A stretch of 64,000 nucleotides of DNA from Bacillota bacterium (GTDB taxonomy: Bacteria > Bacillota > Sulfobacillia > DUMF01). A model generated the notes under the pieces. That model saw nothing but the letters and a program-made list of their open reading frames with translations, was not told the DNA's origin and ran no database searches. Position numbers and translations under genes: made by a program. The DNA is taken from NCBI GenBank assembly GCA_012840015.1, contig DUMF01000025.1, positions 1 through 64,000 of the forward strand, read 5' to 3'. Shown piece after piece: positions 1 to 64,000 of this stretch; position 1 is the stretch's first letter, and each line of letters begins with the position of its first letter.

Positions 1-1
1 C

Positions 2-1204
2 AGGAGGCTGAATGAGCTCGTCAAAGCCTGCGATGAAGTGAGGAAAGGCAACCTGCAATGCAGAATACGGGTCGGGGGCTCGGACGAAGTCGGGGAACTG
101 GGTAATGCCCTCGACAGTATGGTGTGTACGATCAGAGAGAAGGTGGAGCTTCTCGAGCGTACCAAAGAGAGGCTTCAGGTTGTAATGGACAGCACTCCTA
201 ACGGTGTGGTGATGTTGGACAGCACATTCAGGGTTTTGATGGTCAACCGTATGGCCGCTTATATGCTGGGTGTGAAGGAAGAGCAAGTACAGGGACTGAC
301 GTTCCACGAAAGCATTCGGAATTGGGACCTCTGGCGAATCGTCGAACGGGCCTCGATGGAACATGAGACGGCGAAGGGCAATGTAGATCTATTCTACCCG
401 AACAAACTCAGCGTCGACGTAGCGGTGGTCCCCTTTGGCGAGCAGTGCCCGGGTTACCTCATTGTGATGCACGACGTGACGGAGTCTGCCCGCGCTGAGC
501 GCATGAAGACCGATTTCGTGGCTAACGTATCGCACGAGCTGAAAACGCCCGTTACGTCCATCAAGGGCTTTGCCGAGACCTTGCTGAGCGGCGACTTCGG
601 TGCCGCCAAGGTTTGTGAGTTTGCCAAAGTGATATACTCGGAAGCGGAAAGACTGGCCAAAATCATAGACGACCTGCTCGAACTGAGCAAGCTCGAAGCA
701 GGTGTGGTGAAACTCAAGCCCACGGAGATCGACGTGAACTCTTTGGTAGAGTCGGTACGGAAGCTCATCGAGCCGATGGCCTCGCGGGCCGGACTAAAGC
801 TCGAGACGAAGGTTTCGCCGGGGGTTTTCCGTTCGGACTCTGACTTGATCCGTAATGTGCTGCTCAACCTGCTGGACAATGCGATAAAATATACGGAAAG
901 CGGCGGAACAGTTGGCATCGAGGCGGAGATCGAGCCCCGGGAAGCGAGGTTTAGCGTGTGTGATACCGGGATAGGCATACCGAAAGACGAGTTGCCGCGC
1001 ATTTTCGAACGCTTTTACAGGGTGGATAAGGCAAGGAGCCGCGAGCTGGGAGGTACCGGGCTGGGCCTCTCCATAGCCAAGCATCAAGCGGAGTTGCTCG
1101 GGGGCGAAATTAGAGTGGAGAGTGAGCTGGGCAAGGGCTCGCGGTTTACACTGGTGATTCCGATTGGGGCAACTGATACAGCACGAAGTGACGGAGAGTT
1201 GTGA
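2..1204 (+). CDS. phoR: Sensor histidine kinase, PhoR/PnpS type (5' end outside window)
   Basis: The C-terminal 400 residues of a membrane-type sensor kinase that autophosphorylates on His and would pass phosphate to a PhoB-type regulator. The frame is open to the window edge, and the residues before the first possible GTG start (38) still read as HAMP sequence, so the gene starts upstream. Domain order: HAMP remnant (first ~45 visible residues), PAS (~60-150), HisKA with the H-box around ANVSHELKTP, then HATPase_c with the N box NLLDNAIKYT, DTGIGIP and GGTGLGLSI. It ends 3 bases before pstB, and pstB-phoU downstream support a phosphate-sensing role. The substrate specificity is inferred from these neighbours. 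Confidence 0.88.
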   Translation, partial: RRLNELVKACDEVRKGNLQCRIRVGGSDEVGELGNALDSMVCTIREKVELLERTKERLQVVMDSTPNGVVMLDSTFRVLMVNRMAAYMLGVKEEQVQGLTFHESIRNWDLWRIVERASMEHETAKGNVDLFYPNKLSVDVAVVPFGEQCPGYLIVMHDVTESARAERMKTDFVANVSHELKTPVTSIKGFAETLLSGDFGAAKVCEFAKVIYSEAERLAKIIDDLLELSKLEAGVVKLKPTEIDVNSLVESVRKLIEPMASRAGLKLETKVSPGVFRSDSDLIRNVLLNLLDNAIKYTESGGTVGIEAEIEPREARFSVCDTGIGIPKDELPRIFERFYRVDKARSRELGGTGLGLSIAKHQAELLGGEIRVESELGKGSRFTLVIPIGATDTARSDGEL

Positions 1205-1207
1205 ACG

Positions 1208-1981
1208 ATGAATGATGGACAGGCAATTGAAATGAAGATCCGGACGGAGGACTTATCAGTTTACTACGGCGGCTTTCAAGCAATCTCTCACGTAAATGTG
1301 GAGATACCTGCTAGGTCGGTGACTGCTCTCATCGGGCCCTCGGGTTGCGGAAAGTCCACCTTCTTGCGGTCTCTCAACCGCATGAACGATCTGGTGGCCA
1401 CAGCTAAAACGACGGGGAAGGTATATCTGGACGGGCAGAACATCTACGATCCCGGCGAAGACGTTGTGGCCTTGAGAAAGCGGGTAGGTATGGTGTTCCA
1501 AAGGCCCAACCCGTTCCCCATGTCCATCTTCGACAACGTGGCCTACGGACCCAGGATCCACGGAGTCCGCGATAGGAAGGCGCTAGAGGAGATAGTCGAG
1601 AAAAGCCTCTCGGCGGCAGGGCTGTGGGAGGAGGTAAAAGACAGGCTGAATAAGTCCGCTCTGGCGCTATCTGGCGGGCAGCAGCAGCGGCTCGTAATCG
1701 CCAGAGTGCTTGCGGTGGAGCCGGAAGTGATATTAATGGACGAGCCTGCGTCTGCCCTGGACCCGGTGTCAACTGGAAAACTGGAAGACCTCATTCACGA
1801 GTTAAAACAGCGATATACTATTGTAATCGTGACGCATAACATGCAGCAAGCAGCCAGGGTGTCCGAGAACTGCGCCTTTTTCCTCGCCGGGCACCTGGTT
1901 GAATATGGCCCAACCAAGGTGCTGTTTACGAGGCCCCAGGACAAACGCACTGAGGACTACATAACGGGCAGATTTGGATGA
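1208..1981 (+). CDS. pstB: Phosphate ABC transporter ATP-binding protein PstB
   Basis: ATPase subunit of the high-affinity phosphate importer PstSCAB at the inner face of the membrane. At 257 residues it has the family's usual length. Visible motifs are Walker [10 protein letters not shown], the Q-loop region [10 protein letters not shown] (typical of PstB), the signature LSGGQQQR, Walker [13 protein letters not shown] and the switch His in VTHNMQQA. It follows the kinase gene by three bases and its stop overlaps the phoU region. pstS, pstC and pstA are not between the kinase and pstB, so they either lie upstream of the window or elsewhere. Confidence 0.96.
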
Positions 1982-1998
1982 TTCCGGAGGGCTGCGCG

Positions 1999-2652
1999 GT
2001 GAGGAGAAGTTTTCAAGAAGAGTTGAGCGCGCTTCAACAAGAACTGTTGAAGATGGGGGCTTTCGTGGAGCAAAGTATCCACGATTCCGTGAAAAGCCTG
2101 GCCACCCGTGACAGGAAGCTGGCCGAAAAGGTCATTAAAGATGACGATCTCGCCGACCAGATGCAAACCGAGATCGAAAACAGATCGCTCGAACTGTTGG
2201 CGCTCCAGCAACCGATGGCCAAAGACCTCAGGGTTCTCGGAACCGCGCTCAAGATCGTGACGGACCTTGAACGGATTGCCGACCACTCTGTCGATATCGC
2301 CAAAGCGACCATCAGGCTTGGCGATGAACCTCTCATCAAGCCTTTGATCGACATTCCGAGGATGGCCGAACTTTCGGAGCAGATGATCAGGAACGCTCTG
2401 GACGCTTACGTGAGTTGGGACACGCAGAAGGCGTTAGACCTTAAGCAGATAGACGATACCGTAGATCACCTTTACTCACAAGTGTTCAGAGAACTGCTGG
2501 TTTACATGATGGAGGATCATCGTACCATCCACCAGGCCACGTTACTGTTAATGGTAGCGCAGCACCTGGAGCGAGTAGCAGATCATGCCACCAACATCGC
2601 CGAATGGGTGATATACATGGTGACCGGCGAACGGTGCGACCTGAACGAATGA
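1999..2652 (+). CDS. phoU: Phosphate-signalling adaptor PhoU
   Basis: Negative modulator that links the Pst transporter to the PhoR-type kinase. Two PhoU helical-bundle repeats are visible, each with the typical E/D-rich metal-binding helix (for example ALKIVTDLERIADHSVDIA and the matching HLERVADHATNIAEW in the second half). An upstream ATG at 1978 is in frame, but a GTG at 1999 preceded by CCGGAGGG (1984-1991) gives the usual N-terminus, RRSFQEELSAL, so 1999 is chosen. The 3' end overlaps acpS by an ATGA junction. Order kinase-pstB-phoU is typical of phosphate regulons in this phylum. Confidence 0.95.
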   Translation: MRRSFQEELSALQQELLKMGAFVEQSIHDSVKSLATRDRKLAEKVIKDDDLADQMQTEIENRSLELLALQQPMAKDLRVLGTALKIVTDLERIADHSVDIAKATIRLGDEPLIKPLIDIPRMAELSEQMIRNALDAYVSWDTQKALDLKQIDDTVDHLYSQVFRELLVYMMEDHRTIHQATLLLMVAQHLERVADHATNIAEWVIYMVTGERCDLNE

Positions 2653-3059
2653 AGCAAGAAGTCTTAGGCATCGGGGTGGATGTCGTAGAACTATCACGCT
2701 TCGACGAAGCGCTTCAGCGGTGGGGACAGAAGTTGCTGGAGCGCTTGTTTTGCTCTGGCGAGGTACCGGAGTTCGACATGTACCAGCGGAACAGAAAACG
2801 GGCTCTTGAAGTCTGGTGTGGCCGTTTCGCGATCAAGGAAGCCGTGCTCAAGGCGCTAGGGGCAGGACTGGGGCAGTTGTCGTGGAAATATATTATGACG
2901 GAGAAATCCCCCTGCGGAACTCCGGGAGTGGTGTTATGCGGAGCTTGCCTGGAGTATGCCAGAAGACGGGGCATAACTCAAGTGCTGGTGAGTGTGAGCC
3001 ATAGCGAGCACATTTGCGTCGCTCATGCTGTCGCTTTGGGTCAACCTGTTGTGAGGTGA
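2649..3059 (+). CDS. acpS: Holo-[acyl-carrier-protein] synthase
   Basis: Transfers 4'-phosphopantetheine from CoA to acyl carrier protein. The 136-residue product has both family motifs: GIGVDVVELSRF at the N-terminus (Mg-binding Asp) and the WCGRFAIKEAVLKALG region (Glu ligand and catalytic Lys). The ATG at 2649 overlaps the phoU stop (ATGA); the frame is open further upstream, but that part has no acpS-like sequence. The gene is followed 7 bases later by the NAD(P)HX repair gene. The acpS-nnr pairing is common in Bacillota. Confidence 0.95.
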   Translation: MKQEVLGIGVDVVELSRFDEALQRWGQKLLERLFCSGEVPEFDMYQRNRKRALEVWCGRFAIKEAVLKALGAGLGQLSWKYIMTEKSPCGTPGVVLCGACLEYARRRGITQVLVSVSHSEHICVAHAVALGQPVVR

Positions 3060-3066
3060 TGCTTGC

Positions 3067-4596
3067 GTGAGGCTCGTTACCGCGGACGAGATGAGACAAA
3101 TCGACAGGTACGCCATCGATACGGTAGGCATTCCGAGCCTCGTGCTCATGGAAAACGCAGGAGCGTCAGCTGCACGGGTAGCGATAGAAGAACTGGACGG
3201 CTTTCAGAGGGCGTTTGTGATTTGCGGCCGGGGTAACAACGGGGGAGACGGGTTGGTGGCAGCGCGCCATCTGTGGGAAGAAGGCAAGCACGTGGAGGTC
3301 TTCATCGTGGGAGACGGTGAGCTTAGCCACGATGCAGAAATCTTCCTGCGCCCGGTGGAGAAGCTTGGCATTCCCGTGAAGCGGGTGACAGCCCCACCGG
3401 CTGAACTCCAGCAGTCCGCAGGTCAGCTCATCGTAGATGCGCTGTTGGGGACCGGATTTTCGGGGGAAGTTCGAGAGCCTGTCGCTTCCGTGATCGACGC
3501 AATCAGCTCTGCCCGGGAGGGCGGCGCGCGCGTGCTGGCAGTGGACGTACCTTCCGGGCTAGATGCATCTACCGGTCAGGTCTCTAGACACTGCGTTAAA
3601 GCGGACGTCACCGTCACATTCCAGTTCATGAAGGTCGGGCTTGCCACGTACCCAGGGGCGGCTTACGCGGGGCGCGTGAAAGTCTGCGCGATAGGCATCC
3701 CGGATGTGGCGTTGGATTTCGGGAAACGGTACCAGCTCGTGGACCGGGACGTTATAAGGCAGTGGCTCTCCCCCAGAGATCCATTTGCGCATAAAGGTAG
3801 TGCGGGAAGAGTGGTAGTACTTGCTGGTAGCGAGGGATTTACTGGAGCGGCGCTGCTTTCGGCAAGGGGCGCGCTCAGAGCCGGTGCTGGGCTGGTGTCG
3901 TTGGGCGTACCTGGCAAGGTTTATCCCGTTGTAGCACCGGTGTCTCCGGAGACCATGGTGATCCCAATCGGGGATCAGGCCAGATTCGGGCTCAAAGACG
4001 TCGAAGATGCGGCCAAGCTCTGCTCGAACGCCCGGGCGGTAGCCATGGGCCCTGGGCTGGGTACCTCTGGTGAAACACCCGCCTTTGTGAGGGAGCTTTT
4101 GGAGCGAGTGGCGACGCCGGTCGTACTGGATGCGGATGCGCTTAATTGCTTAGGAGGAGACCTGTCCCCGTTGAGGCGTCGCAGCGAGCGAGGCTGGCAA
4201 ACGGTGGTTACGCCTCACCCTGGGGAGATGGCGAGGCTTTGCGGGGTTTCGCCTGCAGAGATACAGGCCAGTAGGATAGAGTGGGCATGGAAACTTGCTG
4301 GCGTTGGAGTGGTTTGTGTACTCAAAGGTGCCAGGACCGTAATCTGTTATGGGGGAGACTGCTTCATCAATCCGTCTGGGAACGGTTCTATGGCAGCGCC
4401 CGGGATGGGCGACGTGCTCACGGGAGTAATTGCCTCCTTCATCGCTCAGGGCATGGGTGTGCTGGCTGCAGCAGTCGTCGGCACTTATCTGCACGGGCTT
4501 GCAGCCGAATCGCTGGCGCTCGATCGCGGCATATTTGCCAGCCAGGTGGCTGATGGAATCCCAGCTACGCTATCGAGGGTACTTGCGGTCAGGTAG
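3067..4596 (+). CDS. nnr: Bifunctional NAD(P)H-hydrate epimerase / ADP-dependent NAD(P)H-hydrate dehydratase
   Basis: Repairs hydrated NADH and NADPH. The N-terminal YjeF_N domain (about residues 1-215) epimerises R-NAD(P)HX to the S form and shows VLMENAG and the glycine-rich GRGNNGGDG. The C-terminal ribokinase-like domain (about 225-505) dehydrates S-NAD(P)HX using ADP, and carries HPGEMARL and the phosphate-binding loop APGMGDVLTG. At 509 residues it is the usual length of the fused enzyme. A GTG start at 3067 lies 7 bases after the acpS stop. Nothing unusual is seen apart from the common GTG start. Confidence 0.95.
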   Translation: MRLVTADEMRQIDRYAIDTVGIPSLVLMENAGASAARVAIEELDGFQRAFVICGRGNNGGDGLVAARHLWEEGKHVEVFIVGDGELSHDAEIFLRPVEKLGIPVKRVTAPPAELQQSAGQLIVDALLGTGFSGEVREPVASVIDAISSAREGGARVLAVDVPSGLDASTGQVSRHCVKADVTVTFQFMKVGLATYPGAAYAGRVKVCAIGIPDVALDFGKRYQLVDRDVIRQWLSPRDPFAHKGSAGRVVVLAGSEGFTGAALLSARGALRAGAGLVSLGVPGKVYPVVAPVSPETMVIPIGDQARFGLKDVEDAAKLCSNARAVAMGPGLGTSGETPAFVRELLERVATPVVLDADALNCLGGDLSPLRRRSERGWQTVVTPHPGEMARLCGVSPAEIQASRIEWAWKLAGVGVVCVLKGARTVICYGGDCFINPSGNGSMAAPGMGDVLTGVIASFIAQGMGVLAAAVVGTYLHGLAAESLALDRGIFASQVADGIPATLSRVLAVR

Positions 4597-4607
4597 ATTT
4601 GGCTCGG

Positions 4608-4636
4608 TTGAGCATATGTATCTGCGGATATATAAT
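4608..4636 (+). promoter_or_regulatory. Predicted sigma-A promoter of the mazEF-type pair
   Basis: TTGAGC (4608-4613), a spacer of exactly 17 bases, and a perfect TATAAT (4631-4636). A start near 4643 would leave a leader of about 14 bases before the antitoxin ATG at 4657. It gives the toxin-antitoxin pair transcription independent of the upstream acpS-nnr genes. Confidence 0.7.
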
Positions 4637-4656
4637 TGGCAACCGGAGGGGATACA

Positions 4657-4914
4657 ATGAGTGGGCTGAGACGCATTATGGTTAGTCTGCCTTGTTCGTT
4701 GCTTGAACAGGTGGATGGTGAAGCCTCTCATGAGCGGCTCAACAGGAGCGAGCTCGTTAGGGAAGCTTTGAAGAGTTATCTCGACCAGAAAAGGCGTCTC
4801 AAGCTTCGTGAAGAAATGGTGCGCGGCTATGTGGAAATGGCTGAAATTAACCTGGAGCTTGCCGAGCAATGGTCGTGGGATACGGATGTGAAAGCAGGAG
4901 GGCGTGATAGGTGA
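4657..4914 (+). CDS. ndoAI: Ribbon-helix-helix antitoxin, EndoAI/MazE type
   Basis: An 85-residue protein whose N-terminal half reads as a CopG/MetJ-like ribbon-helix-helix DNA-binding domain ([16 protein letters not shown], then [14 protein letters not shown]). The charged C-terminal tail is the expected toxin-wrapping segment. ATG 4657 follows GGAGGGG with good spacing; an in-frame upstream ATG at 4636 lies inside the -10 box and is rejected. It overlaps the toxin gene by four bases. By family it should neutralise the toxin and repress its own promoter just upstream. The assignment rests on fold-like sequence plus the MazF-family neighbour. Confidence 0.88.
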
Positions 4915-5261
4915 ACGTAAAGCGGGGCGATGTCTTTTACGCTGATTTAAGCCCCGTAATTGGGTCTGAGCAAGGAGGGATCCGTCCCGTCCTGGTGATT
5001 CAAAACGACGTTGGGAACAAATTCAGCCCTACGACTATCGTAGCAGCTATTACTTCACAGATAAGCAAGGCCAAACTTCCCACGCATGTAGAACTTCCAA
5101 GTGCTATCTCAGGCCTCGGAAAGGACTCCGTCGTACTCCTCGAACAGTTGAGAACCATTGATAAGCGGAGACTTCGGGAAAGGGTTACTCATTTGGAGGA
5201 AGAGGTCATGGCCAAAGTGAATGCAGCTATCGAGATCAGCCTGGGGCTGAAGGAAGTATAG
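4911..5261 (+). CDS. ndoA: mRNA interferase, EndoA/MazF family toxin
   Basis: A 116-residue sequence-specific endoribonuclease closely resembling Bacillus EndoA. It begins with the family opening [21 protein letters not shown] and has RPVLVIQND and [10 protein letters not shown], which supply the Arg and Thr associated with catalysis. GTG start 4911 overlaps the antitoxin stop, so translation is coupled. The pair sits after acpS-nnr, the same neighbourhood as in Bacillus. The recognition sequence cannot be read from the protein alone. Confidence 0.95.
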
Positions 5262-5266
5262 GCGAG

Positions 5267-6043
5267 ATGGTCGTCATTGGTTTCAGCCTCGGAAGACGGC
5301 CGGGAGGCTTATATGGCTTGAATACATCCTATGTGACTTCCGTTATGGAGGCCGGGATAGTACCGGTGCTCATCCCTCCGCTTTCAGCCGGGACTGTAAA
5401 AAACAACGAAGAGGGCGGCGCCGAAGTGGCAGCATGCATCCACGGCCTTGTGCTCACGGGCGGAGGCGACATAGACCCTGCACTGTTCAACCGGCCAGGT
5501 GCTGCCTCCGTGCAGAACGTTCAGAGAGATCGGGACGAGACGGAAATGGCGCTGTTGCGCTCGGCACTTAAATTGGGGATGCCCGTGCTCGGTATTTGCC
5601 GCGGGATGCAGCTCATCAATGTGGCCTTGGGCGGTGACCTGATAGTAGATATTAAGACGGAGTATTTGACATCTGTGGCGCATGACGTGGACGATGATTC
5701 AGTAAGGCACCCTGTTAGGATTGCCTCAGATTCTAAAATATCCCGAATCCTGGATACGTGCGAGCTGAATACGAATAGCCACCACCATCAAGCGGTGCGA
5801 CGGGTAGCCGCGGGGCTCGTTGCGGTAGGGTGGGCTGAGGATGGCATTATCGAGGCGCTCGAGGGTAAGGGCGAGAATTACCTGGTGGGCGTACAATGGC
5901 ACCCTGAACGCCTGAGAGAGGAGAGTAGCGCCAGGCTTTTCGCTTCTTTCCTGGAGGCGGCGCGAGATTACAGGCGGAGGCGAGACTCGGTTGAGCGAAC
6001 GGGCCGAACTGCTGGTAGAAGTGACTCGAGGGCCGATCGTTGA
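5267..6043 (+). CDS. Class I glutamine amidotransferase-like hydrolase, peptidase C26 (PuuD-like)
   Basis: A 258-residue cysteine hydrolase of the gamma-glutamyl-gamma-aminobutyrate hydrolase family. The nucleophile Cys is in LGICRGMQLINVALGG, the His in GVQWHPERL, and the oxyanion/substrate segment LTGGGDIDPALF is clear. Family members cleave gamma-glutamyl amides. It lies 6 bases after the mazF-type gene and its 3' end overlaps the asparaginase gene by 53 bases, so these two amide hydrolases are probably co-translated. The exact substrate (gamma-glutamyl-GABA or another gamma-glutamyl compound) is not decided by the sequence. Confidence 0.86.
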   Translation: MVVIGFSLGRRPGGLYGLNTSYVTSVMEAGIVPVLIPPLSAGTVKNNEEGGAEVAACIHGLVLTGGGDIDPALFNRPGAASVQNVQRDRDETEMALLRSALKLGMPVLGICRGMQLINVALGGDLIVDIKTEYLTSVAHDVDDDSVRHPVRIASDSKISRILDTCELNTNSHHHQAVRRVAAGLVAVGWAEDGIIEALEGKGENYLVGVQWHPERLREESSARLFASFLEAARDYRRRRDSVERTGRTAGRSDSRADR

Positions 6044-6995
6044 GAGCAGGCATTTCGGCCACATAGTCGTAGTCTCAGTTGACGGGAGCATCGTGGCGAG
6101 CGTGGGAAACCCTCAACACGTGACCTATTGGAGGTCCGCGGCCAAGCCGGTGCAGGCTGTGCCGGTGGTTGAGTCTGGAGCGGCAGAACATTTCGGGTTT
6201 TCTGCGGAAGAAATCGCTTTGATGGGCGCCTCTCACAGCGGAGAGGAGAAGCACCGTCAAGTGGCAATGTCGATGCTGAGGAAGATGGGGCTGGGCGTGG
6301 AGGCATTGAGGTGCGGCGGCACACCCACTCCATTGGCGTGCAACTGCTCCGGAAAACATGCAGGGATGTTGGCGCTGGCATTGCAGATGGGGGTCACACT
6401 CGACGGTTATACCGATTTGAACCATCCTGTTCAGCAGGCCAATTTGAAGGCGGTGTCGAAGTTCACCGGATTGGAGCGGTCGCACATCGTGATAGGCGTG
6501 GATGGTTGCGGGGTGCCGGTCTTCGGTATCCCCCTGTATAATATGGCGCTGGCATATGCCAAGCTTTCCCATCCAACGGCTCCTGAAGCCGGGCTTTCGG
6601 AACGGGAAAGGGCGGCAGTAATGAAGATCACTGGAGCCATGATGGCAAAGCCATACTTCGTAGCGGGTACCGGCAGACTTTGTACAGAGCTCATGCGAGT
6701 TTTCAACGGCAAACTGCTGGGCAAGACCGGTGCAGAAGGCGTGTACTGTATGAGCCTCATGCAGAAAGGCATCGGCGTAGCGCTAAAGGTCGAGGACGGC
6801 AACGCGAGAGCGCTAGGCCCAGCCGTCGTGGAAACACTTTCGCAGCTGGGGTTGATAGGGGATGCTCAGAAGGATGCATTGGCTACCTTCTGGAGGCAAC
6901 CGGTGCTCAACCTGCGGAGCGAAGTGGTGGGGGAGATCAGGCCGGCTTTCGAACTGCGATTCGCCCACAGCGGCACCTCGCATGACGGGAGGTGA
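5991..6995 (+). CDS. Asparaginase, thermolabile type II (Rhizobium AnsA-like) family
   Basis: A 334-residue member of the asparaginase family first known from Rhizobium etli, unrelated to the E. coli enzymes. Family landmarks are GPIVESRHFGH near the N-terminus, WRSAAKPVQAVP, MGASHSGEEKHR and the CNCSGKHAGML segment (Ser/Lys/Cys active-site region). It would hydrolyse L-asparagine to aspartate and ammonia in the cytosol. It starts with TTG 5991 within the 3' end of the C26 hydrolase gene. The rather long 53-base overlap is unusual, but the N-terminal residues match the family, so the early start is kept. Confidence 0.9.
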   Translation: MSERAELLVEVTRGPIVESRHFGHIVVVSVDGSIVASVGNPQHVTYWRSAAKPVQAVPVVESGAAEHFGFSAEEIALMGASHSGEEKHRQVAMSMLRKMGLGVEALRCGGTPTPLACNCSGKHAGMLALALQMGVTLDGYTDLNHPVQQANLKAVSKFTGLERSHIVIGVDGCGVPVFGIPLYNMALAYAKLSHPTAPEAGLSERERAAVMKITGAMMAKPYFVAGTGRLCTELMRVFNGKLLGKTGAEGVYCMSLMQKGIGVALKVEDGNARALGPAVVETLSQLGLIGDAQKDALATFWRQPVLNLRSEVVGEIRPAFELRFAHSGTSHDGR

Positions 6996-7003
6996 TTCTA
7001 TCA

Positions 7004-8152
7004 GTGATAGCGATTGTAGGAGGCAACGTATATACGGGCAGGGGGAAACTGATACCTCGCGGCACTGTGCTCGTAGAGGGTGAGAGGATAGTGGCCGTGG
7101 GACAGGGTATAACCATCCCTCGCGATGCTCAAGTGAAGGACGTTTCGGGTATGACCGTGTTCCCTGGAATGATAGACGCGCACTGCCACGTGGGCCTTTT
7201 CGAAGAAGGATTGGGCTGGGAAGGCGATGACGTAAACGAGATCACCGATCCAATTACGCCCCAATTGCGGGCGGTGGACGGCATCAACCCCGAGGATGTG
7301 GGACTCAAGGAAGCAGCGCGGGCCGGAGTGACGGCGGTATGGAGCGCACCGGGGAGCGCCAACATAATCGGGGGGCAGGGAGTCGCACTACATACTGTGG
7401 GCCGATTCGTGGAAGATATGGTGCTGAGGGAGCCGTGCGGACTCAAAGCCGCTCTGGGGGAAAACCCGAAGCGATGCTATGGACTTGAGCTCAAGAAAAG
7501 CCCCTCGACACGAATGGGTTCTGCCGCAACGTTGCGCGAAACTTTGGTAAAGGCCCAAAACTATGCGCGAAAGAAGAAGCACGCCGAAGAAAAGGGAGAA
7601 CCGGTGGAAATCGATTTTAAGCTCGAGCCAATCGTTAAGCTGCTTAAAGGGGAGCTGACGTTGAGGCTGCACGCCCATCGGGCGGACGACATCATGACTG
7701 GCATTAGGATCGCGCGGGAGTTCGGTTTCCCGATTTGCATCGATCACTGCACAGAGGGCCATAAAGTGGCAGATGTGCTGGCGAGGGAGAGGATTCCGGC
7801 GGTAATTGGGCCATCCCTCACCGGCAGGGTCAAGGTCGAACTGAGGGAACTGGACTTCGCTACTGTGGCGGCCTGCGCTTCGGCTGGGGTGAAAGTGGCG
7901 ATCGCTACGGACCATCCTGTGGTACCTTCGAAGTATCTTCCACTGTGCGTGGGTCTTGCCATTAAGGCCGGATTAAGCTGGGACTATGCGCTACAGGCTG
8001 TAACCCTTAACGCTGCGGAAATAATCGGCATCGACGATCAGGTGGGCACCATAGAGGCCGGTAAACTAGCAGATATTTGCGTGGCTCAGGGCGACCCGTT
8101 TTCCATCGAGGGGAAGATGGTGGCTGTGATGGTCAAGGGGCAATGGCTATGA
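7004..8152 (+). CDS. Metal-dependent amidohydrolase
   Basis: An amidohydrolase-superfamily enzyme of about 382 residues. It has a composite beta-sandwich start (IVGGNVYTGRG), the metal-binding His-x-His in PGMIDAHCHVG, further His residues in RLHAHRADD and CIDHCTEGH, the Asp in ATDHPVV, and the closing GTIEAGKLADICV. Members hydrolyse cyclic amides or dipeptide-like bonds. GTG 6992 overlaps the asparaginase stop, but the near-perfect ribosome site GGGAGGTGAT (6987-6996) points to the GTG at 7004. It lacks features that would single out imidazolonepropionase, so it is not called HutI. The link to asparaginase suggests amide or cyclic-imide catabolism. Confidence 0.82.
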   Translation: MIAIVGGNVYTGRGKLIPRGTVLVEGERIVAVGQGITIPRDAQVKDVSGMTVFPGMIDAHCHVGLFEEGLGWEGDDVNEITDPITPQLRAVDGINPEDVGLKEAARAGVTAVWSAPGSANIIGGQGVALHTVGRFVEDMVLREPCGLKAALGENPKRCYGLELKKSPSTRMGSAATLRETLVKAQNYARKKKHAEEKGEPVEIDFKLEPIVKLLKGELTLRLHAHRADDIMTGIRIAREFGFPICIDHCTEGHKVADVLARERIPAVIGPSLTGRVKVELRELDFATVAACASAGVKVAIATDHPVVPSKYLPLCVGLAIKAGLSWDYALQAVTLNAAEIIGIDDQVGTIEAGKLADICVAQGDPFSIEGKMVAVMVKGQWL

Positions 8153-8847
8153 GCGAGAGAGTTTTCGTTCAGTTATCCATGTGGGATACTGCGCCAGATG
8201 GTGTAGCTGAGCGCCCGAAGCCGGTGACACCCCGCGGGGCGACACCAGAAGAGCTATGGGGGGACATCGCCGACCTTGGGGAACTGGAGCGGCGCGTGAA
8301 AGAATGTAGCAGGTGCGATTTGCGGCAAGGCTGCAAAGGTGTGGTCTTCGGAGAAGGTAACCCTTCTGCCAGGCTCATGCTTGTGGGTGAAGGCCCGGGG
8401 GCCGTGGAAGACGAAACCGGGAGGCCATTCGTGGGACCGGCTGGGCAATTGCTGGACAAGATCCTGGCTGCCATCGGTCTGAACAGGAGCGAGGTATACA
8501 TAGCTAACGTAGTGAAATGCAGGCCACCGGGGAACAGGCTTCCGACTCCTCAGGAAGCTGCGGCGTGCTACCCGCACCTGCGTGCGCAGCTCCGCCTAAT
8601 TAAACCAGCGGTAGTGGTATGCCTGGGTGCGCTATCCACGCAAGTGCTCGTGGACCCATCGGCCCGGATCACGAAGGTGCGGGGGCAATGGGTTGAGAAG
8701 AACGGCGTGCTTTATATGCCCACGTACCATCCTGCTGCGCTCCTTAGAGACCCCAACAAGAAGCGGCCGGTGTGGGAGGATTTCAAGCAAGTAAAAAGGG
8801 TGCTTCAGGAGAAGGCTGATGGAGCTGGAGGAAATTTCCAAGTCTGA
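8149..8847 (+). CDS. Uracil-DNA glycosylase, family 4 (iron-sulfur)
   Basis: Removes uracil from DNA. The product of 232 residues has the family 4/5 glycosylase motif GEGPGAVEDETGRPFVGPAGQLLD, the late motif PTYHPAALLR, and four cysteines for a 4Fe-4S cluster: CSRC near the N-terminus, then C-x15-C spanning CRPPGNR and CYPHL. ATG 8149 overlaps the previous stop (ATGA) and is 8 bases from GGGG, so it is preferred over ATG 8143. The 3' end overlaps tsaE by 29 bases. Family 4 enzymes are frequent in thermophiles and anaerobes. Confidence 0.93.
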   Translation: MSERVFVQLSMWDTAPDGVAERPKPVTPRGATPEELWGDIADLGELERRVKECSRCDLRQGCKGVVFGEGNPSARLMLVGEGPGAVEDETGRPFVGPAGQLLDKILAAIGLNRSEVYIANVVKCRPPGNRLPTPQEAAACYPHLRAQLRLIKPAVVVCLGALSTQVLVDPSARITKVRGQWVEKNGVLYMPTYHPAALLRDPNKKRPVWEDFKQVKRVLQEKADGAGGNFQV

Positions 8848-9289
8848 AAAGGATACGCTCGAACTAGGACGGAGCATAGGGCGCCTGCTCAAGGGCGGCG
8901 AAGTGATATGCCTTGCCGGGCCGCTGGGTGCGGGGAAGACTTGCCTGGCTAGAGGAATCTTGGAAGGCGCCGGGGTGCGTTCGGGGATAAGGAGCCCATC
9001 ATTCAATATCATGTATTTACACAAGGGCAGGATTCCGGTTTACCATTTTGACGTGTATAGGCTGGACGATCCTTCTGAGGCCTGGGAACTGGGCTTAGAT
9101 GAAGCGGTGGGCGGCGACGCGGCGGTTATCATCGAATGGGCGGATCGCCTGGGAGACTGGGCAAAGTCTCATCTGTACATCGAGATTTTCCCGAGAGCAG
9201 AGGAACGCCTGATACGCATCTGCGATCGTGCGGGGGCTTACCGGGAGCTTCTGGCGAGCGTGACGAAAAATGCTGACACTCGCCATTGA
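8819..9289 (+). CDS. tsaE: tRNA t6A synthesis ATPase TsaE
   Basis: ATPase partner in threonylcarbamoyl-adenosine (t6A37) synthesis. The 156-residue protein has Walker A GPLGAGKTCLARG, the SPSFNIMY switch I-like segment, HFDVYRLDDPSEAWELGLDE, and Walker B-like VIIEWADRL, all hallmarks of the YjeE family. It starts inside the end of the glycosylase gene and overlaps tsaB by 20 bases. The order tsaE-tsaB-rimI-tsaD is conserved across many Bacillota. Confidence 0.95.
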   Translation: MELEEISKSEKDTLELGRSIGRLLKGGEVICLAGPLGAGKTCLARGILEGAGVRSGIRSPSFNIMYLHKGRIPVYHFDVYRLDDPSEAWELGLDEAVGGDAAVIIEWADRLGDWAKSHLYIEIFPRAEERLIRICDRAGAYRELLASVTKNADTRH

Positions 9290-10007
9290 AACCGCTACAG
9301 TGAACTGCTCCGTGGCTCTTTTACACGGCGATAGAGTGCTTGCCGAGGAGAGTCTGGCGGTACCGCGAGTTCACTCGGTCGTCCTGATGCCCATGATAGC
9401 CCAGCTGTACCAAAGGGTGTGTGCTATTCCGCAGGAGACGGACCTCGTGGCTGTGTCGTGCGGACCGGGCTCTTTTACCGGTTTGAGAATCGGAATAGCC
9501 ACCGCCAAGGGGCTGGCGTATGCGTGGAACAAACCGTGTGTCGCGGTGGGTACTTTGGACGGGCTCGCGATGCAAGGCGGCGGATTGCGCTCCGTACGTA
9601 CCGTACTGGCCGTGCTGAAGGCAAGGCAGGGGGAATTGTACTACTGCCTATTCCGCCCCTCCAGTGGAATACCCCAAAAAATAGGCGAGGTTTCTGCTGG
9701 TTACCCGGAAGACATTGCGGAAGCCGTTCATGAGGCAGCCGTCCGTGAGGCCCCTGTGCTCCTGGTGGGTGATGTGGATTTGGCAGAAGGGGAGACCCTC
9801 GTGGAAGTCCTGGCGGGCCGCGGTATACCGTGCGCGGTAGCTCCGGCGTGGTTGCGGAGACCGAGAGCGGCAATTATCGGCATTCTAGGGCGCCTTCTTG
9901 CGGAAAACGGGTTGAAGACCGATGCGGCCCGGTTGAGCGCCGCTTATGTGCGAAAGAGCGAGGCGGAAATCAAATGGGAAAAGTCAAGGCCCGCGTCGCG
10001 GAAATGA
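9270..10007 (+). CDS. tsaB: tRNA t6A synthesis protein TsaB
   Basis: ASKHA-fold dimerisation partner of TsaD for t6A synthesis. The opening LTLAIETATVNCSVAL and the segment VSCGPGSFTGLRIGIATAKGLA are diagnostic. At 245 residues it has the usual size. As expected for TsaB, it lacks the metal-binding HxxxH motif found in TsaD. It overlaps both tsaE and rimI, implying translational coupling. Confidence 0.95.
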   Translation: MLTLAIETATVNCSVALLHGDRVLAEESLAVPRVHSVVLMPMIAQLYQRVCAIPQETDLVAVSCGPGSFTGLRIGIATAKGLAYAWNKPCVAVGTLDGLAMQGGGLRSVRTVLAVLKARQGELYYCLFRPSSGIPQKIGEVSAGYPEDIAEAVHEAAVREAPVLLVGDVDLAEGETLVEVLAGRGIPCAVAPAWLRRPRAAIIGILGRLLAENGLKTDAARLSAAYVRKSEAEIKWEKSRPASRK

Positions 10008-10471
10008 GGTTAAAGGACCTCGACCGCGTGCTAGAAATCGAGAAGCTTTGCTATCCAACGCCCTGGTCCAAACAATCTTTCCTAACTGAACTCGTGCAAA
10101 ACGAATATGCTCACTACATCGTGTGTCAAGTGGAAGGCAAACTGGTTGGATATGCAGGCATGTGGGTCATCCTCGACGAAGCCCACGTCACGAACGTGGC
10201 GGTACATCCCGATTACCGAGGTAAAGGCCTGGGTCGGCTTCTGATGAACGAACTCATTGAAAGAGCCAAGAGTCGCGGGGCTCGAAAAATGACCCTTGAG
10301 GTGCGGAAATCTAATACTGTAGCGCAAGGACTGTACTCATCCCTCGGTTTCGAGGCCAGGGGAATCCGTAAGGGCTACTACTCTGATACCCACGAGGACG
10401 CAATCATAATGTGGAAAGACGACCTGGGTCCGGTAGATCAGAGAAGAGTGGACGAGATCAGGTGGGCGTGA
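9974..10471 (+). CDS. rimI: Ribosomal-protein-S18-alanine N-acetyltransferase RimI
   Basis: GNAT-family N-acetyltransferase of 165 residues. The acetyl-CoA loop is VAVHPDYRGKGLGRLLM, with EIEKLCYPTPWSKQSF near the N-terminus and YSSLGFEARGIRKGYY near the C-terminus, all typical of RimI. The frame is open from 9830, but ATG 9974 gives the first beta strand (VKARVAEMRLKDLD); the ATGA at 10004 would remove that strand. It overlaps tsaB by 34 bases and precedes tsaD by 3 bases. In bacteria outside the Proteobacteria its true acetylation target is less certain. Confidence 0.9.
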   Translation: MGKVKARVAEMRLKDLDRVLEIEKLCYPTPWSKQSFLTELVQNEYAHYIVCQVEGKLVGYAGMWVILDEAHVTNVAVHPDYRGKGLGRLLMNELIERAKSRGARKMTLEVRKSNTVAQGLYSSLGFEARGIRKGYYSDTHEDAIIMWKDDLGPVDQRRVDEIRWA

Positions 10472-10474
10472 GGT

Positions 10475-11473
10475 ATGCTGGTACTCGGCATAGAGACAAG
10501 CTGTGATGACACATCGGCAGGCGTGGTGAAGGACGGACGAACGGTACTCTCAAATCTGCTTGCATCGCAGGTAGATGTGCATTCTAAATATGGAGGAGTG
10601 GTGCCGGAAATCGCTTCGCGAAAGCACCTGGAGGCGTCCGTGCCGGTAATAGACGAGGCGCTGATGCGAGCGGGCATATCCTTGCAGGACGTGGACGCGA
10701 TCTCCGTGACCATGGGGCCTGGCCTTCTGGGCGCCCTGCTGGTGGGGGTTTGTATGGCCAAGGCTCTGGCATTCGCCGGCGGGAAAAGGTTGGTGGGCAT
10801 TCATCACCTGGAGGGACATATCTACGCCAATTTCTTGACGGATGAGCCGCCAGCATTCCCGTTTTTGGCGCTGGTTGTATCGGGGGGACATACGGATTTG
10901 ATCAAGGTAACTGGCCACGGCGAATACGAAGTGGTAGGCGTGACGAGGGATGACGCTGCAGGAGAGGCATTCGACAAGGTAGCCAGGGCTTTGGGGCTTG
11001 GGTACCCGGGCGGGCCAGAACTAGAAAAGTTGGCGGCCAGAGGAGATGCAGCATCAGTTCGATTCCCTAAACCCAGGTTGGACGGGAGTGGAGGCAGATT
11101 TGACTTCAGCTTTTCCGGACTAAAAACGGCCGTATTGAGGAAACTGGCAGTTGGGGATTGCAGCAAGGAAGATATTGCGGCGGCATTCCAGCGGGCAGTG
11201 GTATCGTCGCTGGTGGAGACGACGCTCGAGGCGGCTGAAGCCACAAGAACGGGCCGGGTGGCTCTGGCGGGCGGGGTGGCGGCCAACAGCGCTTTGCGCG
11301 CTTGCATGGAGGAAGCTTGTAGAGAACGCGGCATCAGCCTGTTCGTACCGCCTAAGTCTCTATGTACCGACAATGGCGCCATGGTGGCGGCAGGAGGCCA
11401 CTACGCTCTTTTGAGCGGCCGCTCATCCGGATTAGAACTCAACGCGGTGGCGGATCTGCCCTTTGGTCCATGA
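10475..11473 (+). CDS. tsaD: tRNA N6-adenosine threonylcarbamoyltransferase TsaD
   Basis: Catalytic subunit that transfers threonylcarbamoyl to A37 of ANN-decoding tRNAs. The 332-residue protein starts with VLGIETSCDDTSAGVV, carries the metal ligands of HHLEGHIYANF (HxxxH), the LVVSGGHTDL loop and GGVAANSALR near the C-terminus. Together with tsaE and tsaB in the same overlapping run this gives three of the four t6A proteins; the carbamoyl-AMP synthase (tsaC/ywlC) is not in the window. Confidence 0.96.
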   Translation: MLVLGIETSCDDTSAGVVKDGRTVLSNLLASQVDVHSKYGGVVPEIASRKHLEASVPVIDEALMRAGISLQDVDAISVTMGPGLLGALLVGVCMAKALAFAGGKRLVGIHHLEGHIYANFLTDEPPAFPFLALVVSGGHTDLIKVTGHGEYEVVGVTRDDAAGEAFDKVARALGLGYPGGPELEKLAARGDAASVRFPKPRLDGSGGRFDFSFSGLKTAVLRKLAVGDCSKEDIAAAFQRAVVSSLVETTLEAAEATRTGRVALAGGVAANSALRACMEEACRERGISLFVPPKSLCTDNGAMVAAGGHYALLSGRSSGLELNAVADLPFGP

Positions 11474-12249
11474 GCTTGCTGGATCTCTTTTTCCTAGCGA
11501 TAACTGCGACCGGCAGCGAGGGGTTTTATTTGCTGGCCCTGCCCCTCTTGTACTGGTGTGTGAACGTAGAACTGGCCTTCGAAGTGTGTTGCGTGTTCTT
11601 GAGCTCCATGTGGTGCAATTCGACGCTGAAGGAACTGTTCCGGGTGCCGCGACCGCCGCTGAGTTCGGTCAAAGGGTGGGCTTTCCCGAGCGGTCATGCG
11701 CAGGGCACTTCCTCCTTCTGGGGTTATCTGGCCTTCTTTAGGCCTTCGGCGCTGACGTTCAAACTGTTTGCCGCAGCGATAATCGTGCTGGTGGCCATAT
11801 CCCGAGTATACTTGGGCGTTCATTGGCCTTCGGACGTGGTGGGCGGCATTGTCATCGGTCTCGGCTGGGCTTACCTTCTGAGTAGACCTGGGCGGCTTCG
11901 CGCGGGAAGGAGCGCGGCCTGGCTATGTGCCGGCGTGCTGTTATATCTGTTGTTTTCCGGAGGAGATTCGTCCGCTCCGGCGGGAGCGCTGCAGGGACTG
12001 GCGCTCGGGCACCTTGGCCAGAAGAAGTGGATCGATATGGATACTTGCGGGCCGATGACCCAGAAAGTTTGGCGTTACCTCGTAGGGCTGGGGGTGATGA
12101 GCCTAGTGTTGTTTGGGCTAAGGGCGATATTGCCTGGCTCTGTAGGGTTCCGGTTCCTACGGTACCTAGCGACCGGTTTTGGAGCGACTTTCGTTGCACC
12201 GTGGTTGTTCGTGCTTACCGGCTTGGCGAAAGCGAGGACCGGTCGCTGA
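11470..12249 (+). CDS. PAP2-family membrane phosphatase
   Basis: An integral membrane lipid phosphatase of 259 residues. The three-part PAP2 signature is complete: KELFRVPRPP (K-x6-RP type), PSGHAQG, and SRVYLGVHWPSDVVGG with the catalytic His and Asp. Several hydrophobic segments surround the motifs, with extra membrane helices in the C-terminal half. ATG 11470 overlaps the tsaD stop (ATGA); the longer upstream frame lies inside tsaD and is ignored. Likely substrates are undecaprenyl diphosphate, phosphatidic acid or phosphatidylglycerophosphate; the sequence does not distinguish them. The end overlaps a convergent gene by 35 bases. Confidence 0.88.
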   Translation: MSLLDLFFLAITATGSEGFYLLALPLLYWCVNVELAFEVCCVFLSSMWCNSTLKELFRVPRPPLSSVKGWAFPSGHAQGTSSFWGYLAFFRPSALTFKLFAAAIIVLVAISRVYLGVHWPSDVVGGIVIGLGWAYLLSRPGRLRAGRSAAWLCAGVLLYLLFSGGDSSAPAGALQGLALGHLGQKKWIDMDTCGPMTQKVWRYLVGLGVMSLVLFGLRAILPGSVGFRFLRYLATGFGATFVAPWLFVLTGLAKARTGR

Positions 12250-13642
12250 TGTCATCGACGAGCGCTTCCTCTAGCACGCGCCCTTCGACCCCTGACATCG
12301 GGATACCGAGCAAGTAAGCTATCGTAGGTGCTTCATCCGTCAGCCGGATCTCTCCGAGGCGAAGCCCCGGCCTAACGCCCGGGCCGCACATTATGAAAGC
12401 GGTTCGATATCCGGGGGTACCAGGCAAATAGCCGTGCGATCCCATCGTACCCTTGACAGTTTCCAGCATCGGGGCGTCGAGGGACTTACCGGCAGCCCAG
12501 CCCGGGGAGAGTATGACGTAGAACGATGGCTCGGGACTGGCTCCGTACTGCTTAGCTGCTTCTTCACCCGTCTTAACTTCTATTACGCCGTTGTTGGGGT
12601 TCGAAGCGATCTCTGCGAGGAGCGCCGATACCTGTTTTTTTAAGTCCCCGTCTTTCGGATCCGATAAATACACTTCCGACGTCCCACCAGAATGAAGCGC
12701 GTAGGCGCGCCAGCTCTCGATGTGTCCTTCCGCATCAGTGGTGAGGAGCCCTGCTTGCTTGAAGGCGGCGTTCAAGTTCAGCACGTATCTGGTTGAAAGA
12801 GTGCCGTGGTCTCCAGTTATCACGAAAAGCGTTTTCTCGGCGATACCCGCGGCGGTAGCGGCTTTCATGATTTCTCCCACGCGGCGGTCTTGCTGGTGCA
12901 GGCTAACTACCACCTCAGGGGCCTCCGGCCCGTACCTGTGCCGGGCAAAATCAGTCTCGTTGAGGTGGAGCATCAGCAAGTGTGGCCTGTACCGCCTAAA
13001 AATCGTAGCGGCGCCGTATGTGGCGAAATCATCCAGGGAGGGTTTGCGCCCGAGAGCGACCTGGAGACCATAACTCAGCACCAAGCGGAGCACCAGTATC
13101 GGGGTGCCGTACTTCATCGCGAGCAATAGCAGCGATTCTCCACGGTCGTTTGCTCGGATTTCCGGAACGAGGTAATCGATGCTAGCACCAGCCGTTACCG
13201 GCCAGAGTATGGCAGCAGTTGTGAATCCAGCGGCCTTCACGTGAGCCCATATGGCAGGCACTTTAAGAGCGGATGCCCACCAGTACCAATCGGGGAAAGG
13301 ATGCTTCCCCGGTTGAGGCATCATGTTGTCGACAATGCCGTGCACGCGGGGAGGTACGCCGGTTGCTATGGCGGCGTGGGAAGGATAAGTGTTCGAAGGG
13401 TAGACGCAACGGGCGGGTGCTGAAACGCCTCGTTCGACCAACGAGCCGATATTCGGGAGCTGGGCCAGCAGCTCGAGGTCCTGTTCCCTGAGAGCATCAA
13501 TGGAAATGATTATTACGTGTTGGACCCTGCCTGTGGGTAACAGAGTGGACCGGAAACAATCCCTGCTCGTGAAATGGTAGAGGACTCCCAGACAGAGGCA
13601 GATTATCAGCAGAAACGCTAGTCTCCGTCTAGCTTTCGCCAT
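12215..13642 (-). CDS. Alkaline-phosphatase-superfamily phosphodiesterase, membrane anchored
   Basis: A 475-residue type I phosphodiesterase/nucleotide pyrophosphatase-like protein. One N-terminal hydrophobic segment (about residues 8-25) would anchor it with the catalytic part outside. Metal and nucleophile motifs are visible in order: HVIIISIDALRE (Asp), YPSNTYPSHAAIATG (nucleophile Thr/Ser), LNETDFARHRYG (Asp and His), VITGDHGT (Asp, His) and GSHGYLPG (His). This set matches the ectonucleotide pyrophosphatase/phosphonoacetate hydrolase group. It is convergent with the PAP2 gene. The natural substrate cannot be told from the sequence. Confidence 0.84.
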   Translation of the reverse strand: MAKARRRLAFLLIICLCLGVLYHFTSRDCFRSTLLPTGRVQHVIIISIDALREQDLELLAQLPNIGSLVERGVSAPARCVYPSNTYPSHAAIATGVPPRVHGIVDNMMPQPGKHPFPDWYWWASALKVPAIWAHVKAAGFTTAAILWPVTAGASIDYLVPEIRANDRGESLLLLAMKYGTPILVLRLVLSYGLQVALGRKPSLDDFATYGAATIFRRYRPHLLMLHLNETDFARHRYGPEAPEVVVSLHQQDRRVGEIMKAATAAGIAEKTLFVITGDHGTLSTRYVLNLNAAFKQAGLLTTDAEGHIESWRAYALHSGGTSEVYLSDPKDGDLKKQVSALLAEIASNPNNGVIEVKTGEEAAKQYGASPEPSFYVILSPGWAAGKSLDAPMLETVKGTMGSHGYLPGTPGYRTAFIMCGPGVRPGLRLGEIRLTDEAPTIAYLLGIPMSGVEGRVLEEALVDDISDRSSLSPSR

Positions 13643-13678
13643 TTTGCCACCGCCTATGTGCTCTGGCTGTTCAGCCGT

Positions 13679-13895
13679 TCAGAGAAAATATATGCGTGAC
13701 CGGAAACTTTGAGGAAGAATGCTTGGAATTAGGCTACGGAAGTACCGGGCTTCCTCTGAGCGTAGGAGACGAAGAGCCAGCCAGTAGACTACCGGCGAAA
13801 GCCCTATGGTTATCAAACCACCGATCAGCCGTCTCGAGGTATACGCCAAGGCCAGCGGGTATGAAGCCGGTAGGCCCGGCAAGTAAGTACGCGCG
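13679..13895 (-). pseudogene. Possible C-terminal remnant of a polysaccharide flippase
   Basis: A short frame of 67 codons on the minus strand whose middle (IGGLITIGLSPVVYWLALRLLRSEEARYFRSL) reads like a final membrane helix followed by a charged cytosolic tail, as in Wzx/MurJ-type exporters. It has no plausible start and joins directly to the broken CapD-like remnant at about 13895. Interpretation as a flippase tail is tentative; what is clear is that no intact gene is present. Confidence 0.3.
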
Positions 13896-14760
13896 GAATG
13901 CTCATGAAGTACCGTTCCATCCTCGGGTCCGTGAGTATGATCGGGCCGCCGCGGCTTATCTGTTTCTTGAACAATGGTACCACGCTGCCTTGGCTACCGA
14001 GCACGTTCCCGAACCTAACGCACACTAAGACACAATTCCGGCCTGCCCGTGCTGCTTTCTCATTGGCGTCTTGTACCAGTTTTTCGCCGACGCGTTTGCT
14101 GGCTCCCATCACTGAGGTGGGGTTGACCGCTTTATCCGTGGATACGGACATCCGCGACAACTTCAATTAGGTTTAAATTGAGGAAACATTCACACACCTC
14201 GATCGCACTTTCGAAGACCCCCGTTTCGGCATGGTCCAATAACATGAGCGCTTCTGGGTCGAATTCCGCTACTTGGCGGCATCTCGAACCCTATTGAGCC
14301 TCAACAGGTCCTCCACGTCGAAGTCCTTAGCGCGATGATATCGCTGGCGGCGGCTATGAGATGACTTACGCTTGGCAGGATTTTGACCGCGAGGCCGTTT
14401 GCAGCCTTGTGCCGGGCCTTTCGTTCAAAAGCCTGATGAAGTATCGTATCCCGCCCACAAAGAACGTTGTTAAGATCCATGTGAGAAGGAGTACTGCCCG
14501 AGAAAAGCCGCCTGGCAGGAATATTGATATCACCCAAAGCCCGAGAGCAGCCAGCATGCTCGCTATCTCAATTTGAATGATTTCCCGGGCACTGGCGTAG
14601 CGCCATACCTGCCGATACAAACCCATCACTGTGAAGATCGATAATGACCAGAGGATATAGGCAGGCACCAGGGAGCGTAAGCGTTCTAGCATTTGGGGAG
14701 AAAGCTGGAACTCAAATCGTAGTGCCCAAGCCAAGACTAGACTTATTTGGACCTGGAAAC
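13896..14760 (-). pseudogene. Broken CapD/WbpM-type nucleotide-sugar 4,6-dehydratase
   Basis: Three pieces of one family appear in order on the minus strand. The N-terminal membrane part is at about 14756-14366 (AWALRFEFQLSP, LWSLSIFTVMGLYRQVWRY, YFIRLLNER). A linker lies at about 14330-14170 (DFDVEDLLRL, then EFDPEALMLLDHAETGVFE). The NAD-dependent dehydratase core is at 14166-13896 ([24 protein letters not shown], then ERYFMSIP). These match CapD-like UDP-N-acetylglucosamine dehydratases, but the Rossmann glycine motif and much of the middle are missing, stops and frame changes separate the pieces, and the C-terminus is lost. The intact enzyme would be about 600 residues. Confidence 0.8.
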
Positions 14761-14973
14761 TGTATCCTGAGTATATTTCATTGAGTTCGACCTAAACATT
14801 TCATTTCCTCCATTTTTCCTCCAGGAGGTCTGCCCTTTCAAGGGATTAGGTGCCGTAGCTGCACATGCGGTTGTTAAGAATGGTAATCGCTTAGAAATAC
14901 TCTGCCCGACCCATTTAAGCTGATAAAGGAGAAAAGAGGTATACTTGAGACAGAATGGGAGCCCTGTACGCTT
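14761..14973. other. Intergenic region upstream of the ABC operon
   Basis: About 210 bases between the polysaccharide pseudogene and the ABC transporter ATPase gene. No open frame looks coding. A promoter for the downstream operon is expected here; candidates such as TATACT near 14940 have no well-placed -35 partner, so none is claimed. Confidence 0.4.
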
Positions 14974-16002
14974 TTGGGTAATGCCGAAGTGCGAAAGGAG
15001 GAGGTTTCGCTGCAGCGGTTGCTGGAAGTTCGCGGGCTGAAGACATACTTTTTCACGTCCAGCGGGGTGCGGCCTGCGGTAGACGGGGTGACTTTTCACA
15101 TAAATAGCGGGGAGACTCTGGCCATCGTCGGTGAGTCGGGCTGCGGCAAAAGCGTGACGTCTCTCTCGATAATGAGGCTGGTTCCCGTACCTCCTGGGCG
15201 GTACATGGGCGGAGAGATCTTATTCAACGGAGAGGACCTCCTTAAGAAGTCAGAAGCAGAGATGCAGGCAATCCGAGGGAATGAAATCGCGATGATCTAC
15301 CAGGAGCCGATGACTTCCTTGAACCCCGTGTTTACGGTTGGATGGCAAATCGCTGAGGCACTTCAGCTTCATCAGAACGTCAAACCTAAAGAGGCTCTGG
15401 AGAAAGCAAAACACATGTTAGAACTCGTGGGTGTGCCCGATCCGCAGAGACGTGTACATGAATACCCCCATCAGCTTTCAGGAGGGATGAGGCAGCGCGT
15501 GATGATAGCCATGGCGCTGGCGTGCAGCCCGAGGCTGCTCATCGCGGATGAGCCGACGACAGCCTTGGATGTAACCGTGCAAGCACAGATCCTGGAGCTG
15601 CTGAAGCGATTGAAGGAAGAGCTGGGTATGGCCATTATGCTCATCACCCATGACTTGGGGGTCGTCGGGGAGATGGCGGATCGGGTAGTTGTCATGTACG
15701 CGGGCCGCGTGGTGGAGGAAGCGGGTGTATGCGATTTGTTCGAGCAGCCCTTGCATCCGTACACAGAAGGGCTCTTGACGTGCATCCCTAGGATCGATCG
15801 CCCTCGCGGGAAACTGTGCGTAATACGGGGTACTGTGGCCAATCTAGCTGAGCTTCCGAGAGGTTGCCGCTTCCATCCGAGGTGCGCGCATGCTCGAGAG
15901 ATTTGTACGCGAGAAGAGCCGAGCCTTGCCGAAAGGAACGGACGTCGTGTGGCTTGTCACTTCCCTCTAGGAGAGCAGGACAGCACTAAGAAGGTGGTCT
16001 GA
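14974..16002 (+). CDS. Dipeptide/oligopeptide-type ABC transporter ATPase, DppD/OppD-like
   Basis: First ATPase of a peptide-type importer, with Walker [11 protein letters not shown]-loop [12 protein letters not shown], signature LSGGMRQR, Walker [13 protein letters not shown] and the C-terminal oligopeptide-transporter cysteine segment [14 protein letters not shown], which in this family can bind an Fe-S cluster. The frame opens at TTG 14974. The strong ribosome site AAAGGAGGAGG (14994-15004) lies inside the frame, so the true start is probably later, perhaps TTG 15019 or an unusual CTG 15010. It overlaps the partner ATPase by a TGATG junction. Confidence 0.9.
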
Positions 16003-16967
16003 TGGATGAGTTGCTGAAAGTGGTCGGACTCAAAAAGTACTTTCCCATATATGGGGGGATCCTTTCGCGACCCAAGGCCTATGTACGTGCCTTGGACGGT
16101 GTTTCCTTCTCCATCAGAAGGGGTGAGACGTTCGGGCTGGTTGGGGAATCGGGTTGCGGGAAGACCACGACGGGGCGAGTGATACTGCGCCTCATTGAAC
16201 CTACTTCGGGCGAGGCGTTCTTCGAGGGGCGGAACCTGTTTTCGCTGAATCGATCGGATATGCGGAAGGTGCGCCGCGAGATACAGATGGTCTTTCAGGA
16301 CCCGTTCGGTTCGCTTAACCCCAGAATGACCCTGGGGGAAATAATTTCCGAGCCCTTAGAAATTTTCGGCGAGGGGAACCGCACCCAAAGGCGTGAAGCC
16401 GTAAGGGAACTTCTGCGGGTGGTGGGCCTTCAGCCAACGGATATCGACAGGTTCCCTCACGAGCTTTCGGGAGGACAAAGGCAACGGGTGGGGATAGCTC
16501 GTGCGCTGGTACTCCGTCCCAAGCTGGTCATATGCGATGAGCCTGTATCAGCCTTGGACGTGTCCATACAGTCTCAAATATTGAACCTGCTTGGCGAGCT
16601 GCAACAACGGTTTGGACTCACGTACATGTTCATTGCCCACGGCCTGAACGTCATTAAGCATGTGTCCAACCGGGTTGGGGTCATGTACCTGGGTAAACTG
16701 GTTGAGACCGCGCCTGTGGACGAGTTGTTTGCGGAACCACGGCACCCGTATACTGAGGCGCTCCTTTCGGCGATACCCATACCCGACCCCAGGAAGCGTC
16801 TGAACCGGATCGTGCTCGAAGGTGACGTACCGAGCCCTGTGAAACCTCCTTCTGGCTGTAGGTTTCATACGAGATGCCCCTTCGCCAGGCAACTTTGTAA
16901 GGAGTCAGAACCGGAAATGGTCGAAATAGGGCCTGATCGCGCGGTGGCATGCCATTTTCCCCTGTGA
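16002..16967 (+). CDS. Dipeptide/oligopeptide-type ABC transporter ATPase, DppF/OppF-like
   Basis: Second ATPase of the same importer, 321 residues, with [44 protein letters not shown] and the C-terminal [14 protein letters not shown]. The segment LRAL-type opening with ALDGVSF and [10 protein letters not shown] is typical of DppF. It is translationally coupled to the first ATPase and is followed, after 115 bases containing a short AT-rich palindrome (near 16990-17005), by two enzyme genes, then by the binding protein and permeases. This insertion of enzymes inside a transporter operon suggests they act on the imported compound. Confidence 0.92.
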
Positions 16968-17082
16968 ACAGGGGGCCAAAAGGCTTGAAGGAATTCCTTT
17001 TTTCCAGCCGAAGCCAAAAAAGACTAGTCTGGCTGGGCGATCCACCAGTGCCTCTATGTGGGTTAAGTGAAGGGGGCTTAGC

Positions 17083-18489
17083 ATGTCCGTTCTGGAAGAA
17101 CTCGTAGGTTGTATCGTGAACACCGATTTCACCAAACTCGAGCCGGAAACTTTGGAGCGGGCGAGATACTGTCTCTTAGACGCTTTGGGGTGCGGTTTGC
17201 TTGGTAGCTCTCTCCCCGAGGGCCGCGCCTTAAGCTCAGCCATGCACTCTCTTTGCCCGGATGGATCGGCGCCAGTATGGGGGACGGCTATGACGCTCCC
17301 AGCAGACCAATGTGCGCTGGCGTGCGGCACTTTCTGCCACATGCGGGAACTAGACGACGTCCACTACTCCATCGTGCATCCAGGAGCGGTGTGCGTACCG
17401 GCGGCAGTAGCGGTGGCGCACACGGAAAGCCTGACCCTGGGGCAACTGCTCCGGGCATTGGTGATCGGATACGAAGTCATGGTCAGAGTATCGAAAGGAA
17501 CCAACTACATCAATCACAGGCGATTGGGATGGCATGCCACTGCGAGCTGTGGTAGCTTCGGTGCTGCCGCTGCCACAGCCAGCTTGCTTGTACTGGATGC
17601 CAGACGGTTCGCCTGGGCGCTCGGCATCGCAGGCTCCCGAACGGGTGGCACCTGGGCTTTCGCCGCTGACGGCTCGATGAGCAAAAGGCTGCACCCCGGG
17701 CTTGCCTCGCGAGACGGCGTGCTCAGCGCCTACCTCGCCAGGGCGGGCTTCACAGGACCTGTACGGGTTCTGGAGGCTGAGGACGGAGGCTTCTTCAGAG
17801 CGACGTCAGATGAATGGAATCTCGAGGAGGTGACAGCCGGCTGGGGTAAAAGCTGGGCAATCGACGAAGTGGAGTTCAAGTGGTATGCTGCCTGCAAATC
17901 GGTACACTCTCCGGTGGAGGCGGCCATGCAGATCCGGGAGAACGCGAAAAGGCGCGGGAAGCAAATAGCTCCCCTGGTGATAAGGCAGGTGACTGTTCGC
18001 GTAAACAGTACTGCTCTTTCAATGGCGGGGGGCATGTACGATCCAGCTTCCGTCGCTTCAGCCCAAATCAGCATCCCGTACGGTGTAGCTGTGGCTCTCT
18101 TGGGGGGAGAGTGCGATGAAACCGACTACACTCCGCAAAAGCTCAATGACAGTGAGATTTTTTCTTTGGCTAGCAAAGTGCGTGTAGTTGCTGATAGCGA
18201 GCTCGATGAGCTTCGTGTGAGGGAGCATAAGAGTGCCGCAGAGGTGGTTGTAACTTGGGACAACGGCGAGGAAGAGAGTTGCCGCGTTCAGGATCCCAAG
18301 GGGTCCTTGGGTCACCCGATTTCCAAGGAAATGCTCATAAGCAAGTTCTTGAGACTGGCATCGGCGGTAATCGGCACCAAGCGAGCTCGCGAACTTTGTG
18401 AGCTGGTTACCAGGGGGACTGCGGATACGGCTGTGAGACGACTCACGGCACTATTAGCGGTACCTGAAGAGATGGAGGTGAGAGATTGA
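17083..18489 (+). CDS. MmgE/PrpD family protein (possible epimerase or dehydratase)
   Basis: A 468-residue member of the MmgE/PrpD family, which includes 2-methylcitrate dehydratase, cis-aconitate decarboxylase and iminodisuccinate epimerase. Landmarks are ERARYCLLDALGCGLLG near the N-terminus, MRELDDVHYSIVHPGAVCVPAAVAVAH, the helical-core segment GWHATASCGSFGAAAA and a HPGLASRDGVLSAYLA stretch. No prpB or prpC lies nearby, so propionate metabolism is unlikely. The gene overlaps the next, a lyase of the fumarase/aspartase superfamily, and both sit inside a peptide-type ABC operon. Epimerisation of an N-substituted aspartate before cleavage is a reasonable inference. Confidence 0.83.
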   Translation: MSVLEELVGCIVNTDFTKLEPETLERARYCLLDALGCGLLGSSLPEGRALSSAMHSLCPDGSAPVWGTAMTLPADQCALACGTFCHMRELDDVHYSIVHPGAVCVPAAVAVAHTESLTLGQLLRALVIGYEVMVRVSKGTNYINHRRLGWHATASCGSFGAAAATASLLVLDARRFAWALGIAGSRTGGTWAFAADGSMSKRLHPGLASRDGVLSAYLARAGFTGPVRVLEAEDGGFFRATSDEWNLEEVTAGWGKSWAIDEVEFKWYAACKSVHSPVEAAMQIRENAKRRGKQIAPLVIRQVTVRVNSTALSMAGGMYDPASVASAQISIPYGVAVALLGGECDETDYTPQKLNDSEIFSLASKVRVVADSELDELRVREHKSAAEVVVTWDNGEEESCRVQDPKGSLGHPISKEMLISKFLRLASAVIGTKRARELCELVTRGTADTAVRRLTALLAVPEEMEVRD

Positions 18490-20015
18490 CAGAGGGGGTT
18501 AGTTTCTTCGAACGTATCCAGGGTAAGCTTCATCCGGTTACTGTGAAGTATTACTACGGGCCAAGAATGCTCAAGAGCAAAGAATCCTTGCCTTATTTGG
18601 CTCGAGTATTGCTGGCCCATGTAGTAATGCTCGTAAAGCGCGGAATCATCCCCGAAAGCGCCGGCGCAAAGTTGGCAGAAAGCTTGTTGCAGTTTGCCTT
18701 GGAGCCAGACAAAGCTAAGCTGGCGCTGGACCCCGGCCTGGAAGACCTTTATGTCAACTTGGAAAGGTTGCTGACTCGCGAATTGGGAGCAGAGGTAAGC
18801 GGTTACCTTCCGGTGGGTCGGAGCCGCAATGACCTTGAGGGGACAATGTGGAGGATGGAGCTGCGGGAGAAGGCAGCGCGGGTATTGGATTCGTTCATAT
18901 CTCTCGTACGTATACTGTGCAGGCGCGCGGAAGAGATGTCAGAGGCGATTATGCCGGGGTATACGTACGGCCAGCAGGCGCAGCCCATCACGATGGGCCA
19001 CTATCTGTCCGGTATCGCCAGTGCGCTATTGAGAGACTGTGGGCGCATGGCTGACGCCGTAAAGCGGTTCGATTATTGCCCGTTGGGGGCGGCTGCTTTC
19101 GCGGGTACGGGCTACCCTATAGACCGGGAGCTTACTGCAAGATTGTTGGGCTTTCGGGGAGTGATGGAACACTCTCTGGACGCCGTTGCTTCCGCTGACT
19201 TCATGCTCGAAACTCTTTCGGCGGCTGCCATGGGTGCAGTGACGTTAACGAGATTTGCGGAAGACATAATGAAATGGTGTTCTAACGAAGTTGGATTCGC
19301 CTCGCTTCCCGACGATTTGATCGATTCCAGCTCGATAATGCCCCAGAAACGCAACCCGGTGATCGTAGCCACGGTGAGGTCGCAGGGCCGGTTGGTGGCC
19401 GGGAAAGTCTCGGCGTTGTACGCAGCATGCTCGGTGGGCTTCGAAGCCAGCCGGGATGTAACCGTCGCGTGGGAAGAGGTGCTGGAGTGCCTCGGTATTG
19501 TAGAAGGCATGAGCGAGATTACTTCTGCTTACACGGGCGAGATCATCTTCAACACCGAGACCATGGAACGGGCTCTGAGTATCGGTTTCAGCAACGCCAC
19601 CGAGGTAGCGGACACCCTCGTGAGAGAAGGTGGCATGCCGTTCCGGCTGGCCCATCAGGTAGTGGGCGCGGCTGTGGCGGATCTTTATTCCAGAGGTGGG
19701 ACTCCGGCCGAGTTCACCTGTGCCTTATTGGATCGGTGGTGCAGGAAGATCGCAGGGATACCGTTACCTGTGAACGAAGCGGCGGTGCGGGAAGCTTTGG
19801 ATAACAGGGTGGGGGTGGCACGGCGTATCTCCATAGGAGGCCCTGCTCCGAGCGAGGTAAGGAGGATGATTGCGGCACAACGGGTGGCTGCGGACGAGCT
19901 CGAGGACATCTCAACCAGTTGGGCGGCTCGCTGGCGTGATGCAGGACGGCAGCTGGAGGAAGAGGCTAGAGGCTTGATAGCTCGTACCGTTCATAACGAT
20001 TCAGGGGTGATGTAG
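18486..20015 (+). CDS. Argininosuccinate lyase-like C-N lyase, atypical
   Basis: A 509-residue member of the fumarase/aspartase superfamily closest to argininosuccinate lyase. The fumarase signature SSSIMPQKRNP (281-291) with the catalytic Ser is intact, and VGRSRNDLEGT (110-120) matches ASL. The ASL motif GYTHxQxAQP reads GYTYGQQAQP (158-167), so its conserved His is Tyr here. The protein is also about 40-50 residues longer than usual. It starts with TTG 18486 overlapping the MmgE/PrpD gene, and no arginine genes are nearby. It probably splits an N-substituted aspartate to fumarate plus an amine; EDDS lyase and iminodisuccinate lyase are precedents. Confidence 0.82.
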   Translation: MTEGVSFFERIQGKLHPVTVKYYYGPRMLKSKESLPYLARVLLAHVVMLVKRGIIPESAGAKLAESLLQFALEPDKAKLALDPGLEDLYVNLERLLTRELGAEVSGYLPVGRSRNDLEGTMWRMELREKAARVLDSFISLVRILCRRAEEMSEAIMPGYTYGQQAQPITMGHYLSGIASALLRDCGRMADAVKRFDYCPLGAAAFAGTGYPIDRELTARLLGFRGVMEHSLDAVASADFMLETLSAAAMGAVTLTRFAEDIMKWCSNEVGFASLPDDLIDSSSIMPQKRNPVIVATVRSQGRLVAGKVSALYAACSVGFEASRDVTVAWEEVLECLGIVEGMSEITSAYTGEIIFNTETMERALSIGFSNATEVADTLVREGGMPFRLAHQVVGAAVADLYSRGGTPAEFTCALLDRWCRKIAGIPLPVNEAAVREALDNRVGVARRISIGGPAPSEVRRMIAAQRVAADELEDISTSWAARWRDAGRQLEEEARGLIARTVHNDSGVM

Positions 20016-20016
20016 A

Positions 20017-21546
20017 GTGAAGAAAATCCGGTTTATTTCATTTTTAGTGTGCGCGGTATTGTTCGCCGGTACCTTGGGCGGGTGTTCGCCGGCCACGACT
20101 AAGGGACCCGAGCTCGTAGTGGCAACGGGTACGGACGCGTCAACATTTGATCCTCACTTTACCACGGACTCCGCTACCGAAGTCTTGAACAAGAACCTCT
20201 ACAACAACTTGGTCAAGTTCACGGCGGATATGCAGATCGTCCCTGACCTGGCCACAAAATGGGACCTGGCACAGGACGGAGTGACATGGACCTTCGAGCT
20301 GCGCAGGGGCGTCAAGTTCCACGATGGGACAGCCTTCAACGCCCAAGCGGTCAAGGCCTGTTTTGAACGGTTACTGGACAAGAATACAGGTTCGCCACGC
20401 AGGTCCGTGCTGGAAATGATCAAAGAAATCCAGCCGGTGGATGAGTACAAGGTCAAAATCGTGACTGCCTACCCGTGCGGTTCTTTCTTGCAGCAGCTCG
20501 CCCACCCTGTCGCGGCGATCATCAGTCCAGCGGCTATAAAGAAGTATGGCAAGGACCTGGCACGCAATCCGGTCGGAACGGGGCCTTTCAAGCTGGCGGA
20601 ATGGGTTTCTGGAGAAAAGATCGTAATGGATCGCAACCCTGACTACTTTGAGGGTGCTCCACAGGTGCAGCGCGTTGTGTTCAGGATAGTCCCAGAAGAT
20701 GCGACCCGGGCGATGCTTATCGAGTCGGGACAGGTTGACGTAGCCCTGAGGCTGCCGGTGACCGAGCTACAGCGTCTTCGCACAAACAAGGATCTGAACT
20801 TGATAGAAACCCCGACCTTGATGACCATGTATGTGGCGTTGAACAACCAGAGGGGCGCTCTTCGGGATGTGCGGGTCAGACAGGCCATCAACTATGCAGT
20901 GGATAAGGACGTATTGCTGAAGGATATTCTAGGCGGTCTCGGAACGGTAGCAGACGCGCCCATTTCTTCCGCGACGTGGGGATACGCGAAGATCGGCGCT
21001 TACCCCTGCGATAGAGCCAAGGCAAAGGACTTGCTGGCGGGTGCGGGCTACGGCAACGGAGTCGAATTGGAGCTTTGGACGCCTGTAGGCAGGTACCTGA
21101 TGGACCGCCAGGTAGCCGAGAACCTCCAGGCACAGCTTGCGGAGGTGGGCATCAAGGTCAAGATCAGGCAGTGGGAATTCCAGTCCCTCATGGCTGAGGT
21201 GAAGAAGGGGCAGTTCGACATGGTACTTCTCGGCTGGAGTCCATCTACTGGTGACGCGGACCAAGGCTTGTTCCCGGTGTTCCATTCGACCCAATGGCCG
21301 CCAGGGTCCAACAGAGCACATTATAAGAACCCTCAGGTGGACTCGCTCCTTGAGAAAGCCAAGCAGGAGGTCAACCCTGAGACGCGAAAGAGTATGTATG
21401 CGCAGGCGGAAAAGCTCATCATGGACGAGGCCGCATGGTTGTTCCTGTACTATCCGAAGCAGGTCGTAGTGACCAGAGCTAACGTGAAGGGCATAGAGGT
21501 ACTGCCTGCAGAACACATCATCTTCGGTAAGGTTCAAAAAGGTTAA
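20017..21546 (+). CDS. Peptide-type ABC transporter substrate-binding lipoprotein (family 5)
   Basis: A 509-residue extracytoplasmic solute-binding protein. The N-terminus is a lipoprotein signal with lipobox LGGC (Cys 23). The family 5 pattern follows: ATGTDASTFDPHF, NLYNNLVKF, WTFELRRGVKFHDGTAFNAQAVK, and the NPVGTGPFKL motif. Family 5 proteins bind di- or oligopeptides, nickel chelates, opines and similar ligands, so the ligand is open. GTG 20017 begins just after the lyase stop. With the two ATPases and two permeases it makes a complete importer. Confidence 0.92.
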   Translation: MKKIRFISFLVCAVLFAGTLGGCSPATTKGPELVVATGTDASTFDPHFTTDSATEVLNKNLYNNLVKFTADMQIVPDLATKWDLAQDGVTWTFELRRGVKFHDGTAFNAQAVKACFERLLDKNTGSPRRSVLEMIKEIQPVDEYKVKIVTAYPCGSFLQQLAHPVAAIISPAAIKKYGKDLARNPVGTGPFKLAEWVSGEKIVMDRNPDYFEGAPQVQRVVFRIVPEDATRAMLIESGQVDVALRLPVTELQRLRTNKDLNLIETPTLMTMYVALNNQRGALRDVRVRQAINYAVDKDVLLKDILGGLGTVADAPISSATWGYAKIGAYPCDRAKAKDLLAGAGYGNGVELELWTPVGRYLMDRQVAENLQAQLAEVGIKVKIRQWEFQSLMAEVKKGQFDMVLLGWSPSTGDADQGLFPVFHSTQWPPGSNRAHYKNPQVDSLLEKAKQEVNPETRKSMYAQAEKLIMDEAAWLFLYYPKQVVVTRANVKGIEVLPAEHIIFGKVQKG

Positions 21547-21560
21547 GGGGGATTCAGGTC

Positions 21561-22478
21561 TTGTCGGCGTATCTCATCAGAAAGCTGGCGCTGACGTTGG
21601 TGGTACTGCTGGGAACCGCCACTTGTGCGTTTATTCTGGTTCACCTGGTGCCGGGGGACCCCGCTCATGCATTGGCGGGGCCCCAGGCCACGCCCGAAGA
21701 CGTGGAGAATTTACGCCGGAGCCTCCAGCTAGACCGGCCGCTGATAGTGCAGTACGCAGTGTACATGAGGAATCTGCTGCGGTTAGACCTGGGCCGCTCA
21801 TACACCAGTAACAAGCCGGTGATCGAGGAGATCGCTGCACGCTGGCCGGCGACCCTCCAGCTTTCGTTGGCCAGCCTGGTAGTTGCTGTGGCTGTGGGAG
21901 TCCCGGCAGGTGTGGTCGCGGCGACGAGACGAGGCAGTCTAGCAGACACCATCACTATGATGGGGGCATTTCTCGGTGTTTCAATGCCGTCATTTTGGCT
22001 TGGCCTGCTACTGATCTTGCTATTTTCTGTAAAGCTTAAGCTCCTGCCCTTTCTGGGTCGCAGCGGCCCTGCGAGCTTTGTACTGCCTAGCCTGACCCTG
22101 GGTCTCGGGGTGGCGGCAAACATAGCCCGACTTACCAGGGCCAGCATGTTGGAGGTGTTGGGCCAGGACTACGTGCGTACTGCCCGGGGGAAAGGCGTGC
22201 CGGGCCGTAGAGTGGTTTACGTTCATGCTCTGCGGAACGCTTCCATACCCATCGTCACTATCGTGGGCCTGCAGTTAGGAGCGCTACTAGGTGGGCAGGT
22301 AGTGACAGAGAAGGTATTCTCCTGGCCTGGAATAGGCCGTATGATAGTGGACGCCCTGATGACTCGCGACCTGTTGTTGGTGCAGGGCGGTATACTGGTA
22401 CTGTCCCTAACATTTGCCATCACGAACTTGCTGACGGACATATGCTACGCCATACTCGACCCACGGATAAGATTCTGA
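21561..22478 (+). CDS. Peptide-type ABC transporter permease, DppB-like
   Basis: A 305-residue inner-membrane permease. It has the N-terminal helix followed by the family's VHLVPGDPAHALAGPQAT segment, the typical DLGRSYTSNKPV periplasmic region, and the EAA-type loop around DYVRTARGKGVPGRRVVYVHALRNASIPIVT that contacts the ATPase. It starts with TTG 21561 after an AAGGGGG site. Its stop overlaps the next permease start (TGATG). Confidence 0.92.
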   Translation: MSAYLIRKLALTLVVLLGTATCAFILVHLVPGDPAHALAGPQATPEDVENLRRSLQLDRPLIVQYAVYMRNLLRLDLGRSYTSNKPVIEEIAARWPATLQLSLASLVVAVAVGVPAGVVAATRRGSLADTITMMGAFLGVSMPSFWLGLLLILLFSVKLKLLPFLGRSGPASFVLPSLTLGLGVAANIARLTRASMLEVLGQDYVRTARGKGVPGRRVVYVHALRNASIPIVTIVGLQLGALLGGQVVTEKVFSWPGIGRMIVDALMTRDLLLVQGGILVLSLTFAITNLLTDICYAILDPRIRF

Positions 22479-23311
22479 TGCGGCGGCCTTGCTCCAGGAG
22501 GTTTTTCAAGAATCCATCGGCGCTCGTCGGTGGTATTATCCTGGGCTTCCTGGTAATCGTGAGTGTCGTGGGGCCTGCCGTGGTGCCGTATTCGCCTTAC
22601 AAGCAAGACACATCCATTAAGCTACGGGGACCTTATGCAGAACACTGGCTCGGTACCGACGAGTTCGGCAGAGACGTACTGAGCAGGCTAGTGCTGGGGT
22701 CGCGCTACTCCCTTTCGGCTGGGTTCGTTTCTGTGGGAATGGGTTTGGCAGGAGGACTTTTGCTGGGGGCGCCAGCTGGGTACTATGGGGGGCTAATCGA
22801 CCAAATGGTGATGCTGCTATGCGACATCCTGCTGGCCTTTCCGGGGGTTCTCCTTTCTCTGGCAATAACGATGGCGCTGGGGCCTGGAATCTACACGCCC
22901 ATGGTGGCTGTGGGCATAAGCTCCATACCCGTCTTTGCCCGGCTTGTACGGGCACAGTTTCTTTCGTTACGGAACGCCCAGTTCGTTGAAGCAGCACGCT
23001 CTCAGGGAGCGAGCGATGCTAGGATAGTGTTCAAGCACTTATTGCCCAACTCGATTGGGCCGCTCGTCGTTCAGTCTACGCTGAGAATGGGCTCAGCCAT
23101 ACTCACCACGGCGACTCTCAGCTTCCTTGGACAAGGAGCGCAGCCTCCCGAGCCTGAATGGGGTGCAATGCTCAACATGGCGGTACCATACTTTTGGACG
23201 GCGCCACACCTGGTGATTCTACCCGGGCTGGCCATAACCATCACCGTGATCGCTGTGAACTTATTGGGAGATGCGCTGCGGGATTTCGCAGACCCGAGGA
23301 CCCGTGAGTAA
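22478..23311 (+). CDS. Peptide-type ABC transporter permease, DppC-like
   Basis: A permease of 277 residues with the DppC opening RRFFKNPSALVGGIILGFLV, the LGTDEFGRDVLSRLVLGSRYSLSAG segment and the EAA loop EAARSQGASDARIVFKHLLPNS. ATG 22478 in the TGATG overlap with the previous gene is preferred to ATG 22442, which would extend it upstream by 12 residues without family similarity. It is the last gene of the importer operon; a new promoter for hutH starts 8 bases after its stop. Confidence 0.92.
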   Translation: MRRPCSRRFFKNPSALVGGIILGFLVIVSVVGPAVVPYSPYKQDTSIKLRGPYAEHWLGTDEFGRDVLSRLVLGSRYSLSAGFVSVGMGLAGGLLLGAPAGYYGGLIDQMVMLLCDILLAFPGVLLSLAITMALGPGIYTPMVAVGISSIPVFARLVRAQFLSLRNAQFVEAARSQGASDARIVFKHLLPNSIGPLVVQSTLRMGSAILTTATLSFLGQGAQPPEPEWGAMLNMAVPYFWTAPHLVILPGLAITITVIAVNLLGDALRDFADPRTRE

Positions 23312-23318
23312 AGGGCCG

Positions 23319-23348
23319 TTGCAGGCGGGCACGTCTATTACATATACT
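23319..23348 (+). promoter_or_regulatory. Predicted sigma-A promoter of the hut operon
   Basis: TTGCAG (23319-23324), an 18-base spacer and TATACT (23343-23348). Transcription would start near 23355, leaving a leader of roughly 95 bases before hutH that contains the HutP-like site and terminator described next. Confidence 0.65.
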
Positions 23349-23353
23349 CAAGA

Positions 23354-23415
23354 CAGGATCAAGTCCCACAGGCGATAGATGTGAGGGGGTGTCTTACATG
23401 CCCCCTTTTGTTTTT
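23354..23415 (+). promoter_or_regulatory. Predicted HutP-responsive antitermination leader
   Basis: Three NAG triplets with exact 4-base gaps: CAG (23369-23371), GCGA, TAG (23376-23378), ATGT, GAG (23383-23385). This is the spacing known for RNA bound by Bacillus HutP. A further CAG-GATC-AAG pair lies at 23354-23363. The last triplet runs into the 5' arm of an intrinsic terminator: GGGGG (23385-23389), loop, CCCCC (23401-23405), then TTTTGTTTTT. Bound HutP would therefore compete with the hairpin and let transcription reach hutH when histidine is present. The hutP gene itself lies just downstream of hutH. Confidence 0.72.
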
Positions 23416-23449
23416 GCGATGATAGGGTAACTTACAGGAGGGTGAAGGA

Positions 23450-25024
23450 GTGGCTGCGGTGTTGGCCTTGAACGGGCATTCATTAAGGCTGGAGGATGTT
23501 GTGGAGGTCGCTCGGGGTAGCGTGCAAGTGGAGATCTCCGAGGAAGCGCTCGCAAAAGTACGTGCTACGCGGGAGGTAATCGAGAAATATGTGAGAGGAG
23601 GCCTACCGGTTTACGGGGTAAATACGGGCTTCGGGGCCTTATGCGATACTTCCATACCGGCAGGGGCCTTGCGTCGGCTCCAGCGAAACCTCGTACGTAG
23701 CCACGCCAGCGGTGCGGGAGGGTTTTTCCCACGTGAAATCGTGAGAGCAGCTATGCTTCTCAGGGCCAACAGCCTTAGCCGTGGGCAATCGGGTGTACGT
23801 CCGATCGTGGTCGAGACCCTCGTGAAGATGCTGAACAAAGACGTTACCCCTGCGGTACACTCCGAAGGATCCCTCGGGGCAAGCGGGGATCTGGCACCAT
23901 TGGCCGATCTGGCTCTGGTCGTGACCGGAGGAGGACGCGCCTGGTACCGGGGGGAGCTCCTGGACGGACGGGAAGCTATGGAGAGAGCCGGGATTCTACC
24001 CATAGAGCTAGAAGCCAAAGAAGGACTGGCCCTCCTGAACGGGACCGCTTTCATGACGGCTATGGCTGTTCTGGCTTGTGACAAAGCGGTTCGGTACCTG
24101 GAAGCTCAAAACGCTGCAGCTGCGCTCTCGCTCGCGGGATTTGCCGGCACTGCAGTTCCGTACACGGAAAGACTGATCAAAGCCAGGGCGCACGAAGGTG
24201 CGCTCATTGTGGCCCGGCACATGCGGAGGTTGCTCGAGGGCAACAGAATGGTGGAGAGTGGCAAACGAAGGAAGGTGCAGGACCCGTACTGCTTCAGGTG
24301 CGTCCCCCAGGTTCACGGAGCGGCGGTGACAGCACTCCTTCACACTGCGTCCGTCATAGAAGTAGAGATCAACTCCGCCACCGACAACCCGCTCATCATC
24401 GATGGAAACGTTTATAGCGGGGGCAATTTTCATGGCCAGCCTGTGGGGAGCGTAATGGATTACCTGACAATCGCGATCACTTCAGTTGCGGCCATGGCGG
24501 AACGGCGGGTGAACCAATTGCTTCACCCTGGCCAGAGCGGCCTGCCTGCTTTTCTCACACCTGATCCCGGCCTCAATTCTGGGCTGATGATCGCACAGTA
24601 TACTGCCGCTTCTCTTGTAAATGAAAGCCGAGTGCTAGCTACGCCCGCCTCGATACACTCCATTCCGGTGTGCGCCGACCAGGAGGATCACATCAGCATG
24701 GCCACTTACGCGGCCCACAAAGCGCTCGAGGTAATGGGCAAAGTCACCCTGGTGAGCGCGATTGAGTTGCTGACGGCCGCACAGGCTGTTGACTTGAGAC
24801 TCGTGGGGCAAAAACCGAGTGAAGTTTTAGGAGACGCGCTGAGTTCGGTGTACGAAACGACACGGCAAAGAGTTCCATTCGTGGCTGAGGACGAATCGCT
24901 GGCCGAGCACATCGAGAGCATGGCATCGGCAATTGAAGGGGGAGAATTGCACGAGGCATTGAAGCGAAAGGAGGCCAACCTGGACTTAGAGAATACGTCT
25001 TATCGGGGCGATGCTCTTGGGTGA
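23450..25024 (+). CDS. hutH: Histidine ammonia-lyase
   Basis: First step of histidine breakdown: L-histidine to trans-urocanate and ammonia. The Ala-Ser-Gly triad (residues 144-146, within EGSLGASGDLAPLA) forms the MIO electrophile. VYGVNTGFG near residues 54-62 and QDxxS-like segment PVCADQEDHISM are family features. The 524-residue length is slightly above the usual ~505. GTG 23450 follows GGAGGGTGAAGGAG. It is the first gene after the HutP-type leader and overlaps hutP by 14 bases. Confidence 0.95.
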   Translation: MAAVLALNGHSLRLEDVVEVARGSVQVEISEEALAKVRATREVIEKYVRGGLPVYGVNTGFGALCDTSIPAGALRRLQRNLVRSHASGAGGFFPREIVRAAMLLRANSLSRGQSGVRPIVVETLVKMLNKDVTPAVHSEGSLGASGDLAPLADLALVVTGGGRAWYRGELLDGREAMERAGILPIELEAKEGLALLNGTAFMTAMAVLACDKAVRYLEAQNAAAALSLAGFAGTAVPYTERLIKARAHEGALIVARHMRRLLEGNRMVESGKRRKVQDPYCFRCVPQVHGAAVTALLHTASVIEVEINSATDNPLIIDGNVYSGGNFHGQPVGSVMDYLTIAITSVAAMAERRVNQLLHPGQSGLPAFLTPDPGLNSGLMIAQYTAASLVNESRVLATPASIHSIPVCADQEDHISMATYAAHKALEVMGKVTLVSAIELLTAAQAVDLRLVGQKPSEVLGDALSSVYETTRQRVPFVAEDESLAEHIESMASAIEGGELHEALKRKEANLDLENTSYRGDALG

Positions 25025-25463
25025 TCGTTTAGACACGATAGGTAAGGTTGCCTTGCGAGTGGTATTGGTAGAGGACCCGACGGTTGAGGTGACCGCCGCG
25101 ATGAAGGCAGGGTTTCGCGTGGTGCACGGGCACGTGGGATCCATGAACCTGGAAAAGGTGATCGCTGCCATCGAGACTGCTTCCAGGCGGGAGGGTATCG
25201 TGAGTGTGGAATATCCTGAAGACCACGCACTCTACCATTCTATATTGGACGCGCTCCATGGAGTGGGAAGAGGGCAACTGGCGCTTGGCAGCATTCTCCG
25301 CACGGCGGGTCTGCGCTTCTCGGTAGTGCGCGGTCCTCGGGTTGCCGGGGAGGTGGGCAGAGGAGAGTGGTTGGCAGTGGCGTTATACGGTCATATAGGT
25401 GGGCCGGTCAAGGGAAACGAACATGAATGCGTTGGCCTGGGCATATATCATTTGGGCCGGTGA
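25011..25463 (+). CDS. hutP: HutP, histidine-dependent antiterminator RNA-binding protein
   Basis: A 150-residue protein that matches Bacillus HutP through its length: [19 protein letters not shown], then [37 protein letters not shown] and [15 protein letters not shown]. The metal-binding histidines of Bacillus HutP (73, 77, 138) have equivalents at 72, 76 and 138. With L-histidine and Mg2+ the hexamer binds spaced NAG triplets in hut mRNA and prevents termination. It lies between hutH and hutU rather than first as in Bacillus, so basal readthrough would be needed to make it. Confidence 0.94.
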
Positions 25464-25477
25464 AGGGGGCACGTAGT

Positions 25478-27130
25478 ATGAGTTCACGCGTGGTGAGGGC
25501 GCCAAGGGGAACGACGCTTTCTTGCAAGGGCTGGATACAGGAAGCCGCTATGAGGATGCTTATGAACAACCTGGATCCAGAAGTAGCGGAGAGACCCGAG
25601 GATTTAGTCGTTTACGGCGGTATGGGCAAAGCCGCGCGCAACTGGGAGGCCTTTGACGCCATCGTTGCCTGCCTCAAAGAACTGGAGAACGATGAGACGC
25701 TGCTGGTGCAATCGGGTAAGCCGGTGGGGGTGTTTAAGACCCACGCCATGGCGCCGCGAGTGCTCATAGCTAACTCGCTACTTGTACCGAAATGGGCTAC
25801 CTGGGAGAACTTCTGGGAGCTAGAAAAGAAAGGCCTGATCATGTTCGGGCAGATGACTGCTGGCAGCTGGATCTACATCGGATCGCAAGGGATCATCCAG
25901 GGGACATACGAAACGCTTGCAGAAGCTGCGAGGCAACATTTCGGGGGAACACTGAGGGGCAGGCTCGTCGTGACGGCCGGACTCGGCGGGATGAGCAGCG
26001 CACAACCTCTAGCCATCACCATGAACGAAGGAGTGGCGCTGGTGGTGGAGGTGGACGAGGCCAAGATACAGAGGCGCGTCCGAACGGGATACTGCGAGAT
26101 GCAGGCGAAAGACCTGGACGATGCTATCCGCCTGGCAATGGAGGCCAAAGAAAAGGGTATTCCTCGTTCGATCGCGTTGCACGGGAATGCCGCGGAAGTG
26201 CATCCGGAGCTGGTGAGACGTGGCATAGTGCCCGACGTCGTAACGGACCAGACGTCGGCTCATGACCTTCTCAACGGCTACGTGCCTGCCGGATTGAGCG
26301 TGCAGGAGGCCGCCGAATTGAGGAAGCGCGACCCGGAAGAATACATCCGGCGTGCGAAAGAAAGTGTGGCCGTACACGTGACGGCGATGCTGGATTGGCT
26401 CAGGAAAGGCGCTGTTGTTTTTGACTATGGTAATAACATAAGACAGCAAGCGTTCAATGCCGGGGTCAAGGACGCTTTCGCGTTCCCAGGTTTCGTGCCG
26501 GCCTTCATCCGCCCGATGTTCTGCGAAGGCAAGGGTCCGTTCCGCTGGGCGGCGCTTTCCGGTGATCCCCAGGACATCTACCGCACTGACGAAGTGATTT
26601 TGAAGGAATTTCCGCACAACGAATCACTCGTGCGTTGGATAAAGATGGCCCGCGAGCGCATTCCGTTCCAGGGCTTGCCTGCCAGGATCTGCTGGTTGGG
26701 TTACGGCGAACGGGACCGCGCAGGCCTCATATTCAATGAGCTCGTGCGTAAAGGGGAAATCAAGGCTCCAATAGTGATCGGGAGGGACCACCTGGACAGC
26801 GGGAGTGTGGCCTCACCCAACAGGGAAACCGAATCCATGAAAGACGGCAGCGATGCCATCGCCGACTGGCCCATCCTCAACGCGCTCTTGAATACCGCAG
26901 CGGGTGCGAGCTGGGTCTCCGTACACCACGGCGGCGGGGTGGGCATAGGCTACTCCATCCATGCAGGGATGGTGGTCGTAGCCGATGGTAGCGCGGAGGC
27001 AGAGGAGCGGTTGAAGAGGGTACTCGTGACAGACCCAGGAACAGGTGTGATGAGGCATGCGGACGCAGGCTATGAACTCGCGATCGCGACCGCCAGAGAG
27101 AAAGGGATCAAGCTGCCGATGGTAAAGTAA
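25478..27130 (+). CDS. hutU: Urocanate hydratase
   Basis: Second step of histidine breakdown: urocanate to 4-imidazolone-5-propionate, using tightly bound NAD+ as electrophile. The 550-residue product shows [20 protein letters not shown], the [14 protein letters not shown] nucleotide segment, and the Cys-containing [20 protein letters not shown] region. ATG 25478 is chosen because the family N-terminus begins there; the upstream frame overlaps the end of hutP. It is 14 bases from the hutP stop, in one operon. Confidence 0.95.
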
Positions 27131-27164
27131 CCCCGAAAGGAACGGAGTAAACGGGGGGAGAGAA

Positions 27165-28064
27165 ATGGCGGAGAAACGCGTAGTGGAGTGCGTGCCTAAT
27201 TTCAGCGAGGGCCGCAGGCCAGAGATCATCGACGAAATAGTTTCAGAGGCTTCGCGCATGATGGGGCTCAAAGTGCTGGACGTTGCTCCAGATGCCAGCC
27301 ACAATCGCGTAGTAGTTACTATGGCCGGTTTGCCTGAAGCGGTGGAGGAAGCGGCTTTCCGCATGACTGCGAAGGCAGCACAGTTAATCGACATGAACCA
27401 GCATCGAGGGGAGCATCCGAGGATTGGTGCTACCGACGTGATACCGTTCGTGCCCGTGTCCGGTGTTACCATGGAGGAATGCTGCGAGATGGCGCGCAGG
27501 GTCGCCAAACGCATCGCGGAGGAACTGGGAATACCGACATACCTGTATGCTAAAGCAGCCACAAGGCCCGATAGAGTCAGGTTACCCGACATACGGCGGG
27601 GAGAGTATGAAGGACTGCGTGATGCCATCAAAGACCCAGCGCGCCATCCGGATTTCGGTAAGCCACAGCTTCACCCGACTGCAGGTGCTACCGTCGTTGG
27701 AGCTCGGCCGCCCCTCATTGCGTTCAACGCCAACCTGAATACTCAAGACGTGGAGATTGCCAAGGCCGTTGCCAAAGCGGTGCGGGAGTCCAGCGGGGGC
27801 CTGATGAACGTGCAGGCCAAGGGTATCATGATCGAGGAGAAAAAGTGTGCCCAGGTTACGATGAACCTGTTGGATTACGAGCGGACTCCTATGGCGCGAG
27901 TTCTGGAAATGGTGAAAACAGAAGCAGCCCGGTATGGCGTCCAGGTGATAGAAACCGAGATCGTCGGGTTGGTACCGCTCAATGCGCTCTTAGACTCGGC
28001 GTGCTGGTACCTCCGGGTAGGCAAATTCTCCAGACAGCAAATACTCGACCTGAGCGTAGAGTGA
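27165..28064 (+). CDS. ftcD: Glutamate formimidoyltransferase
   Basis: Transfers the formimino group of N-formimino-L-glutamate to tetrahydrofolate, giving glutamate. The 299-residue protein starts ECVPNFSEGRRPEIIDEI and has VLDVAPDASHNRVVVTMAG and HPRIGATDVIPFVPV, typical of the transferase domain. The C-terminal cyclodeaminase domain of bifunctional FTCD is absent. It closes the hutH-hutP-hutU run, so this organism uses the folate-linked end of the pathway. Imidazolonepropionase (hutI), needed between HutU and this step, is not in the window. Confidence 0.93.
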   Translation: MAEKRVVECVPNFSEGRRPEIIDEIVSEASRMMGLKVLDVAPDASHNRVVVTMAGLPEAVEEAAFRMTAKAAQLIDMNQHRGEHPRIGATDVIPFVPVSGVTMEECCEMARRVAKRIAEELGIPTYLYAKAATRPDRVRLPDIRRGEYEGLRDAIKDPARHPDFGKPQLHPTAGATVVGARPPLIAFNANLNTQDVEIAKAVAKAVRESSGGLMNVQAKGIMIEEKKCAQVTMNLLDYERTPMARVLEMVKTEAARYGVQVIETEIVGLVPLNALLDSACWYLRVGKFSRQQILDLSVE

Positions 28065-28089
28065 TTGTGCTGGCCTGCCGAAGTGCGCG

Positions 28090-29076
28090 TTAGATACCCA
28101 TGACGTCGCGCACTTCCGCCAGCGTCTGCGAAGCTACCTCGCGCGCGCGAGCGGCGCCATCCCGTAGGACGTCTTCCACGAGGCCGGGCTGAGCTTCAAC
28201 TTGCCGACGCCTTTCAGTTATGGGAGCGAGAAAGTCCACGAGTGCTTTGGCGAGCTCGCGCTTGCATTGCACGCAGCCCACCTTGGCGCCACGGCAAGCC
28301 TCTTCTGTTTCCCCAATGGTTCTTGGCATGAATATCTTCCGGTACTGGAATACAGCGCAAACATCCGGGTGCCCCGGGTCAGACTTCTTGATCCTGGCAG
28401 GGTCGGTGATCATCGATTCTACCTTTGCCTTAACTTCTTCTGGTGTAGCAGAAAGGTCGATTTGATTGCCATAGCTCTTGCTCATTTTCCTGCCATCGAG
28501 CCCCGGCAGGAGCGTCACGCGGTTCAGAAGCGCCTGGGGTTCCGGGAAAACCGGCTTATACAGGTAATTGAACCGTCTCACGATCTCGCGTGTTAACTCC
28601 AGGTGAGGAAGCTGGTCCTCGCCCACTGGCACCTTGGTGGCTTTATATACCAGTATATCCGCGGCCATGAGCACCGGATAGCCGAGAAAGCCGTAAGTGG
28701 CGATCTCGCGCCCTTGCAGCTCACGTAGCTGCTCCTTATATGTCGGCACCCTTTCGAGCCAGGCGAGGGGCGTGATCATAGAAAGCAATAGGTGCAGTTC
28801 GGCGTGCTCCTTTACATGAGATTGGCGGAATATCACGCATTTTTTCGGATCGAGACCGGCACTCAGCCAATCGACCACCATCTGGTATATATTCTCGCGT
28901 AATTCAGCGGTATCTTCGTAACCGGTCGTGAGGGCATGCCAGTCCACTACCGGGAAGAAACAGCGATACTGATCCTGCATCTTAACCCAATTATCGAGTG
29001 CTCCCAGCAGATTCCCAAGATGGAGTCTGCCTGTAGGTCTCATCCCGCTGAGGACTGTCTCCCTCTCTTGGTTCAT
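28090..29076 (-). CDS. trpS: Tryptophanyl-tRNA synthetase
   Basis: Charges tRNA-Trp. A class I synthetase of 328 residues with the HIGH-like motif in RPTGRLHLGNLLGA and the KMSKS motif in GLDGRKMSKSYGNQ. The ATG whose complement is 29074-29076 follows GGAGGG by about nine bases and is chosen over an ATG eight codons upstream. It is convergent with ftcD, 25 bases away, and divergent from tnaA, which degrades tryptophan. Confidence 0.95.
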   Translation of the reverse strand: MNQERETVLSGMRPTGRLHLGNLLGALDNWVKMQDQYRCFFPVVDWHALTTGYEDTAELRENIYQMVVDWLSAGLDPKKCVIFRQSHVKEHAELHLLLSMITPLAWLERVPTYKEQLRELQGREIATYGFLGYPVLMAADILVYKATKVPVGEDQLPHLELTREIVRRFNYLYKPVFPEPQALLNRVTLLPGLDGRKMSKSYGNQIDLSATPEEVKAKVESMITDPARIKKSDPGHPDVCAVFQYRKIFMPRTIGETEEACRGAKVGCVQCKRELAKALVDFLAPITERRRQVEAQPGLVEDVLRDGAARAREVASQTLAEVRDVMGI

Positions 29077-29118
29077 CGAAAGAATCCCTCCATGCCTCAT
29101 ATGTTGACTACTAACGGC

Positions 29119-29127
29119 ATTATATCA
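29119..29127 (-). promoter_or_regulatory. Extended -10 promoter element for trpS
   Basis: On the minus strand the sequence reads TGATATAAT: a perfect -10 TATAAT (29119-29124) with the TG of an extended -10. A start near 29112 would leave a leader of about 36 bases, too short for a T-box. No good -35 is visible. Confidence 0.5.
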
Positions 29128-29239
29128 TCAATGCCTGTAAGACATGCGGACCTTCGGCTAGCAGGAATAGAAGAGACCATGGAGAACAAATTCACGGTAT
29201 ACTTCCCCGCACACATTCGTATTAAGGGGGTCCCTTGGG

Positions 29240-30619
29240 ATGAAGGAACGGGGCGGCGCGGAACCCTTCAAAATCAAGATGGTGGAACCAGTCGGCCTGA
29301 CGACCAAGGCCCAAAGAGAGGAAATACTCAAGAAGGCGGGGTATAACCAGTTCAGGATCCCCGCCGAATATGTCTACATCGACCTCATGACTGATAGCGG
29401 CACTTCCGCCATGAGTGACAACCAGTGGGCGGGCATTATGATGGGCGATGAGTCATATGCCGGAGCGAGGAACTTCTACCACCTGCGGGACACAGTGAGG
29501 GAGATTTTCACCTACGAGTACGTGATACCTACGCACCAAGGGAGAGCTGCCGAAAACATCCTGATGTCCGCAGTGCTCTGGCCGGGTAAGTACGTCTTGG
29601 GCAACATGTTTTTTGACACGACCGAAGCGCACATAGCCCACAAAGGTTGCAAGGGCGTATCGTTCATGATTCCCGAGGCATATGACACGCAGAGCACCCA
29701 CCCGTTCAAGGGGAACGTCGATGTCGTACGCTTAGAGGAATTCATCCGAAAAGAGGGCGCCAGCAAGGTCGGCATGATTATCATTACCGTGACGTGCAAC
29801 AATAACGGGGGACAGCCGGTATCTATGGAAAACGTGCGGCAGGTGAGCGCGGTGGCACGCAAGTACGGGATACCGTTGTTCTTCGACTCCGCGCGCTTCG
29901 CCGAGAACTGCTATTTCATCAAGAAGAGAGAAGCAGGCTACGGAGATCGCAGTATCCTGGAAATCGCAAACGAAATGTTCTCATACGGCGATGGAGCCAC
30001 CTGCAGTGCAAAAAAGAGCGCCCTGGTCAATATCGGCGGCTTCTTAGCCATGAATAGCAAGGAGCTATACGACAAGTGCCTGGAATACCTCGTACTGTTT
30101 GAGGGGTTCGCTACGTATGGTGGTTTGGCGGGACGGGACCTGGAGGCCATGGCCAGGGGTTTGAGGGAAGGATTGGACGAAGCCTACCTCGAGGACAGGA
30201 TCGGGCAAGTGGAGTACCTGGCTTCGGCTCTGATGGAAGCGGGGGCAAGCGTGGTATTGCCGCCAGGCGGGCACGCAGCCTACGTTGATTGCAAGAAGAC
30301 TGTACCCCATCTCAGCTGGGACAAGTTCCCCGCAGATTCCCTGGGCGTAGCGCTTTACCTCGATTGCGGGGTACGAACGGTGGGGCTAGGTGCGCTGGCC
30401 TTCGCCGAGAAAGACCCCGTGACGGGAGAATGGGTGCCTCCAGAATTGGAACTCCTCAGGCTAGCGGTGCCGAGGAGGGTATATACAGACAGGCATATGA
30501 ACGTGGTTGCGGAAGCGATGGGGAGAGTTCTGAAGCGCCCCGAACAAATCCGCGGCCTCCGCTTGGTAAAAGAACCGGCCAGGCTGCGTCATTTCTTGAG
30601 TGAGCTGGAGCCGATCTGA
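29240..30619 (+). CDS. tnaA: Tryptophanase (tryptophan indole-lyase)
   Basis: PLP-dependent beta-eliminating lyase: tryptophan to indole, pyruvate and ammonia. The 459-residue protein is similar to both tryptophanase and tyrosine phenol-lyase. Residues that separate them favour tryptophanase: Asp 126 in FFDTTEAH (Thr in TPL), a Leu in GVRTVGLG where TPL has its phenol-binding Arg, and His 451 in LRHFL (Phe in TPL). The PLP lysine is in CSAKKSALVNIGG (258-259), and FFDSARFAENCYFIK gives the PLP Asp. No TnaC-type leader could be confirmed. The next gene, a radical SAM protein, follows after 14 bases. Confidence 0.9.
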   Translation: MKERGGAEPFKIKMVEPVGLTTKAQREEILKKAGYNQFRIPAEYVYIDLMTDSGTSAMSDNQWAGIMMGDESYAGARNFYHLRDTVREIFTYEYVIPTHQGRAAENILMSAVLWPGKYVLGNMFFDTTEAHIAHKGCKGVSFMIPEAYDTQSTHPFKGNVDVVRLEEFIRKEGASKVGMIIITVTCNNNGGQPVSMENVRQVSAVARKYGIPLFFDSARFAENCYFIKKREAGYGDRSILEIANEMFSYGDGATCSAKKSALVNIGGFLAMNSKELYDKCLEYLVLFEGFATYGGLAGRDLEAMARGLREGLDEAYLEDRIGQVEYLASALMEAGASVVLPPGGHAAYVDCKKTVPHLSWDKFPADSLGVALYLDCGVRTVGLGALAFAEKDPVTGEWVPPELELLRLAVPRRVYTDRHMNVVAEAMGRVLKRPEQIRGLRLVKEPARLRHFLSELEPI

Positions 30620-30633
30620 AAACGAGCGGTTCT

Positions 30634-31956
30634 GTGACAGAAGCCATATATGCAGCCCAGAGCGCCGGCGTATTGCCGCTCACGTCGGTGTGTAACCTGG
30701 GCTGCGTCTTTTGCAGCAACAGGTTCAATCCCGCTGGGGTTGAAGTGTACAGGATAGCTCCACGGGAGCTTAGCGAAATCCGGGAGAGCCTACAGTGGCT
30801 TCCGCGGAGAGGCAAGATCGTTATCGGCGAGTCCGCGACTCGAATCATCGAAGGGGAGCCCCTGACCCACCCGCGGTTCCTGGAGATTATCAGATACATT
30901 CGGCGGCTGCGCCCCAGCCTCCAAATACAGGTGACTACGAACGCCACTCTCCTGACGGAGGAGATCGTGGCAGAACTCGCGGATCTGGGTGGGATTTCCT
31001 TTGTGATCTCGTTGAATTGTCTTTCTGCGCAATGGAGGCAGAGGCTGTTGGGCAGTCCCAGCGACGTGGTGGGAGCGGTACAGGCAGTTGCCGATAGGGG
31101 TCTGCGCTTTGATGGGAGCGTTGTGGCTATGCCTCACCTCACGGGTTGGGAGGAACTTGAGGGGAGCGTTGAGTTTCTCATCCAGGCCGGCGCGCAGACG
31201 GTGCGCATCATGGAACCGGGCTTCACGAAGTTGACTCCCAAGCATCTCTGCCCGGAGAAGCCCGATGAGGTGAGGGGCGTGCTGGAAGGATTGGCTGCGG
31301 AGCTTTCGGAGAAACATGGGGTGGCAGTGCTGGTAGAGCCGGCACAGCCAGCAGATCTACGGCCGGTAATTGAGGGTGTAGTACGTGGATCGCCAGCGCA
31401 TTCGGCAGGCCTCCGGCGTGGAGATGTCGTTGAGAAGGTAAACGGAGTCACGGCCTTATCCCGGGCACATGCCTTCCAAATGTGCTTGAAGGCTGAAAAC
31501 CCGGTACTGAGGGTTTATCGCGGGGGCGAGCGGCTCGAGATCATGCTCAGAAAAAGAGCGGAAGAAGAAAGCGGCATCGTCATGTATGACGATATCTCAT
31601 ACGATACTCTCGTACAGTTGGCCGGCTATCTGTCGGCCAGAAGAAGCATGGTGATCGCTACGTCCACTATAGCTGCGAAATGTGTCAATGCTGCTGTGGA
31701 GACGTGTGCCCGGCTGGCCAGTACTGAAGCGCGTGCGAAGGTGCTTGATGTCCAAAACCGCTTCTTCGGCGGGTCCATACGTTGCGCAGGTTTGCTTACA
31801 GCTTATGATATCATGGAAAAGCTGGAAACAGAGTTGCCTCGGGATGCTCTCGTGGTGTTACCACAAAGAGCCTTTGACTGGCGAGGTAGAGACTTAACCG
31901 GGAGGTCATACAGCACAATATGGCAGAAGACGGGAAGAGAGACGATCCTTATATAA
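30634..31956 (+). CDS. Radical SAM protein with internal PDZ and DUF512-like C-terminus
   Basis: A 440-residue protein with three parts. The radical SAM domain (about 1-240) has the cluster motif CNLGCVFC (20-27). A PDZ-like domain (about 245-310) contains VVRGSPAHSAGLRRGDVVEKVNGV. The C-terminal part resembles DUF512 (NRFFGGSIRCAGLLTAYDIMEKL, then VVLPQRAF). In the better known DUF512 proteins the PDZ comes first, so this order is different. The reaction is unknown. It starts with GTG 30634 right after tnaA and overlaps the first M42 gene by 37 bases. A weak ribosome site leaves the exact start open. Confidence 0.8.
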   Translation: MTEAIYAAQSAGVLPLTSVCNLGCVFCSNRFNPAGVEVYRIAPRELSEIRESLQWLPRRGKIVIGESATRIIEGEPLTHPRFLEIIRYIRRLRPSLQIQVTTNATLLTEEIVAELADLGGISFVISLNCLSAQWRQRLLGSPSDVVGAVQAVADRGLRFDGSVVAMPHLTGWEELEGSVEFLIQAGAQTVRIMEPGFTKLTPKHLCPEKPDEVRGVLEGLAAELSEKHGVAVLVEPAQPADLRPVIEGVVRGSPAHSAGLRRGDVVEKVNGVTALSRAHAFQMCLKAENPVLRVYRGGERLEIMLRKRAEEESGIVMYDDISYDTLVQLAGYLSARRSMVIATSTIAAKCVNAAVETCARLASTEARAKVLDVQNRFFGGSIRCAGLLTAYDIMEKLETELPRDALVVLPQRAFDWRGRDLTGRSYSTIWQKTGRETILI

Positions 31957-33005
31957 AGTTGTTGGCGGAGCTCTCGGAAGCGTTCGGCCCGTCAGGCGGC
32001 GAGTCTCCGGTTGCATCTATAGCCGGTGTCTGGCTCAAGCCATGGTGCGATGAGATCTGGGAGGACGAAATGGGGAACCTGCTGGCCAAGCGGCACGGTT
32101 ATGGCGATGGGGGGCAGCACGTAGGCACCGTAGTGATAGCCTCTCACATGGACGAGGTAGGCCTCATTGTCAAGGACATAGACGAGCGGGGTTTTCTTCG
32201 CTTTGCTGTGCTCGGGGGCATAGACGAAAGAGTGCTCGTGGGACAGGAGGTGACCGTGCTGGGAAGACAACCAGTGGGTGGCGTGATCGGAATGAAGCCG
32301 CCGCATCTCCTCCGGCCGGATGAGGCAGGGAAATCCATACCAATGGCAGATCTATTCATAGATACGGGGCTCGGTACTGAGGTGAAGCGCTTCGTCTCGG
32401 TTGGGGACATGGCCTGCTTTAAAAGTAGCTTCAGGCGGCTGAAAGGAGAGCTGGTTACCGGGAAAGCTCTGGACAACAGGGCTGGAGTAGCTACTGCCTG
32501 CCAGACGATGCGTTTGCTCTCTGCCAGAAAGCACCCACCGGACGTGATTGCTCTGCTCAGCACTCAAGAAGAAGAAGGATTGCGAGGCGCCATGACGGGT
32601 TGCTACCGTCTGAAGCCCAAAGTGGCCATTGCCCTGGATGTTACGCACGGTGATATGCCTGGTCTTTCAGAGTGGGAATCTCATAAGCTGGGCGGAGGAC
32701 CGACCATACTGGTGGGGGCTAACGCTCATCCGAAACTGGCGGAGTTGCTCTTTCAAGTGGCCGGGGAATTAGGGATGGAATGCCAGACAGAGGTGGCACC
32801 CGGGCGCAGCGGAACGGACGCCTGGGAAATGCAGGTGTCTCGCGAGGGCGTGGCCACAGCCGTCGTGAGCATACCGCTACGCTACATGCATTCCCCGGTG
32901 GAGACCATGGATGTAAGGGACGGGAAACGCTGCGCAGAACTCCTGGCGACGGCGATAAGCCGCATGGAAAAGGCGTTCATGGAGGGTCTGAATTGCTGGG
33001 ACTAG
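31920..33005 (+). CDS. M42-family aminopeptidase, paralog 1
   Basis: A 361-residue di-zinc aminopeptidase of the TET type (glutamyl aminopeptidase/endoglucanase M family). Metal and catalytic motifs in order: SHMDEVGLI (His), KALDNRAGV (Asp), STQEEEGLRGA (catalytic and metal Glu), ALDVTHGDMP (Asp) and RYMHSPVE (His). These enzymes assemble as large tetrahedral particles that trim peptides in the cytosol. It is the first of three tandem paralogs with overlapping ends. Confidence 0.92.
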   Translation: MAEDGKRDDPYIKLLAELSEAFGPSGGESPVASIAGVWLKPWCDEIWEDEMGNLLAKRHGYGDGGQHVGTVVIASHMDEVGLIVKDIDERGFLRFAVLGGIDERVLVGQEVTVLGRQPVGGVIGMKPPHLLRPDEAGKSIPMADLFIDTGLGTEVKRFVSVGDMACFKSSFRRLKGELVTGKALDNRAGVATACQTMRLLSARKHPPDVIALLSTQEEEGLRGAMTGCYRLKPKVAIALDVTHGDMPGLSEWESHKLGGGPTILVGANAHPKLAELLFQVAGELGMECQTEVAPGRSGTDAWEMQVSREGVATAVVSIPLRYMHSPVETMDVRDGKRCAELLATAISRMEKAFMEGLNCWD

Positions 33006-34012
33006 AAGAGCTGACTCAAGCTTCAGGTGTATCTGGCAGGGAAGATGAGGTTCGGAGGCTCATTCTCGAACACCTGAAGAAAATACCGGAAATCAGGGTC
33101 CGCACCGATGTGATGGGTAATGTACTGGTGAGTACCGGGCGCAAAGGACGAAAGGTAATGCTCGCCGCACATATGGATGAGGTAGGCTTGATGATCTCCG
33201 GTATCAGCAAAGAAGGATTACTTTACTTCAAGAAAGTAGGCGGCATTGATGACAGGGTGCTTTTGGCCAAAGTAGTGCTGATCGGAAAAGACAGGATCCC
33301 CGGGGTAATCGGGGCAAAACCCATACATAAACAAGAACCTAAGGAAAGGGAATCTGTGATAAGGGCGGACCAACTCTTCATCGACATTGGTGCTTCCCGC
33401 AAAGAGGAGGCGGAACGATGGGTGCACCCGGGGGACGTGGCGGTATTTGCTACGCAGTTCGAGCGTTACGGTAACGTGGTAAAAGCAAAGGCGCTGGACG
33501 ATCGAGTGGGTGTCGCCATCCTCTTGCGCCTCCTGGAGCAGACCTTCGACCTCGATCTTCACGTGGCTTTCACCGTCCAGGAGGAGGTAGGATTGCGCGG
33601 AGCCAGAACAGCTGCATATCAACTCGAACCCGAGTGCGCTTTGGTGGTGGAAGGGACAATTTGCTCGGACATACCCGAAATCGAGCCCCACCAATGGGTA
33701 ACGAAACTGGGAGCCGGCGCAGCCTTGAGCGTGGCCGACCACACTTCGCTGGCGAACAGGGGTTTGCTGAGGGTCTTGGAGGAGAGTGCCCAGAAGGCAG
33801 GAGTCAGGTATCAGTTCAGGGAGAGCAGCGCAGGTGGCAACGATGCGGGCGCTATTCAGGTTTCGCGGGCGGGGGTCCCCACCGCGAGCGTATCCGTACC
33901 GGTACGATATCTCCACAGCCCGTGCTCGATAGCAGATTCAGGGGATATTGAAGACACATACCGCCTACTCGAAGCTTTTCTAAGACGAGTGGAAGGGGGC
34001 CTTGTGATTTGA
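32993..34012 (+). CDS. M42-family aminopeptidase, paralog 2
   Basis: A 339-residue paralog of the preceding enzyme with AHMDEVGLM, KALDDRVGV, TVQEEVGLRGA and RYLHSP. At the metal-ligand position where the other two copies have Asp (DVT), this one has Glu (VVEGT), a substitution also seen in the family. TTG 32993, six bases after GGAGGG, is preferred; the frame is open far upstream within paralog 1 but that part is not M42 sequence. It overlaps paralog 1 by 13 bases and paralog 3 by four. Confidence 0.9.
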   Translation: MLGLEELTQASGVSGREDEVRRLILEHLKKIPEIRVRTDVMGNVLVSTGRKGRKVMLAAHMDEVGLMISGISKEGLLYFKKVGGIDDRVLLAKVVLIGKDRIPGVIGAKPIHKQEPKERESVIRADQLFIDIGASRKEEAERWVHPGDVAVFATQFERYGNVVKAKALDDRVGVAILLRLLEQTFDLDLHVAFTVQEEVGLRGARTAAYQLEPECALVVEGTICSDIPEIEPHQWVTKLGAGAALSVADHTSLANRGLLRVLEESAQKAGVRYQFRESSAGGNDAGAIQVSRAGVPTASVSVPVRYLHSPCSIADSGDIEDTYRLLEAFLRRVEGGLVI

Positions 34013-34980
34013 AGGAACTACTGAGAGAGCTGTGTGGCATACCAGGTCCGTCCGGTAACGAGGACTGTATACGGGAAGCTATCCGGAAAGCGGTCGAGGG
34101 TATGGCTGACGACCTCAGGACCGATGCCCTGGGGAATTTGATCCTCCGAAAGGGGAGCGGGGACAGGAAACTGATGCTGGCGGCTCATATGGACGAGATC
34201 GGGCTGATCGTAACCCACGTGGAAGAGAACGGCTTCTTGAGGTTCGGCACTATAGGCGGTATTGCGCCAGTCGCCCTGGTGGGTCAGAGAGTGCAATTCC
34301 TCGACGGCAGCCTCGGGGTGATAGGCTGCGAGAAAGTGGATGACCGGAAGGATCTAAAGCAGGAGCATCTCTTCATCGATGTGAGGAACGGGAGTAACCG
34401 GCGTGTGGGCGATGTATGTTGCCCTGTAGGAGGCGCCGAATTCGATGGGGATTTCGTGGTGTCGAGGGCGCTGGACGACAGAGTGGGTTGCGTGGTGCTC
34501 ATAGAAACGTTACGAAGGCTGTGTGCAGAGGGCTTTCAGGGAGCAGAGGTGTACTTCGTGTTTACCGTACAGGAAGAGCTGGGCCTCAGGGGAGCGCATA
34601 CGGCTACTTTCGGCGTAAAGCCCGATGTAGGGATAGCAGTCGATGTAACGGTTGCAGGAGATACTCCTAAAGCGAAGAGTACCAGCCTTCGCTTAGGAAA
34701 GGGCTGCGCCATAAAGGTAAAGGATCACAGTGTAATAACGACGCCTGCCGTTCGCCGGAAACTCCAGAAGATCGCCGAGGAGCGGGGAATACCATACCAG
34801 CTAGAAGTGCTGGAGCAAGGGGGAACTGACGCGGGCGCGATTCAGTTAACCTGTGGTGGGATACCCACGGGCGCTGTATCTGTGCCAGTTCGATACGTAC
34901 ATACGCCTTCTGAAACAGCCCATATGGGCGATGTGGAGGCCTGTGTGAATTTGTTGGTGCAGTTTATCAAGGAAGCTTAG
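34009..34980 (+). CDS. M42-family aminopeptidase, paralog 3
   Basis: A 323-residue enzyme, the shortest of the three, with AHMDEIGLIV, RALDDRVGC, TVQEELGLRGAH, AVDVTVAGDTP and RYVHTPSE, so all metal-binding positions are present. TTG 34009 overlaps the stop of paralog 2. The three copies differ clearly in sequence, so they are old paralogs likely to have different residue preferences and possibly able to mix in one particle. Confidence 0.91.
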   Translation: MKELLRELCGIPGPSGNEDCIREAIRKAVEGMADDLRTDALGNLILRKGSGDRKLMLAAHMDEIGLIVTHVEENGFLRFGTIGGIAPVALVGQRVQFLDGSLGVIGCEKVDDRKDLKQEHLFIDVRNGSNRRVGDVCCPVGGAEFDGDFVVSRALDDRVGCVVLIETLRRLCAEGFQGAEVYFVFTVQEELGLRGAHTATFGVKPDVGIAVDVTVAGDTPKAKSTSLRLGKGCAIKVKDHSVITTPAVRRKLQKIAEERGIPYQLEVLEQGGTDAGAIQLTCGGIPTGAVSVPVRYVHTPSETAHMGDVEACVNLLVQFIKEA

Positions 34981-34993
34981 GGAGGCTCACGAG

Positions 34994-35503
34994 ATGATCG
35001 CAGAATTCCAGGGGAAAACGCCCAAGCTGCATCCCTCTACGATGTTGTTTCCATCTGCGGACGTCATCGGCGACGTCGAGCTGGGCGAGGAGGTGTGCGT
35101 CTGGCCGGGCGCAGTGGTGCGGGGCGACCTCAATTACGTAAAGGTAGGCAGGTGTACCAATATACAAGACAACGTTGTGCTGCACCCGACAGAGGAGTTC
35201 CCCGTGGTCGTGGGCGATTATGTGACCATCGGCCACGGCGCAATAGTACATGCTTGTGTTGTAAGAGACAGGTGTTTGATCGGCATGGGTGCAGTGGTGT
35301 TGGACGGCGCGGAGATCGGGGAAGAGTCCATTATCGCCGCGGGAGCGGTTGTGGCTCCTAACAGCAAAATCCCGCCTAGGAGCATGGTAATGGGAGTGCC
35401 GGGTAAGGTGGTAAGGGGGCTTTCCGCGGAAGAGGCCTCCAACATGGTCAGACACGCCATCTACTACATGAACCTGGCACGAAAACACTTCCCTGCGCGT
35501 TGA
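34994..35503 (+). CDS. Gamma-carbonic anhydrase family protein
   Basis: A 169-residue left-handed beta-helix protein with hexapeptide repeats. Three His ligands expected for the metal are visible: VLHPTEE and the two in IGHGAIVHAC. The RGDLNYVKVG and NIQDNVVLH segments are typical of the gamma class. Many such proteins are of uncertain activity. It follows the M42 trio by 13 bases and is the last gene before the guaB promoter. Confidence 0.88.
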   Translation: MIAEFQGKTPKLHPSTMLFPSADVIGDVELGEEVCVWPGAVVRGDLNYVKVGRCTNIQDNVVLHPTEEFPVVVGDYVTIGHGAIVHACVVRDRCLIGMGAVVLDGAEIGEESIIAAGAVVAPNSKIPPRSMVMGVPGKVVRGLSAEEASNMVRHAIYYMNLARKHFPAR

Positions 35504-35524
35504 CCGGCTTTCCTCGGGGGTCGG

Positions 35525-35553
35525 TTGAGGGGCAGTATTGTGTGTGCTATACT
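35525..35553 (+). promoter_or_regulatory. Predicted sigma-A promoter of guaB
   Basis: TTGAGG (35525-35530), a 17-base spacer and TATACT (35548-35553). Transcription would begin near 35560, about 44 bases before the guaB ATG. No purine riboswitch could be recognised in that short leader. Confidence 0.65.
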
Positions 35554-35567
35554 AGGGCAAATGCTGA

Positions 35568-37067
<1,500 letters not shown>

Positions 37068-37082
37068 GGTGGCTCACTTGTC

Positions 37083-37877
37083 TTACTTTCGGCTGAGAAG
37101 CGCGGCTCCAAAAGCACCTGCGAACTGAGCCAGTTCCGGCACGTGCACCTGCAGACCCAAGTGGCGTTCTATGGCCTGGGGGATCCCTCTGATGGCAGAC
37201 ACTCCCCCAGTCATTGCCACCTCGGGTTCAATGATCAGACGCGCAGCCATGCCCTGTATTCGCTCTGCCACCGAATTGAATAGGCCCCGTATGATCTCCA
37301 GAGTGGGGGTGCCACTTGCGACCAGAGAAATCACTTCTGACTCCGCGAAGACGGTACACGTGCTGGATATGGGCGCAGCCTTGCCATCTAAGTCGACTCG
37401 CGCGAGCTGCTCTAGGTCCATACCAAGCGCGTTGGCCATGACCTCGAGGAATCTTCCGGTGCCGGCGGCACACTTGTCGTTCATCACGAAGTCTTCCACT
37501 TGCCCGAGTTCGTTCGTACGGATGACTTTTATGTCCTGCCCGCCCACGTCAATCACGGTGCGCGCTGCCGGGAACAACCAGTGCACGCCGTAAGCGTGGC
37601 ACGTAATCTCGGTTATCACGCGGTCCACTCCTGACAAGCGTATTCTGCCGTAACCAGTCCCGCCTATAGAAGCCAGCTGTTCCCGGCGCAAGCCGCACTG
37701 TGAAAGGACTTGGCTCAATGCCTTTTCAGCGGCACCTACGGGGTCAGCACCAGTGGGTACTAATGCTTTTGTGAGAATACGCGGCCTGCTCTCCGGCGTG
37801 CCAGGGAAGTCCTCCTCGATTATTACCGCTTTGGTAGCGACAGAACCCGCGTCAATTCCTGCGTGCAGTTTTAGCAT
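37083..37877 (-). CDS. 2-hydroxyacyl-CoA dehydratase activator (BcrA/BadF/HgdC-type ATPase)
   Basis: A 264-residue ASKHA-fold ATPase that holds one 4Fe-4S cluster between two subunits and injects an electron into the dehydratase. It has AGIDAGSVATKAVII, GTGYGRIRL, IDVGGQDIKVI and the two cluster cysteines in NDKCAAGTGRFLE and SSTCTVFAES. The ATG complementing 37875-37877 is chosen because the family N-terminus begins there and GAGG lies just before it; the longer frame runs inside the neighbouring gene. It overlaps the dehydratase gene upstream, so the two are coupled. Confidence 0.92.
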   Translation of the reverse strand: MLKLHAGIDAGSVATKAVIIEEDFPGTPESRPRILTKALVPTGADPVGAAEKALSQVLSQCGLRREQLASIGGTGYGRIRLSGVDRVITEITCHAYGVHWLFPAARTVIDVGGQDIKVIRTNELGQVEDFVMNDKCAAGTGRFLEVMANALGMDLEQLARVDLDGKAAPISSTCTVFAESEVISLVASGTPTLEIIRGLFNSVAERIQGMAARLIIEPEVAMTGGVSAIRGIPQAIERHLGLQVHVPELAQFAGAFGAALLSRK

Positions 37878-39168
37878 CCTCAAGCACCTCCATGAATGCG
37901 TCGACTCGAGACCTGTGCTGGCCGGCTGAAGCGGAACGAGGATCCACGCAGTCGCCATCAAGCTCGAGGAATGGTATGCCGTTCTTGCGCAGTGCCTGCC
38001 GGAGGAGAGAGCCCATCCCGGTGGACTGCCTGCAACCCCAGTGGTCGAACTGAATCACTCCGTCAGCGTCGTATTCTTTGATCAGCTTTAGCACCAAGGC
38101 TACGCGCCGTTCGGCCGGGCCCCAACTTGGATGGCGGAGCATTCGCGATGCCAAGCTGTGCCAAGGCTTGTCAGGCTCTGGCGGAGCCCAGTGGACGTAA
38201 CTGTAATCGTTGAAAGCTATCAATGCTTTCCAGTTCAGTTCGATATGGTTGAGTAGCTGGGCATCAGTATACGGGCGCAGGTGTAACCAGATCAACCGGT
38301 ATGTCTCATCGGGGATGGCGGGGGTTGCCGAAGCCACACGCGCAGCAAGAGAGCTCTCTAATGCCTTGAAATAGGCCGTTCCCTCCTGGCAGCCCATCGC
38401 CAGGAGATCCATGGCCACGTAGCTGAGAGCCTCGGCTCCCCTCCATGGCCCCGGCTTTTGCTTTCTCAAGTTGTTAATGCGAAGCCGGTACGAGGTGGCC
38501 GCGGCGGATTCCTGCATAGCACGCTTGAGGCTCAGTTCCCAAAAGCGCTTATCAGTTTGGAGAGTTGACGGATAGAGCTGAGCTTTCAGGCGTTCCCACG
38601 TTTCTCGGAGCTGGCCAGCCACATAATCTTCTTCAGCAGCAGAGATGGTGGTGCCGAGCGGGAGGTCTATGTGGTAGTGGGGAACGCCAATTTCTGCTGC
38701 CAGGTTCTCAAGTACCCTATAGCCCCCGTCACACATGAGGTTCGTGGTGATCACAGCATCTGGCCTGGGCAGGAGCTCCATACCGAGCAGGCCGACCAGG
38801 CATCGATGGAAGCTGCACAGGTCGCTTGAATACCCCTGGCTTTGAGCGGCTGTTAGAGCGACTGGGCTGATACCGGCCACTGCCGCTACGCCCGCGGCGA
38901 GTTCTGGCATAAAAGGTATTGCATTCAGCGAGTAGCTCAACTCACTGGGTAAGAAAGCAGTCGTCCATACCACGGGGCGTTTCGAGACGAAAGAAGCAGC
39001 AGTCCATTTCAGCACGAATGCCAACGCTTCACGTTGATACGCGTTTTGTGGCGAGCACGTCGAGAGAGCTACCCCAAGCCTTCCCACGGCGTGAGCCGTT
39101 TTAGAGCGCAGGAGCTTGGCTACCTTTCCGGAAGTAAGCGCTTTTTGTATCAAGTTAGCTGCAAGCAA
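37852..39168 (-). CDS. 2-hydroxyacyl-CoA dehydratase family subunit (large)
   Basis: A 438-residue protein of the HgdB/FldC-type dehydratase family. Segments typical of the family are CSFHRCLVGLL, DAVITTNLMCDGGYRVLENLA, IPHYHIDLPLG-like GVPHYHIDLPLG and IQFDHWGCRQSTGMGSLLRQALRKNGIPFLELDGDCVDPR, which supply Cys residues for the active 4Fe-4S cluster. The C-terminal TRVEAF-type motif reads SRVDAFMEVLE. It overlaps its partner gene by 14 bases and the activase by 26. Substrate is unknown; double-cubane-type reductases are relatives. Confidence 0.85.
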   Translation of the reverse strand: MLAANLIQKALTSGKVAKLLRSKTAHAVGRLGVALSTCSPQNAYQREALAFVLKWTAASFVSKRPVVWTTAFLPSELSYSLNAIPFMPELAAGVAAVAGISPVALTAAQSQGYSSDLCSFHRCLVGLLGMELLPRPDAVITTNLMCDGGYRVLENLAAEIGVPHYHIDLPLGTTISAAEEDYVAGQLRETWERLKAQLYPSTLQTDKRFWELSLKRAMQESAAATSYRLRINNLRKQKPGPWRGAEALSYVAMDLLAMGCQEGTAYFKALESSLAARVASATPAIPDETYRLIWLHLRPYTDAQLLNHIELNWKALIAFNDYSYVHWAPPEPDKPWHSLASRMLRHPSWGPAERRVALVLKLIKEYDADGVIQFDHWGCRQSTGMGSLLRQALRKNGIPFLELDGDCVDPRSASAGQHRSRVDAFMEVLEDAKTARRN

Positions 39169-40261
39169 TTGCGCAACCCGCCTTTGCTTCGAGCATTTCG
39201 AGGAACGCTTCTACACGAGTTCTGGCTTGGCCCGAATCGCCATAGCCGTAATCGATTTCCACTACGAGGCACGGAATTGACAGGCTGTCCAAGTACCTCT
39301 TAAAGACCGGTCCTTCGTAAAGGCCTACATCGCAGAACTTCGGTACGAAAAATATGACCCCGCGTACCCCGACTTTACGTGCCCGTTCGGCCAGAAGTCT
39401 TGCTCGGTGGATGGCCGTGGTTTGTCTGGGGCAAGGGTGCCTCTTTAAGTATGACTCTGCCAGCCAATATAATACCTCATCCAGGGAAGAACTCTCTGGA
39501 GGGGAGGTCTCATCTGTCTGTGCCGGGTCGAATAGGTTGAAGCGGTTCCAGTTACAACAATCCACGTCCAGAATGCGCCCACCGGCTTCTTCCACGAGGG
39601 CGATCAGCCCTCCGTCCAAGAGGTTTGCCCCAGCCAAAAGGAGGCCTATCTGGGATTTGCCACGGCTGGGCGCCGGCCCTTGAAACTCCGCCGGTGGCGA
39701 GCTTTCTTCCGGTGGGTGGGCCAGTACTTGGGTGGCCACGGAAAAAGCGCTAGAGAAGGATACCTCACCGCTATAGGCCAGGCGCTGAATTTGAAGGATC
39801 TTCTGCCTGACCCGGCGATATTTTTCTATGGAAGCGCGAATCAGTGAGGCCGACTCCTTCTGTGAAGGCTCGTCTTTACCAAGAAGCCGGTGCAGCCGGC
39901 CCCAAGTTCGCTTCAGTTCTAGTGCCAAATAGGTTACCTGTTCGGGAGTGCTTTGACCGTCGGGGGTTCTCGGCAGCGATATTGGGAGCACTATTGGGGC
40001 TACGTCCGCAAGGCGCCGCAGGCTATCACAACAAATCGCCGAGACCATCGCTGGCTGATTGACGGGACGGCGTTCCAGACAGGCACGTACATAAGTACAA
40101 AAACGTCTCGGGAGCAACGAGTCCGCGCGGGGTCCGCCCGCACGGTCGGGTATCAGCCTGATGGGCTCGAAGCCTGCCGCGTGGATAAGTTCGACTGGGG
40201 TGTATGAACATAGCCATACGCACTGAGGCTTATCGTTTAATACGCTCGTTCCACCATTCAT
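39155..40261 (-). CDS. 2-hydroxyacyl-CoA dehydratase family subunit (small)
   Basis: The 368-residue partner subunit. The opening VWLCSYTPVELIHAAGFEPIRL is the family's usual N-terminus. Cys pairs follow in SAICCDSLRRL and the C-terminal VPKFCDVGLYEGPVFKRYL, with the closing IDYGYGDSGQARTRVEAFLEMLE. Spacing of Cys residues is compatible with a cluster-binding subunit. The start is uncertain: ATG 40261 overlaps the end of cca by 32 bases and lacks a well-spaced ribosome site. No CoA-transferase or ligase gene is adjacent. Confidence 0.84.
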   Translation of the reverse strand: MNGGTSVLNDKPQCVWLCSYTPVELIHAAGFEPIRLIPDRAGGPRADSLLPRRFCTYVRACLERRPVNQPAMVSAICCDSLRRLADVAPIVLPISLPRTPDGQSTPEQVTYLALELKRTWGRLHRLLGKDEPSQKESASLIRASIEKYRRVRQKILQIQRLAYSGEVSFSSAFSVATQVLAHPPEESSPPAEFQGPAPSRGKSQIGLLLAGANLLDGGLIALVEEAGGRILDVDCCNWNRFNLFDPAQTDETSPPESSSLDEVLYWLAESYLKRHPCPRQTTAIHRARLLAERARKVGVRGVIFFVPKFCDVGLYEGPVFKRYLDSLSIPCLVVEIDYGYGDSGQARTRVEAFLEMLEAKAGCAIACS

Positions 40262-41588
40262 GAAGTAGAGAAACGAGCACCTCCTTTCGGTTTCTGGCAG
40301 GGTCTTCGATTACCTTCTCGAGCAGGTATGCCAAAGCCTCACCGACGAGAGGGCCCGGTTTCAACTCGAGGGCTTCCATCACGTCGTGCCCTGAAACCGC
40401 CAGATCAGAAACATGTAAGGGCTCCTTGGCCTCGAGGATTTGCTTGATCCGCTCTTCCAGTACTCCAAACGCCTCTGCAGCTCTCGGCTCCCCGGAGGCG
40501 ATGAGGTCTGCTCTCTTGAGATCGAGCCAGTCGAAAATCAGGCTGCCGAGCTTCCTTATGAGCCTGCGCAGCGGTGCTGGTTCCCACGCTATGGGCCGCA
40601 TATGTTCCCTGACGAGCACAGACGTTTCCTCGATTGTGGCCTTATCCATCTTGAGCCTTGTCATTATGCTGACGGCCATATCGGCCCCGGCTTTATCATG
40701 CCCATAAAAGTGAACCTCTCCGTTATCCAGGCAAAGGGATGATGGTTTGGCGATATCGTGTAAAAGAGCAGCGAACCTCACCGCCAGCTTCGGCCGCACG
40801 AGGTCCACTACCTCGAGGGTGTGTTCGATTACTGGCTTATGATGGAACCTTACGCCTTCTTCCATGGTACGGGCGGCTGAGAACTCCGGGATCACTAGGT
40901 CCATCATCCCGGTTTGAAACATGAGCGCGAGCCCCCTGGAGGGGCAGGTGCCGAGCAGAAGCTTGCAAAGCTCATCTCTAATCCGTTCTACCGATACACA
41001 TGCCAGGCTGGCTGCGTTGGCCCGGATTGCTCTTAGAGTGACGGGCTCCACTTCCCAATCGTACTCAGCAGCGAATCTGGCAGCTCTCAACATTCGTAGT
41101 GCATCTTCGGCGAATCTTTGGTTAGGGTCACCTACTGCTCTGATCACGCCTTTCCGGATGTCTTCAATGCCGCAAAACGGATCCACGATGTCGCAATCAG
41201 GCCAACGAATCGCAATAGCGTTTACAGTGAAATCGCGCCTGCTGAGGTCCGATTGTATATCGTGCACGAACTCCACTTTTCCGGGGTGCCGTTTGTCCGC
41301 GTAATCCGCTTCACTTCTAAAGGTGGTGACCTGGACCAGTCGCCCGTCCGAAACGATGCCCACGGTACCGAACCGATTACCAGTCAACACCAGTTGGCTA
41401 TCGGCAAACAGCTCCTGGACGCGCATCGGGGTAGCCGTAGTAGCGAGATCCCAATCGTCTGGGACCTGGCCGAGGGCCAGGTCCCTTGGAGCACCGCCCA
41501 CTACATATACTTCGTACCCTGCAGCGCGCAACCTTTCCGCCACTGCTTTTACGTATTCAGGCACCTTCCAATGTTGACTCCCACTCAT
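40230..41588 (-). CDS. cca: CCA-adding tRNA nucleotidyltransferase with HD domain
   Basis: Adds or repairs the 3' CCA of tRNAs. The 452-residue protein has the class II nucleotidyltransferase core VVGGAPRDLALGQVPDDWDLATTA (metal Asp pair), RRDFTVNAIAIRWPD, the ERIRDELCKLL segment, then an HD-type domain with RFAALLHDIAKP. The HD domain may add phosphohydrolase activity. It is divergent from the ABC permease gene with only about 40 bases between them, and leads directly into the dehydratase module. Confidence 0.93.
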   Translation of the reverse strand: MSGSQHWKVPEYVKAVAERLRAAGYEVYVVGGAPRDLALGQVPDDWDLATTATPMRVQELFADSQLVLTGNRFGTVGIVSDGRLVQVTTFRSEADYADKRHPGKVEFVHDIQSDLSRRDFTVNAIAIRWPDCDIVDPFCGIEDIRKGVIRAVGDPNQRFAEDALRMLRAARFAAEYDWEVEPVTLRAIRANAASLACVSVERIRDELCKLLLGTCPSRGLALMFQTGMMDLVIPEFSAARTMEEGVRFHHKPVIEHTLEVVDLVRPKLAVRFAALLHDIAKPSSLCLDNGEVHFYGHDKAGADMAVSIMTRLKMDKATIEETSVLVREHMRPIAWEPAPLRRLIRKLGSLIFDWLDLKRADLIASGEPRAAEAFGVLEERIKQILEAKEPLHVSDLAVSGHDVMEALELKPGPLVGEALAYLLEKVIEDPARNRKEVLVSLLHEWWNERIKR

Positions 41589-41631
41589 ACCGGATATAAG
41601 CTAACAAAGTGAGCTAGGTGTAGGGGTGAGG

Positions 41632-43386
41632 ATGGTGAGCACGCGGCGGAGGAAATCCCTGCTCTTCCAGCTTCTCGTAGACTTGTTTTTCATATGTATC
41701 ATCGCCATCTTGATCTACGCCCTGGTAGCTGCCGGCAGACCCATCGCAGGGGCCGGAGAAAGCATACCTCTCACCCTTGAGCACCTGCCTGCCTACACCT
41801 TACGTTCGCTATTGCGCATGACAGCTGCCTACATTATATCTCTTCTGTTTTCTCTAACGTATGGGTACGTGGCCGCCAGCAGCCCAATGGCGAGCAAGGT
41901 TATGATTCCTGCGCTGGATGTGCTTCAATCTGTGCCGGTGCTCGGTTTCTTCCCGGCGGCAGTATACTTTTTCGTGCAGCTTTTCCACGGCTCCAACCTG
42001 GGTGTGGAGCTCGCATCGATCTTCTTGATATTCACTGGCCAGGCCTGGAACATGACATTCGGTGTATATGAGTCACTTACCACCATACCGAGGGACTTGA
42101 GCCAGGCACTGAAGGCTTTCGGCGTGGAAGGCGTACTCGCGATGAAGCGCCTCTACCTTCCGGCTACAGTCAGCAAGCTCATATATAACAGCATGCTCTC
42201 ATGGGCAGGCGGTTGGTATTTCTTGATCGCGTGCGAGATCATAACCTTTGGACCGGTTAGACATACACTGCCTGGGCTCGGAAGTTTCCTCATCAGGTCG
42301 GCGGAAGCGGGCCGACTGGATCTCGCATTTGCCGGACTGTGTGCTTTGGTGCTAGTGATAATACTTCTCAACGCGTTCATCTGGGGGCCTTTGCTGGTGT
42401 GGGGCGAGAAATATAAGTACGAACTCACGAGTGCCGGCGCTGTTCGGTCCCATTCCTTCGTGCTCGAACTGCTACAGGAATCTTTCCTGGTCCCCAAAAT
42501 TCTGAGGATGGCGAGGAGCGTTCAGTCGCATCTCGTAGAAGTCCTAGAAGGTTTTCAGGGGAAGAAGAGCCGTCTACCGCGCCCCATGAGGGCCAGGGCG
42601 TCGTGGGTAGCGAGGCCTGGTACCCGAGCGAAGATCCGCTCCATACTGCTGTGGGGCACGTTGGTGGTGATCGCATGGGTAGGCTGGAGGGGCGTGGTTA
42701 GCCTTGGACAGGTACTGGCGGGTCCGTGGCCCTACGAAGTACGGCTGATACCTGCGGCTCTGGGTGCTTCTACAGTGAGACTGTTCGTAGCTTATCTGAT
42801 TTCGCTGGCGTGGACGCTCCCGGTTGCCATTTGGATGGGTTTGAATCAGAAGGTCGGAGGAACGCTCATGCCCATAGCACAGGTGATGGCGTCAGTCCCT
42901 GCAACGGCGCTGTTCCCAGTGATCATATTGCTCTTCTTGAGACTGAGCGGGGGCATAAACCTCGTTTCAGTGCTGCTGGTCCTTACAGGTATGCAGTGGT
43001 ATATTCTATTTAATCTCGTGGCCGGAGTACGTTCGATCCCCGCGGACTTACTGGCGGCTGCGAAAGCCTACCAGGTCAAGGGTATGCTATTCTTGAAGAA
43101 GGTTGTGCTGCCCGGAATGTTTCCTTCTCTTGTTACCGGCAGTATCACCGGCTGGGGCGGCGGGTGGAACGCGCTTATCGTGTCTGAGTACGTTGTATAT
43201 GCTGGGCAAACGTATAAAGCATTCGGCATCGGTTCGCTCCTTGACGAAGCTACTTACGAGACGGGAGACACTCGGGTGATACTACTTGCCCTCCTGAGTA
43301 TGGTATTGTTTATTACAGTAATGAACCGGCTCCTGTGGCGCCCGTTGTACGACCATGCCGCCAGGCGTTACAGGATCGAATACTAG
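41632..43386 (+). CDS. NitT/TauT-type ABC permease, two permease domains fused
   Basis: A membrane protein of 584 residues made of two homologous binding-protein-dependent permease halves (about 1-275 and 330-584). Each has six or so hydrophobic segments and an EAA loop: TIPRDLSQALKAFGVEGVLAMKRLYLPATV in the first and SIPADLLAAAKAYQVKGMLFLKKVVLPGMF in the second. Normal members carry one such half and act as dimers. Starts at GTG 41626 and ATG 41632 are both possible; AGGGG spacing favours 41632. It is followed by its ATPase. The relatives move nitrate, sulfonates, taurine or thiamine precursors. Confidence 0.88.
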   Translation: MVSTRRRKSLLFQLLVDLFFICIIAILIYALVAAGRPIAGAGESIPLTLEHLPAYTLRSLLRMTAAYIISLLFSLTYGYVAASSPMASKVMIPALDVLQSVPVLGFFPAAVYFFVQLFHGSNLGVELASIFLIFTGQAWNMTFGVYESLTTIPRDLSQALKAFGVEGVLAMKRLYLPATVSKLIYNSMLSWAGGWYFLIACEIITFGPVRHTLPGLGSFLIRSAEAGRLDLAFAGLCALVLVIILLNAFIWGPLLVWGEKYKYELTSAGAVRSHSFVLELLQESFLVPKILRMARSVQSHLVEVLEGFQGKKSRLPRPMRARASWVARPGTRAKIRSILLWGTLVVIAWVGWRGVVSLGQVLAGPWPYEVRLIPAALGASTVRLFVAYLISLAWTLPVAIWMGLNQKVGGTLMPIAQVMASVPATALFPVIILLFLRLSGGINLVSVLLVLTGMQWYILFNLVAGVRSIPADLLAAAKAYQVKGMLFLKKVVLPGMFPSLVTGSITGWGGGWNALIVSEYVVYAGQTYKAFGIGSLLDEATYETGDTRVILLALLSMVLFITVMNRLLWRPLYDHAARRYRIEY

Positions 43387-43402
43387 TACTAGAGGTGTAA
43401 GT

Positions 43403-44158
43403 GTGGCGGGAGTGCTGTTGCAGATAAAAAATGTATCCAAAGTGTATGCCGACGAAGGCCGAGTAGTCCGGGTATTGGACGACGTGTCCTTCGATGTCCA
43501 TGAGGACGAATTCGTTTGTCTCGTAGGGCCGTCGGGCTGCGGCAAATCGACGCTACTCAAGATGATTTTGAATCTCGATACGCCTACCTCGGGTGATGTG
43601 CTTTACCGCTCTCGCCCGGTATCGGAATATAGCGAGCGGATCTCTATCGTGTTTCAATCCTTCGCGCTGCTTCCCTGGTTGACGGTAAGTCAGAATGTGG
43701 AACTGGGGCTTGAAGCGAGGGGCCTAAGAAGGAGCGAGAGGTTGGCTGTAGTAAATAAATACTTAGATAAGGTTGGACTAGACGGATTCGAGGAGGCCTA
43801 CCCCAGGGAATTATCGGGTGGGATGAAGCAGAGGGTGGGCATTGCGCGGGCTTTGGCCATGGGGCCTGAGTTACTCTGCATGGATGAACCGTTCTCAGCC
43901 CTCGATGCTCTGACTGCGCAGAACCTCAGGGAAGAGGTACTGGACCTTTGGGAGGATGAGTCTGTTCCGGTATCTTCAGTAATTATGGTTACGCATTCTA
44001 TAGACGAAGCCGTCTTCATGGCAGACAGGGTAATAGTGTTATCGGCGAGACCAGGGAGGGTAGTCGGTGATGTAAAAATAGACCTGCCCAGGCCTAGAAA
44101 CATGAAAGAAGAGGCTTTTCACGAAATGACAGACCGAATTTATTCACTCATCGTGTAA
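43403..44158 (+). CDS. NitT/TauT-type ABC transporter ATPase
   Basis: ATPase of 251 residues with Walker [11 protein letters not shown]-loop IVFQSFALLPWLTV, signature LSGGMKQR and Walker B LLCMDEPFSALDAL, then VTHSIDEAVFMADRVIVLSARPG, the TauB/SsuB pattern. GTG 43403 after AGAGGTG is chosen; the frame extends upstream into the permease gene without similarity. It ends soon after the conserved ATPase core, and the AAA-associated domain often fused behind it is encoded by the next gene. Confidence 0.92.
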   Translation: MAGVLLQIKNVSKVYADEGRVVRVLDDVSFDVHEDEFVCLVGPSGCGKSTLLKMILNLDTPTSGDVLYRSRPVSEYSERISIVFQSFALLPWLTVSQNVELGLEARGLRRSERLAVVNKYLDKVGLDGFEEAYPRELSGGMKQRVGIARALAMGPELLCMDEPFSALDALTAQNLREEVLDLWEDESVPVSSVIMVTHSIDEAVFMADRVIVLSARPGRVVGDVKIDLPRPRNMKEEAFHEMTDRIYSLIV

Positions 44159-44199
44159 CATAGCTTATAATGCTTCCTAAGCTGGAGGAGGTTGCTGTA

Positions 44200-44691
44200 A
44201 TGGACGTAGACCCATTGCCGGGTAGTGCATTGGGTGCTGTAATGGGGTTAATGGAATTCCTGGACGACCTAGGGGGTCAGGAAGACGTATACCGTCTTGC
44301 GACGGGTTTACAGATGGAACTGGATGATCTGTTGCCGGTACTCAACGCCGGTAAGCTCCTCGGGTTTTTCACGGTGGCCAAAGGCGACGTAATAATGACC
44401 GATTTGGGGAGCAAATTCCTGTCCAGTGACGTCAATGACAGAAAAAAGATCGTCTGTCAGCAACTTAAGAGGCTTCCAATATTCAAAGACGTCACGGAAC
44501 AACTCAAGAAAAGGAAGAATAAGCGGGCACCGAAAGATTACTTCCTGGAACTTTTCGAACGCAATCTCCCTGAAAACGAAGCAGAGAGCTTACTGAAGAC
44601 TGTGATCGATTGGGGCCGTTATGGAGAACTGATAGGTTACAACGAAGACGATGATGAGATCTACCTTGACGAGGCAGGACAGGCTAATTGA
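44200..44691 (+). CDS. AAA-associated C-terminal domain protein (detached ABC ATPase domain)
   Basis: A 163-residue protein that consists of the domain usually found fused to the C-terminus of NitT/TauT ATPases: GAVMGLMEFLDDLGGQEDVYRLATGLQMELDDLLPVL, KGDVIMTDLGSKFLSSD, and the closing TVIDWGRYGELIGYNEDDDEIYL. ATG 44200, eight bases after GGAGGAGG, is chosen over ATG 44170. The independent strong ribosome site argues for real separate translation, not a sequencing frameshift. Likely role: regulatory subunit of the importer encoded just upstream. Confidence 0.85.
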   Translation: MDVDPLPGSALGAVMGLMEFLDDLGGQEDVYRLATGLQMELDDLLPVLNAGKLLGFFTVAKGDVIMTDLGSKFLSSDVNDRKKIVCQQLKRLPIFKDVTEQLKKRKNKRAPKDYFLELFERNLPENEAESLLKTVIDWGRYGELIGYNEDDDEIYLDEAGQAN

Positions 44692-44712
44692 GTATCAGAA
44701 GGAGTGAGGCTT

Positions 44713-44820
44713 ATGGCTACCTGGCGGTGTTCGAGTTGCGGGTACGAGAAAGACTCAAGGTGCAAACCGCAGAAATGTCCTCAGTGTGGGACGAAGGGAA
44801 GCTTCACAAAGAAAGAATGA
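44713..44820 (+). CDS. RCKP-type rubredoxin-like mini-protein
   Basis: A 35-residue protein with two CxxC knuckles: WRCSSCGYE and, after the signature RCKPQKCPQCG, a second pair. The spacing suggests a single zinc or iron site as in rubredoxin. ATG 44713 is preceded by GGAGTGAGG. It follows the AAA-associated gene by 21 bases and a terminator comes right after it, so it closes the ABC operon. Function is unknown; related mini-proteins are common in anaerobes. Confidence 0.75.
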   Translation: MATWRCSSCGYEKDSRCKPQKCPQCGTKGSFTKKE

Positions 44821-44843
44821 TCGAGAAGCTGTCGGACACATCG

Positions 44844-44875
44844 ATGGCGGCAAGATAGGCCGCCATTTCTTTTGC
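44844..44875 (+). terminator. Intrinsic terminator after the ABC operon
   Basis: Perfect 8-base stem ATGGCGGC (44844-44851) and GCCGCCAT (44859-44866) with a 7-base loop, followed by TTTCTTTT. It separates the ABC/mini-protein genes from the fumarase operon. Confidence 0.8.
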
Positions 44876-45057
44876 GAGGACGGGTGGTGAGCTGGGTGGG
44901 CTGGCTTCCGGCGCTATTCATTCTTGCTGTATTATGGCTGATCCTTTCCCTCGCGAGAGTGACTGTGGGTTGTATCATCCGCATAATGCTGGCTCTTGTA
45001 GTGCTCGGCTTTCTTGCTGCGGTGCTTAAGGGCTGTCTTTTTGGGGGGATTCCATGA
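44872..45057 (+). CDS. Small hydrophobic protein of unknown function
   Basis: Up to 61 residues with two hydrophobic stretches (WLPALFILAVLWLILSLA and IIRIMLALVVLGFLAAVL), so probably a small two-helix membrane protein. Its 3' end overlaps the fumarase alpha gene by an ATGA junction. TTG 44872 lies in the T-run of the terminator, which makes the later GTG 44887 a better start. No family is recognised and no good ribosome site is seen. Confidence 0.45.
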   Translation: MRGRVVSWVGWLPALFILAVLWLILSLARVTVGCIIRIMLALVVLGFLAAVLKGCLFGGIP

Positions 45058-45899
45058 GAGAGATCGCGGTGGACCAAATCACTGAGGCGGTAAAGAGGCT
45101 TTGTTTACTGGCCAATTATCGGCTGGGTGAAGATGTCATCCAGAAACTAGAGAGTGCGGAGCGCGAAGAAAAGTCGCCTCTCGGGAAAAAAGTGCTGCAG
45201 CAGATTATCGAGAACGACGAAATAGCGGCTCGAGACGAGGTACCGATTTGCCAGGACACAGGGATGGCAGTTATATTCGTAGAATTAGGGCAGGACGTAC
45301 ATGTGGTGGGCGGCGATTTTACCAGGGCTATCGATGAAGGTGTGAGGAGAGCTTACGTCGAAGGCTACCTACGCAAGTCAGTTGTGTCGGACCCACTGTT
45401 TAACCGCAAAAACACGGGCGACAATACTCCATCGATAATTCATACATCCATAGTTCCCGGCGACAGGCTCAAGATAAGCGTACTGCCGAAGGGATTTGGC
45501 AGCGAAAACATGAGCGCACTGAAAATGCTCAAGCCGTCGGATGGCGTGGATGGGCTCAAGGATTTCGTGCTTGAAACGATCGTGAAGGCTGGCCCTAACC
45601 CGTGCCCACCAGTAATCGTGGGCGTTGGCGTGGGCGGCACCATGGAAAAAGCTGCCGAGCTCGCAAAAAGGGCCACATGCAGGCGCCTTGGGGAACCCAA
45701 TCCGGATCCCAGGTACGCGCGATTGGAAAGCGAACTTCTCGAAGCTATAAACCGCACTGGCATAGGGCCTGCAGGATTAGGCGGTACGGTCACTGCGCTT
45801 GCCGTGCACGTGGAGTATTATCCCACTCACATTGCGGGGCTTCCCGTTGCTGTGAACGTACTTTGCCACGCGGCAAGGCATGCTGAATTAGTCATATAA
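45054..45899 (+). CDS. Fumarate hydratase class I, alpha subunit
   Basis: N-terminal-type half of the two-subunit, oxygen-sensitive 4Fe-4S fumarase (or the related tartrate dehydratase). The 281-residue protein has VPICQDTGMAVIFVE with a cluster Cys, NRKNTGDNTPSIIHTSIVPGD, the GSENMSALKMLKPSDG segment and CPPVIVGVGVGGTMEKAAELAKRA. The beta subunit follows 12 bases later. Fumarase is favoured over tartrate dehydratase because malic enzyme, which uses its product, is next in the operon. Confidence 0.92.
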   Translation: MREIAVDQITEAVKRLCLLANYRLGEDVIQKLESAEREEKSPLGKKVLQQIIENDEIAARDEVPICQDTGMAVIFVELGQDVHVVGGDFTRAIDEGVRRAYVEGYLRKSVVSDPLFNRKNTGDNTPSIIHTSIVPGDRLKISVLPKGFGSENMSALKMLKPSDGVDGLKDFVLETIVKAGPNPCPPVIVGVGVGGTMEKAAELAKRATCRRLGEPNPDPRYARLESELLEAINRTGIGPAGLGGTVTALAVHVEYYPTHIAGLPVAVNVLCHAARHAELVI

Positions 45900-45911
45900 G
45901 GAGGTGGCACA

Positions 45912-46466
45912 ATGAGTGAAGTGTTAATCCACCCGCCTTTGGACGATGAGACAGTGAAGCGGCTTCACGCTGGTGACACGGTCAGCATCTCCGGGGTGAT
46001 TTATACCGGACGGGATGCCGCCCATAAGAGGCTCGTAGAGCTGATCCGTAAAGGCGAAGAGTTGCCGGTGGATCTCAAAGGGCAGATCATTTACTACGTG
46101 GGTCCCACTCCCGCCCGGCCGGGATGTGTTCCAGGGGCGGCAGGCCCAACCACCAGTACCCGCATGGACGCATACACCCCCGCGCTGCTTGAGCGTGGGT
46201 TGAAGGCGATGATAGGGAAGGGGCAGCGCTCCCCGCAAGTGGTCGAGACCATGAAGAAGCATACGGCGGTTTACCTGGCGGCAGTGGGAGGAGCAGCCGC
46301 ATTGATCGCCAAGAAGATCAAGAAGGTAGAAGTTGTCGCTTATGAAGATCTGGGCCCGGAGGCGATATACCGTTTTCATGTGGAAGGTTTTCCTGCTATT
46401 GTGGTGATAGATTGCTACGGCAACAACCTGTACGAAACCGAGCCTCAAAAATATGCTAGGAATTAG
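45912..46466 (+). CDS. Fumarate hydratase class I, beta subunit
   Basis: The 184-residue partner of the alpha subunit, with LHAGDTVSISGVIYTGRDAAHKR, IYYVGPTPARPGCVPGAAGPTTSTRMD and MIGKGQRS. These are the usual landmarks of the C-terminal domain of class I fumarases. ATG 45912 follows AAGGAGGTGG. Together the two subunits convert fumarate to L-malate. Confidence 0.93.
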   Translation: MSEVLIHPPLDDETVKRLHAGDTVSISGVIYTGRDAAHKRLVELIRKGEELPVDLKGQIIYYVGPTPARPGCVPGAAGPTTSTRMDAYTPALLERGLKAMIGKGQRSPQVVETMKKHTAVYLAAVGGAAALIAKKIKKVEVVAYEDLGPEAIYRFHVEGFPAIVVIDCYGNNLYETEPQKYARN

Positions 46467-46485
46467 GTATGGAAGGGGAGTGTCC

Positions 46486-47844
46486 ATGAGTACCAGAGAA
46501 GAACTGCTCGCCAAAGCCAATAAGCCTTCTGAGCTGGCCATGAAGCTTCACCCGTACTATCGTGGAAAGATACAGACAGCTCTCAGGTGCCCTGTCGAGA
46601 GCGTAGGCGACTTCGCAATTTGGTATACGCCGGGTGTGGCCGCCCCATGTAAGGCCATTCAGGCTAACAAAGACCTGGCTTACGAGTACACCTGCAAATG
46701 GAACACCGTTGCCGTGGTGTCCGATGGGACAAGGGTATTGGGGCTGGGTGATATTGGGCCCGAAGCGGCTATGCCCGTGATGGAAGGAAAGGCATTGCTC
46801 TTTAAGTACCTTGGAGGAGTAGACGCGGTGCCCATCTGTCTGGATACTAAAGACCCCGATAAATTCATCGAAACGGTAAAGTTCCTTCAACCTTCGTTTG
46901 GTGGGATAAACCTCGAAGACATCGAGCAGCCCAAGTGCTTTTATATTCTCGAGAGATTACGCGAGGAAATGACTATTCCTGTCTGGCATGACGATCAGCA
47001 GGGTACTGCCGCTGTGACTGTGGCAGGCATGATGAATGCTGCGAAGATAGTCGGGAAGAAACTCTCGGAGATGAAGATCGCGATGGTCGGGGCGGGTGCA
47101 GCCAGCATCCGCACTGCGAAGATGCTTATTGCGGCAGGCGTTAACCCGGGCAACATCGTGATGACGGATACCAAGGGAACACTTCACAAGGGCAGGAAAG
47201 ACCTTGAAAGTGAGAAAAGCAAGTTCAAAGAGAAATGGGAAATGTGTCTGGAGACCAACGCAGAAGGAATAACTGGCGGCATACCTGAAGCGATGCGTGG
47301 GGCGGATGCTCTTGTGGCTTTGGCCAAGCCGGGGCCCGGCACGGTCAGGAAAGAATGGGTCGCAGGGATGGCGTCGAATCCCATAGTATTTGCGTGTGCC
47401 AATCCCACGCCTGAAATCTGGCCGTGGGAGGCAAAAGAAGCCGGGGCACGGGTGGTGGCTACGGGGAGATCCGATTTCCCTAACCAGGTGAACAATTCTC
47501 TCGGCTTCCCCGCAATTTTCCGCGGAGCGTTGGACGTGAGGGCGAAGACCATTACGGACGAAATGTGCATTGCTGCGGCCAAGGCAATGGCCGATTATCA
47601 GGAATCGCGTGGGCTGGACGAGGAGCACCTGCTCCCGACGATGGATGACTGGGAAGTGTATCCCATGGAAGCGGCAGCCGTGGGCGCTAAGGCTGTCGAA
47701 CAGGGAGTTGCAAGGATAAACCTTACTTACGAACAGCTCCGCAGGAACGCTGAGGAAATGATAAAGATTTCCCGGGAAATGACTCGAATTTTGATGGAAA
47801 AAGGCGTAATCCCTGCCAGACCTGAACTCTCATCGGAGGTGTAA
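46486..47844 (+). CDS. NAD(P)-dependent malic enzyme
   Basis: Oxidatively decarboxylates malate to pyruvate and CO2. The protein of 452 residues has the malic enzyme segments FAIWYTPGVAAPCKAI, LGLGDIGPEAAMPVMEGKALLFK, GGINLEDIEQPKCF, PVWHDDQQGTAAV and the nucleotide loop MVGAGAASIRTAKM. ATG 46486 has GGAAGGGGAG in front; the ATG at 46453 overlaps the fumarase gene and adds no family sequence. Position after fumarase gives a two-step route fumarate to pyruvate. Cofactor preference is not decided here. Confidence 0.92.
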   Translation: MSTREELLAKANKPSELAMKLHPYYRGKIQTALRCPVESVGDFAIWYTPGVAAPCKAIQANKDLAYEYTCKWNTVAVVSDGTRVLGLGDIGPEAAMPVMEGKALLFKYLGGVDAVPICLDTKDPDKFIETVKFLQPSFGGINLEDIEQPKCFYILERLREEMTIPVWHDDQQGTAAVTVAGMMNAAKIVGKKLSEMKIAMVGAGAASIRTAKMLIAAGVNPGNIVMTDTKGTLHKGRKDLESEKSKFKEKWEMCLETNAEGITGGIPEAMRGADALVALAKPGPGTVRKEWVAGMASNPIVFACANPTPEIWPWEAKEAGARVVATGRSDFPNQVNNSLGFPAIFRGALDVRAKTITDEMCIAAAKAMADYQESRGLDEEHLLPTMDDWEVYPMEAAAVGAKAVEQGVARINLTYEQLRRNAEEMIKISREMTRILMEKGVIPARPELSSEV

Positions 47845-47847
47845 GAG

Positions 47848-48807
47848 TTGCAGCAAAAGGTGAAGGTGGCAGCAGTACAAATCGCTCCCGTGGTCATGGA
47901 GGCTGAAGCCACGGCGGAGAAGGTGTGCGAGTATGTTGGGAAGGCAGCAGCCGAGGGCGCGCGGCTAGTGCTGTTCCCTGAAGCGATGATCTCGGGCTAC
48001 CCGTGGGCGGTACGCTTTGCCGTATCGGTGGGTAGACGTGAGCCCGTGGGCCGCAAGGCATTCGAACGGTACTGGCGGGCGGCGATAGACGTGCCCGGTC
48101 CTATCACTCGCAGGATAGGGGAGGCGGCAAAGCGGTATGGCTGCTACGTAGCGATCGGCGTTATGGAAAGGGATACCACCTATAGCGGTGGCACTCTGTT
48201 CTGCACGGTGTTGTACTTCGGGCCCGACGGACAATTGCTGGGCAAACATCGCAAGCTGAAGCCCACAGCTGCTGAACGATACATTTGGGGCGAAGGCGAC
48301 GGGAGCACGATGCCCGTTTTTGCCACTGAATTCGGGCGGTTTGGAGCTTTGATATGTTGGGAAAACTACATGCCCCTAGCGCGCATGGCAATGTACGGGA
48401 AAGGGCTGGACATTTACCTGGCGCCGACGGCTGATTCCCGTGATACATGGCAGGCTTCTATGCAGCATATCGCCTGCGAGGGAAGGTGCTTCGTGATTTC
48501 CTGCTGCCAGTATCTCACTAAAGACATGTACCCCAGGGAACTCGAGGTGCTGAACGAACTGGAGGGAGCGCCGCAAGTACTTTCGAGAGGAGGCAGCGCA
48601 ATAATCTCGCCGATGGGTGAATACCTGGCAGGGCCTCTTTGGGGTGAAGAAGGTATCGTTTCTGCAGAGCTCGATCTTTCCCTGCTGCCTCAAGCACGGT
48701 TTGATCTCGACGTGGTAGGGCACTACTCGCGGCCGGACGTATTCCGTTTGATCGTAGATGAGCGCCCCAAGCCCGTTGTGGAATATGTCCGCACTGAGAA
48801 TTCATAG
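47848..48807 (+). CDS. Nitrilase-family carbon-nitrogen hydrolase
   Basis: A 319-residue enzyme with the Glu-Lys-Cys triad: Glu 45 in FPEAMISGYPW, Lys 136 in KHRKLKPT and Cys 170 in ICWENYMPLAR. The ERYIWGEGDGS segment and the context around the Cys match true nitrilases (nitrile to acid plus ammonia) better than amidases. TTG 47848 follows GGAGGT by seven bases. It is four bases from malic enzyme, so it belongs to the fumarase operon, although no metabolic link is obvious. Downstream is a long hairpin. Confidence 0.87.
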   Translation: MQQKVKVAAVQIAPVVMEAEATAEKVCEYVGKAAAEGARLVLFPEAMISGYPWAVRFAVSVGRREPVGRKAFERYWRAAIDVPGPITRRIGEAAKRYGCYVAIGVMERDTTYSGGTLFCTVLYFGPDGQLLGKHRKLKPTAAERYIWGEGDGSTMPVFATEFGRFGALICWENYMPLARMAMYGKGLDIYLAPTADSRDTWQASMQHIACEGRCFVISCCQYLTKDMYPRELEVLNELEGAPQVLSRGGSAIISPMGEYLAGPLWGEEGIVSAELDLSLLPQARFDLDVVGHYSRPDVFRLIVDERPKPVVEYVRTENS

Positions 48808-48830
48808 GCTCCATCGAGCCGAGACCCGGA

Positions 48831-48870
48831 CTGCCAGCAGCGGACTGTTATACGTATACGCTGCTGGCAG
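48831..48870. terminator. 12-base inverted repeat between convergent genes
   Basis: CTGCCAGCAGCG (48831-48842) and its perfect complement (48859-48870) enclose a 16-base loop. It lies between the nitrilase gene and the oppositely oriented HD gene, so it may serve both as transcription barrier. No T-run follows on either strand, which makes it a non-classical terminator at best. Confidence 0.45.
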
Positions 48871-48898
48871 CCGTTATTCCAAGCGCTAGGATCACGAC

Positions 48899-48929
48899 TA
48901 CCTAGGCTCAGGCTAGGCTCAGGTAGGGG
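48899..48929. repeat. Short direct and inverted repeat cluster
   Basis: Two direct copies of TAGGCTCAGG (48904 onward) sit between CTACCT and AGGTAG arms. It is next to the end of the HD gene. Possible operator or slippage product; no function is assigned. Confidence 0.4.
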
Positions 48930-49509
48930 TATTGTTCCCTGCAAGACCGATCTCTGCAGCTACCTTTTGCATTCCCCGGATAGTCTCCTCTATCAGTTTA
49001 TCAAGGTCCATCCCGAGCATTTTTGCCCCTCGTTCTATTACCTCTCTGTTCGCACCTGCCGCGAACGCCTTTTGCTTCCACTTCTTCTTTACCGATTGTA
49101 CCGTGGTATCGAACAGGCTCTTGCTAGGCCGGACGAGCGCGGTGGCTGTAACTAGTCCGGTCAATTCATCTATGGCGTACAACACTTTCTCCATTCTCTC
49201 CGTGGGTTCTACGTCCGAGCATAGGCCCCATCCGTGGCTCTGTATCGCATGGATATAGTCTTCTGGCCAACCCTTCTCCTCCAGGATTTGCTTTACCTTA
49301 GTGCAATGCTGCTCTGGAAAACGTTCGTAGTCCAAGTCGTGGACAAGGCCAACGATGCCCCATTTGTGCTTATCAGTTTCGCCCAGCAGATCAGCGAAAT
49401 GCAGCATCACGGCTTCTACGGCTAAAGCGTGCTTGATTAGGTTTTCGTTCTGATTGTATTCCTTCAAGAGGTTCATGGCCTCGGCCCGGTCTGGTATATG
49501 CCTTTCCAC
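48919..49509 (-). CDS. HD-domain phosphohydrolase-like protein
   Basis: A 196-residue HD-superfamily protein. The metal site is visible as HALAVEAVMLHFA (first His) and GLVHDLDYERFPEQH (HD pair), with HGWG further on. This matches the HDIG-type group of uncharacterised hydrolases acting on nucleotides or phosphate esters. GTG 49509 follows AAGGGAG by six bases. It lies downstream of the sigma-54 regulator on the same strand, separated by a probable terminator. Substrate unknown. Confidence 0.8.
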   Translation of the reverse strand: MERHIPDRAEAMNLLKEYNQNENLIKHALAVEAVMLHFADLLGETDKHKWGIVGLVHDLDYERFPEQHCTKVKQILEEKGWPEDYIHAIQSHGWGLCSDVEPTERMEKVLYAIDELTGLVTATALVRPSKSLFDTTVQSVKKKWKQKAFAAGANREVIERGAKMLGMDLDKLIEETIRGMQKVAAEIGLAGNNTPT

Positions 49510-49562
49510 ACTGCATTCTCCCTTTCGTAAGCGTGGTATTTCACATTATGCATGTTACCAGT

Positions 49563-49617
49563 GTCAAAAGCAAAAAGCCACCCTCTCTGTTTGCGGGGAA
49601 GCCATTAGGCTTTTGAC
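49563..49617 (-). terminator. Probable terminator after the sigma-54 regulator gene
   Basis: GTCAAAAGC (49563-49571) and its perfect complement (49609-49617) form the base of a stem overlapping the regulator stop codon. On the minus strand AAAAGCC also pairs with GGCTTTTT, giving a T-rich end. Confidence 0.45.
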
Positions 49618-51569
49618 GTGTCGTTGCTAGGATGGTCTAGCTTGTACTCTTTGAGCTTATTGTACAGCGTAGCGCGCGATATTCCCAAAAGCTTGGCGGC
49701 TTGCTTCTTGCCTTGAGTGGTTTTACCGCATACTTCTAATGCGTGTAAGATGGCTTCCCGCTCTATTTTTTTGAGGGGGATGACCTCCGTTGCCGAGATT
49801 GACGGGCGGCACGATGCCTCGTGTCTTCTACCGATGGCGAGTAGGTAGTCTGCTGTGACTTCCGGCTTATCGACCATAGTACACACCCAAAAAACGAAAT
49901 TCTTGAGTTCTCGGACGTTCCCGGGCCATTCTTGCTCCTTCATGAGTTTTAGGGCTTCAGGCCGGAATACGATGTTTTTCCTGTGCTGTGAATTGAATCG
50001 AGAGAGAAAACTGTTCACTAATATGGGAATATCGTCCTTTCGCTTCCTCAAGGGCGGCACACGAATCGGGAAGCCGCTCAACCTGTAATACAAGTCCTCA
50101 CGGAATAGACCCTTCCGGACCATTCCCTCTAAGTCTTTGTTGGTAGCGGCTATCACTCTTACATTGACGCTTATGGGCTTGTGTCCGCCGATCGGTTGAA
50201 ACTCCTGTGACTCGATTACTCGTAAGACCTTTCCCTGGAGTTCGAGTCCCATGTCACCTATTTCGTCCAGGAAAACCGTACCTCCGTCGGCGATTTCGAA
50301 CAGGCCGCTTTTGCCGCTGCGCGCTGCTCCTGTGAAAGCTCCGCTTGCGTACCCAAAAAGTTCGCTTTCTAGCAGGTTGGCTGGTATGGCTGCGCAATTA
50401 ATCGGCACGAAAGGACGCTCGCTTCGCAGGGAAGCATTGTGGATCGCATGAGCAAAAAGCTCTTTGCCGACACCCGTCTCCCCAGTGATCAATACTGTCA
50501 TGTCAGAGCGTGCCGCTTTTAGAGCGGCTGCTATGGCTTCGCGGATTGCGTGGCTTTCCCCAATGATATCGGAAAAGTTGTATTTTGCCTTATAAGCCTC
50601 CGATATTTTGTTTTCTAAACTGGACGCCTTTGCGGAAACTTTGGTAAGCCGGGTTAGGAGGTTCTGAACCTCGCTCATTTCTCTGGCTATAGTAACTCCA
50701 CCGACCACTTTACCGTCTATTATAATGGGAGACATGTCCACCACGTATTCCACTTCCCCGACCTGGCGTTTTACCCCGCTCATCGGCTGCCCTGTTTTGA
50801 TCACGGTCGGAAGCATGGCTCCTGGGCGGACCTCTCCCACGGGTTTACCTATTATGTCCTTCTCGGTTACCCCCGTAATCCTTGTGTAAGCTGGGTTTAT
50901 GAATCTAACCACAGTATTGGCGTCTGCAACGAGTATTCCCTCGTTTATGGAGTACAGTATAGACGACAGCCAGCGGCATATCGTACTGATGCACCGGATG
51001 TTCGATCGTAAGCCGTCAACCTCGAGGTTTCTCTGTATCAAGTGGTAAACAAGCTTTTCCCGAGAGATGGTACCTAAAGGACGTCCATTGCTCTCTACTA
51101 CCACGATTGGGTCGGGTGCAGCAAGTAAACCAATCAAATCTTCTACTGGTTCCGTTGCTGCTACGATCCTCAAACGTTGCTCCATGATAGTTCCTACAGT
51201 CACGTGTTCGTCTGATCGACGTTCGAGCATCGCGATTGCCTTCGCCATTGAGCGCATATCGATATGGCCTTTGAGCTGCCCGTCTTCGGAGACAACCAAC
51301 CATGGAGACGTGGGTCCTGCTAGTAGAAGTTGTGAAAAAGTGGTTATTGGGGTATTTTCACACACCACTTGAGCGGGTTCTACGAAATACGATGCAAAGC
51401 CATTTGGAGTAGCCTCCACCTTTGTTGAAGAAAGGAAAGGCGCGGACATGACCATGCCAACGCCCGCACCAAACCACTGTTGCGCGCTCAATAGTCCGTC
51501 TTCATCGTAAATTGAGAATGCGTCTTGCTTCTTCGGGTGTAGCAATTTCTCTGCCGGCTGCACGTGCAA
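49605..51569 (-). CDS. Sigma-54-dependent regulator with CBS pair and PAS domain
   Basis: A 654-residue enhancer-binding protein. Order: two CBS-like repeats (about 65-180), PAS (about 200-300), AAA+ domain (about 335-575) with Walker A GETGVGKE (363-370) and the sigma-54 contact loop GAFTGA (410-415), and a Fis-type helix-turn-helix at the end ([22 protein letters not shown]). The start is uncertain: the full frame overlaps the BKACE gene by 68 bases, and TTG 51491 or ATG 51455 are alternatives. CBS and PAS domains suggest sensing of a nucleotide or small molecule. Its likely target is the sigma-54 promoter upstream of the TRAP genes. Confidence 0.9.
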
Positions 51570-52311
51570 CCCTCACAATCCTTTCGACTAGTTTTGGGTT
51601 GGTTGCAAGCACGCCTTTGTCATAATAAATGTTATCTTCGATACCTGTCCGAATATTTCCTCCAAGGGCCATAGCCATCATGGACAACTCTACATGGAGT
51701 GGGCCTATCGCGCTTACCTGCCAAGTGCAGTCTTCCGGGAGGCTTTCATACAGATAAAACAGGTTCCTAGGCGTGGCAGGAAGGGACCCCGGAACCCCAA
51801 GGACCAGGTTGAAGTGCATGGGTGTCGGGATCAGGCCCTTTTTTGCCAGGGCAATTGCATTTGGAATCATTGCCGCGTCGAAGACCTCAACCTCTGGAAT
51901 TACCCGGAATTCAAGCATCCTCTTGCACAGATACTCGATGAGGTCAGGGGAGTTCGAGTTTACTTGGGTTGGAAAATTCGACGACCCTGTAGTGAGGCTT
52001 GCCATCTCAGCACCCAGATCAAGCGCCTCACCGCGTTCCTCGGCAGTTTTGCCTGCCCTTGCACCCGTAGAGATCTGTATAATTATGTCGCATTTTTCTC
52101 TTATTCGTTCTACGATTTCTTTGAATATATCGCGCCGATAAGTGGGCTTCCCCTGCTCATCTCTTGCGTGAATATGTGCGATAGCGGCACCTTCCATGTA
52201 GCTTTCATAAACCGATTCTGCGATTTCCTTTGGAGTCACCGGAACGTGCGGCGTCTTTTCCTTCGTTGGAACGTTTCCGGTAGGGGCTATAGTGATGATC
52301 AGCTTTTCCAT
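51502..52311 (-). CDS. Beta-keto acid cleavage enzyme (BKACE, DUF849 family)
   Basis: A 269-residue zinc enzyme that condenses a beta-keto acid with acetyl-CoA to give acetoacetate and a new acyl-CoA, as first shown for 3-keto-5-aminohexanoate in lysine fermentation. Ligand residues are His 46 and His 48 in AIAHIHARD and Glu 225 in RTGIEDN. The ITIAPTGNVPTKEKTPHVPVTPKEIA opening is characteristic. The gene lies between the IS110 remnant and the sigma-54 regulator. The neighbouring SDR dehydrogenase could supply the keto acid. The substrate is not known. Confidence 0.92.
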   Translation of the reverse strand: MEKLIITIAPTGNVPTKEKTPHVPVTPKEIAESVYESYMEGAAIAHIHARDEQGKPTYRRDIFKEIVERIREKCDIIIQISTGARAGKTAEERGEALDLGAEMASLTTGSSNFPTQVNSNSPDLIEYLCKRMLEFRVIPEVEVFDAAMIPNAIALAKKGLIPTPMHFNLVLGVPGSLPATPRNLFYLYESLPEDCTWQVSAIGPLHVELSMMAMALGGNIRTGIEDNIYYDKGVLATNPKLVERIVRVARAAGREIATPEEARRILNLR

Positions 52312-52754
52312 GACTATTTCCTCCCTCGTATGATTTGAATTAGATACAAGTTTTCTTTACTTAGTTGAAGTCGGACGAGCTTTCTACACAATCGACTTAG
52401 CGATCCGGGCGAGTTTGTGAATCCCCCATGTTGCACGCTTGCCGTGACTTCTAGGGTGAGAATGAGTCCCTGGCTCTCGGCGCAGAGATCTTGCTCATAG
52501 GATGTTCGGATTGATGAATTTCCAGACCGCAGTCTCCGCAGCTGCGGCTTGCATAAGTCGCGAGGTTGATCCTGCGCCGGGCCAGGGCCCGTCTAATCCC
52601 GATCGGAAAAGGAGCGATCCACGTGATTGAAACCCCGCTCGTTGGCATTGAGTGAGTTCCAACTCCTGCGAAGTTGCGTTGCTGATGCCTGCGGCACACA
52701 ACTGGATCGATCCTTCTCGGCCCTTAACAACCCCGATAGAACTGCCAAGATCGG
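52312..52754. other. Intergenic region with decayed sequence
   Basis: About 440 bases between the BKACE start and recognisable IS110 sequence. Frames are present on both strands but none reads as a known protein. The first 30 bases hold the BKACE ribosome site (GGGAGGAAA on the minus strand). The rest may be the left part of the decayed insertion element. Confidence 0.4.
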
Positions 52755-53110
52755 CGAAGCAGGTCTCCAATGTCAAGATCGGGTTTGAATCCACCTCGGT
52801 CTATAGCTGGCGCCTCAGCGATTGCCTTTTTGACCTTGCTCCTCCCCAAAATACCGCCGCTAGGTACCAGTCACGCAGCTTCCAGGCCGAAGAACACTCC
52901 ATGACCAAGACCGGTAACAAGTACCTGCGATATTACCTGGTAGAAGCTGCAAGCTCATTTAGGGTGCACAATGAGGAGTACAAACGGTTCTACCAGCGCA
53001 AGTACAACGAAGTGCCTAAACACCAGCACAAGAGAGCGTTGGTGCTTACCGCTCCCAAGTTCGTTCGTCTGGTCCACTCCATGCTGAGGAGTAGTCAATC
53101 ATTTCTGTAA
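52755..53110 (+). pseudogene. IS110-family transposase remnant
   Basis: The end of a transposase_20-type protein: FDLAPPQNTAARYQS, then TKTGNKYLRYYLVEAA, HNEEYKRFYQRKYNEV and KHQHKRALVLTAPKFVRLVHSML, which matches the C-terminus of IS110-family transposases. A short piece of the N-terminal RuvC-like domain, NVKIGFESTSVYSW, is joined directly to it. About 300 residues of the middle are missing, so this is an internally deleted, inactive copy. It lies between SDR and BKACE genes on the opposite strand. Confidence 0.82.
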
Positions 53111-53235
53111 TCGACACTCTCAAGTAGTGCTGGTTGACACTTTTCTAGCTGGTTCAGGTCAGCTATTCCCCTGTCAAGGACCAAACAGTGCTATTCCTCG
53201 TTTTGTCTATTGATATTGACATTTCACCCTAGGCC

Positions 53236-54009
53236 TCAGTCCGCGGTGCGGCCGCCATCTACAAGCAAGAGCGTACCTGTGACGAAGTCCGATGCCGGAG
53301 ACGCCAGGTATACGGCTGCTCCGACCAAATCGCTAGGCATACCGAGCCTCCCCATCGGTATGGTCTTCACTATCTGTTCATAATGGTTCCCTGTTGAAAG
53401 GTAGCCCTCCGTCAGCGGAGTCCGGATGTATGCTGGGCATATAGCATTTACGTTGATTCCATTCTTTGCCCATTCAACTGCAAGCACCCGGGTGAGTAAC
53501 GCAACGCCGCCTTTGCTTGCAGCATACGGTCCGTGGTGGGGATGACCTAATACTGAGGAAACGGAACCCATATTAATGATTTTTCCTTTTTGCTGTGCCA
53601 GCATTATCTTGCCGACGGCTTGGCAGCATAAGAAAGTGCCTTTGAGGTTAATATCAAGGATATGGTCGTATTCGTCCTCTGTGTATTCAATTGCTGGCTT
53701 GCGGTTGTTCACGCCAGCGCTGTTTATCAGAATATCGATTCTTCCGTACTGACGTGAGACCTTATCTACCATCGAGTCAACGCTTGGCTTGCTCGTTACA
53801 TCTACAAAGACCGCGTCGGCTTGATATCCAGAGGCTACTACGGCCGCAGCTGCTCTTTTCGCTCCCTCAAGATTGTAGTCAGCAAATATCACAGGCTGCG
53901 CACCGTACTCTGCGAGGCCGAGCCCCATAATTTGCCCGAGCCCGCCAGCGCCCCCGGTGATCAGTGCCACTTTTCCAGTAAGATTGAACAAGTCTTTATA
54001 GTGTGCCAT
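53236..54009 (-). CDS. SDR-family NAD(P)-dependent dehydrogenase
   Basis: A classical short-chain dehydrogenase of 257 residues with the cofactor loop TGGAGGLG, NSAGVNN, the catalytic Ser in NMGSVSSVLG, the YAASK motif and the C-terminal GTLLLVDGG. The ATG complementing 54007-54009 follows AAGGAGGAGG; the upstream in-frame ATG at 54030 is rejected. It is 45 bases from the TRAP permease gene. Such enzymes often oxidise a hydroxy acid or sugar alcohol; with BKACE downstream, a 3-hydroxy acid substrate is a reasonable inference. Confidence 0.9.
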   Translation of the reverse strand: MAHYKDLFNLTGKVALITGGAGGLGQIMGLGLAEYGAQPVIFADYNLEGAKRAAAAVVASGYQADAVFVDVTSKPSVDSMVDKVSRQYGRIDILINSAGVNNRKPAIEYTEDEYDHILDINLKGTFLCCQAVGKIMLAQQKGKIINMGSVSSVLGHPHHGPYAASKGGVALLTRVLAVEWAKNGINVNAICPAYIRTPLTEGYLSTGNHYEQIVKTIPMGRLGMPSDLVGAAVYLASPASDFVTGTLLLVDGGRTAD

Positions 54010-54053
54010 TTGATCCTCCTCCTTGAACAAGGGTCGTTAAATTAACTCGGTTG

Positions 54054-55994
54054 TCAAGAACTGCCAGGGGTTTCGACGGTGACCCGCGGTGCCTTGGACT
54101 GCAGCAGCCACACGAGGACTGCGATAGATGCTCCTATCAGGTCTGTAGCTAATCCAGGCGTAATCAGCAGTAAGGAAGCAGCGAAGAGCGCAAACCGATG
54201 AATCAGTGGGAGTGTGCGCTTGAAGTACCCTTCGAGACTTGCTGCAAGAAGATATGTGCCGATAGACGAGGTGATTACCGCCCAGATCAGTTGGATCGGT
54301 TTCACATCGATTAGCAGAAGCATCGGGGAGTAAACCGTGACAAAGGGTACGATGAATCCCGCCAAAGCTAACTTGGCGGCTACCCAACCGGTGCGGTTCG
54401 GATCCACACCCGTCAATCCGGCGGCGGTATATGCTGCTAGGGCAACCGGCGGCGTGACAGCGGACAGACAGGCGTAGTAGAAGACGAACATGTGGGCCAC
54501 CAGGGGCGGCACGTTGAGTTTCACCAGGGCAGGGGCAGCGACGGTTGCAGCCACTATATAACAAGCTGTTGTCGGCAGGCCCATGCCTAAGACGATGCAG
54601 GCGACCATCGTAAGAATCATGGTTAACAGCAGGCTGCCATGAGCGATTCGGATTACCTGGTCCGTGAACACCAGACCGAGACTAGTCAAGGAAAGTATAC
54701 CTATGACTATTCCCACGACGGCGCAGGCGATCGCCACACCGACTGCTTGCTTAGCCCCTGACTCGAGGGCCCTTAAGAGCCCCTTCAGCGTAAGCCGGGT
54801 GTCTTTCTTGAAGAAACTGCATACCACAGTAAGTGCAATTCCCCAAAACGCGGCATATATTGGAGTTATGCCGCGAATGAGTAGATAGACGATCGCGATT
54901 ATTGGAATCAGAAGGTGGCCGCGGTTTCGCAGCACTTTACCTAGAGATGGTAGGTCTGACTTCGGCATACCCCGCAGCCCGATCCGCCGAGCCCTGATGT
55001 CTACTGCGAACCAAATGCACAGATAGTACAACGTCGCAGGTATAGCAGCAGCCAACATGATCCTCGTATATGAGACTCCGAGAAATTCGGCCATCACGAA
55101 GGCAGCTGCCCCCATAATTGGCGGCATAATCTGCCCTCCGGTTGATGAAGCTGCCGAGACTCCTGCCGCAAAGTAGGGATCGTACCCTATTTTCTTCATC
55201 AATGGTATCGTGAAAGAGCCTGTGGTAGCGACGTTAGCGGCAGCACTCCCGTTAATCATGCCCATCAGACCTGCGCCTATGACGGTGACTTTTGCGGGCC
55301 CACCCGGTGTATGTCCGGCCAGTGCCAAAGATATTTCGTTGAAAAGGGATCCCATTTTCGTCTCTTCGAGGAACGCCCCGAACAGAATGAACAGAAAGAT
55401 GAAGGTAGAGGACACCCCTAGAATCTGACCGAATACGCCCAGGTCCGTCAGATACATCTGCTCAATTATCTTTCTCCATGGGAAACCCCGATGCGCCAGA
55501 AAGCCTGGGAAATATGGCCCGAAGTACCCATACAGAAGGAACACAGAGGCTATGATTGGTAGCTCCTTCCCCAGCGCTCTTCTTGCACCTTCGATAATCA
55601 GGATTAGCGTTATGCCACCGAGCACAATTTCAAAGGTTGTGGGTGTTGAGCCACGCAACGAATAGGCGTCGATGTTAAACGCGACGTATAGGCTTGTAGC
55701 TGCACCGGTAAGCCCCAGTATGACATCTAACCAGGTGGGTTGTCCTTTTGGTGCCCCCTTTCTTGCCGGATAGAGAAGGAAGACCAGCAGCAGCACAAAC
55801 GCTAAATGGAAGGCTCTTTGTTTGATCGCTAGCATGAGCCCTATGCTAGAGCTATATAGGTGGAAAATGGACATCATCACTGCGATGACGGTTATCACCT
55901 TGCCCCAAGAACCCGCCATCTTTCTGTACCTGGACTCCGCTTCATACTTCTCTAAGACCTCTTGTGCGCTCGTCGCTGTGGTTCCCTTGGACAA
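54054..55994 (-). CDS. TRAP transporter permease, 4TM/12TM fused (TAXI type)
   Basis: A membrane protein of about 646 residues that fuses the small (DctQ-like) and large (DctM-like) TRAP subunits, the arrangement paired with TAXI binding proteins. It has many hydrophobic segments and DctM-like stretches such as GAGLMGMINGSAAANVATTGSFTIPLMKK and the repeat VLGMGLPTTACYIVAATVAAPAL. A GTG at 56003 opens the frame, but AGAGGTGG five bases before TTG 55994 favours that start. It would use a sodium gradient for uptake. Confidence 0.92.
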   Translation of the reverse strand: MSKGTTATSAQEVLEKYEAESRYRKMAGSWGKVITVIAVMMSIFHLYSSSIGLMLAIKQRAFHLAFVLLLVFLLYPARKGAPKGQPTWLDVILGLTGAATSLYVAFNIDAYSLRGSTPTTFEIVLGGITLILIIEGARRALGKELPIIASVFLLYGYFGPYFPGFLAHRGFPWRKIIEQMYLTDLGVFGQILGVSSTFIFLFILFGAFLEETKMGSLFNEISLALAGHTPGGPAKVTVIGAGLMGMINGSAAANVATTGSFTIPLMKKIGYDPYFAAGVSAASSTGGQIMPPIMGAAAFVMAEFLGVSYTRIMLAAAIPATLYYLCIWFAVDIRARRIGLRGMPKSDLPSLGKVLRNRGHLLIPIIAIVYLLIRGITPIYAAFWGIALTVVCSFFKKDTRLTLKGLLRALESGAKQAVGVAIACAVVGIVIGILSLTSLGLVFTDQVIRIAHGSLLLTMILTMVACIVLGMGLPTTACYIVAATVAAPALVKLNVPPLVAHMFVFYYACLSAVTPPVALAAYTAAGLTGVDPNRTGWVAAKLALAGFIVPFVTVYSPMLLLIDVKPIQLIWAVITSSIGTYLLAASLEGYFKRTLPLIHRFALFAASLLLITPGLATDLIGASIAVLVWLLQSKAPRVTVETPGSS

Positions 55995-56017
55995 GCGGAC
56001 CACCTCTTTTCAGGTTG

Positions 56018-56992
56018 TTACTTCTTCCAAATGCCCTTCTCTTTGAAGAATCGGACCGCTCCAGGGTGAAAATCGATCGGCACGCCAACCAATGCAGTAT
56101 CGAGCTTGATGTCTCGTGCCGTGTTATGGGTCTTAGTTAGCTCTTCTATATTGTCGAAGAGCGATTTTACGAGTTTGTACACTACCTCCTCGCTTACGCT
56201 GTTCTTAGCTACCAGGAGGTTGGCGTAAGCTATGGTTCGGATGGGAGTTGGTTGGTTTATATAGGTATTAGCAGGGATGGTGTATTCGTAGTAGAAACTA
56301 TGCTTGGCGGATAAGGCCTTGATTTGATCGGACGTGAACTCTAGTATCTTAACGGGAGCAGAAGCCATGACGTCGGTCACTGCGGATGTGGGCATGCCAC
56401 CAGTAAATACCGCTGCTGACACTTGTCTGTTTTTCAAGGCTTCCACGGCTTCGTTATACCCTACGTATTCCGGGATTACTTCCTTCCGTTCGCGGTAGTT
56501 GAGCCCGAAAAACTCCAGAACGAGTCTCGAATCTGTCTCATTGCCGCTGTTTATAGCGCCGACTACTACTCTCTTTCCTTTCAAGTCCTGGATACTATTT
56601 ATATCTTTTGTCACTACGATTTGGAGGACGTTGGGCCAGACGGCTGTCACAGCAGAAAAGTCTTTGTATGGCTTGTCCTTAAAATCAACTTCACCCTTTT
56701 GAGCCCACAAGGCTACTTTGTTGTGGACTAAGGCTAACTCGCACTGGCCATCCTTCATCCGGTTGATGTTCTCGACTGAACCGTTCGAGGCTTGTGCCGA
56801 TACCTGAATGCCCTCTTTTTCCAGCAATTTTGTCCAAAGGTTCGCCATCGCTCCACCCACTGCATAGTAACTTCCTCCTGCAGTAGCTGTAGCCAGCCCC
56901 AGGAACGTCTTCTTGCTTCCACAGCCGGCCACAGTTCCAGCGAGAACAAATACCAAAAGCAACCCAGCAATCCAAAACCGATACCCTTTCAC
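56018..56992 (-). CDS. TAXI-family TRAP transporter binding lipoprotein
   Basis: A 324-residue extracytoplasmic binding protein with a lipoprotein signal ending VAGC (Cys 24). The TAXI pattern is clear: LGLATATAGGSYYAVGGAMANLW, VSAQASNGSVENINRMKDGQCELALVH, and LKGKRVVVGAINSGNETDSR. Relatives bind glutamate or other dicarboxylic acids, but the ligand here is unknown. It is the first gene after a consensus sigma-54 promoter, so the TRAP-SDR genes form a regulated operon. Confidence 0.93.
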   Translation of the reverse strand: MKGYRFWIAGLLLVFVLAGTVAGCGSKKTFLGLATATAGGSYYAVGGAMANLWTKLLEKEGIQVSAQASNGSVENINRMKDGQCELALVHNKVALWAQKGEVDFKDKPYKDFSAVTAVWPNVLQIVVTKDINSIQDLKGKRVVVGAINSGNETDSRLVLEFFGLNYRERKEVIPEYVGYNEAVEALKNRQVSAAVFTGGMPTSAVTDVMASAPVKILEFTSDQIKALSAKHSFYYEYTIPANTYINQPTPIRTIAYANLLVAKNSVSEEVVYKLVKSLFDNIEELTKTHNTARDIKLDTALVGVPIDFHPGAVRFFKEKGIWKK

Positions 56993-57038
56993 CTGAATAC
57001 CCCCTCCTCTTTTGGATTTCGGTCACGTCAGTCACCGT

Positions 57039-57054
57039 AGCAAGTCATGTGCCA
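57039..57054 (-). promoter_or_regulatory. Sigma-54 (RpoN) promoter of the TRAP operon
   Basis: On the minus strand the sequence is TGGCAC (57054-57049), five bases, TTGCT (57043-57039): a full match to the -24/-12 consensus TGGCAC-N5-TTGCW. It ends 46 bases before the TAXI gene start. The matching activator gene with GAFTGA lies 5.5 kb downstream on the same strand. Confidence 0.85.
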
Positions 57055-57506
57055 ATCAGAAGATGAGTGCAATGTGCTCCCGCGCCTCGGGAGGCGTGTC
57101 TATTATCTAGAAAAGGGACCAGTGAGTTCCAGATTATGGACACAATACACAACCATCGAGGCTCACCCACTGTAGGGCTTCCCCGGGGAACCGTTCTTGA
57201 TGCCCGGCGCCTAAAGCCAGGGAAGTCATTCCCGATTGAGGGGGAAAATGCACAAGGAGGCGCATCCTGCCAAGTGCAAGAGAAGGACACTTCTGAACAC
57301 TAGCGCTATGGCGAGTACCGGGCAATGACTGACATAGATGGGGCTGCTCCCGACGGTTCAAATACATCCAAGGACGTCACCATTCCGGGTTTTTTATCAA
57401 TAGAAGTACCCTCAGATTGGACAGTTAAAGATAATGGTGACGGCGGCGAGCTGGCCAAATGCAAGGACGAGACTATAGGCGGCGCGAGTGAGACCGGCGG
57501 CCTCTG

Positions 57507-57626
57507 GCTACCGAACCGTAGTTCGGTAGCTTGGTCGAGAGAGATCTTAACCCCGACCGGCCACTAGACTATTTACAGTCTCATGCGGTCAGAGCCAGCA
57601 GCCTCCGGCGAAACCGGAGTTGTTGG
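57507..57626 (+). ncRNA. Candidate structured RNA, four consecutive hairpins
   Basis: Stem 1 is a perfect 10-base pair stem GCTACCGAAC/GTTCGGTAGC with tetraloop CGTA (57507-57530). Stem 2 pairs GGTCG (57533-57537) with CGACC (57554-57558). Stem 3 pairs AGACT (57566-57570) with AGTCT (57577-57581). Stem 4 pairs CCAGCAG-c-CTCCGG (57595-57608) with CCGGAGTTGTTGG (57614-57626), including two G-U wobbles that exist only in the plus-strand transcript. No known RNA family is recognised, and no promoter is visible. Confidence 0.4.
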
Positions 57627-57934
57627 AAGTCCAGGCGTTCTACCCGCGAGAAGCATGGAAGGTACCTGGATCTCTGGTTTGAAACTGTCCACTACAACAC
57701 AAACGCGGGGGACCTTATCCTAGACGCTATCTTGGGGACCTGAGAAACCTGGCTCCAGCCCACTTACCATGTTACCTCTCAGATTCTCACGCTCGCCCAC
57801 GGGAAGCCTCGTTTTGTACCAACAGCTTGCGTACGGTGAGCATTACGACAGTAGGTGTCACTTCCCTTTGATAGTCTTTCAGCGGGGAACTGGCGCGGAT
57901 ACTAGGGTCTGGCTGATATGTACGGTAGTATTGA

Positions 57935-57970
57935 AGTGTTGGTTTGGAGTGTTGGTTTGGAGTGTTGGTT
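57935..57970. repeat. 13-base tandem repeat, 2.8 copies
   Basis: AGTGTTGGTTTGG at 57935-57947 and 57948-57960, then ten matching bases to 57970. It probably arose by slippage. Confidence 0.8.
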
Positions 57971-58346
57971 CCGAAACGATCTACGTCGCTGGGGAAAATG
58001 TTGCTTGAGATGACAGTCTACCGTAGGGACGGTAGAAAGACAGAGTCCCGGTACATGGTGCTACGGGGAACCACTGGTATGGTAAGGGGCTCGGGTTCTT
58101 CGTTTTTTTGGGCCTCGGGTTTTTTGTGACGTCTATGGAACTCCTCTAGGCAATGCTGGCATGACGAATTGACCGGTAGTGATTGTACTATCCAGGAGAT
58201 AACTTCTCCGGCCTCCCGCGCATAGGGCTTGCTGCCAGGTGCAGAAGCGACGAATATGGTTTGCAGCAAAGCAAGCGCAAGGCAATGGTGTGAAAGAAGC
58301 ACGACACACGAACGGGCGCTTGAGCTGGCCTAGGTCGGCTTATAAA

Positions 58347-58373
58347 GAAGGGCCCCCTGTAGAAAGGCCCTTC
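58347..58373 (-). terminator. Intrinsic terminator of the symporter operon
   Basis: Perfect 8-base stem GAAGGGCC (58347-58354)/GGCCCTTC (58366-58373) with an 11-base loop. Read on the minus strand it is followed by TTTATAA. It lies 31 bases after the symporter stop. Confidence 0.72.
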
Positions 58374-58403
58374 CGTTTCGAGTAGATTGCCAAAGATAGT
58401 ACT

Positions 58404-59828
58404 TCAATTGGCCCCAAAATAGGGCTCTATGGCTTCCTTGGGGGGAGCAGGAGTCAGGAAACTGACCACAACCATCAGGATTAGCGAAACCAGGAAGCCA
58501 GGCACTACAGGGTCTATGAGGCTCGTATTACCAAAGAGTTTCCAAGCGAAAGTAGCGACAAGGCCGCCGATCATAGATGCTACTGCTCCTTCGCGTGTAG
58601 CGCGTTTCCACAAGACACCGGCGAGGACCGGAACGCAGAAAGCAGCGCCAATTATAGCGCTGAATAGGGCCACGATCAGTTGTACCACCTGCCCTCCACC
58701 GATACCCATTATCAGAAGGATTAGCGGCACCACGCCCACGATGACGGTTCCGATGCGACCTACCCAGAGTTTTTGGGTTTCGTCGGCTTTAGGCCAGAGT
58801 GTACCAAATATATCGTGTGACAGTGCAGACCCAGCTGTCACGAGCAGCGAGTCCACTGTGGACATCATGGCTGCGGTAACGGCTGCCAGCAGGAGAGTGC
58901 CCGTCACAAGGGGCATTGCCTGCTGTGAAAGCATTGGCATTGCCAGGTCGCCCTTCCCGATCGCGGGGAATAGAGCTCGAGCGGCGAACGAAAGGATGAA
59001 GACGAGCGTATGTGCTAGACCCACAAGCAGGATTACGAAAGCGATAGACTTCCTTATCTCACGCATGTTCTTCATCGCCCAGAACCGGACTAACTGCTCG
59101 GGCCGGGCGATGTTACCGAGAAAGAAAGCTAGGCTCATGGTAAATATCAGACTTGGTGGCATACTCTTCCATGTAAGGGCCACCGGGTTTGCAGTCTGTA
59201 CCAGGGCAAATAGGTTGCTAAGACCTCCGAGATGCGTGAGTGCCATCGGCACGGCCACCGCAGCTCCAAGCAACATAATCATCATTTGTACAAAGTCCGT
59301 ATAGACGTCGGCCAGCACACCACCAATGACCGTGTATACCAGCTGAACTATAGCCATGATGATCATTCCTTCGCGTAGAGGAACACCAAAGACTATATTT
59401 GCTACGGTGCCACCTGCCACCAGCTGAGCCTGGATATAAACGATAAATGCCACCAGAATGACCAATGCGGCGATTACCCTCGCAGGCTGGCTGTAATAGC
59501 GTGCTGCAATGAAATCTGGCACGGTAATCTTTTTTTGGCGCGTGAATCTAGGCGCAATGAGGGCGACCATTACCCAGTACGCGACGGGGAACACGAAGAC
59601 TACCCATGCGAAGGACCATCCCACCGAGTACATCATTCCGATGGTACCGATATAGAGTCCGGCGCTCATCTGGTTGGATGCGAGGCTGGCACCGCCTAGA
59701 GCCCAACCAAGCCTACCTCCCGCGACGAAATAATCCTGTTCTGTCTTGGTTTGGCGCATTCCAATATAGCCGATGATCGCTACTATGGCGAAATATGCAA
59801 TGAATATCACAACCTGTAACGAGTTCAT
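58404..59828 (-). CDS. Sodium:solute symporter (SSS family)
   Basis: A 474-residue secondary transporter with about 13 hydrophobic segments. Family segments include EQDYFVAGGRLGWALGGASLASNQMSAGLYIGTIGMMY, the RPEQLVRFWAMKNMREIRKS loop, and TAAMMSTVDSLLVTAGSALSHDI, which carries the conserved sodium-site Ser/Thr residues. The ATG complementing 59826-59828 follows GGGGTGA; the longer frame to 59852 has no ribosome site. A 39-residue membrane protein is encoded just before it. Substrate unknown; a cyclic amide, peptide or amino acid is suggested by the operon enzymes. Confidence 0.93.
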   Translation of the reverse strand: MNSLQVVIFIAYFAIVAIIGYIGMRQTKTEQDYFVAGGRLGWALGGASLASNQMSAGLYIGTIGMMYSVGWSFAWVVFVFPVAYWVMVALIAPRFTRQKKITVPDFIAARYYSQPARVIAALVILVAFIVYIQAQLVAGGTVANIVFGVPLREGMIIMAIVQLVYTVIGGVLADVYTDFVQMMIMLLGAAVAVPMALTHLGGLSNLFALVQTANPVALTWKSMPPSLIFTMSLAFFLGNIARPEQLVRFWAMKNMREIRKSIAFVILLVGLAHTLVFILSFAARALFPAIGKGDLAMPMLSQQAMPLVTGTLLLAAVTAAMMSTVDSLLVTAGSALSHDIFGTLWPKADETQKLWVGRIGTVIVGVVPLILLIMGIGGGQVVQLIVALFSAIIGAAFCVPVLAGVLWKRATREGAVASMIGGLVATFAWKLFGNTSLIDPVVPGFLVSLILMVVVSFLTPAPPKEAIEPYFGAN

Positions 59829-59856
59829 CCTCGAAGTCACCCCAGTTCCCAACGGT

Positions 59857-59976
59857 TTAAGCCGAAGTATTGTCCTGTCTATTTTTCCAGTTCATCCAGC
59901 AGAAATACAGTAAGAAGATGGCTGTGTAGCATATAAAGAAGCCCCAAATGATAAAACCGTATTTGAATATGGACAT
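59857..59976 (-). CDS. Small symporter accessory protein (39 residues)
   Basis: A 39-residue protein with one hydrophobic helix (YGFIIWGFFICYTAIFLLYFCW) and a charged tail (NWKNRQ). AGGAGG (59985-59990) stands eight bases before its ATG, so it is clearly translated. It lies 28 bases ahead of the SSS gene. Short single-helix proteins in this place are known next to other SSS transporters and are thought to be accessory subunits. Confidence 0.75.
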   Translation of the reverse strand: MSIFKYGFIIWGFFICYTAIFLLYFCWMNWKNRQDNTSA

Positions 59977-59999
59977 GCGCTATACCTCCTCATCCTGGA

Positions 60000-60749
60000 T
60001 TACTTGCTTGCCTGGGATGCTGCTTGCTTTAACGGCAGCTTAACTATCAAGTAATAGGCCACATACGCTATAACGATCAATGATGCTATGGCGATGGCGT
60101 CCAAACTGCGTTCTAAATTGAAGAATGGCGATACCCCTTGGGTGATGATCGCTCGTATCATAGAGGGCATGACTTGCATCGAGTATGTGACCGTAGTTCT
60201 GCCGTTGGCTAGGTCCACCTTTGTGGGCTCTGAGGGAAACCCTTCCACGTAATGCCAGCCGTTCGGTAAGCGAACGGTGCCCTTGAATACGCCTGGAACT
60301 GGGTTTAACGGGCCCCATTTCAAAGTGAGCAGGGGGACATGAACGGGAACTTCACCTTGTTTGGTTAGCTGGGCAGCACCGTTAACGCGGTACTCGATCA
60401 CGAAGTCCAGCTTATCTCCCGCCTTAAAACCTTGTGGCACGGCCACAGTTACGTCGGTAGCCAGCCCTGCGTCTTTGACAGATACCTCGAGCGGGTTCCC
60501 GTTTGGGTCGTGTGCGCGTATATCGCTCAGTGTGGCCCCACCCATATGGAGAGATGTGAGGGGCACGGCTTTAACGTCGGGTTTATCGATCATTACTCTG
60601 TAGTCCATCCTCACGGTCGCCGTTTCGCCGGCAATGTCGATATCGCTCTCGACGTCAACCAACCCCGGAGCGGCCCAGACCTCCTGGGCCGGGGCAAGGA
60701 GGAGAGTCGCCACTAGAACGGCCATCGTTAGCTGAATCACTCTTTTCAT
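60000..60749 (-). CDS. Exported protein with C-terminal membrane anchor, unknown function
   Basis: A 249-residue protein with a signal peptide ending near AQEVWA-A (about residue 26), a beta-rich ectodomain of about 180 residues and one hydrophobic segment close to the C-terminus (AIAIASLIVIAYVAYYLIVKL), followed by a short basic tail. The ectodomain would thus be outside and tethered. No family is recognised. It lies between the racemase-like gene and the small symporter protein, with 23-base gaps on each side, so it probably works with the transporter, for example as a ligand-capturing or assembly partner. Confidence 0.75.
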   Translation of the reverse strand: MKRVIQLTMAVLVATLLLAPAQEVWAAPGLVDVESDIDIAGETATVRMDYRVMIDKPDVKAVPLTSLHMGGATLSDIRAHDPNGNPLEVSVKDAGLATDVTVAVPQGFKAGDKLDFVIEYRVNGAAQLTKQGEVPVHVPLLTLKWGPLNPVPGVFKGTVRLPNGWHYVEGFPSEPTKVDLANGRTTVTYSMQVMPSMIRAIITQGVSPFFNLERSLDAIAIASLIVIAYVAYYLIVKLPLKQAASQASK

Positions 60750-60772
60750 GCATCAGATACCTCCTGGCGCGA

Positions 60773-61528
60773 TTACGAAATGAACAGCTCTTCAAACCGT
60801 TTGCCTGCTGCGAGTTTAGGCGGTGTCATATAGGCGTGACGACTGTGTTTTAGGCCCATTCCTACGGTGGCTTCAGCAACCTTGAGAGACGCCTTGGAAG
60901 GATTGATCACCGGTACACCGAGTTCGCGGGTCATGAGTTCTGCGACATCGAGGAATCCCATGCTCATGCATCCGAGCACCAGCACATCTGCTCGATCTTC
61001 CTTTACTGCCTTGCGTCCTTCCGCAATCATCTTTTCCACCGCAGCTTCGTGGTTCTTGTTCACCTCCATTACTGGGGTGTCAATGAAGCGCACCGAGGCC
61101 AAAGCGTCCAGGGCGCCGCTTTCCCATGCGAGCTTGCGCAGCGCGGGGACGATGGTTTCGGTTACGGTTACGAAGCTAAAACGGTGCCCCAAAGTGGTAG
61201 CCAAAGCGATCGATGCGTGTGCTGGCCCCACGACCAGCATGTCACTGATTTCTCTGAGCCCGTCGAGGCCGGGGTCTCCGAAGCAACCGATTATCGCAGC
61301 GTCGTAGCCTTTCGCTTCTGCTTCCTTGACTTTTTCCGCTGTAGGGGGAATGGCAAGATATTCTTCGTACATGGACTCAATCGAGGCAGGTCCCCTTGTT
61401 ACGGCTGTGAGGTCCACCTGCGTTCCGGGAAAGGCCCACTCCCGAAGCTTGCGTTGGCGCCGTTCCATCTCTGCCACGCCCAATTCCGTTTTATCCATTG
61501 GTCCTGGTACAATGTAAAGAATACGCAT
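60773..61528 (-). CDS. Aspartate/glutamate/hydantoin racemase family protein
   Basis: A 251-residue protein resembling hydantoin racemase and the Asp/Glu racemase group, which use two Cys as acid and base. Both are visible: IIGCFGDPGLDGLRE and VLVLGCMSMGF. The N-terminal MRILYIVPGP matches the family. Its start directly follows the stop of the amidohydrolase gene (TGAATG). With an amidohydrolase and dipeptidase in the operon it may racemise a 5-substituted hydantoin or a D-amino-acid derivative. Maleate isomerase-like activity is an alternative. Confidence 0.87.
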   Translation of the reverse strand: MRILYIVPGPMDKTELGVAEMERRQRKLREWAFPGTQVDLTAVTRGPASIESMYEEYLAIPPTAEKVKEAEAKGYDAAIIGCFGDPGLDGLREISDMLVVGPAHASIALATTLGHRFSFVTVTETIVPALRKLAWESGALDALASVRFIDTPVMEVNKNHEAAVEKMIAEGRKAVKEDRADVLVLGCMSMGFLDVAELMTRELGVPVINPSKASLKVAEATVGMGLKHSRHAYMTPPKLAAGKRFEELFIS

Positions 61529-62743
61529 TCAGATCTCCTCCTTAACTCGCTGATATACCTGCTGGTCTGGCTGGTCTGGCACGACCATCTGGCCGTCCTT
61601 GAACACTGCGGCCACGCGGTAAACCGCTTTGATGTCTTTCAAAGGATTTCCGTTCAAGACTACGAAGTCTGCTCTCTTACCAGGTTCGAGTGTGCCTACC
61701 TGGTCTGCTAAACCGAGTACCTGGGCTCCATTCCGGGTGGCTGCTACAATTGCCTGTTCAGGAGTTATGCCGTGCTTTACTAACCACTCCATCTCGTAGC
61801 CGATAAGCCCATGCATCGAGTCTGTACCCACTGCAAAGCGTATACCGGCTTCCTTTACACGTTCGAAGGTGCTCTCCATAGCCTCACGCGCTTGCAGTAC
61901 CTTTGACATAATGGCAGGCTGGTGGGCATCACCCCTTTCGATGCCAGACGGATGAAACAGAATTGCATTGGTCAATACCAACCACGTGTTCCTGGCGGCC
62001 ATCTTTTCGATGTTTTCTTCAGTCAAAAGGGCTCCGTGTTCGATCGAATCGACACCTTCTTCTACGCACAGAGTGACTCCTTCGCCTCCGTGAGCGTGAG
62101 AAGCTACGGGTTTGCCCGCACGGTGTGCCTCCTCTACTACAGCGCGGATTTCTTCACGCGAATAGCTGGATGCAGTTATCGGCATGCCGAAAGTGCTGGA
62201 GACGCCACCTGTGCAGAATATCTTGATGAGATCGGCGCCAGCACGAAGATTTCGTCTTACTGCCTTGCGAAGGTCGTCAGGGCCGTCCACACTTGGGAGG
62301 GACGGAGCATGTCCGTTGGTGGCAGTAAGCCCTACAGTGGAAACCCGCATCCTCGGCCCAACCATCTCTCGTCGCTCTATTGCATCCTTAAACTCTACGT
62401 CTATGCGGTGTTTTTCGGTCATCACCCTGATTGTAGTAACGCCCGATTGCAACATCTGCCGGATGTTCTTAACTGCCCTGATTGCTTGCCAAACTGGCGG
62501 TGCGGCGAGTTGGCCATGCTGATTTCCTTCTCCAGGCCTGATCGTGATGTGCGTGTGAGCGTCTACGAAACCGGGGACCAACGTGCAATTCGAGAAATCG
62601 AGTTCCCGTTGAGCTTCTACGCGTAATTCGGAAGCTAAGCCCAAGCGCACAATTCTCTCTTCGTCGATGAGCAGACTCAGTCCCTCGCGCCAGCCGGTGC
62701 CCGTGCCGTCGACGATACCGCGCGCACGTATGAGAGTCCTCAT
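61529..62743 (-). CDS. Imidazolonepropionase-like / prolidase-type amidohydrolase
   Basis: A 404-residue metal-dependent amidohydrolase: opening LIRARGIVDGTG, His pair in VPGFVDAHTHITI, carbamylated-Lys region GADLIKIFCTGGVSS, the His residues in ASHAHGGEG and SIEHGALL, the Asp in AVGTDSMHG, and closing GTLEPGKRADFVVL. This pattern is the one seen in Xaa-Pro and Xaa-Arg dipeptidases and related cyclic-amide hydrolases. It overlaps the CapA-like gene by four bases. Substrate not known, although the neighbouring racemase and dipeptidase suggest a peptide or hydantoin. Confidence 0.87.
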   Translation of the reverse strand: MRTLIRARGIVDGTGTGWREGLSLLIDEERIVRLGLASELRVEAQRELDFSNCTLVPGFVDAHTHITIRPGEGNQHGQLAAPPVWQAIRAVKNIRQMLQSGVTTIRVMTEKHRIDVEFKDAIERREMVGPRMRVSTVGLTATNGHAPSLPSVDGPDDLRKAVRRNLRAGADLIKIFCTGGVSSTFGMPITASSYSREEIRAVVEEAHRAGKPVASHAHGGEGVTLCVEEGVDSIEHGALLTEENIEKMAARNTWLVLTNAILFHPSGIERGDAHQPAIMSKVLQAREAMESTFERVKEAGIRFAVGTDSMHGLIGYEMEWLVKHGITPEQAIVAATRNGAQVLGLADQVGTLEPGKRADFVVLNGNPLKDIKAVYRVAAVFKDGQMVVPDQPDQQVYQRVKEEI

Positions 62744-63894
62744 AAGATCACCTCTCCTACGATGGTGTTCAGCTCCGCATCGCTAAGCCGCGCAATCTGA
62801 TATTGATCGGGCTCGTTTCCCTCCAGCCGATCGATGATGCGGTTCGCCGTAACGGGGTCTGCCACGATTGGGTTACCATCGGACGACATGAGGGTGGGCA
62901 CGAAGCGATAGCTCACACGCTCCCCACGTTGGGCCAGCAGCAGGACGGACTCCAGAGTAGCAGGGTCGTTAAACGGGTTTCGGTAGGGGGCCATAGGGAG
63001 ACTCGATGAGTAGCGTCCTTTGTCAGAAGCCTGTCTGAGTTCGGGCCATGCTTGAAAGACGAAATTCCCCAGAGAGTATGCTATCAAGCGCTGCTGGTAG
63101 ACCTCCACGGGGTGTACGGCGTGGGGGTGGTTACCTACCACGATGTCGGCGCCTGCGTCGATCAAGGCATGGGCGAGAGGTCTTTGGTACTCTGCTAGCA
63201 CTCCCTGCGAAAGAGGAACCCAGCCGTGGGGCACTCCCCAGTGGATCATCACGGCTACGAAATCCGCCTTCGACTTGGCGTCCGAGACGAATTCGCAGAA
63301 AGAATCCACGTCCGCCTGGTGGGCCTGGGTATGGACGAAGGGCGCTATACCAGGCTGCTCGGATACTACCGCCGGGTCAACGGCAAATTGCGAGAGCACG
63401 CGAATCGGCGCAATGCCCGGCCTGAAGGCCCCCGCAGCAAACCCTGGCGGCAGAGTACTCGCCACACCAAAGATCGCCACCTTACCGCCGCTCGTTTCAC
63501 GGAACACGGGTTCATACGAAGCTCGCTGATTTGCCCCAGTTCCCACGTGTTGCACTCCCACTGTCTCCAGAGCAGCGATAGTATCCCTAAGCCCCTGCAG
63601 CCCGCAATCCAGCGCGTGGTTATTCGCCAGAGTGACAACATCGAATCCCATTTCTGCGACGTCCTGAGCTCGTTCAGGGTCGGCTCTTAAGGTGGAGGCT
63701 TTTTCTGCTTCAGGTGCAGCCGTGGTTAACGGGACTTCCAGGTTACCCACGCTGCATTCAGCCGCCCGGAGGAGCGCGAAAAGGGGTGACCGTCTCTCTG
63801 GTTCAGACAGGGGTCGGAGGATCATCATGTCTCCGCTGAATGCCAGCCACGCAGTCTTCCACACACTTCTCACCCTCCGGTTCAACGTGCCCAT
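62740..63894 (-). CDS. CapA-family protein (poly-gamma-glutamate synthesis type)
   Basis: A 384-residue metallophosphatase-like protein of the CapA/PgsA family: FSGDMMILRPL near the N-terminus, NLEVPLTT, VVTLANNHALDCG, VAVMIHWGVPHGW, DIVVGNHPHAVHPVEVYQQRLIAYSLGNFVF. No CapB, CapC or PgdS relatives are seen. There is no clear signal peptide or membrane anchor. In this operon it more likely has a catabolic or regulatory role than capsule building, as proposed for other CapA homologs located with amidohydrolases. It overlaps the dipeptidase gene by 13 bases. Confidence 0.86.
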   Translation of the reverse strand: MGTLNRRVRSVWKTAWLAFSGDMMILRPLSEPERRSPLFALLRAAECSVGNLEVPLTTAAPEAEKASTLRADPERAQDVAEMGFDVVTLANNHALDCGLQGLRDTIAALETVGVQHVGTGANQRASYEPVFRETSGGKVAIFGVASTLPPGFAAGAFRPGIAPIRVLSQFAVDPAVVSEQPGIAPFVHTQAHQADVDSFCEFVSDAKSKADFVAVMIHWGVPHGWVPLSQGVLAEYQRPLAHALIDAGADIVVGNHPHAVHPVEVYQQRLIAYSLGNFVFQAWPELRQASDKGRYSSSLPMAPYRNPFNDPATLESVLLLAQRGERVSYRFVPTLMSSDGNPIVADPVTANRIIDRLEGNEPDQYQIARLSDAELNTIVGEVIL

Positions 63895-64000
63895 GCCTCT
63901 TTCAGAACGCGCAACACATTGAGTCCGAGTACTTTGGCGATGTCTTCCCGGCTATATCCATGCTTCACGAGCCACCTGGTGATATTCGGGAAGCACTCGG
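63882..64000 (-). CDS. Membrane dipeptidase (renal dipeptidase family), C-terminal end
   Basis: The last 38 residues of a protein whose start lies beyond the window. The reading ECFPNITRWLVKHGYSREDIAKVLGLN and the final RVLKEAW match the C-terminus of membrane dipeptidases (Zn peptidases that cleave dipeptides, including those with D-residues). The stop codon complements 63882-63884 and the end overlaps the CapA-like gene. It is the most upstream gene visible in the minus-strand operon. Confidence 0.75.
   Translation of the reverse strand, partial: ECFPNITRWLVKHGYSREDIAKVLGLNVLRVLKEAWAR

Follow-up and report, generated by a model that had tools for sequence, protein, structure and literature searches.

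The hut locus and its leader

Does the short leader upstream of the histidine ammonia-lyase gene hutH in this Bacillota genome act as a HutP-dependent transcription attenuator, and if it does, how would the protein keep the terminator from forming? The window, i.e., the whole stretch of 64,000 nucleotides that was analyzed, contains a hut operon in which hutH is followed by hutP. The original prediction described the leader as a complete antitermination switch, and the letters, coordinates, and spacings that it gave for the promoter, the triplets, and the terminator were all confirmed. The features are as follows.

23311, stop codon of oppC, upstream of the leader
23319 to 23348, plus strand, putative promoter TTGCAG-18-TATACT, weak
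23363 to 23367, plus strand, GUCCC, predicted alternative 5' arm with the pairing shifted by one base
23365 to 23367, plus strand, CCC, predicted 5' arm of the antiterminator helix, positioned like the covarying 5' arm in about 30 relatives and within the match to covariance model R1
23369 to 23371, plus strand, NAG triplet 1 (CAG), preceded by a conserved A at 23368, kept in 32 aligned leaders
23376 to 23378, plus strand, NAG triplet 2 (TAG), kept in 32 aligned leaders
23383 to 23385, plus strand, NAG triplet 3 (GAG), with which the terminator 5' arm begins
23387 to 23389, plus strand, GGG, predicted 3' arm of the antiterminator helix, made of bases that also belong to the terminator 5' arm
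23383 to 23415, plus strand, intrinsic terminator, GAGGGGGUGU/AUGCCCCCUU hairpin and T-run, 10 pairs, dG of -14.1 kcal/mol
23436 to 23441, plus strand, ribosome-binding site of hutH, Shine-Dalgarno-like AGGAGG
23450 to 25024, plus strand, hutH, histidine ammonia-lyase, GTG start at 23450 (TIGR01225 equivalog, 587.9 bits against a cut-off of 539; Pfam PF00221)
25011 to 25463, plus strand, hutP, histidine-dependent antiterminator protein, overlapping the end of hutH (NF002838 equivalog; PF09021, 4.5e-24)
25427 to 27130, plus strand, hutU, urocanase (PF17391/PF01175/PF17392), given as the longest open reading frame, the true start of which may be further in
27165 to 28064, plus strand, ftcD-like formiminotransferase, the end of the hut gene set (PF07837/PF02971)

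The three triplets, CAG-N4-TAG-N4-GAG, occupy positions 23369 to 23385 with exact N4 spacing, and the array runs into the terminator and its T-run, 65 bases ahead of hutH. The G-rich terminator hairpin (23383 to 23407) reads GAGGGGGTGT-CTTAC-ATGCCCCCTT, or GAGGGGGUGU-CUUAC-AUGCCCCCUU in the RNA form, with 10 pairs, and the T-run covers 23406 to 23415. The putative promoter consists of TTGCAG (23319 to 23324) and TATACT (23343 to 23348) with a spacer of 18 bases. Its description as complete holds for the -10 element, which matches at five of six positions, but not for the -35 element, which agrees with TTGACA at only three of six, and a promoter scan reported no plus-strand promoter at this place. 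The start site implied by the -10 element, at about 23355, would leave one of two further upstream triplets (CAG at 23354) outside the RNA; the other, AAG at 23361, follows it at a distance of N4 and lies N5 before 23369. A second three-NAG cluster, which in Bacillus subtilis forms site II about 20 nt downstream, is absent, as no NAG occurs between 23386 and 23422 in the window. The SBP-oppB-oppC transporter operon that adjoins the 5' side of hutH resembles the transporter operons behind HutP-type elements in G346 and G501 but carries no such element of its own.

Identity of the HutP protein

The protein encoded by hutP is assigned by NF002838, the curated NCBIfam equivalog "histidine utilization transcription antiterminator HutP" (166.8 bits against a cut-off of 155), and it aligns over its full length with the B. 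subtilis HutP structure (PDB accession number 1vea; 4.5e-39). The metal-binding histidines, which had been noted from the sequence, were found at His72, His76, and His138, aligned with positions 73, 77, and 138 of the B. subtilis protein (HALYH...H), and conservation extends to the ET and RT segments. A second HutP-like protein is encoded in the same genome (L072, G000:C2:131697-132083); it keeps the metal-binding histidines, lacks the ET, RT, and E137 positions, and falls below the NF002838 cut-off (27.7). Proteins of the HutP family are widespread in the phylum, with PF09021 over the cut-off in 255 of 399 genomes, and most of these proteins are not of the hut type. This wider PF09021 family might have supplied further switches, but no comparable match to the covariance model was found outside the genomes with hut-type HutP, except in G460 and G480.

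Folding of the leader in the window

Taken alone, the triplet motif could be a product of chance, and its significance comes only from its context and from its conservation in relatives. The 27 NAG-N4-NAG-N4-NAG arrays of the window do not exceed chance (33 ± 5.6 after shuffling), and the fold stability of the leader is ordinary (minimum free energy z of -0.25). When the triplets were masked in a 64-nt fold, the terminator stem was shortened to 7 pairs but not abolished; thus, the alternative helix, blocking of the G-run, or steric exclusion by HutP must contribute to antitermination. The alternative helix in the window is either CCC/GGG, with three G-C pairs in the register of the family and the outer pairs lost, or GUCCC/GGGGU, with five pairs including two wobble pairs and slipped by one base. 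Two other pairings were considered and dropped. The hairpin ATGTGAG/CTTACAT (23379 to 23385 with 23393 to 23399), a candidate for a private antiterminator, buries triplet 3 and had no counterpart in the leaders of relatives, and the outer helix AAGAC/GTCTT (23350 to 23354 with 23391 to 23395) needs a start site upstream of the one based on the -10 element.

Conservation and covariation of the triplet-displaying helix

Relatives were collected by whole-genome searches; a scan of contigs had yielded one relative only. Six genomes of the class encode hut-type HutP, and a profile of six sequences detected it in about 20 more genomes of the phylum and in more than 30 of the class of G457, whose locus has the Bacillus-type order hutP-hutH-hutU. 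About 50 related leaders were compared, of which 30 non-redundant ones entered the arm test, and the 32-sequence alignment A2 excludes the window. The leaders have in common the element X-A-NAG-N4/5-NAG-N4/5-NAG-G-X', in which X and X' are complementary arms and the triplets lie in the loop. Examples of the arms are CATTGCCT/AGGCGATG in G534, AGCCC/GGGCT in G457, GTAACTC/GAGTTAC in G051, ATACCC/GGGTAT in G555, and TGTC/GACA in G681. The triplets, whose conservation in other genomes would be expected of a HutP site, are kept in 32 aligned leaders. In the closest relative (G051; hutP, 69-72%), the genes stand in the same order, and the leader has the same TAG-GCGA-TAG core.

For the arm test, the triplet arrays of the 30 leaders were picked regardless of pairing, and the first five arm positions were scored in one fixed register. 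Standard pairs were found at 134 of 150 positions, against a mean of 106.9 (sd, 3.9) when the arms were exchanged between the leaders, and none of 20000 permutations reached the observed count. The excess persists without the CCC class (83 of 95 against 63.5). In alignment A2, double changes occur in all six pairs, and 86.5% of the cells are paired, compared with 68.8% after shuffling and 36-59% in slid registers. In 38 of 40 elements, three or more of the five inner bases in the element 3' arm are also part of the 5' arm of the best terminator, a count obtained with a terminator search that began close to the 3' arm and thus favors overlapping terminators. Since the terminator uses the same 3' arm bases, the triplet-displaying helix and the terminator are mutually exclusive.

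These comparisons do not support the view of the window leader as a compact, unusually short variant. The abutting or overlapping of the triplet array with the terminator 5' arm is the rule among the related elements, and a leader of about 95 bases is not exceptional, as other leaders in which hutH comes first are equally short; in G038, G346, and G603, the start codon follows the element at a distance of 44-77 bases. The window departs from the norm in its weak antiterminator helix, which is among the weakest of the family. In the leaders of G051, G028, G333, G491, G162, and G038, which also have hutH first or an unlinked hutP and show A-NAG-N4-NAG-N4/5-NAG-G in a short helix overlapping the terminator, the helices are mostly longer (4-9 bp; about 3 bp in G162) and score 24-39 bits with R1, compared with 3 bp and 17.5 bits in the window.

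A second leader design was also observed, with a GACCT/AGGTC helix, a loop that is 8 bases longer, and the terminator 5' arm inside the loop (L074/G051, 11600-11750, and the hutH leaders L149/G412 and L154/G254). G051 carries a leader of this design in tandem with a canonical element. The HutPs of G412 and G254 are very close to that of the window (66-76%), yet their hutH leaders are of the differently built, longer-loop kind. Triplet hairpins before hutH in G381 (L153, 5596-5632) and G453 (L272, 7559-7595) had no recognizable terminator; these may possibly act by translational control or another termination mechanism.

Searches with a covariance model

The covariance model R1, which was built without the window, places its top window match at 23365 to 23389 on the plus strand (17.5 bits), and the runner-up scores 12.4. 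On the whole-genome scale, this score is not significant alone (E of 1.75, with two other sites at 17.7-17.8); therefore, the assignment rests on the position directly before hutH and on conservation. Among 154 genomes of the class, E values below 0.05 were obtained only in G028, G038, and G051; each of these genomes encodes a hut-type HutP, and in each the match lies before hutH. Among 369 genomes of the phylum, the strong matches belong to the hut-type genomes together with G460, which has two tandem elements before hutH, and G480, in which the element lies at a contig end. Matches within unrelated genes of G306, G500, and G461 mark the noise level at about 25-28 bits and outscore the window element, so that the latter is not callable from R1 alone. 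R1 elements also lie directly before hutH where hutP is on another contig (G038 and G603) or kilobases away (G453 and G346), and tandem copies were found in G416, G501, G460, and G051. As a control lacking HutP, the nearest such hutH (G039) directly follows hutU and has no leader. No Rfam family reached its gathering score in the window or in the six related loci scanned; R1 therefore offers a route to other HutP targets.

Proposed mechanism and alternative explanations

Conservation, covariation, the independent R1 match, and the identity of HutP together identify the leader as a HutP leader, as the original prediction had proposed for hutH with hutP in the same operon. It is very likely a genuine HutP antitermination attenuator that controls transcription through an alternative hairpin excluding the terminator, as judged from sequence comparison. 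When histidine is lacking, GAGGGGGUGU would pair with AUGCCCCCUU, and transcription would end before hutH. In the presence of histidine and a divalent metal, HutP is expected to grip the three NAG triplets at 23369 to 23385 and to keep them in the loop of a short hairpin, formed by CCC (23365 to 23367) and GGG (23387 to 23389) or by GUCCC and GGGGU. This hairpin would consume the G-run of the terminator 5' arm and permit readthrough into hutH-hutP-hutU-ftcD, and the HutP made downstream would close a positive loop. The helix in the window is weak and probably needs bound HutP to form. We infer HutP binding, its dependence on histidine and metal, and readthrough in this organism.

The same switch could instead operate by HutP wrapping and melting the terminator via two triplet clusters, without favoring an alternative hairpin. 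Triplet 3 of the window does sit in the terminator arm, as such melting would have it, but the terminator holds no NAG past 23385. Across the family, a second triple cluster downstream of the element is no commoner (3 of 30 leaders) than in control windows (1-4 of 30), and the alternative helix covaries family-wide, so we regard melting as unlikely. A far less probable reading is that the hairpin is a plain terminator of the upstream peptide-transporter operon, that hutH has its own promoter, and that the triplets are there by chance. The hairpin lies 72 bases past the oppC stop codon, and arrays of this kind are frequent by chance, as the 27 in the window show; against this, the promoter scan gave nothing convincing on the plus strand between the terminator and hutH, the R1 match is independent of the window, and the element is kept before hutH in dozens of genomes with differing upstream genes.

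Control could also be mainly translational, with the freed CCCCCUUU arm pairing with the AGGAGGG ribosome site, in which case HutP would repress or tune translation. One fold with the triplets held unpaired does pair the C-rich arm with the region of the ribosome-binding site, and the leaders of G381 and G453 combine triplets and helix in the absence of a detected terminator. The ribosome-site pairing is, however, a single-sequence prediction, and 38 of 40 elements, that of the window among them, have a terminator, which makes this the least probable of the explanations considered. Returning to the hairpin that excludes the terminator, the covarying helix in about 30 non-redundant leaders turns the question of hairpin versus melting into a simple compensatory-mutation test.

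Comparison with known antitermination systems

The window site is a further case of an already known switch, and its element is ordinary. The B. subtilis hut leader likewise combines a HutP orthologue having the same metal-binding histidines, NAG triplets spaced by 4 bases, and an intrinsic terminator before hutH. In contrast to the hutP-hutH order of Bacillus-type loci, the window has the order hutH-hutP, which puts its element at the very start of the transcript. The window leader also differs in having one three-triplet cluster only, composed of CAG, TAG, and GAG instead of TAG throughout. Reviews present a second triplet cluster and a two-site picture for B. subtilis HutP (PMC7430163), and the lack of the second cluster in the window is common to most relatives. 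For B. subtilis, the title of a study listed among the references of PMC12456014 (Oda et al. 2004, Mol Microbiol 51:1155) already names an antiterminator RNA that carries HutP sites. As in TRAP and LicT/SacY-type antitermination, a protein would decide between terminator and antiterminator in the window. TRAP also reads NAG triplets. Unlike those systems, the hut switch involves no TRAP or BglG-type protein; its triplets are spaced by 4-5 bases, and the operon itself encodes HutP. The site extends textbook attenuation to a locus with the reverse gene order in a lineage far from Bacillus, and the comparison adds family-wide covariation, trans arrangements, tandem copies, and probable extra targets.

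For the phylum as a whole, we lean toward a model in which HutP acts via one conserved hairpin whose loop presents one set of three NAG triplets and which is mutually exclusive with the terminator. Two-cluster melting as pictured for B. subtilis would then not be general, and the element would define a wider histidine regulon that takes in unlinked hutH genes and tandem copies together with an MttB-like corrinoid methyltransferase, a tryptophanase-like lyase, and a peptide-type ABC transporter.

Candidate HutP targets beyond hutH

Probable extra targets, as predicted from the position of the elements, are the transporter operon (G346 and G501), the MttB-like methyltransferase (G460), and the tryptophanase-like lyase in a hutP operon (G265); a branched-chain-type permease (G053) is a weaker candidate than these. 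The element of G265 (L167, 6662-6698, minus strand) has a strong terminator and precedes a tryptophanase/tyrosine phenol-lyase-like gene, behind which lies hutP; no adjoining hutH was found. The related lyase gene of the window (29240 to 30619) is without a HutP-type element. In G460:C129 (L296), one HutP-type element (4185-4221) lies before the MttB-like corrinoid methyltransferase gene, and two in tandem (5892-5928 and 5965-6001) lie ahead of hutH and other hut genes. In G053 and G346, too, MttB-like genes adjoin hutP or an element. These genes suggest that demethylation of methylated histidine may feed the hut pathway, for which a literature search gave no direct precedent. HutP-type elements in G501:C58 (L269, 11233-11269) and G346:C83 (L270, 21819-21855) are followed by a ferredoxin-like gene and an ABC transporter operon of the peptide type.
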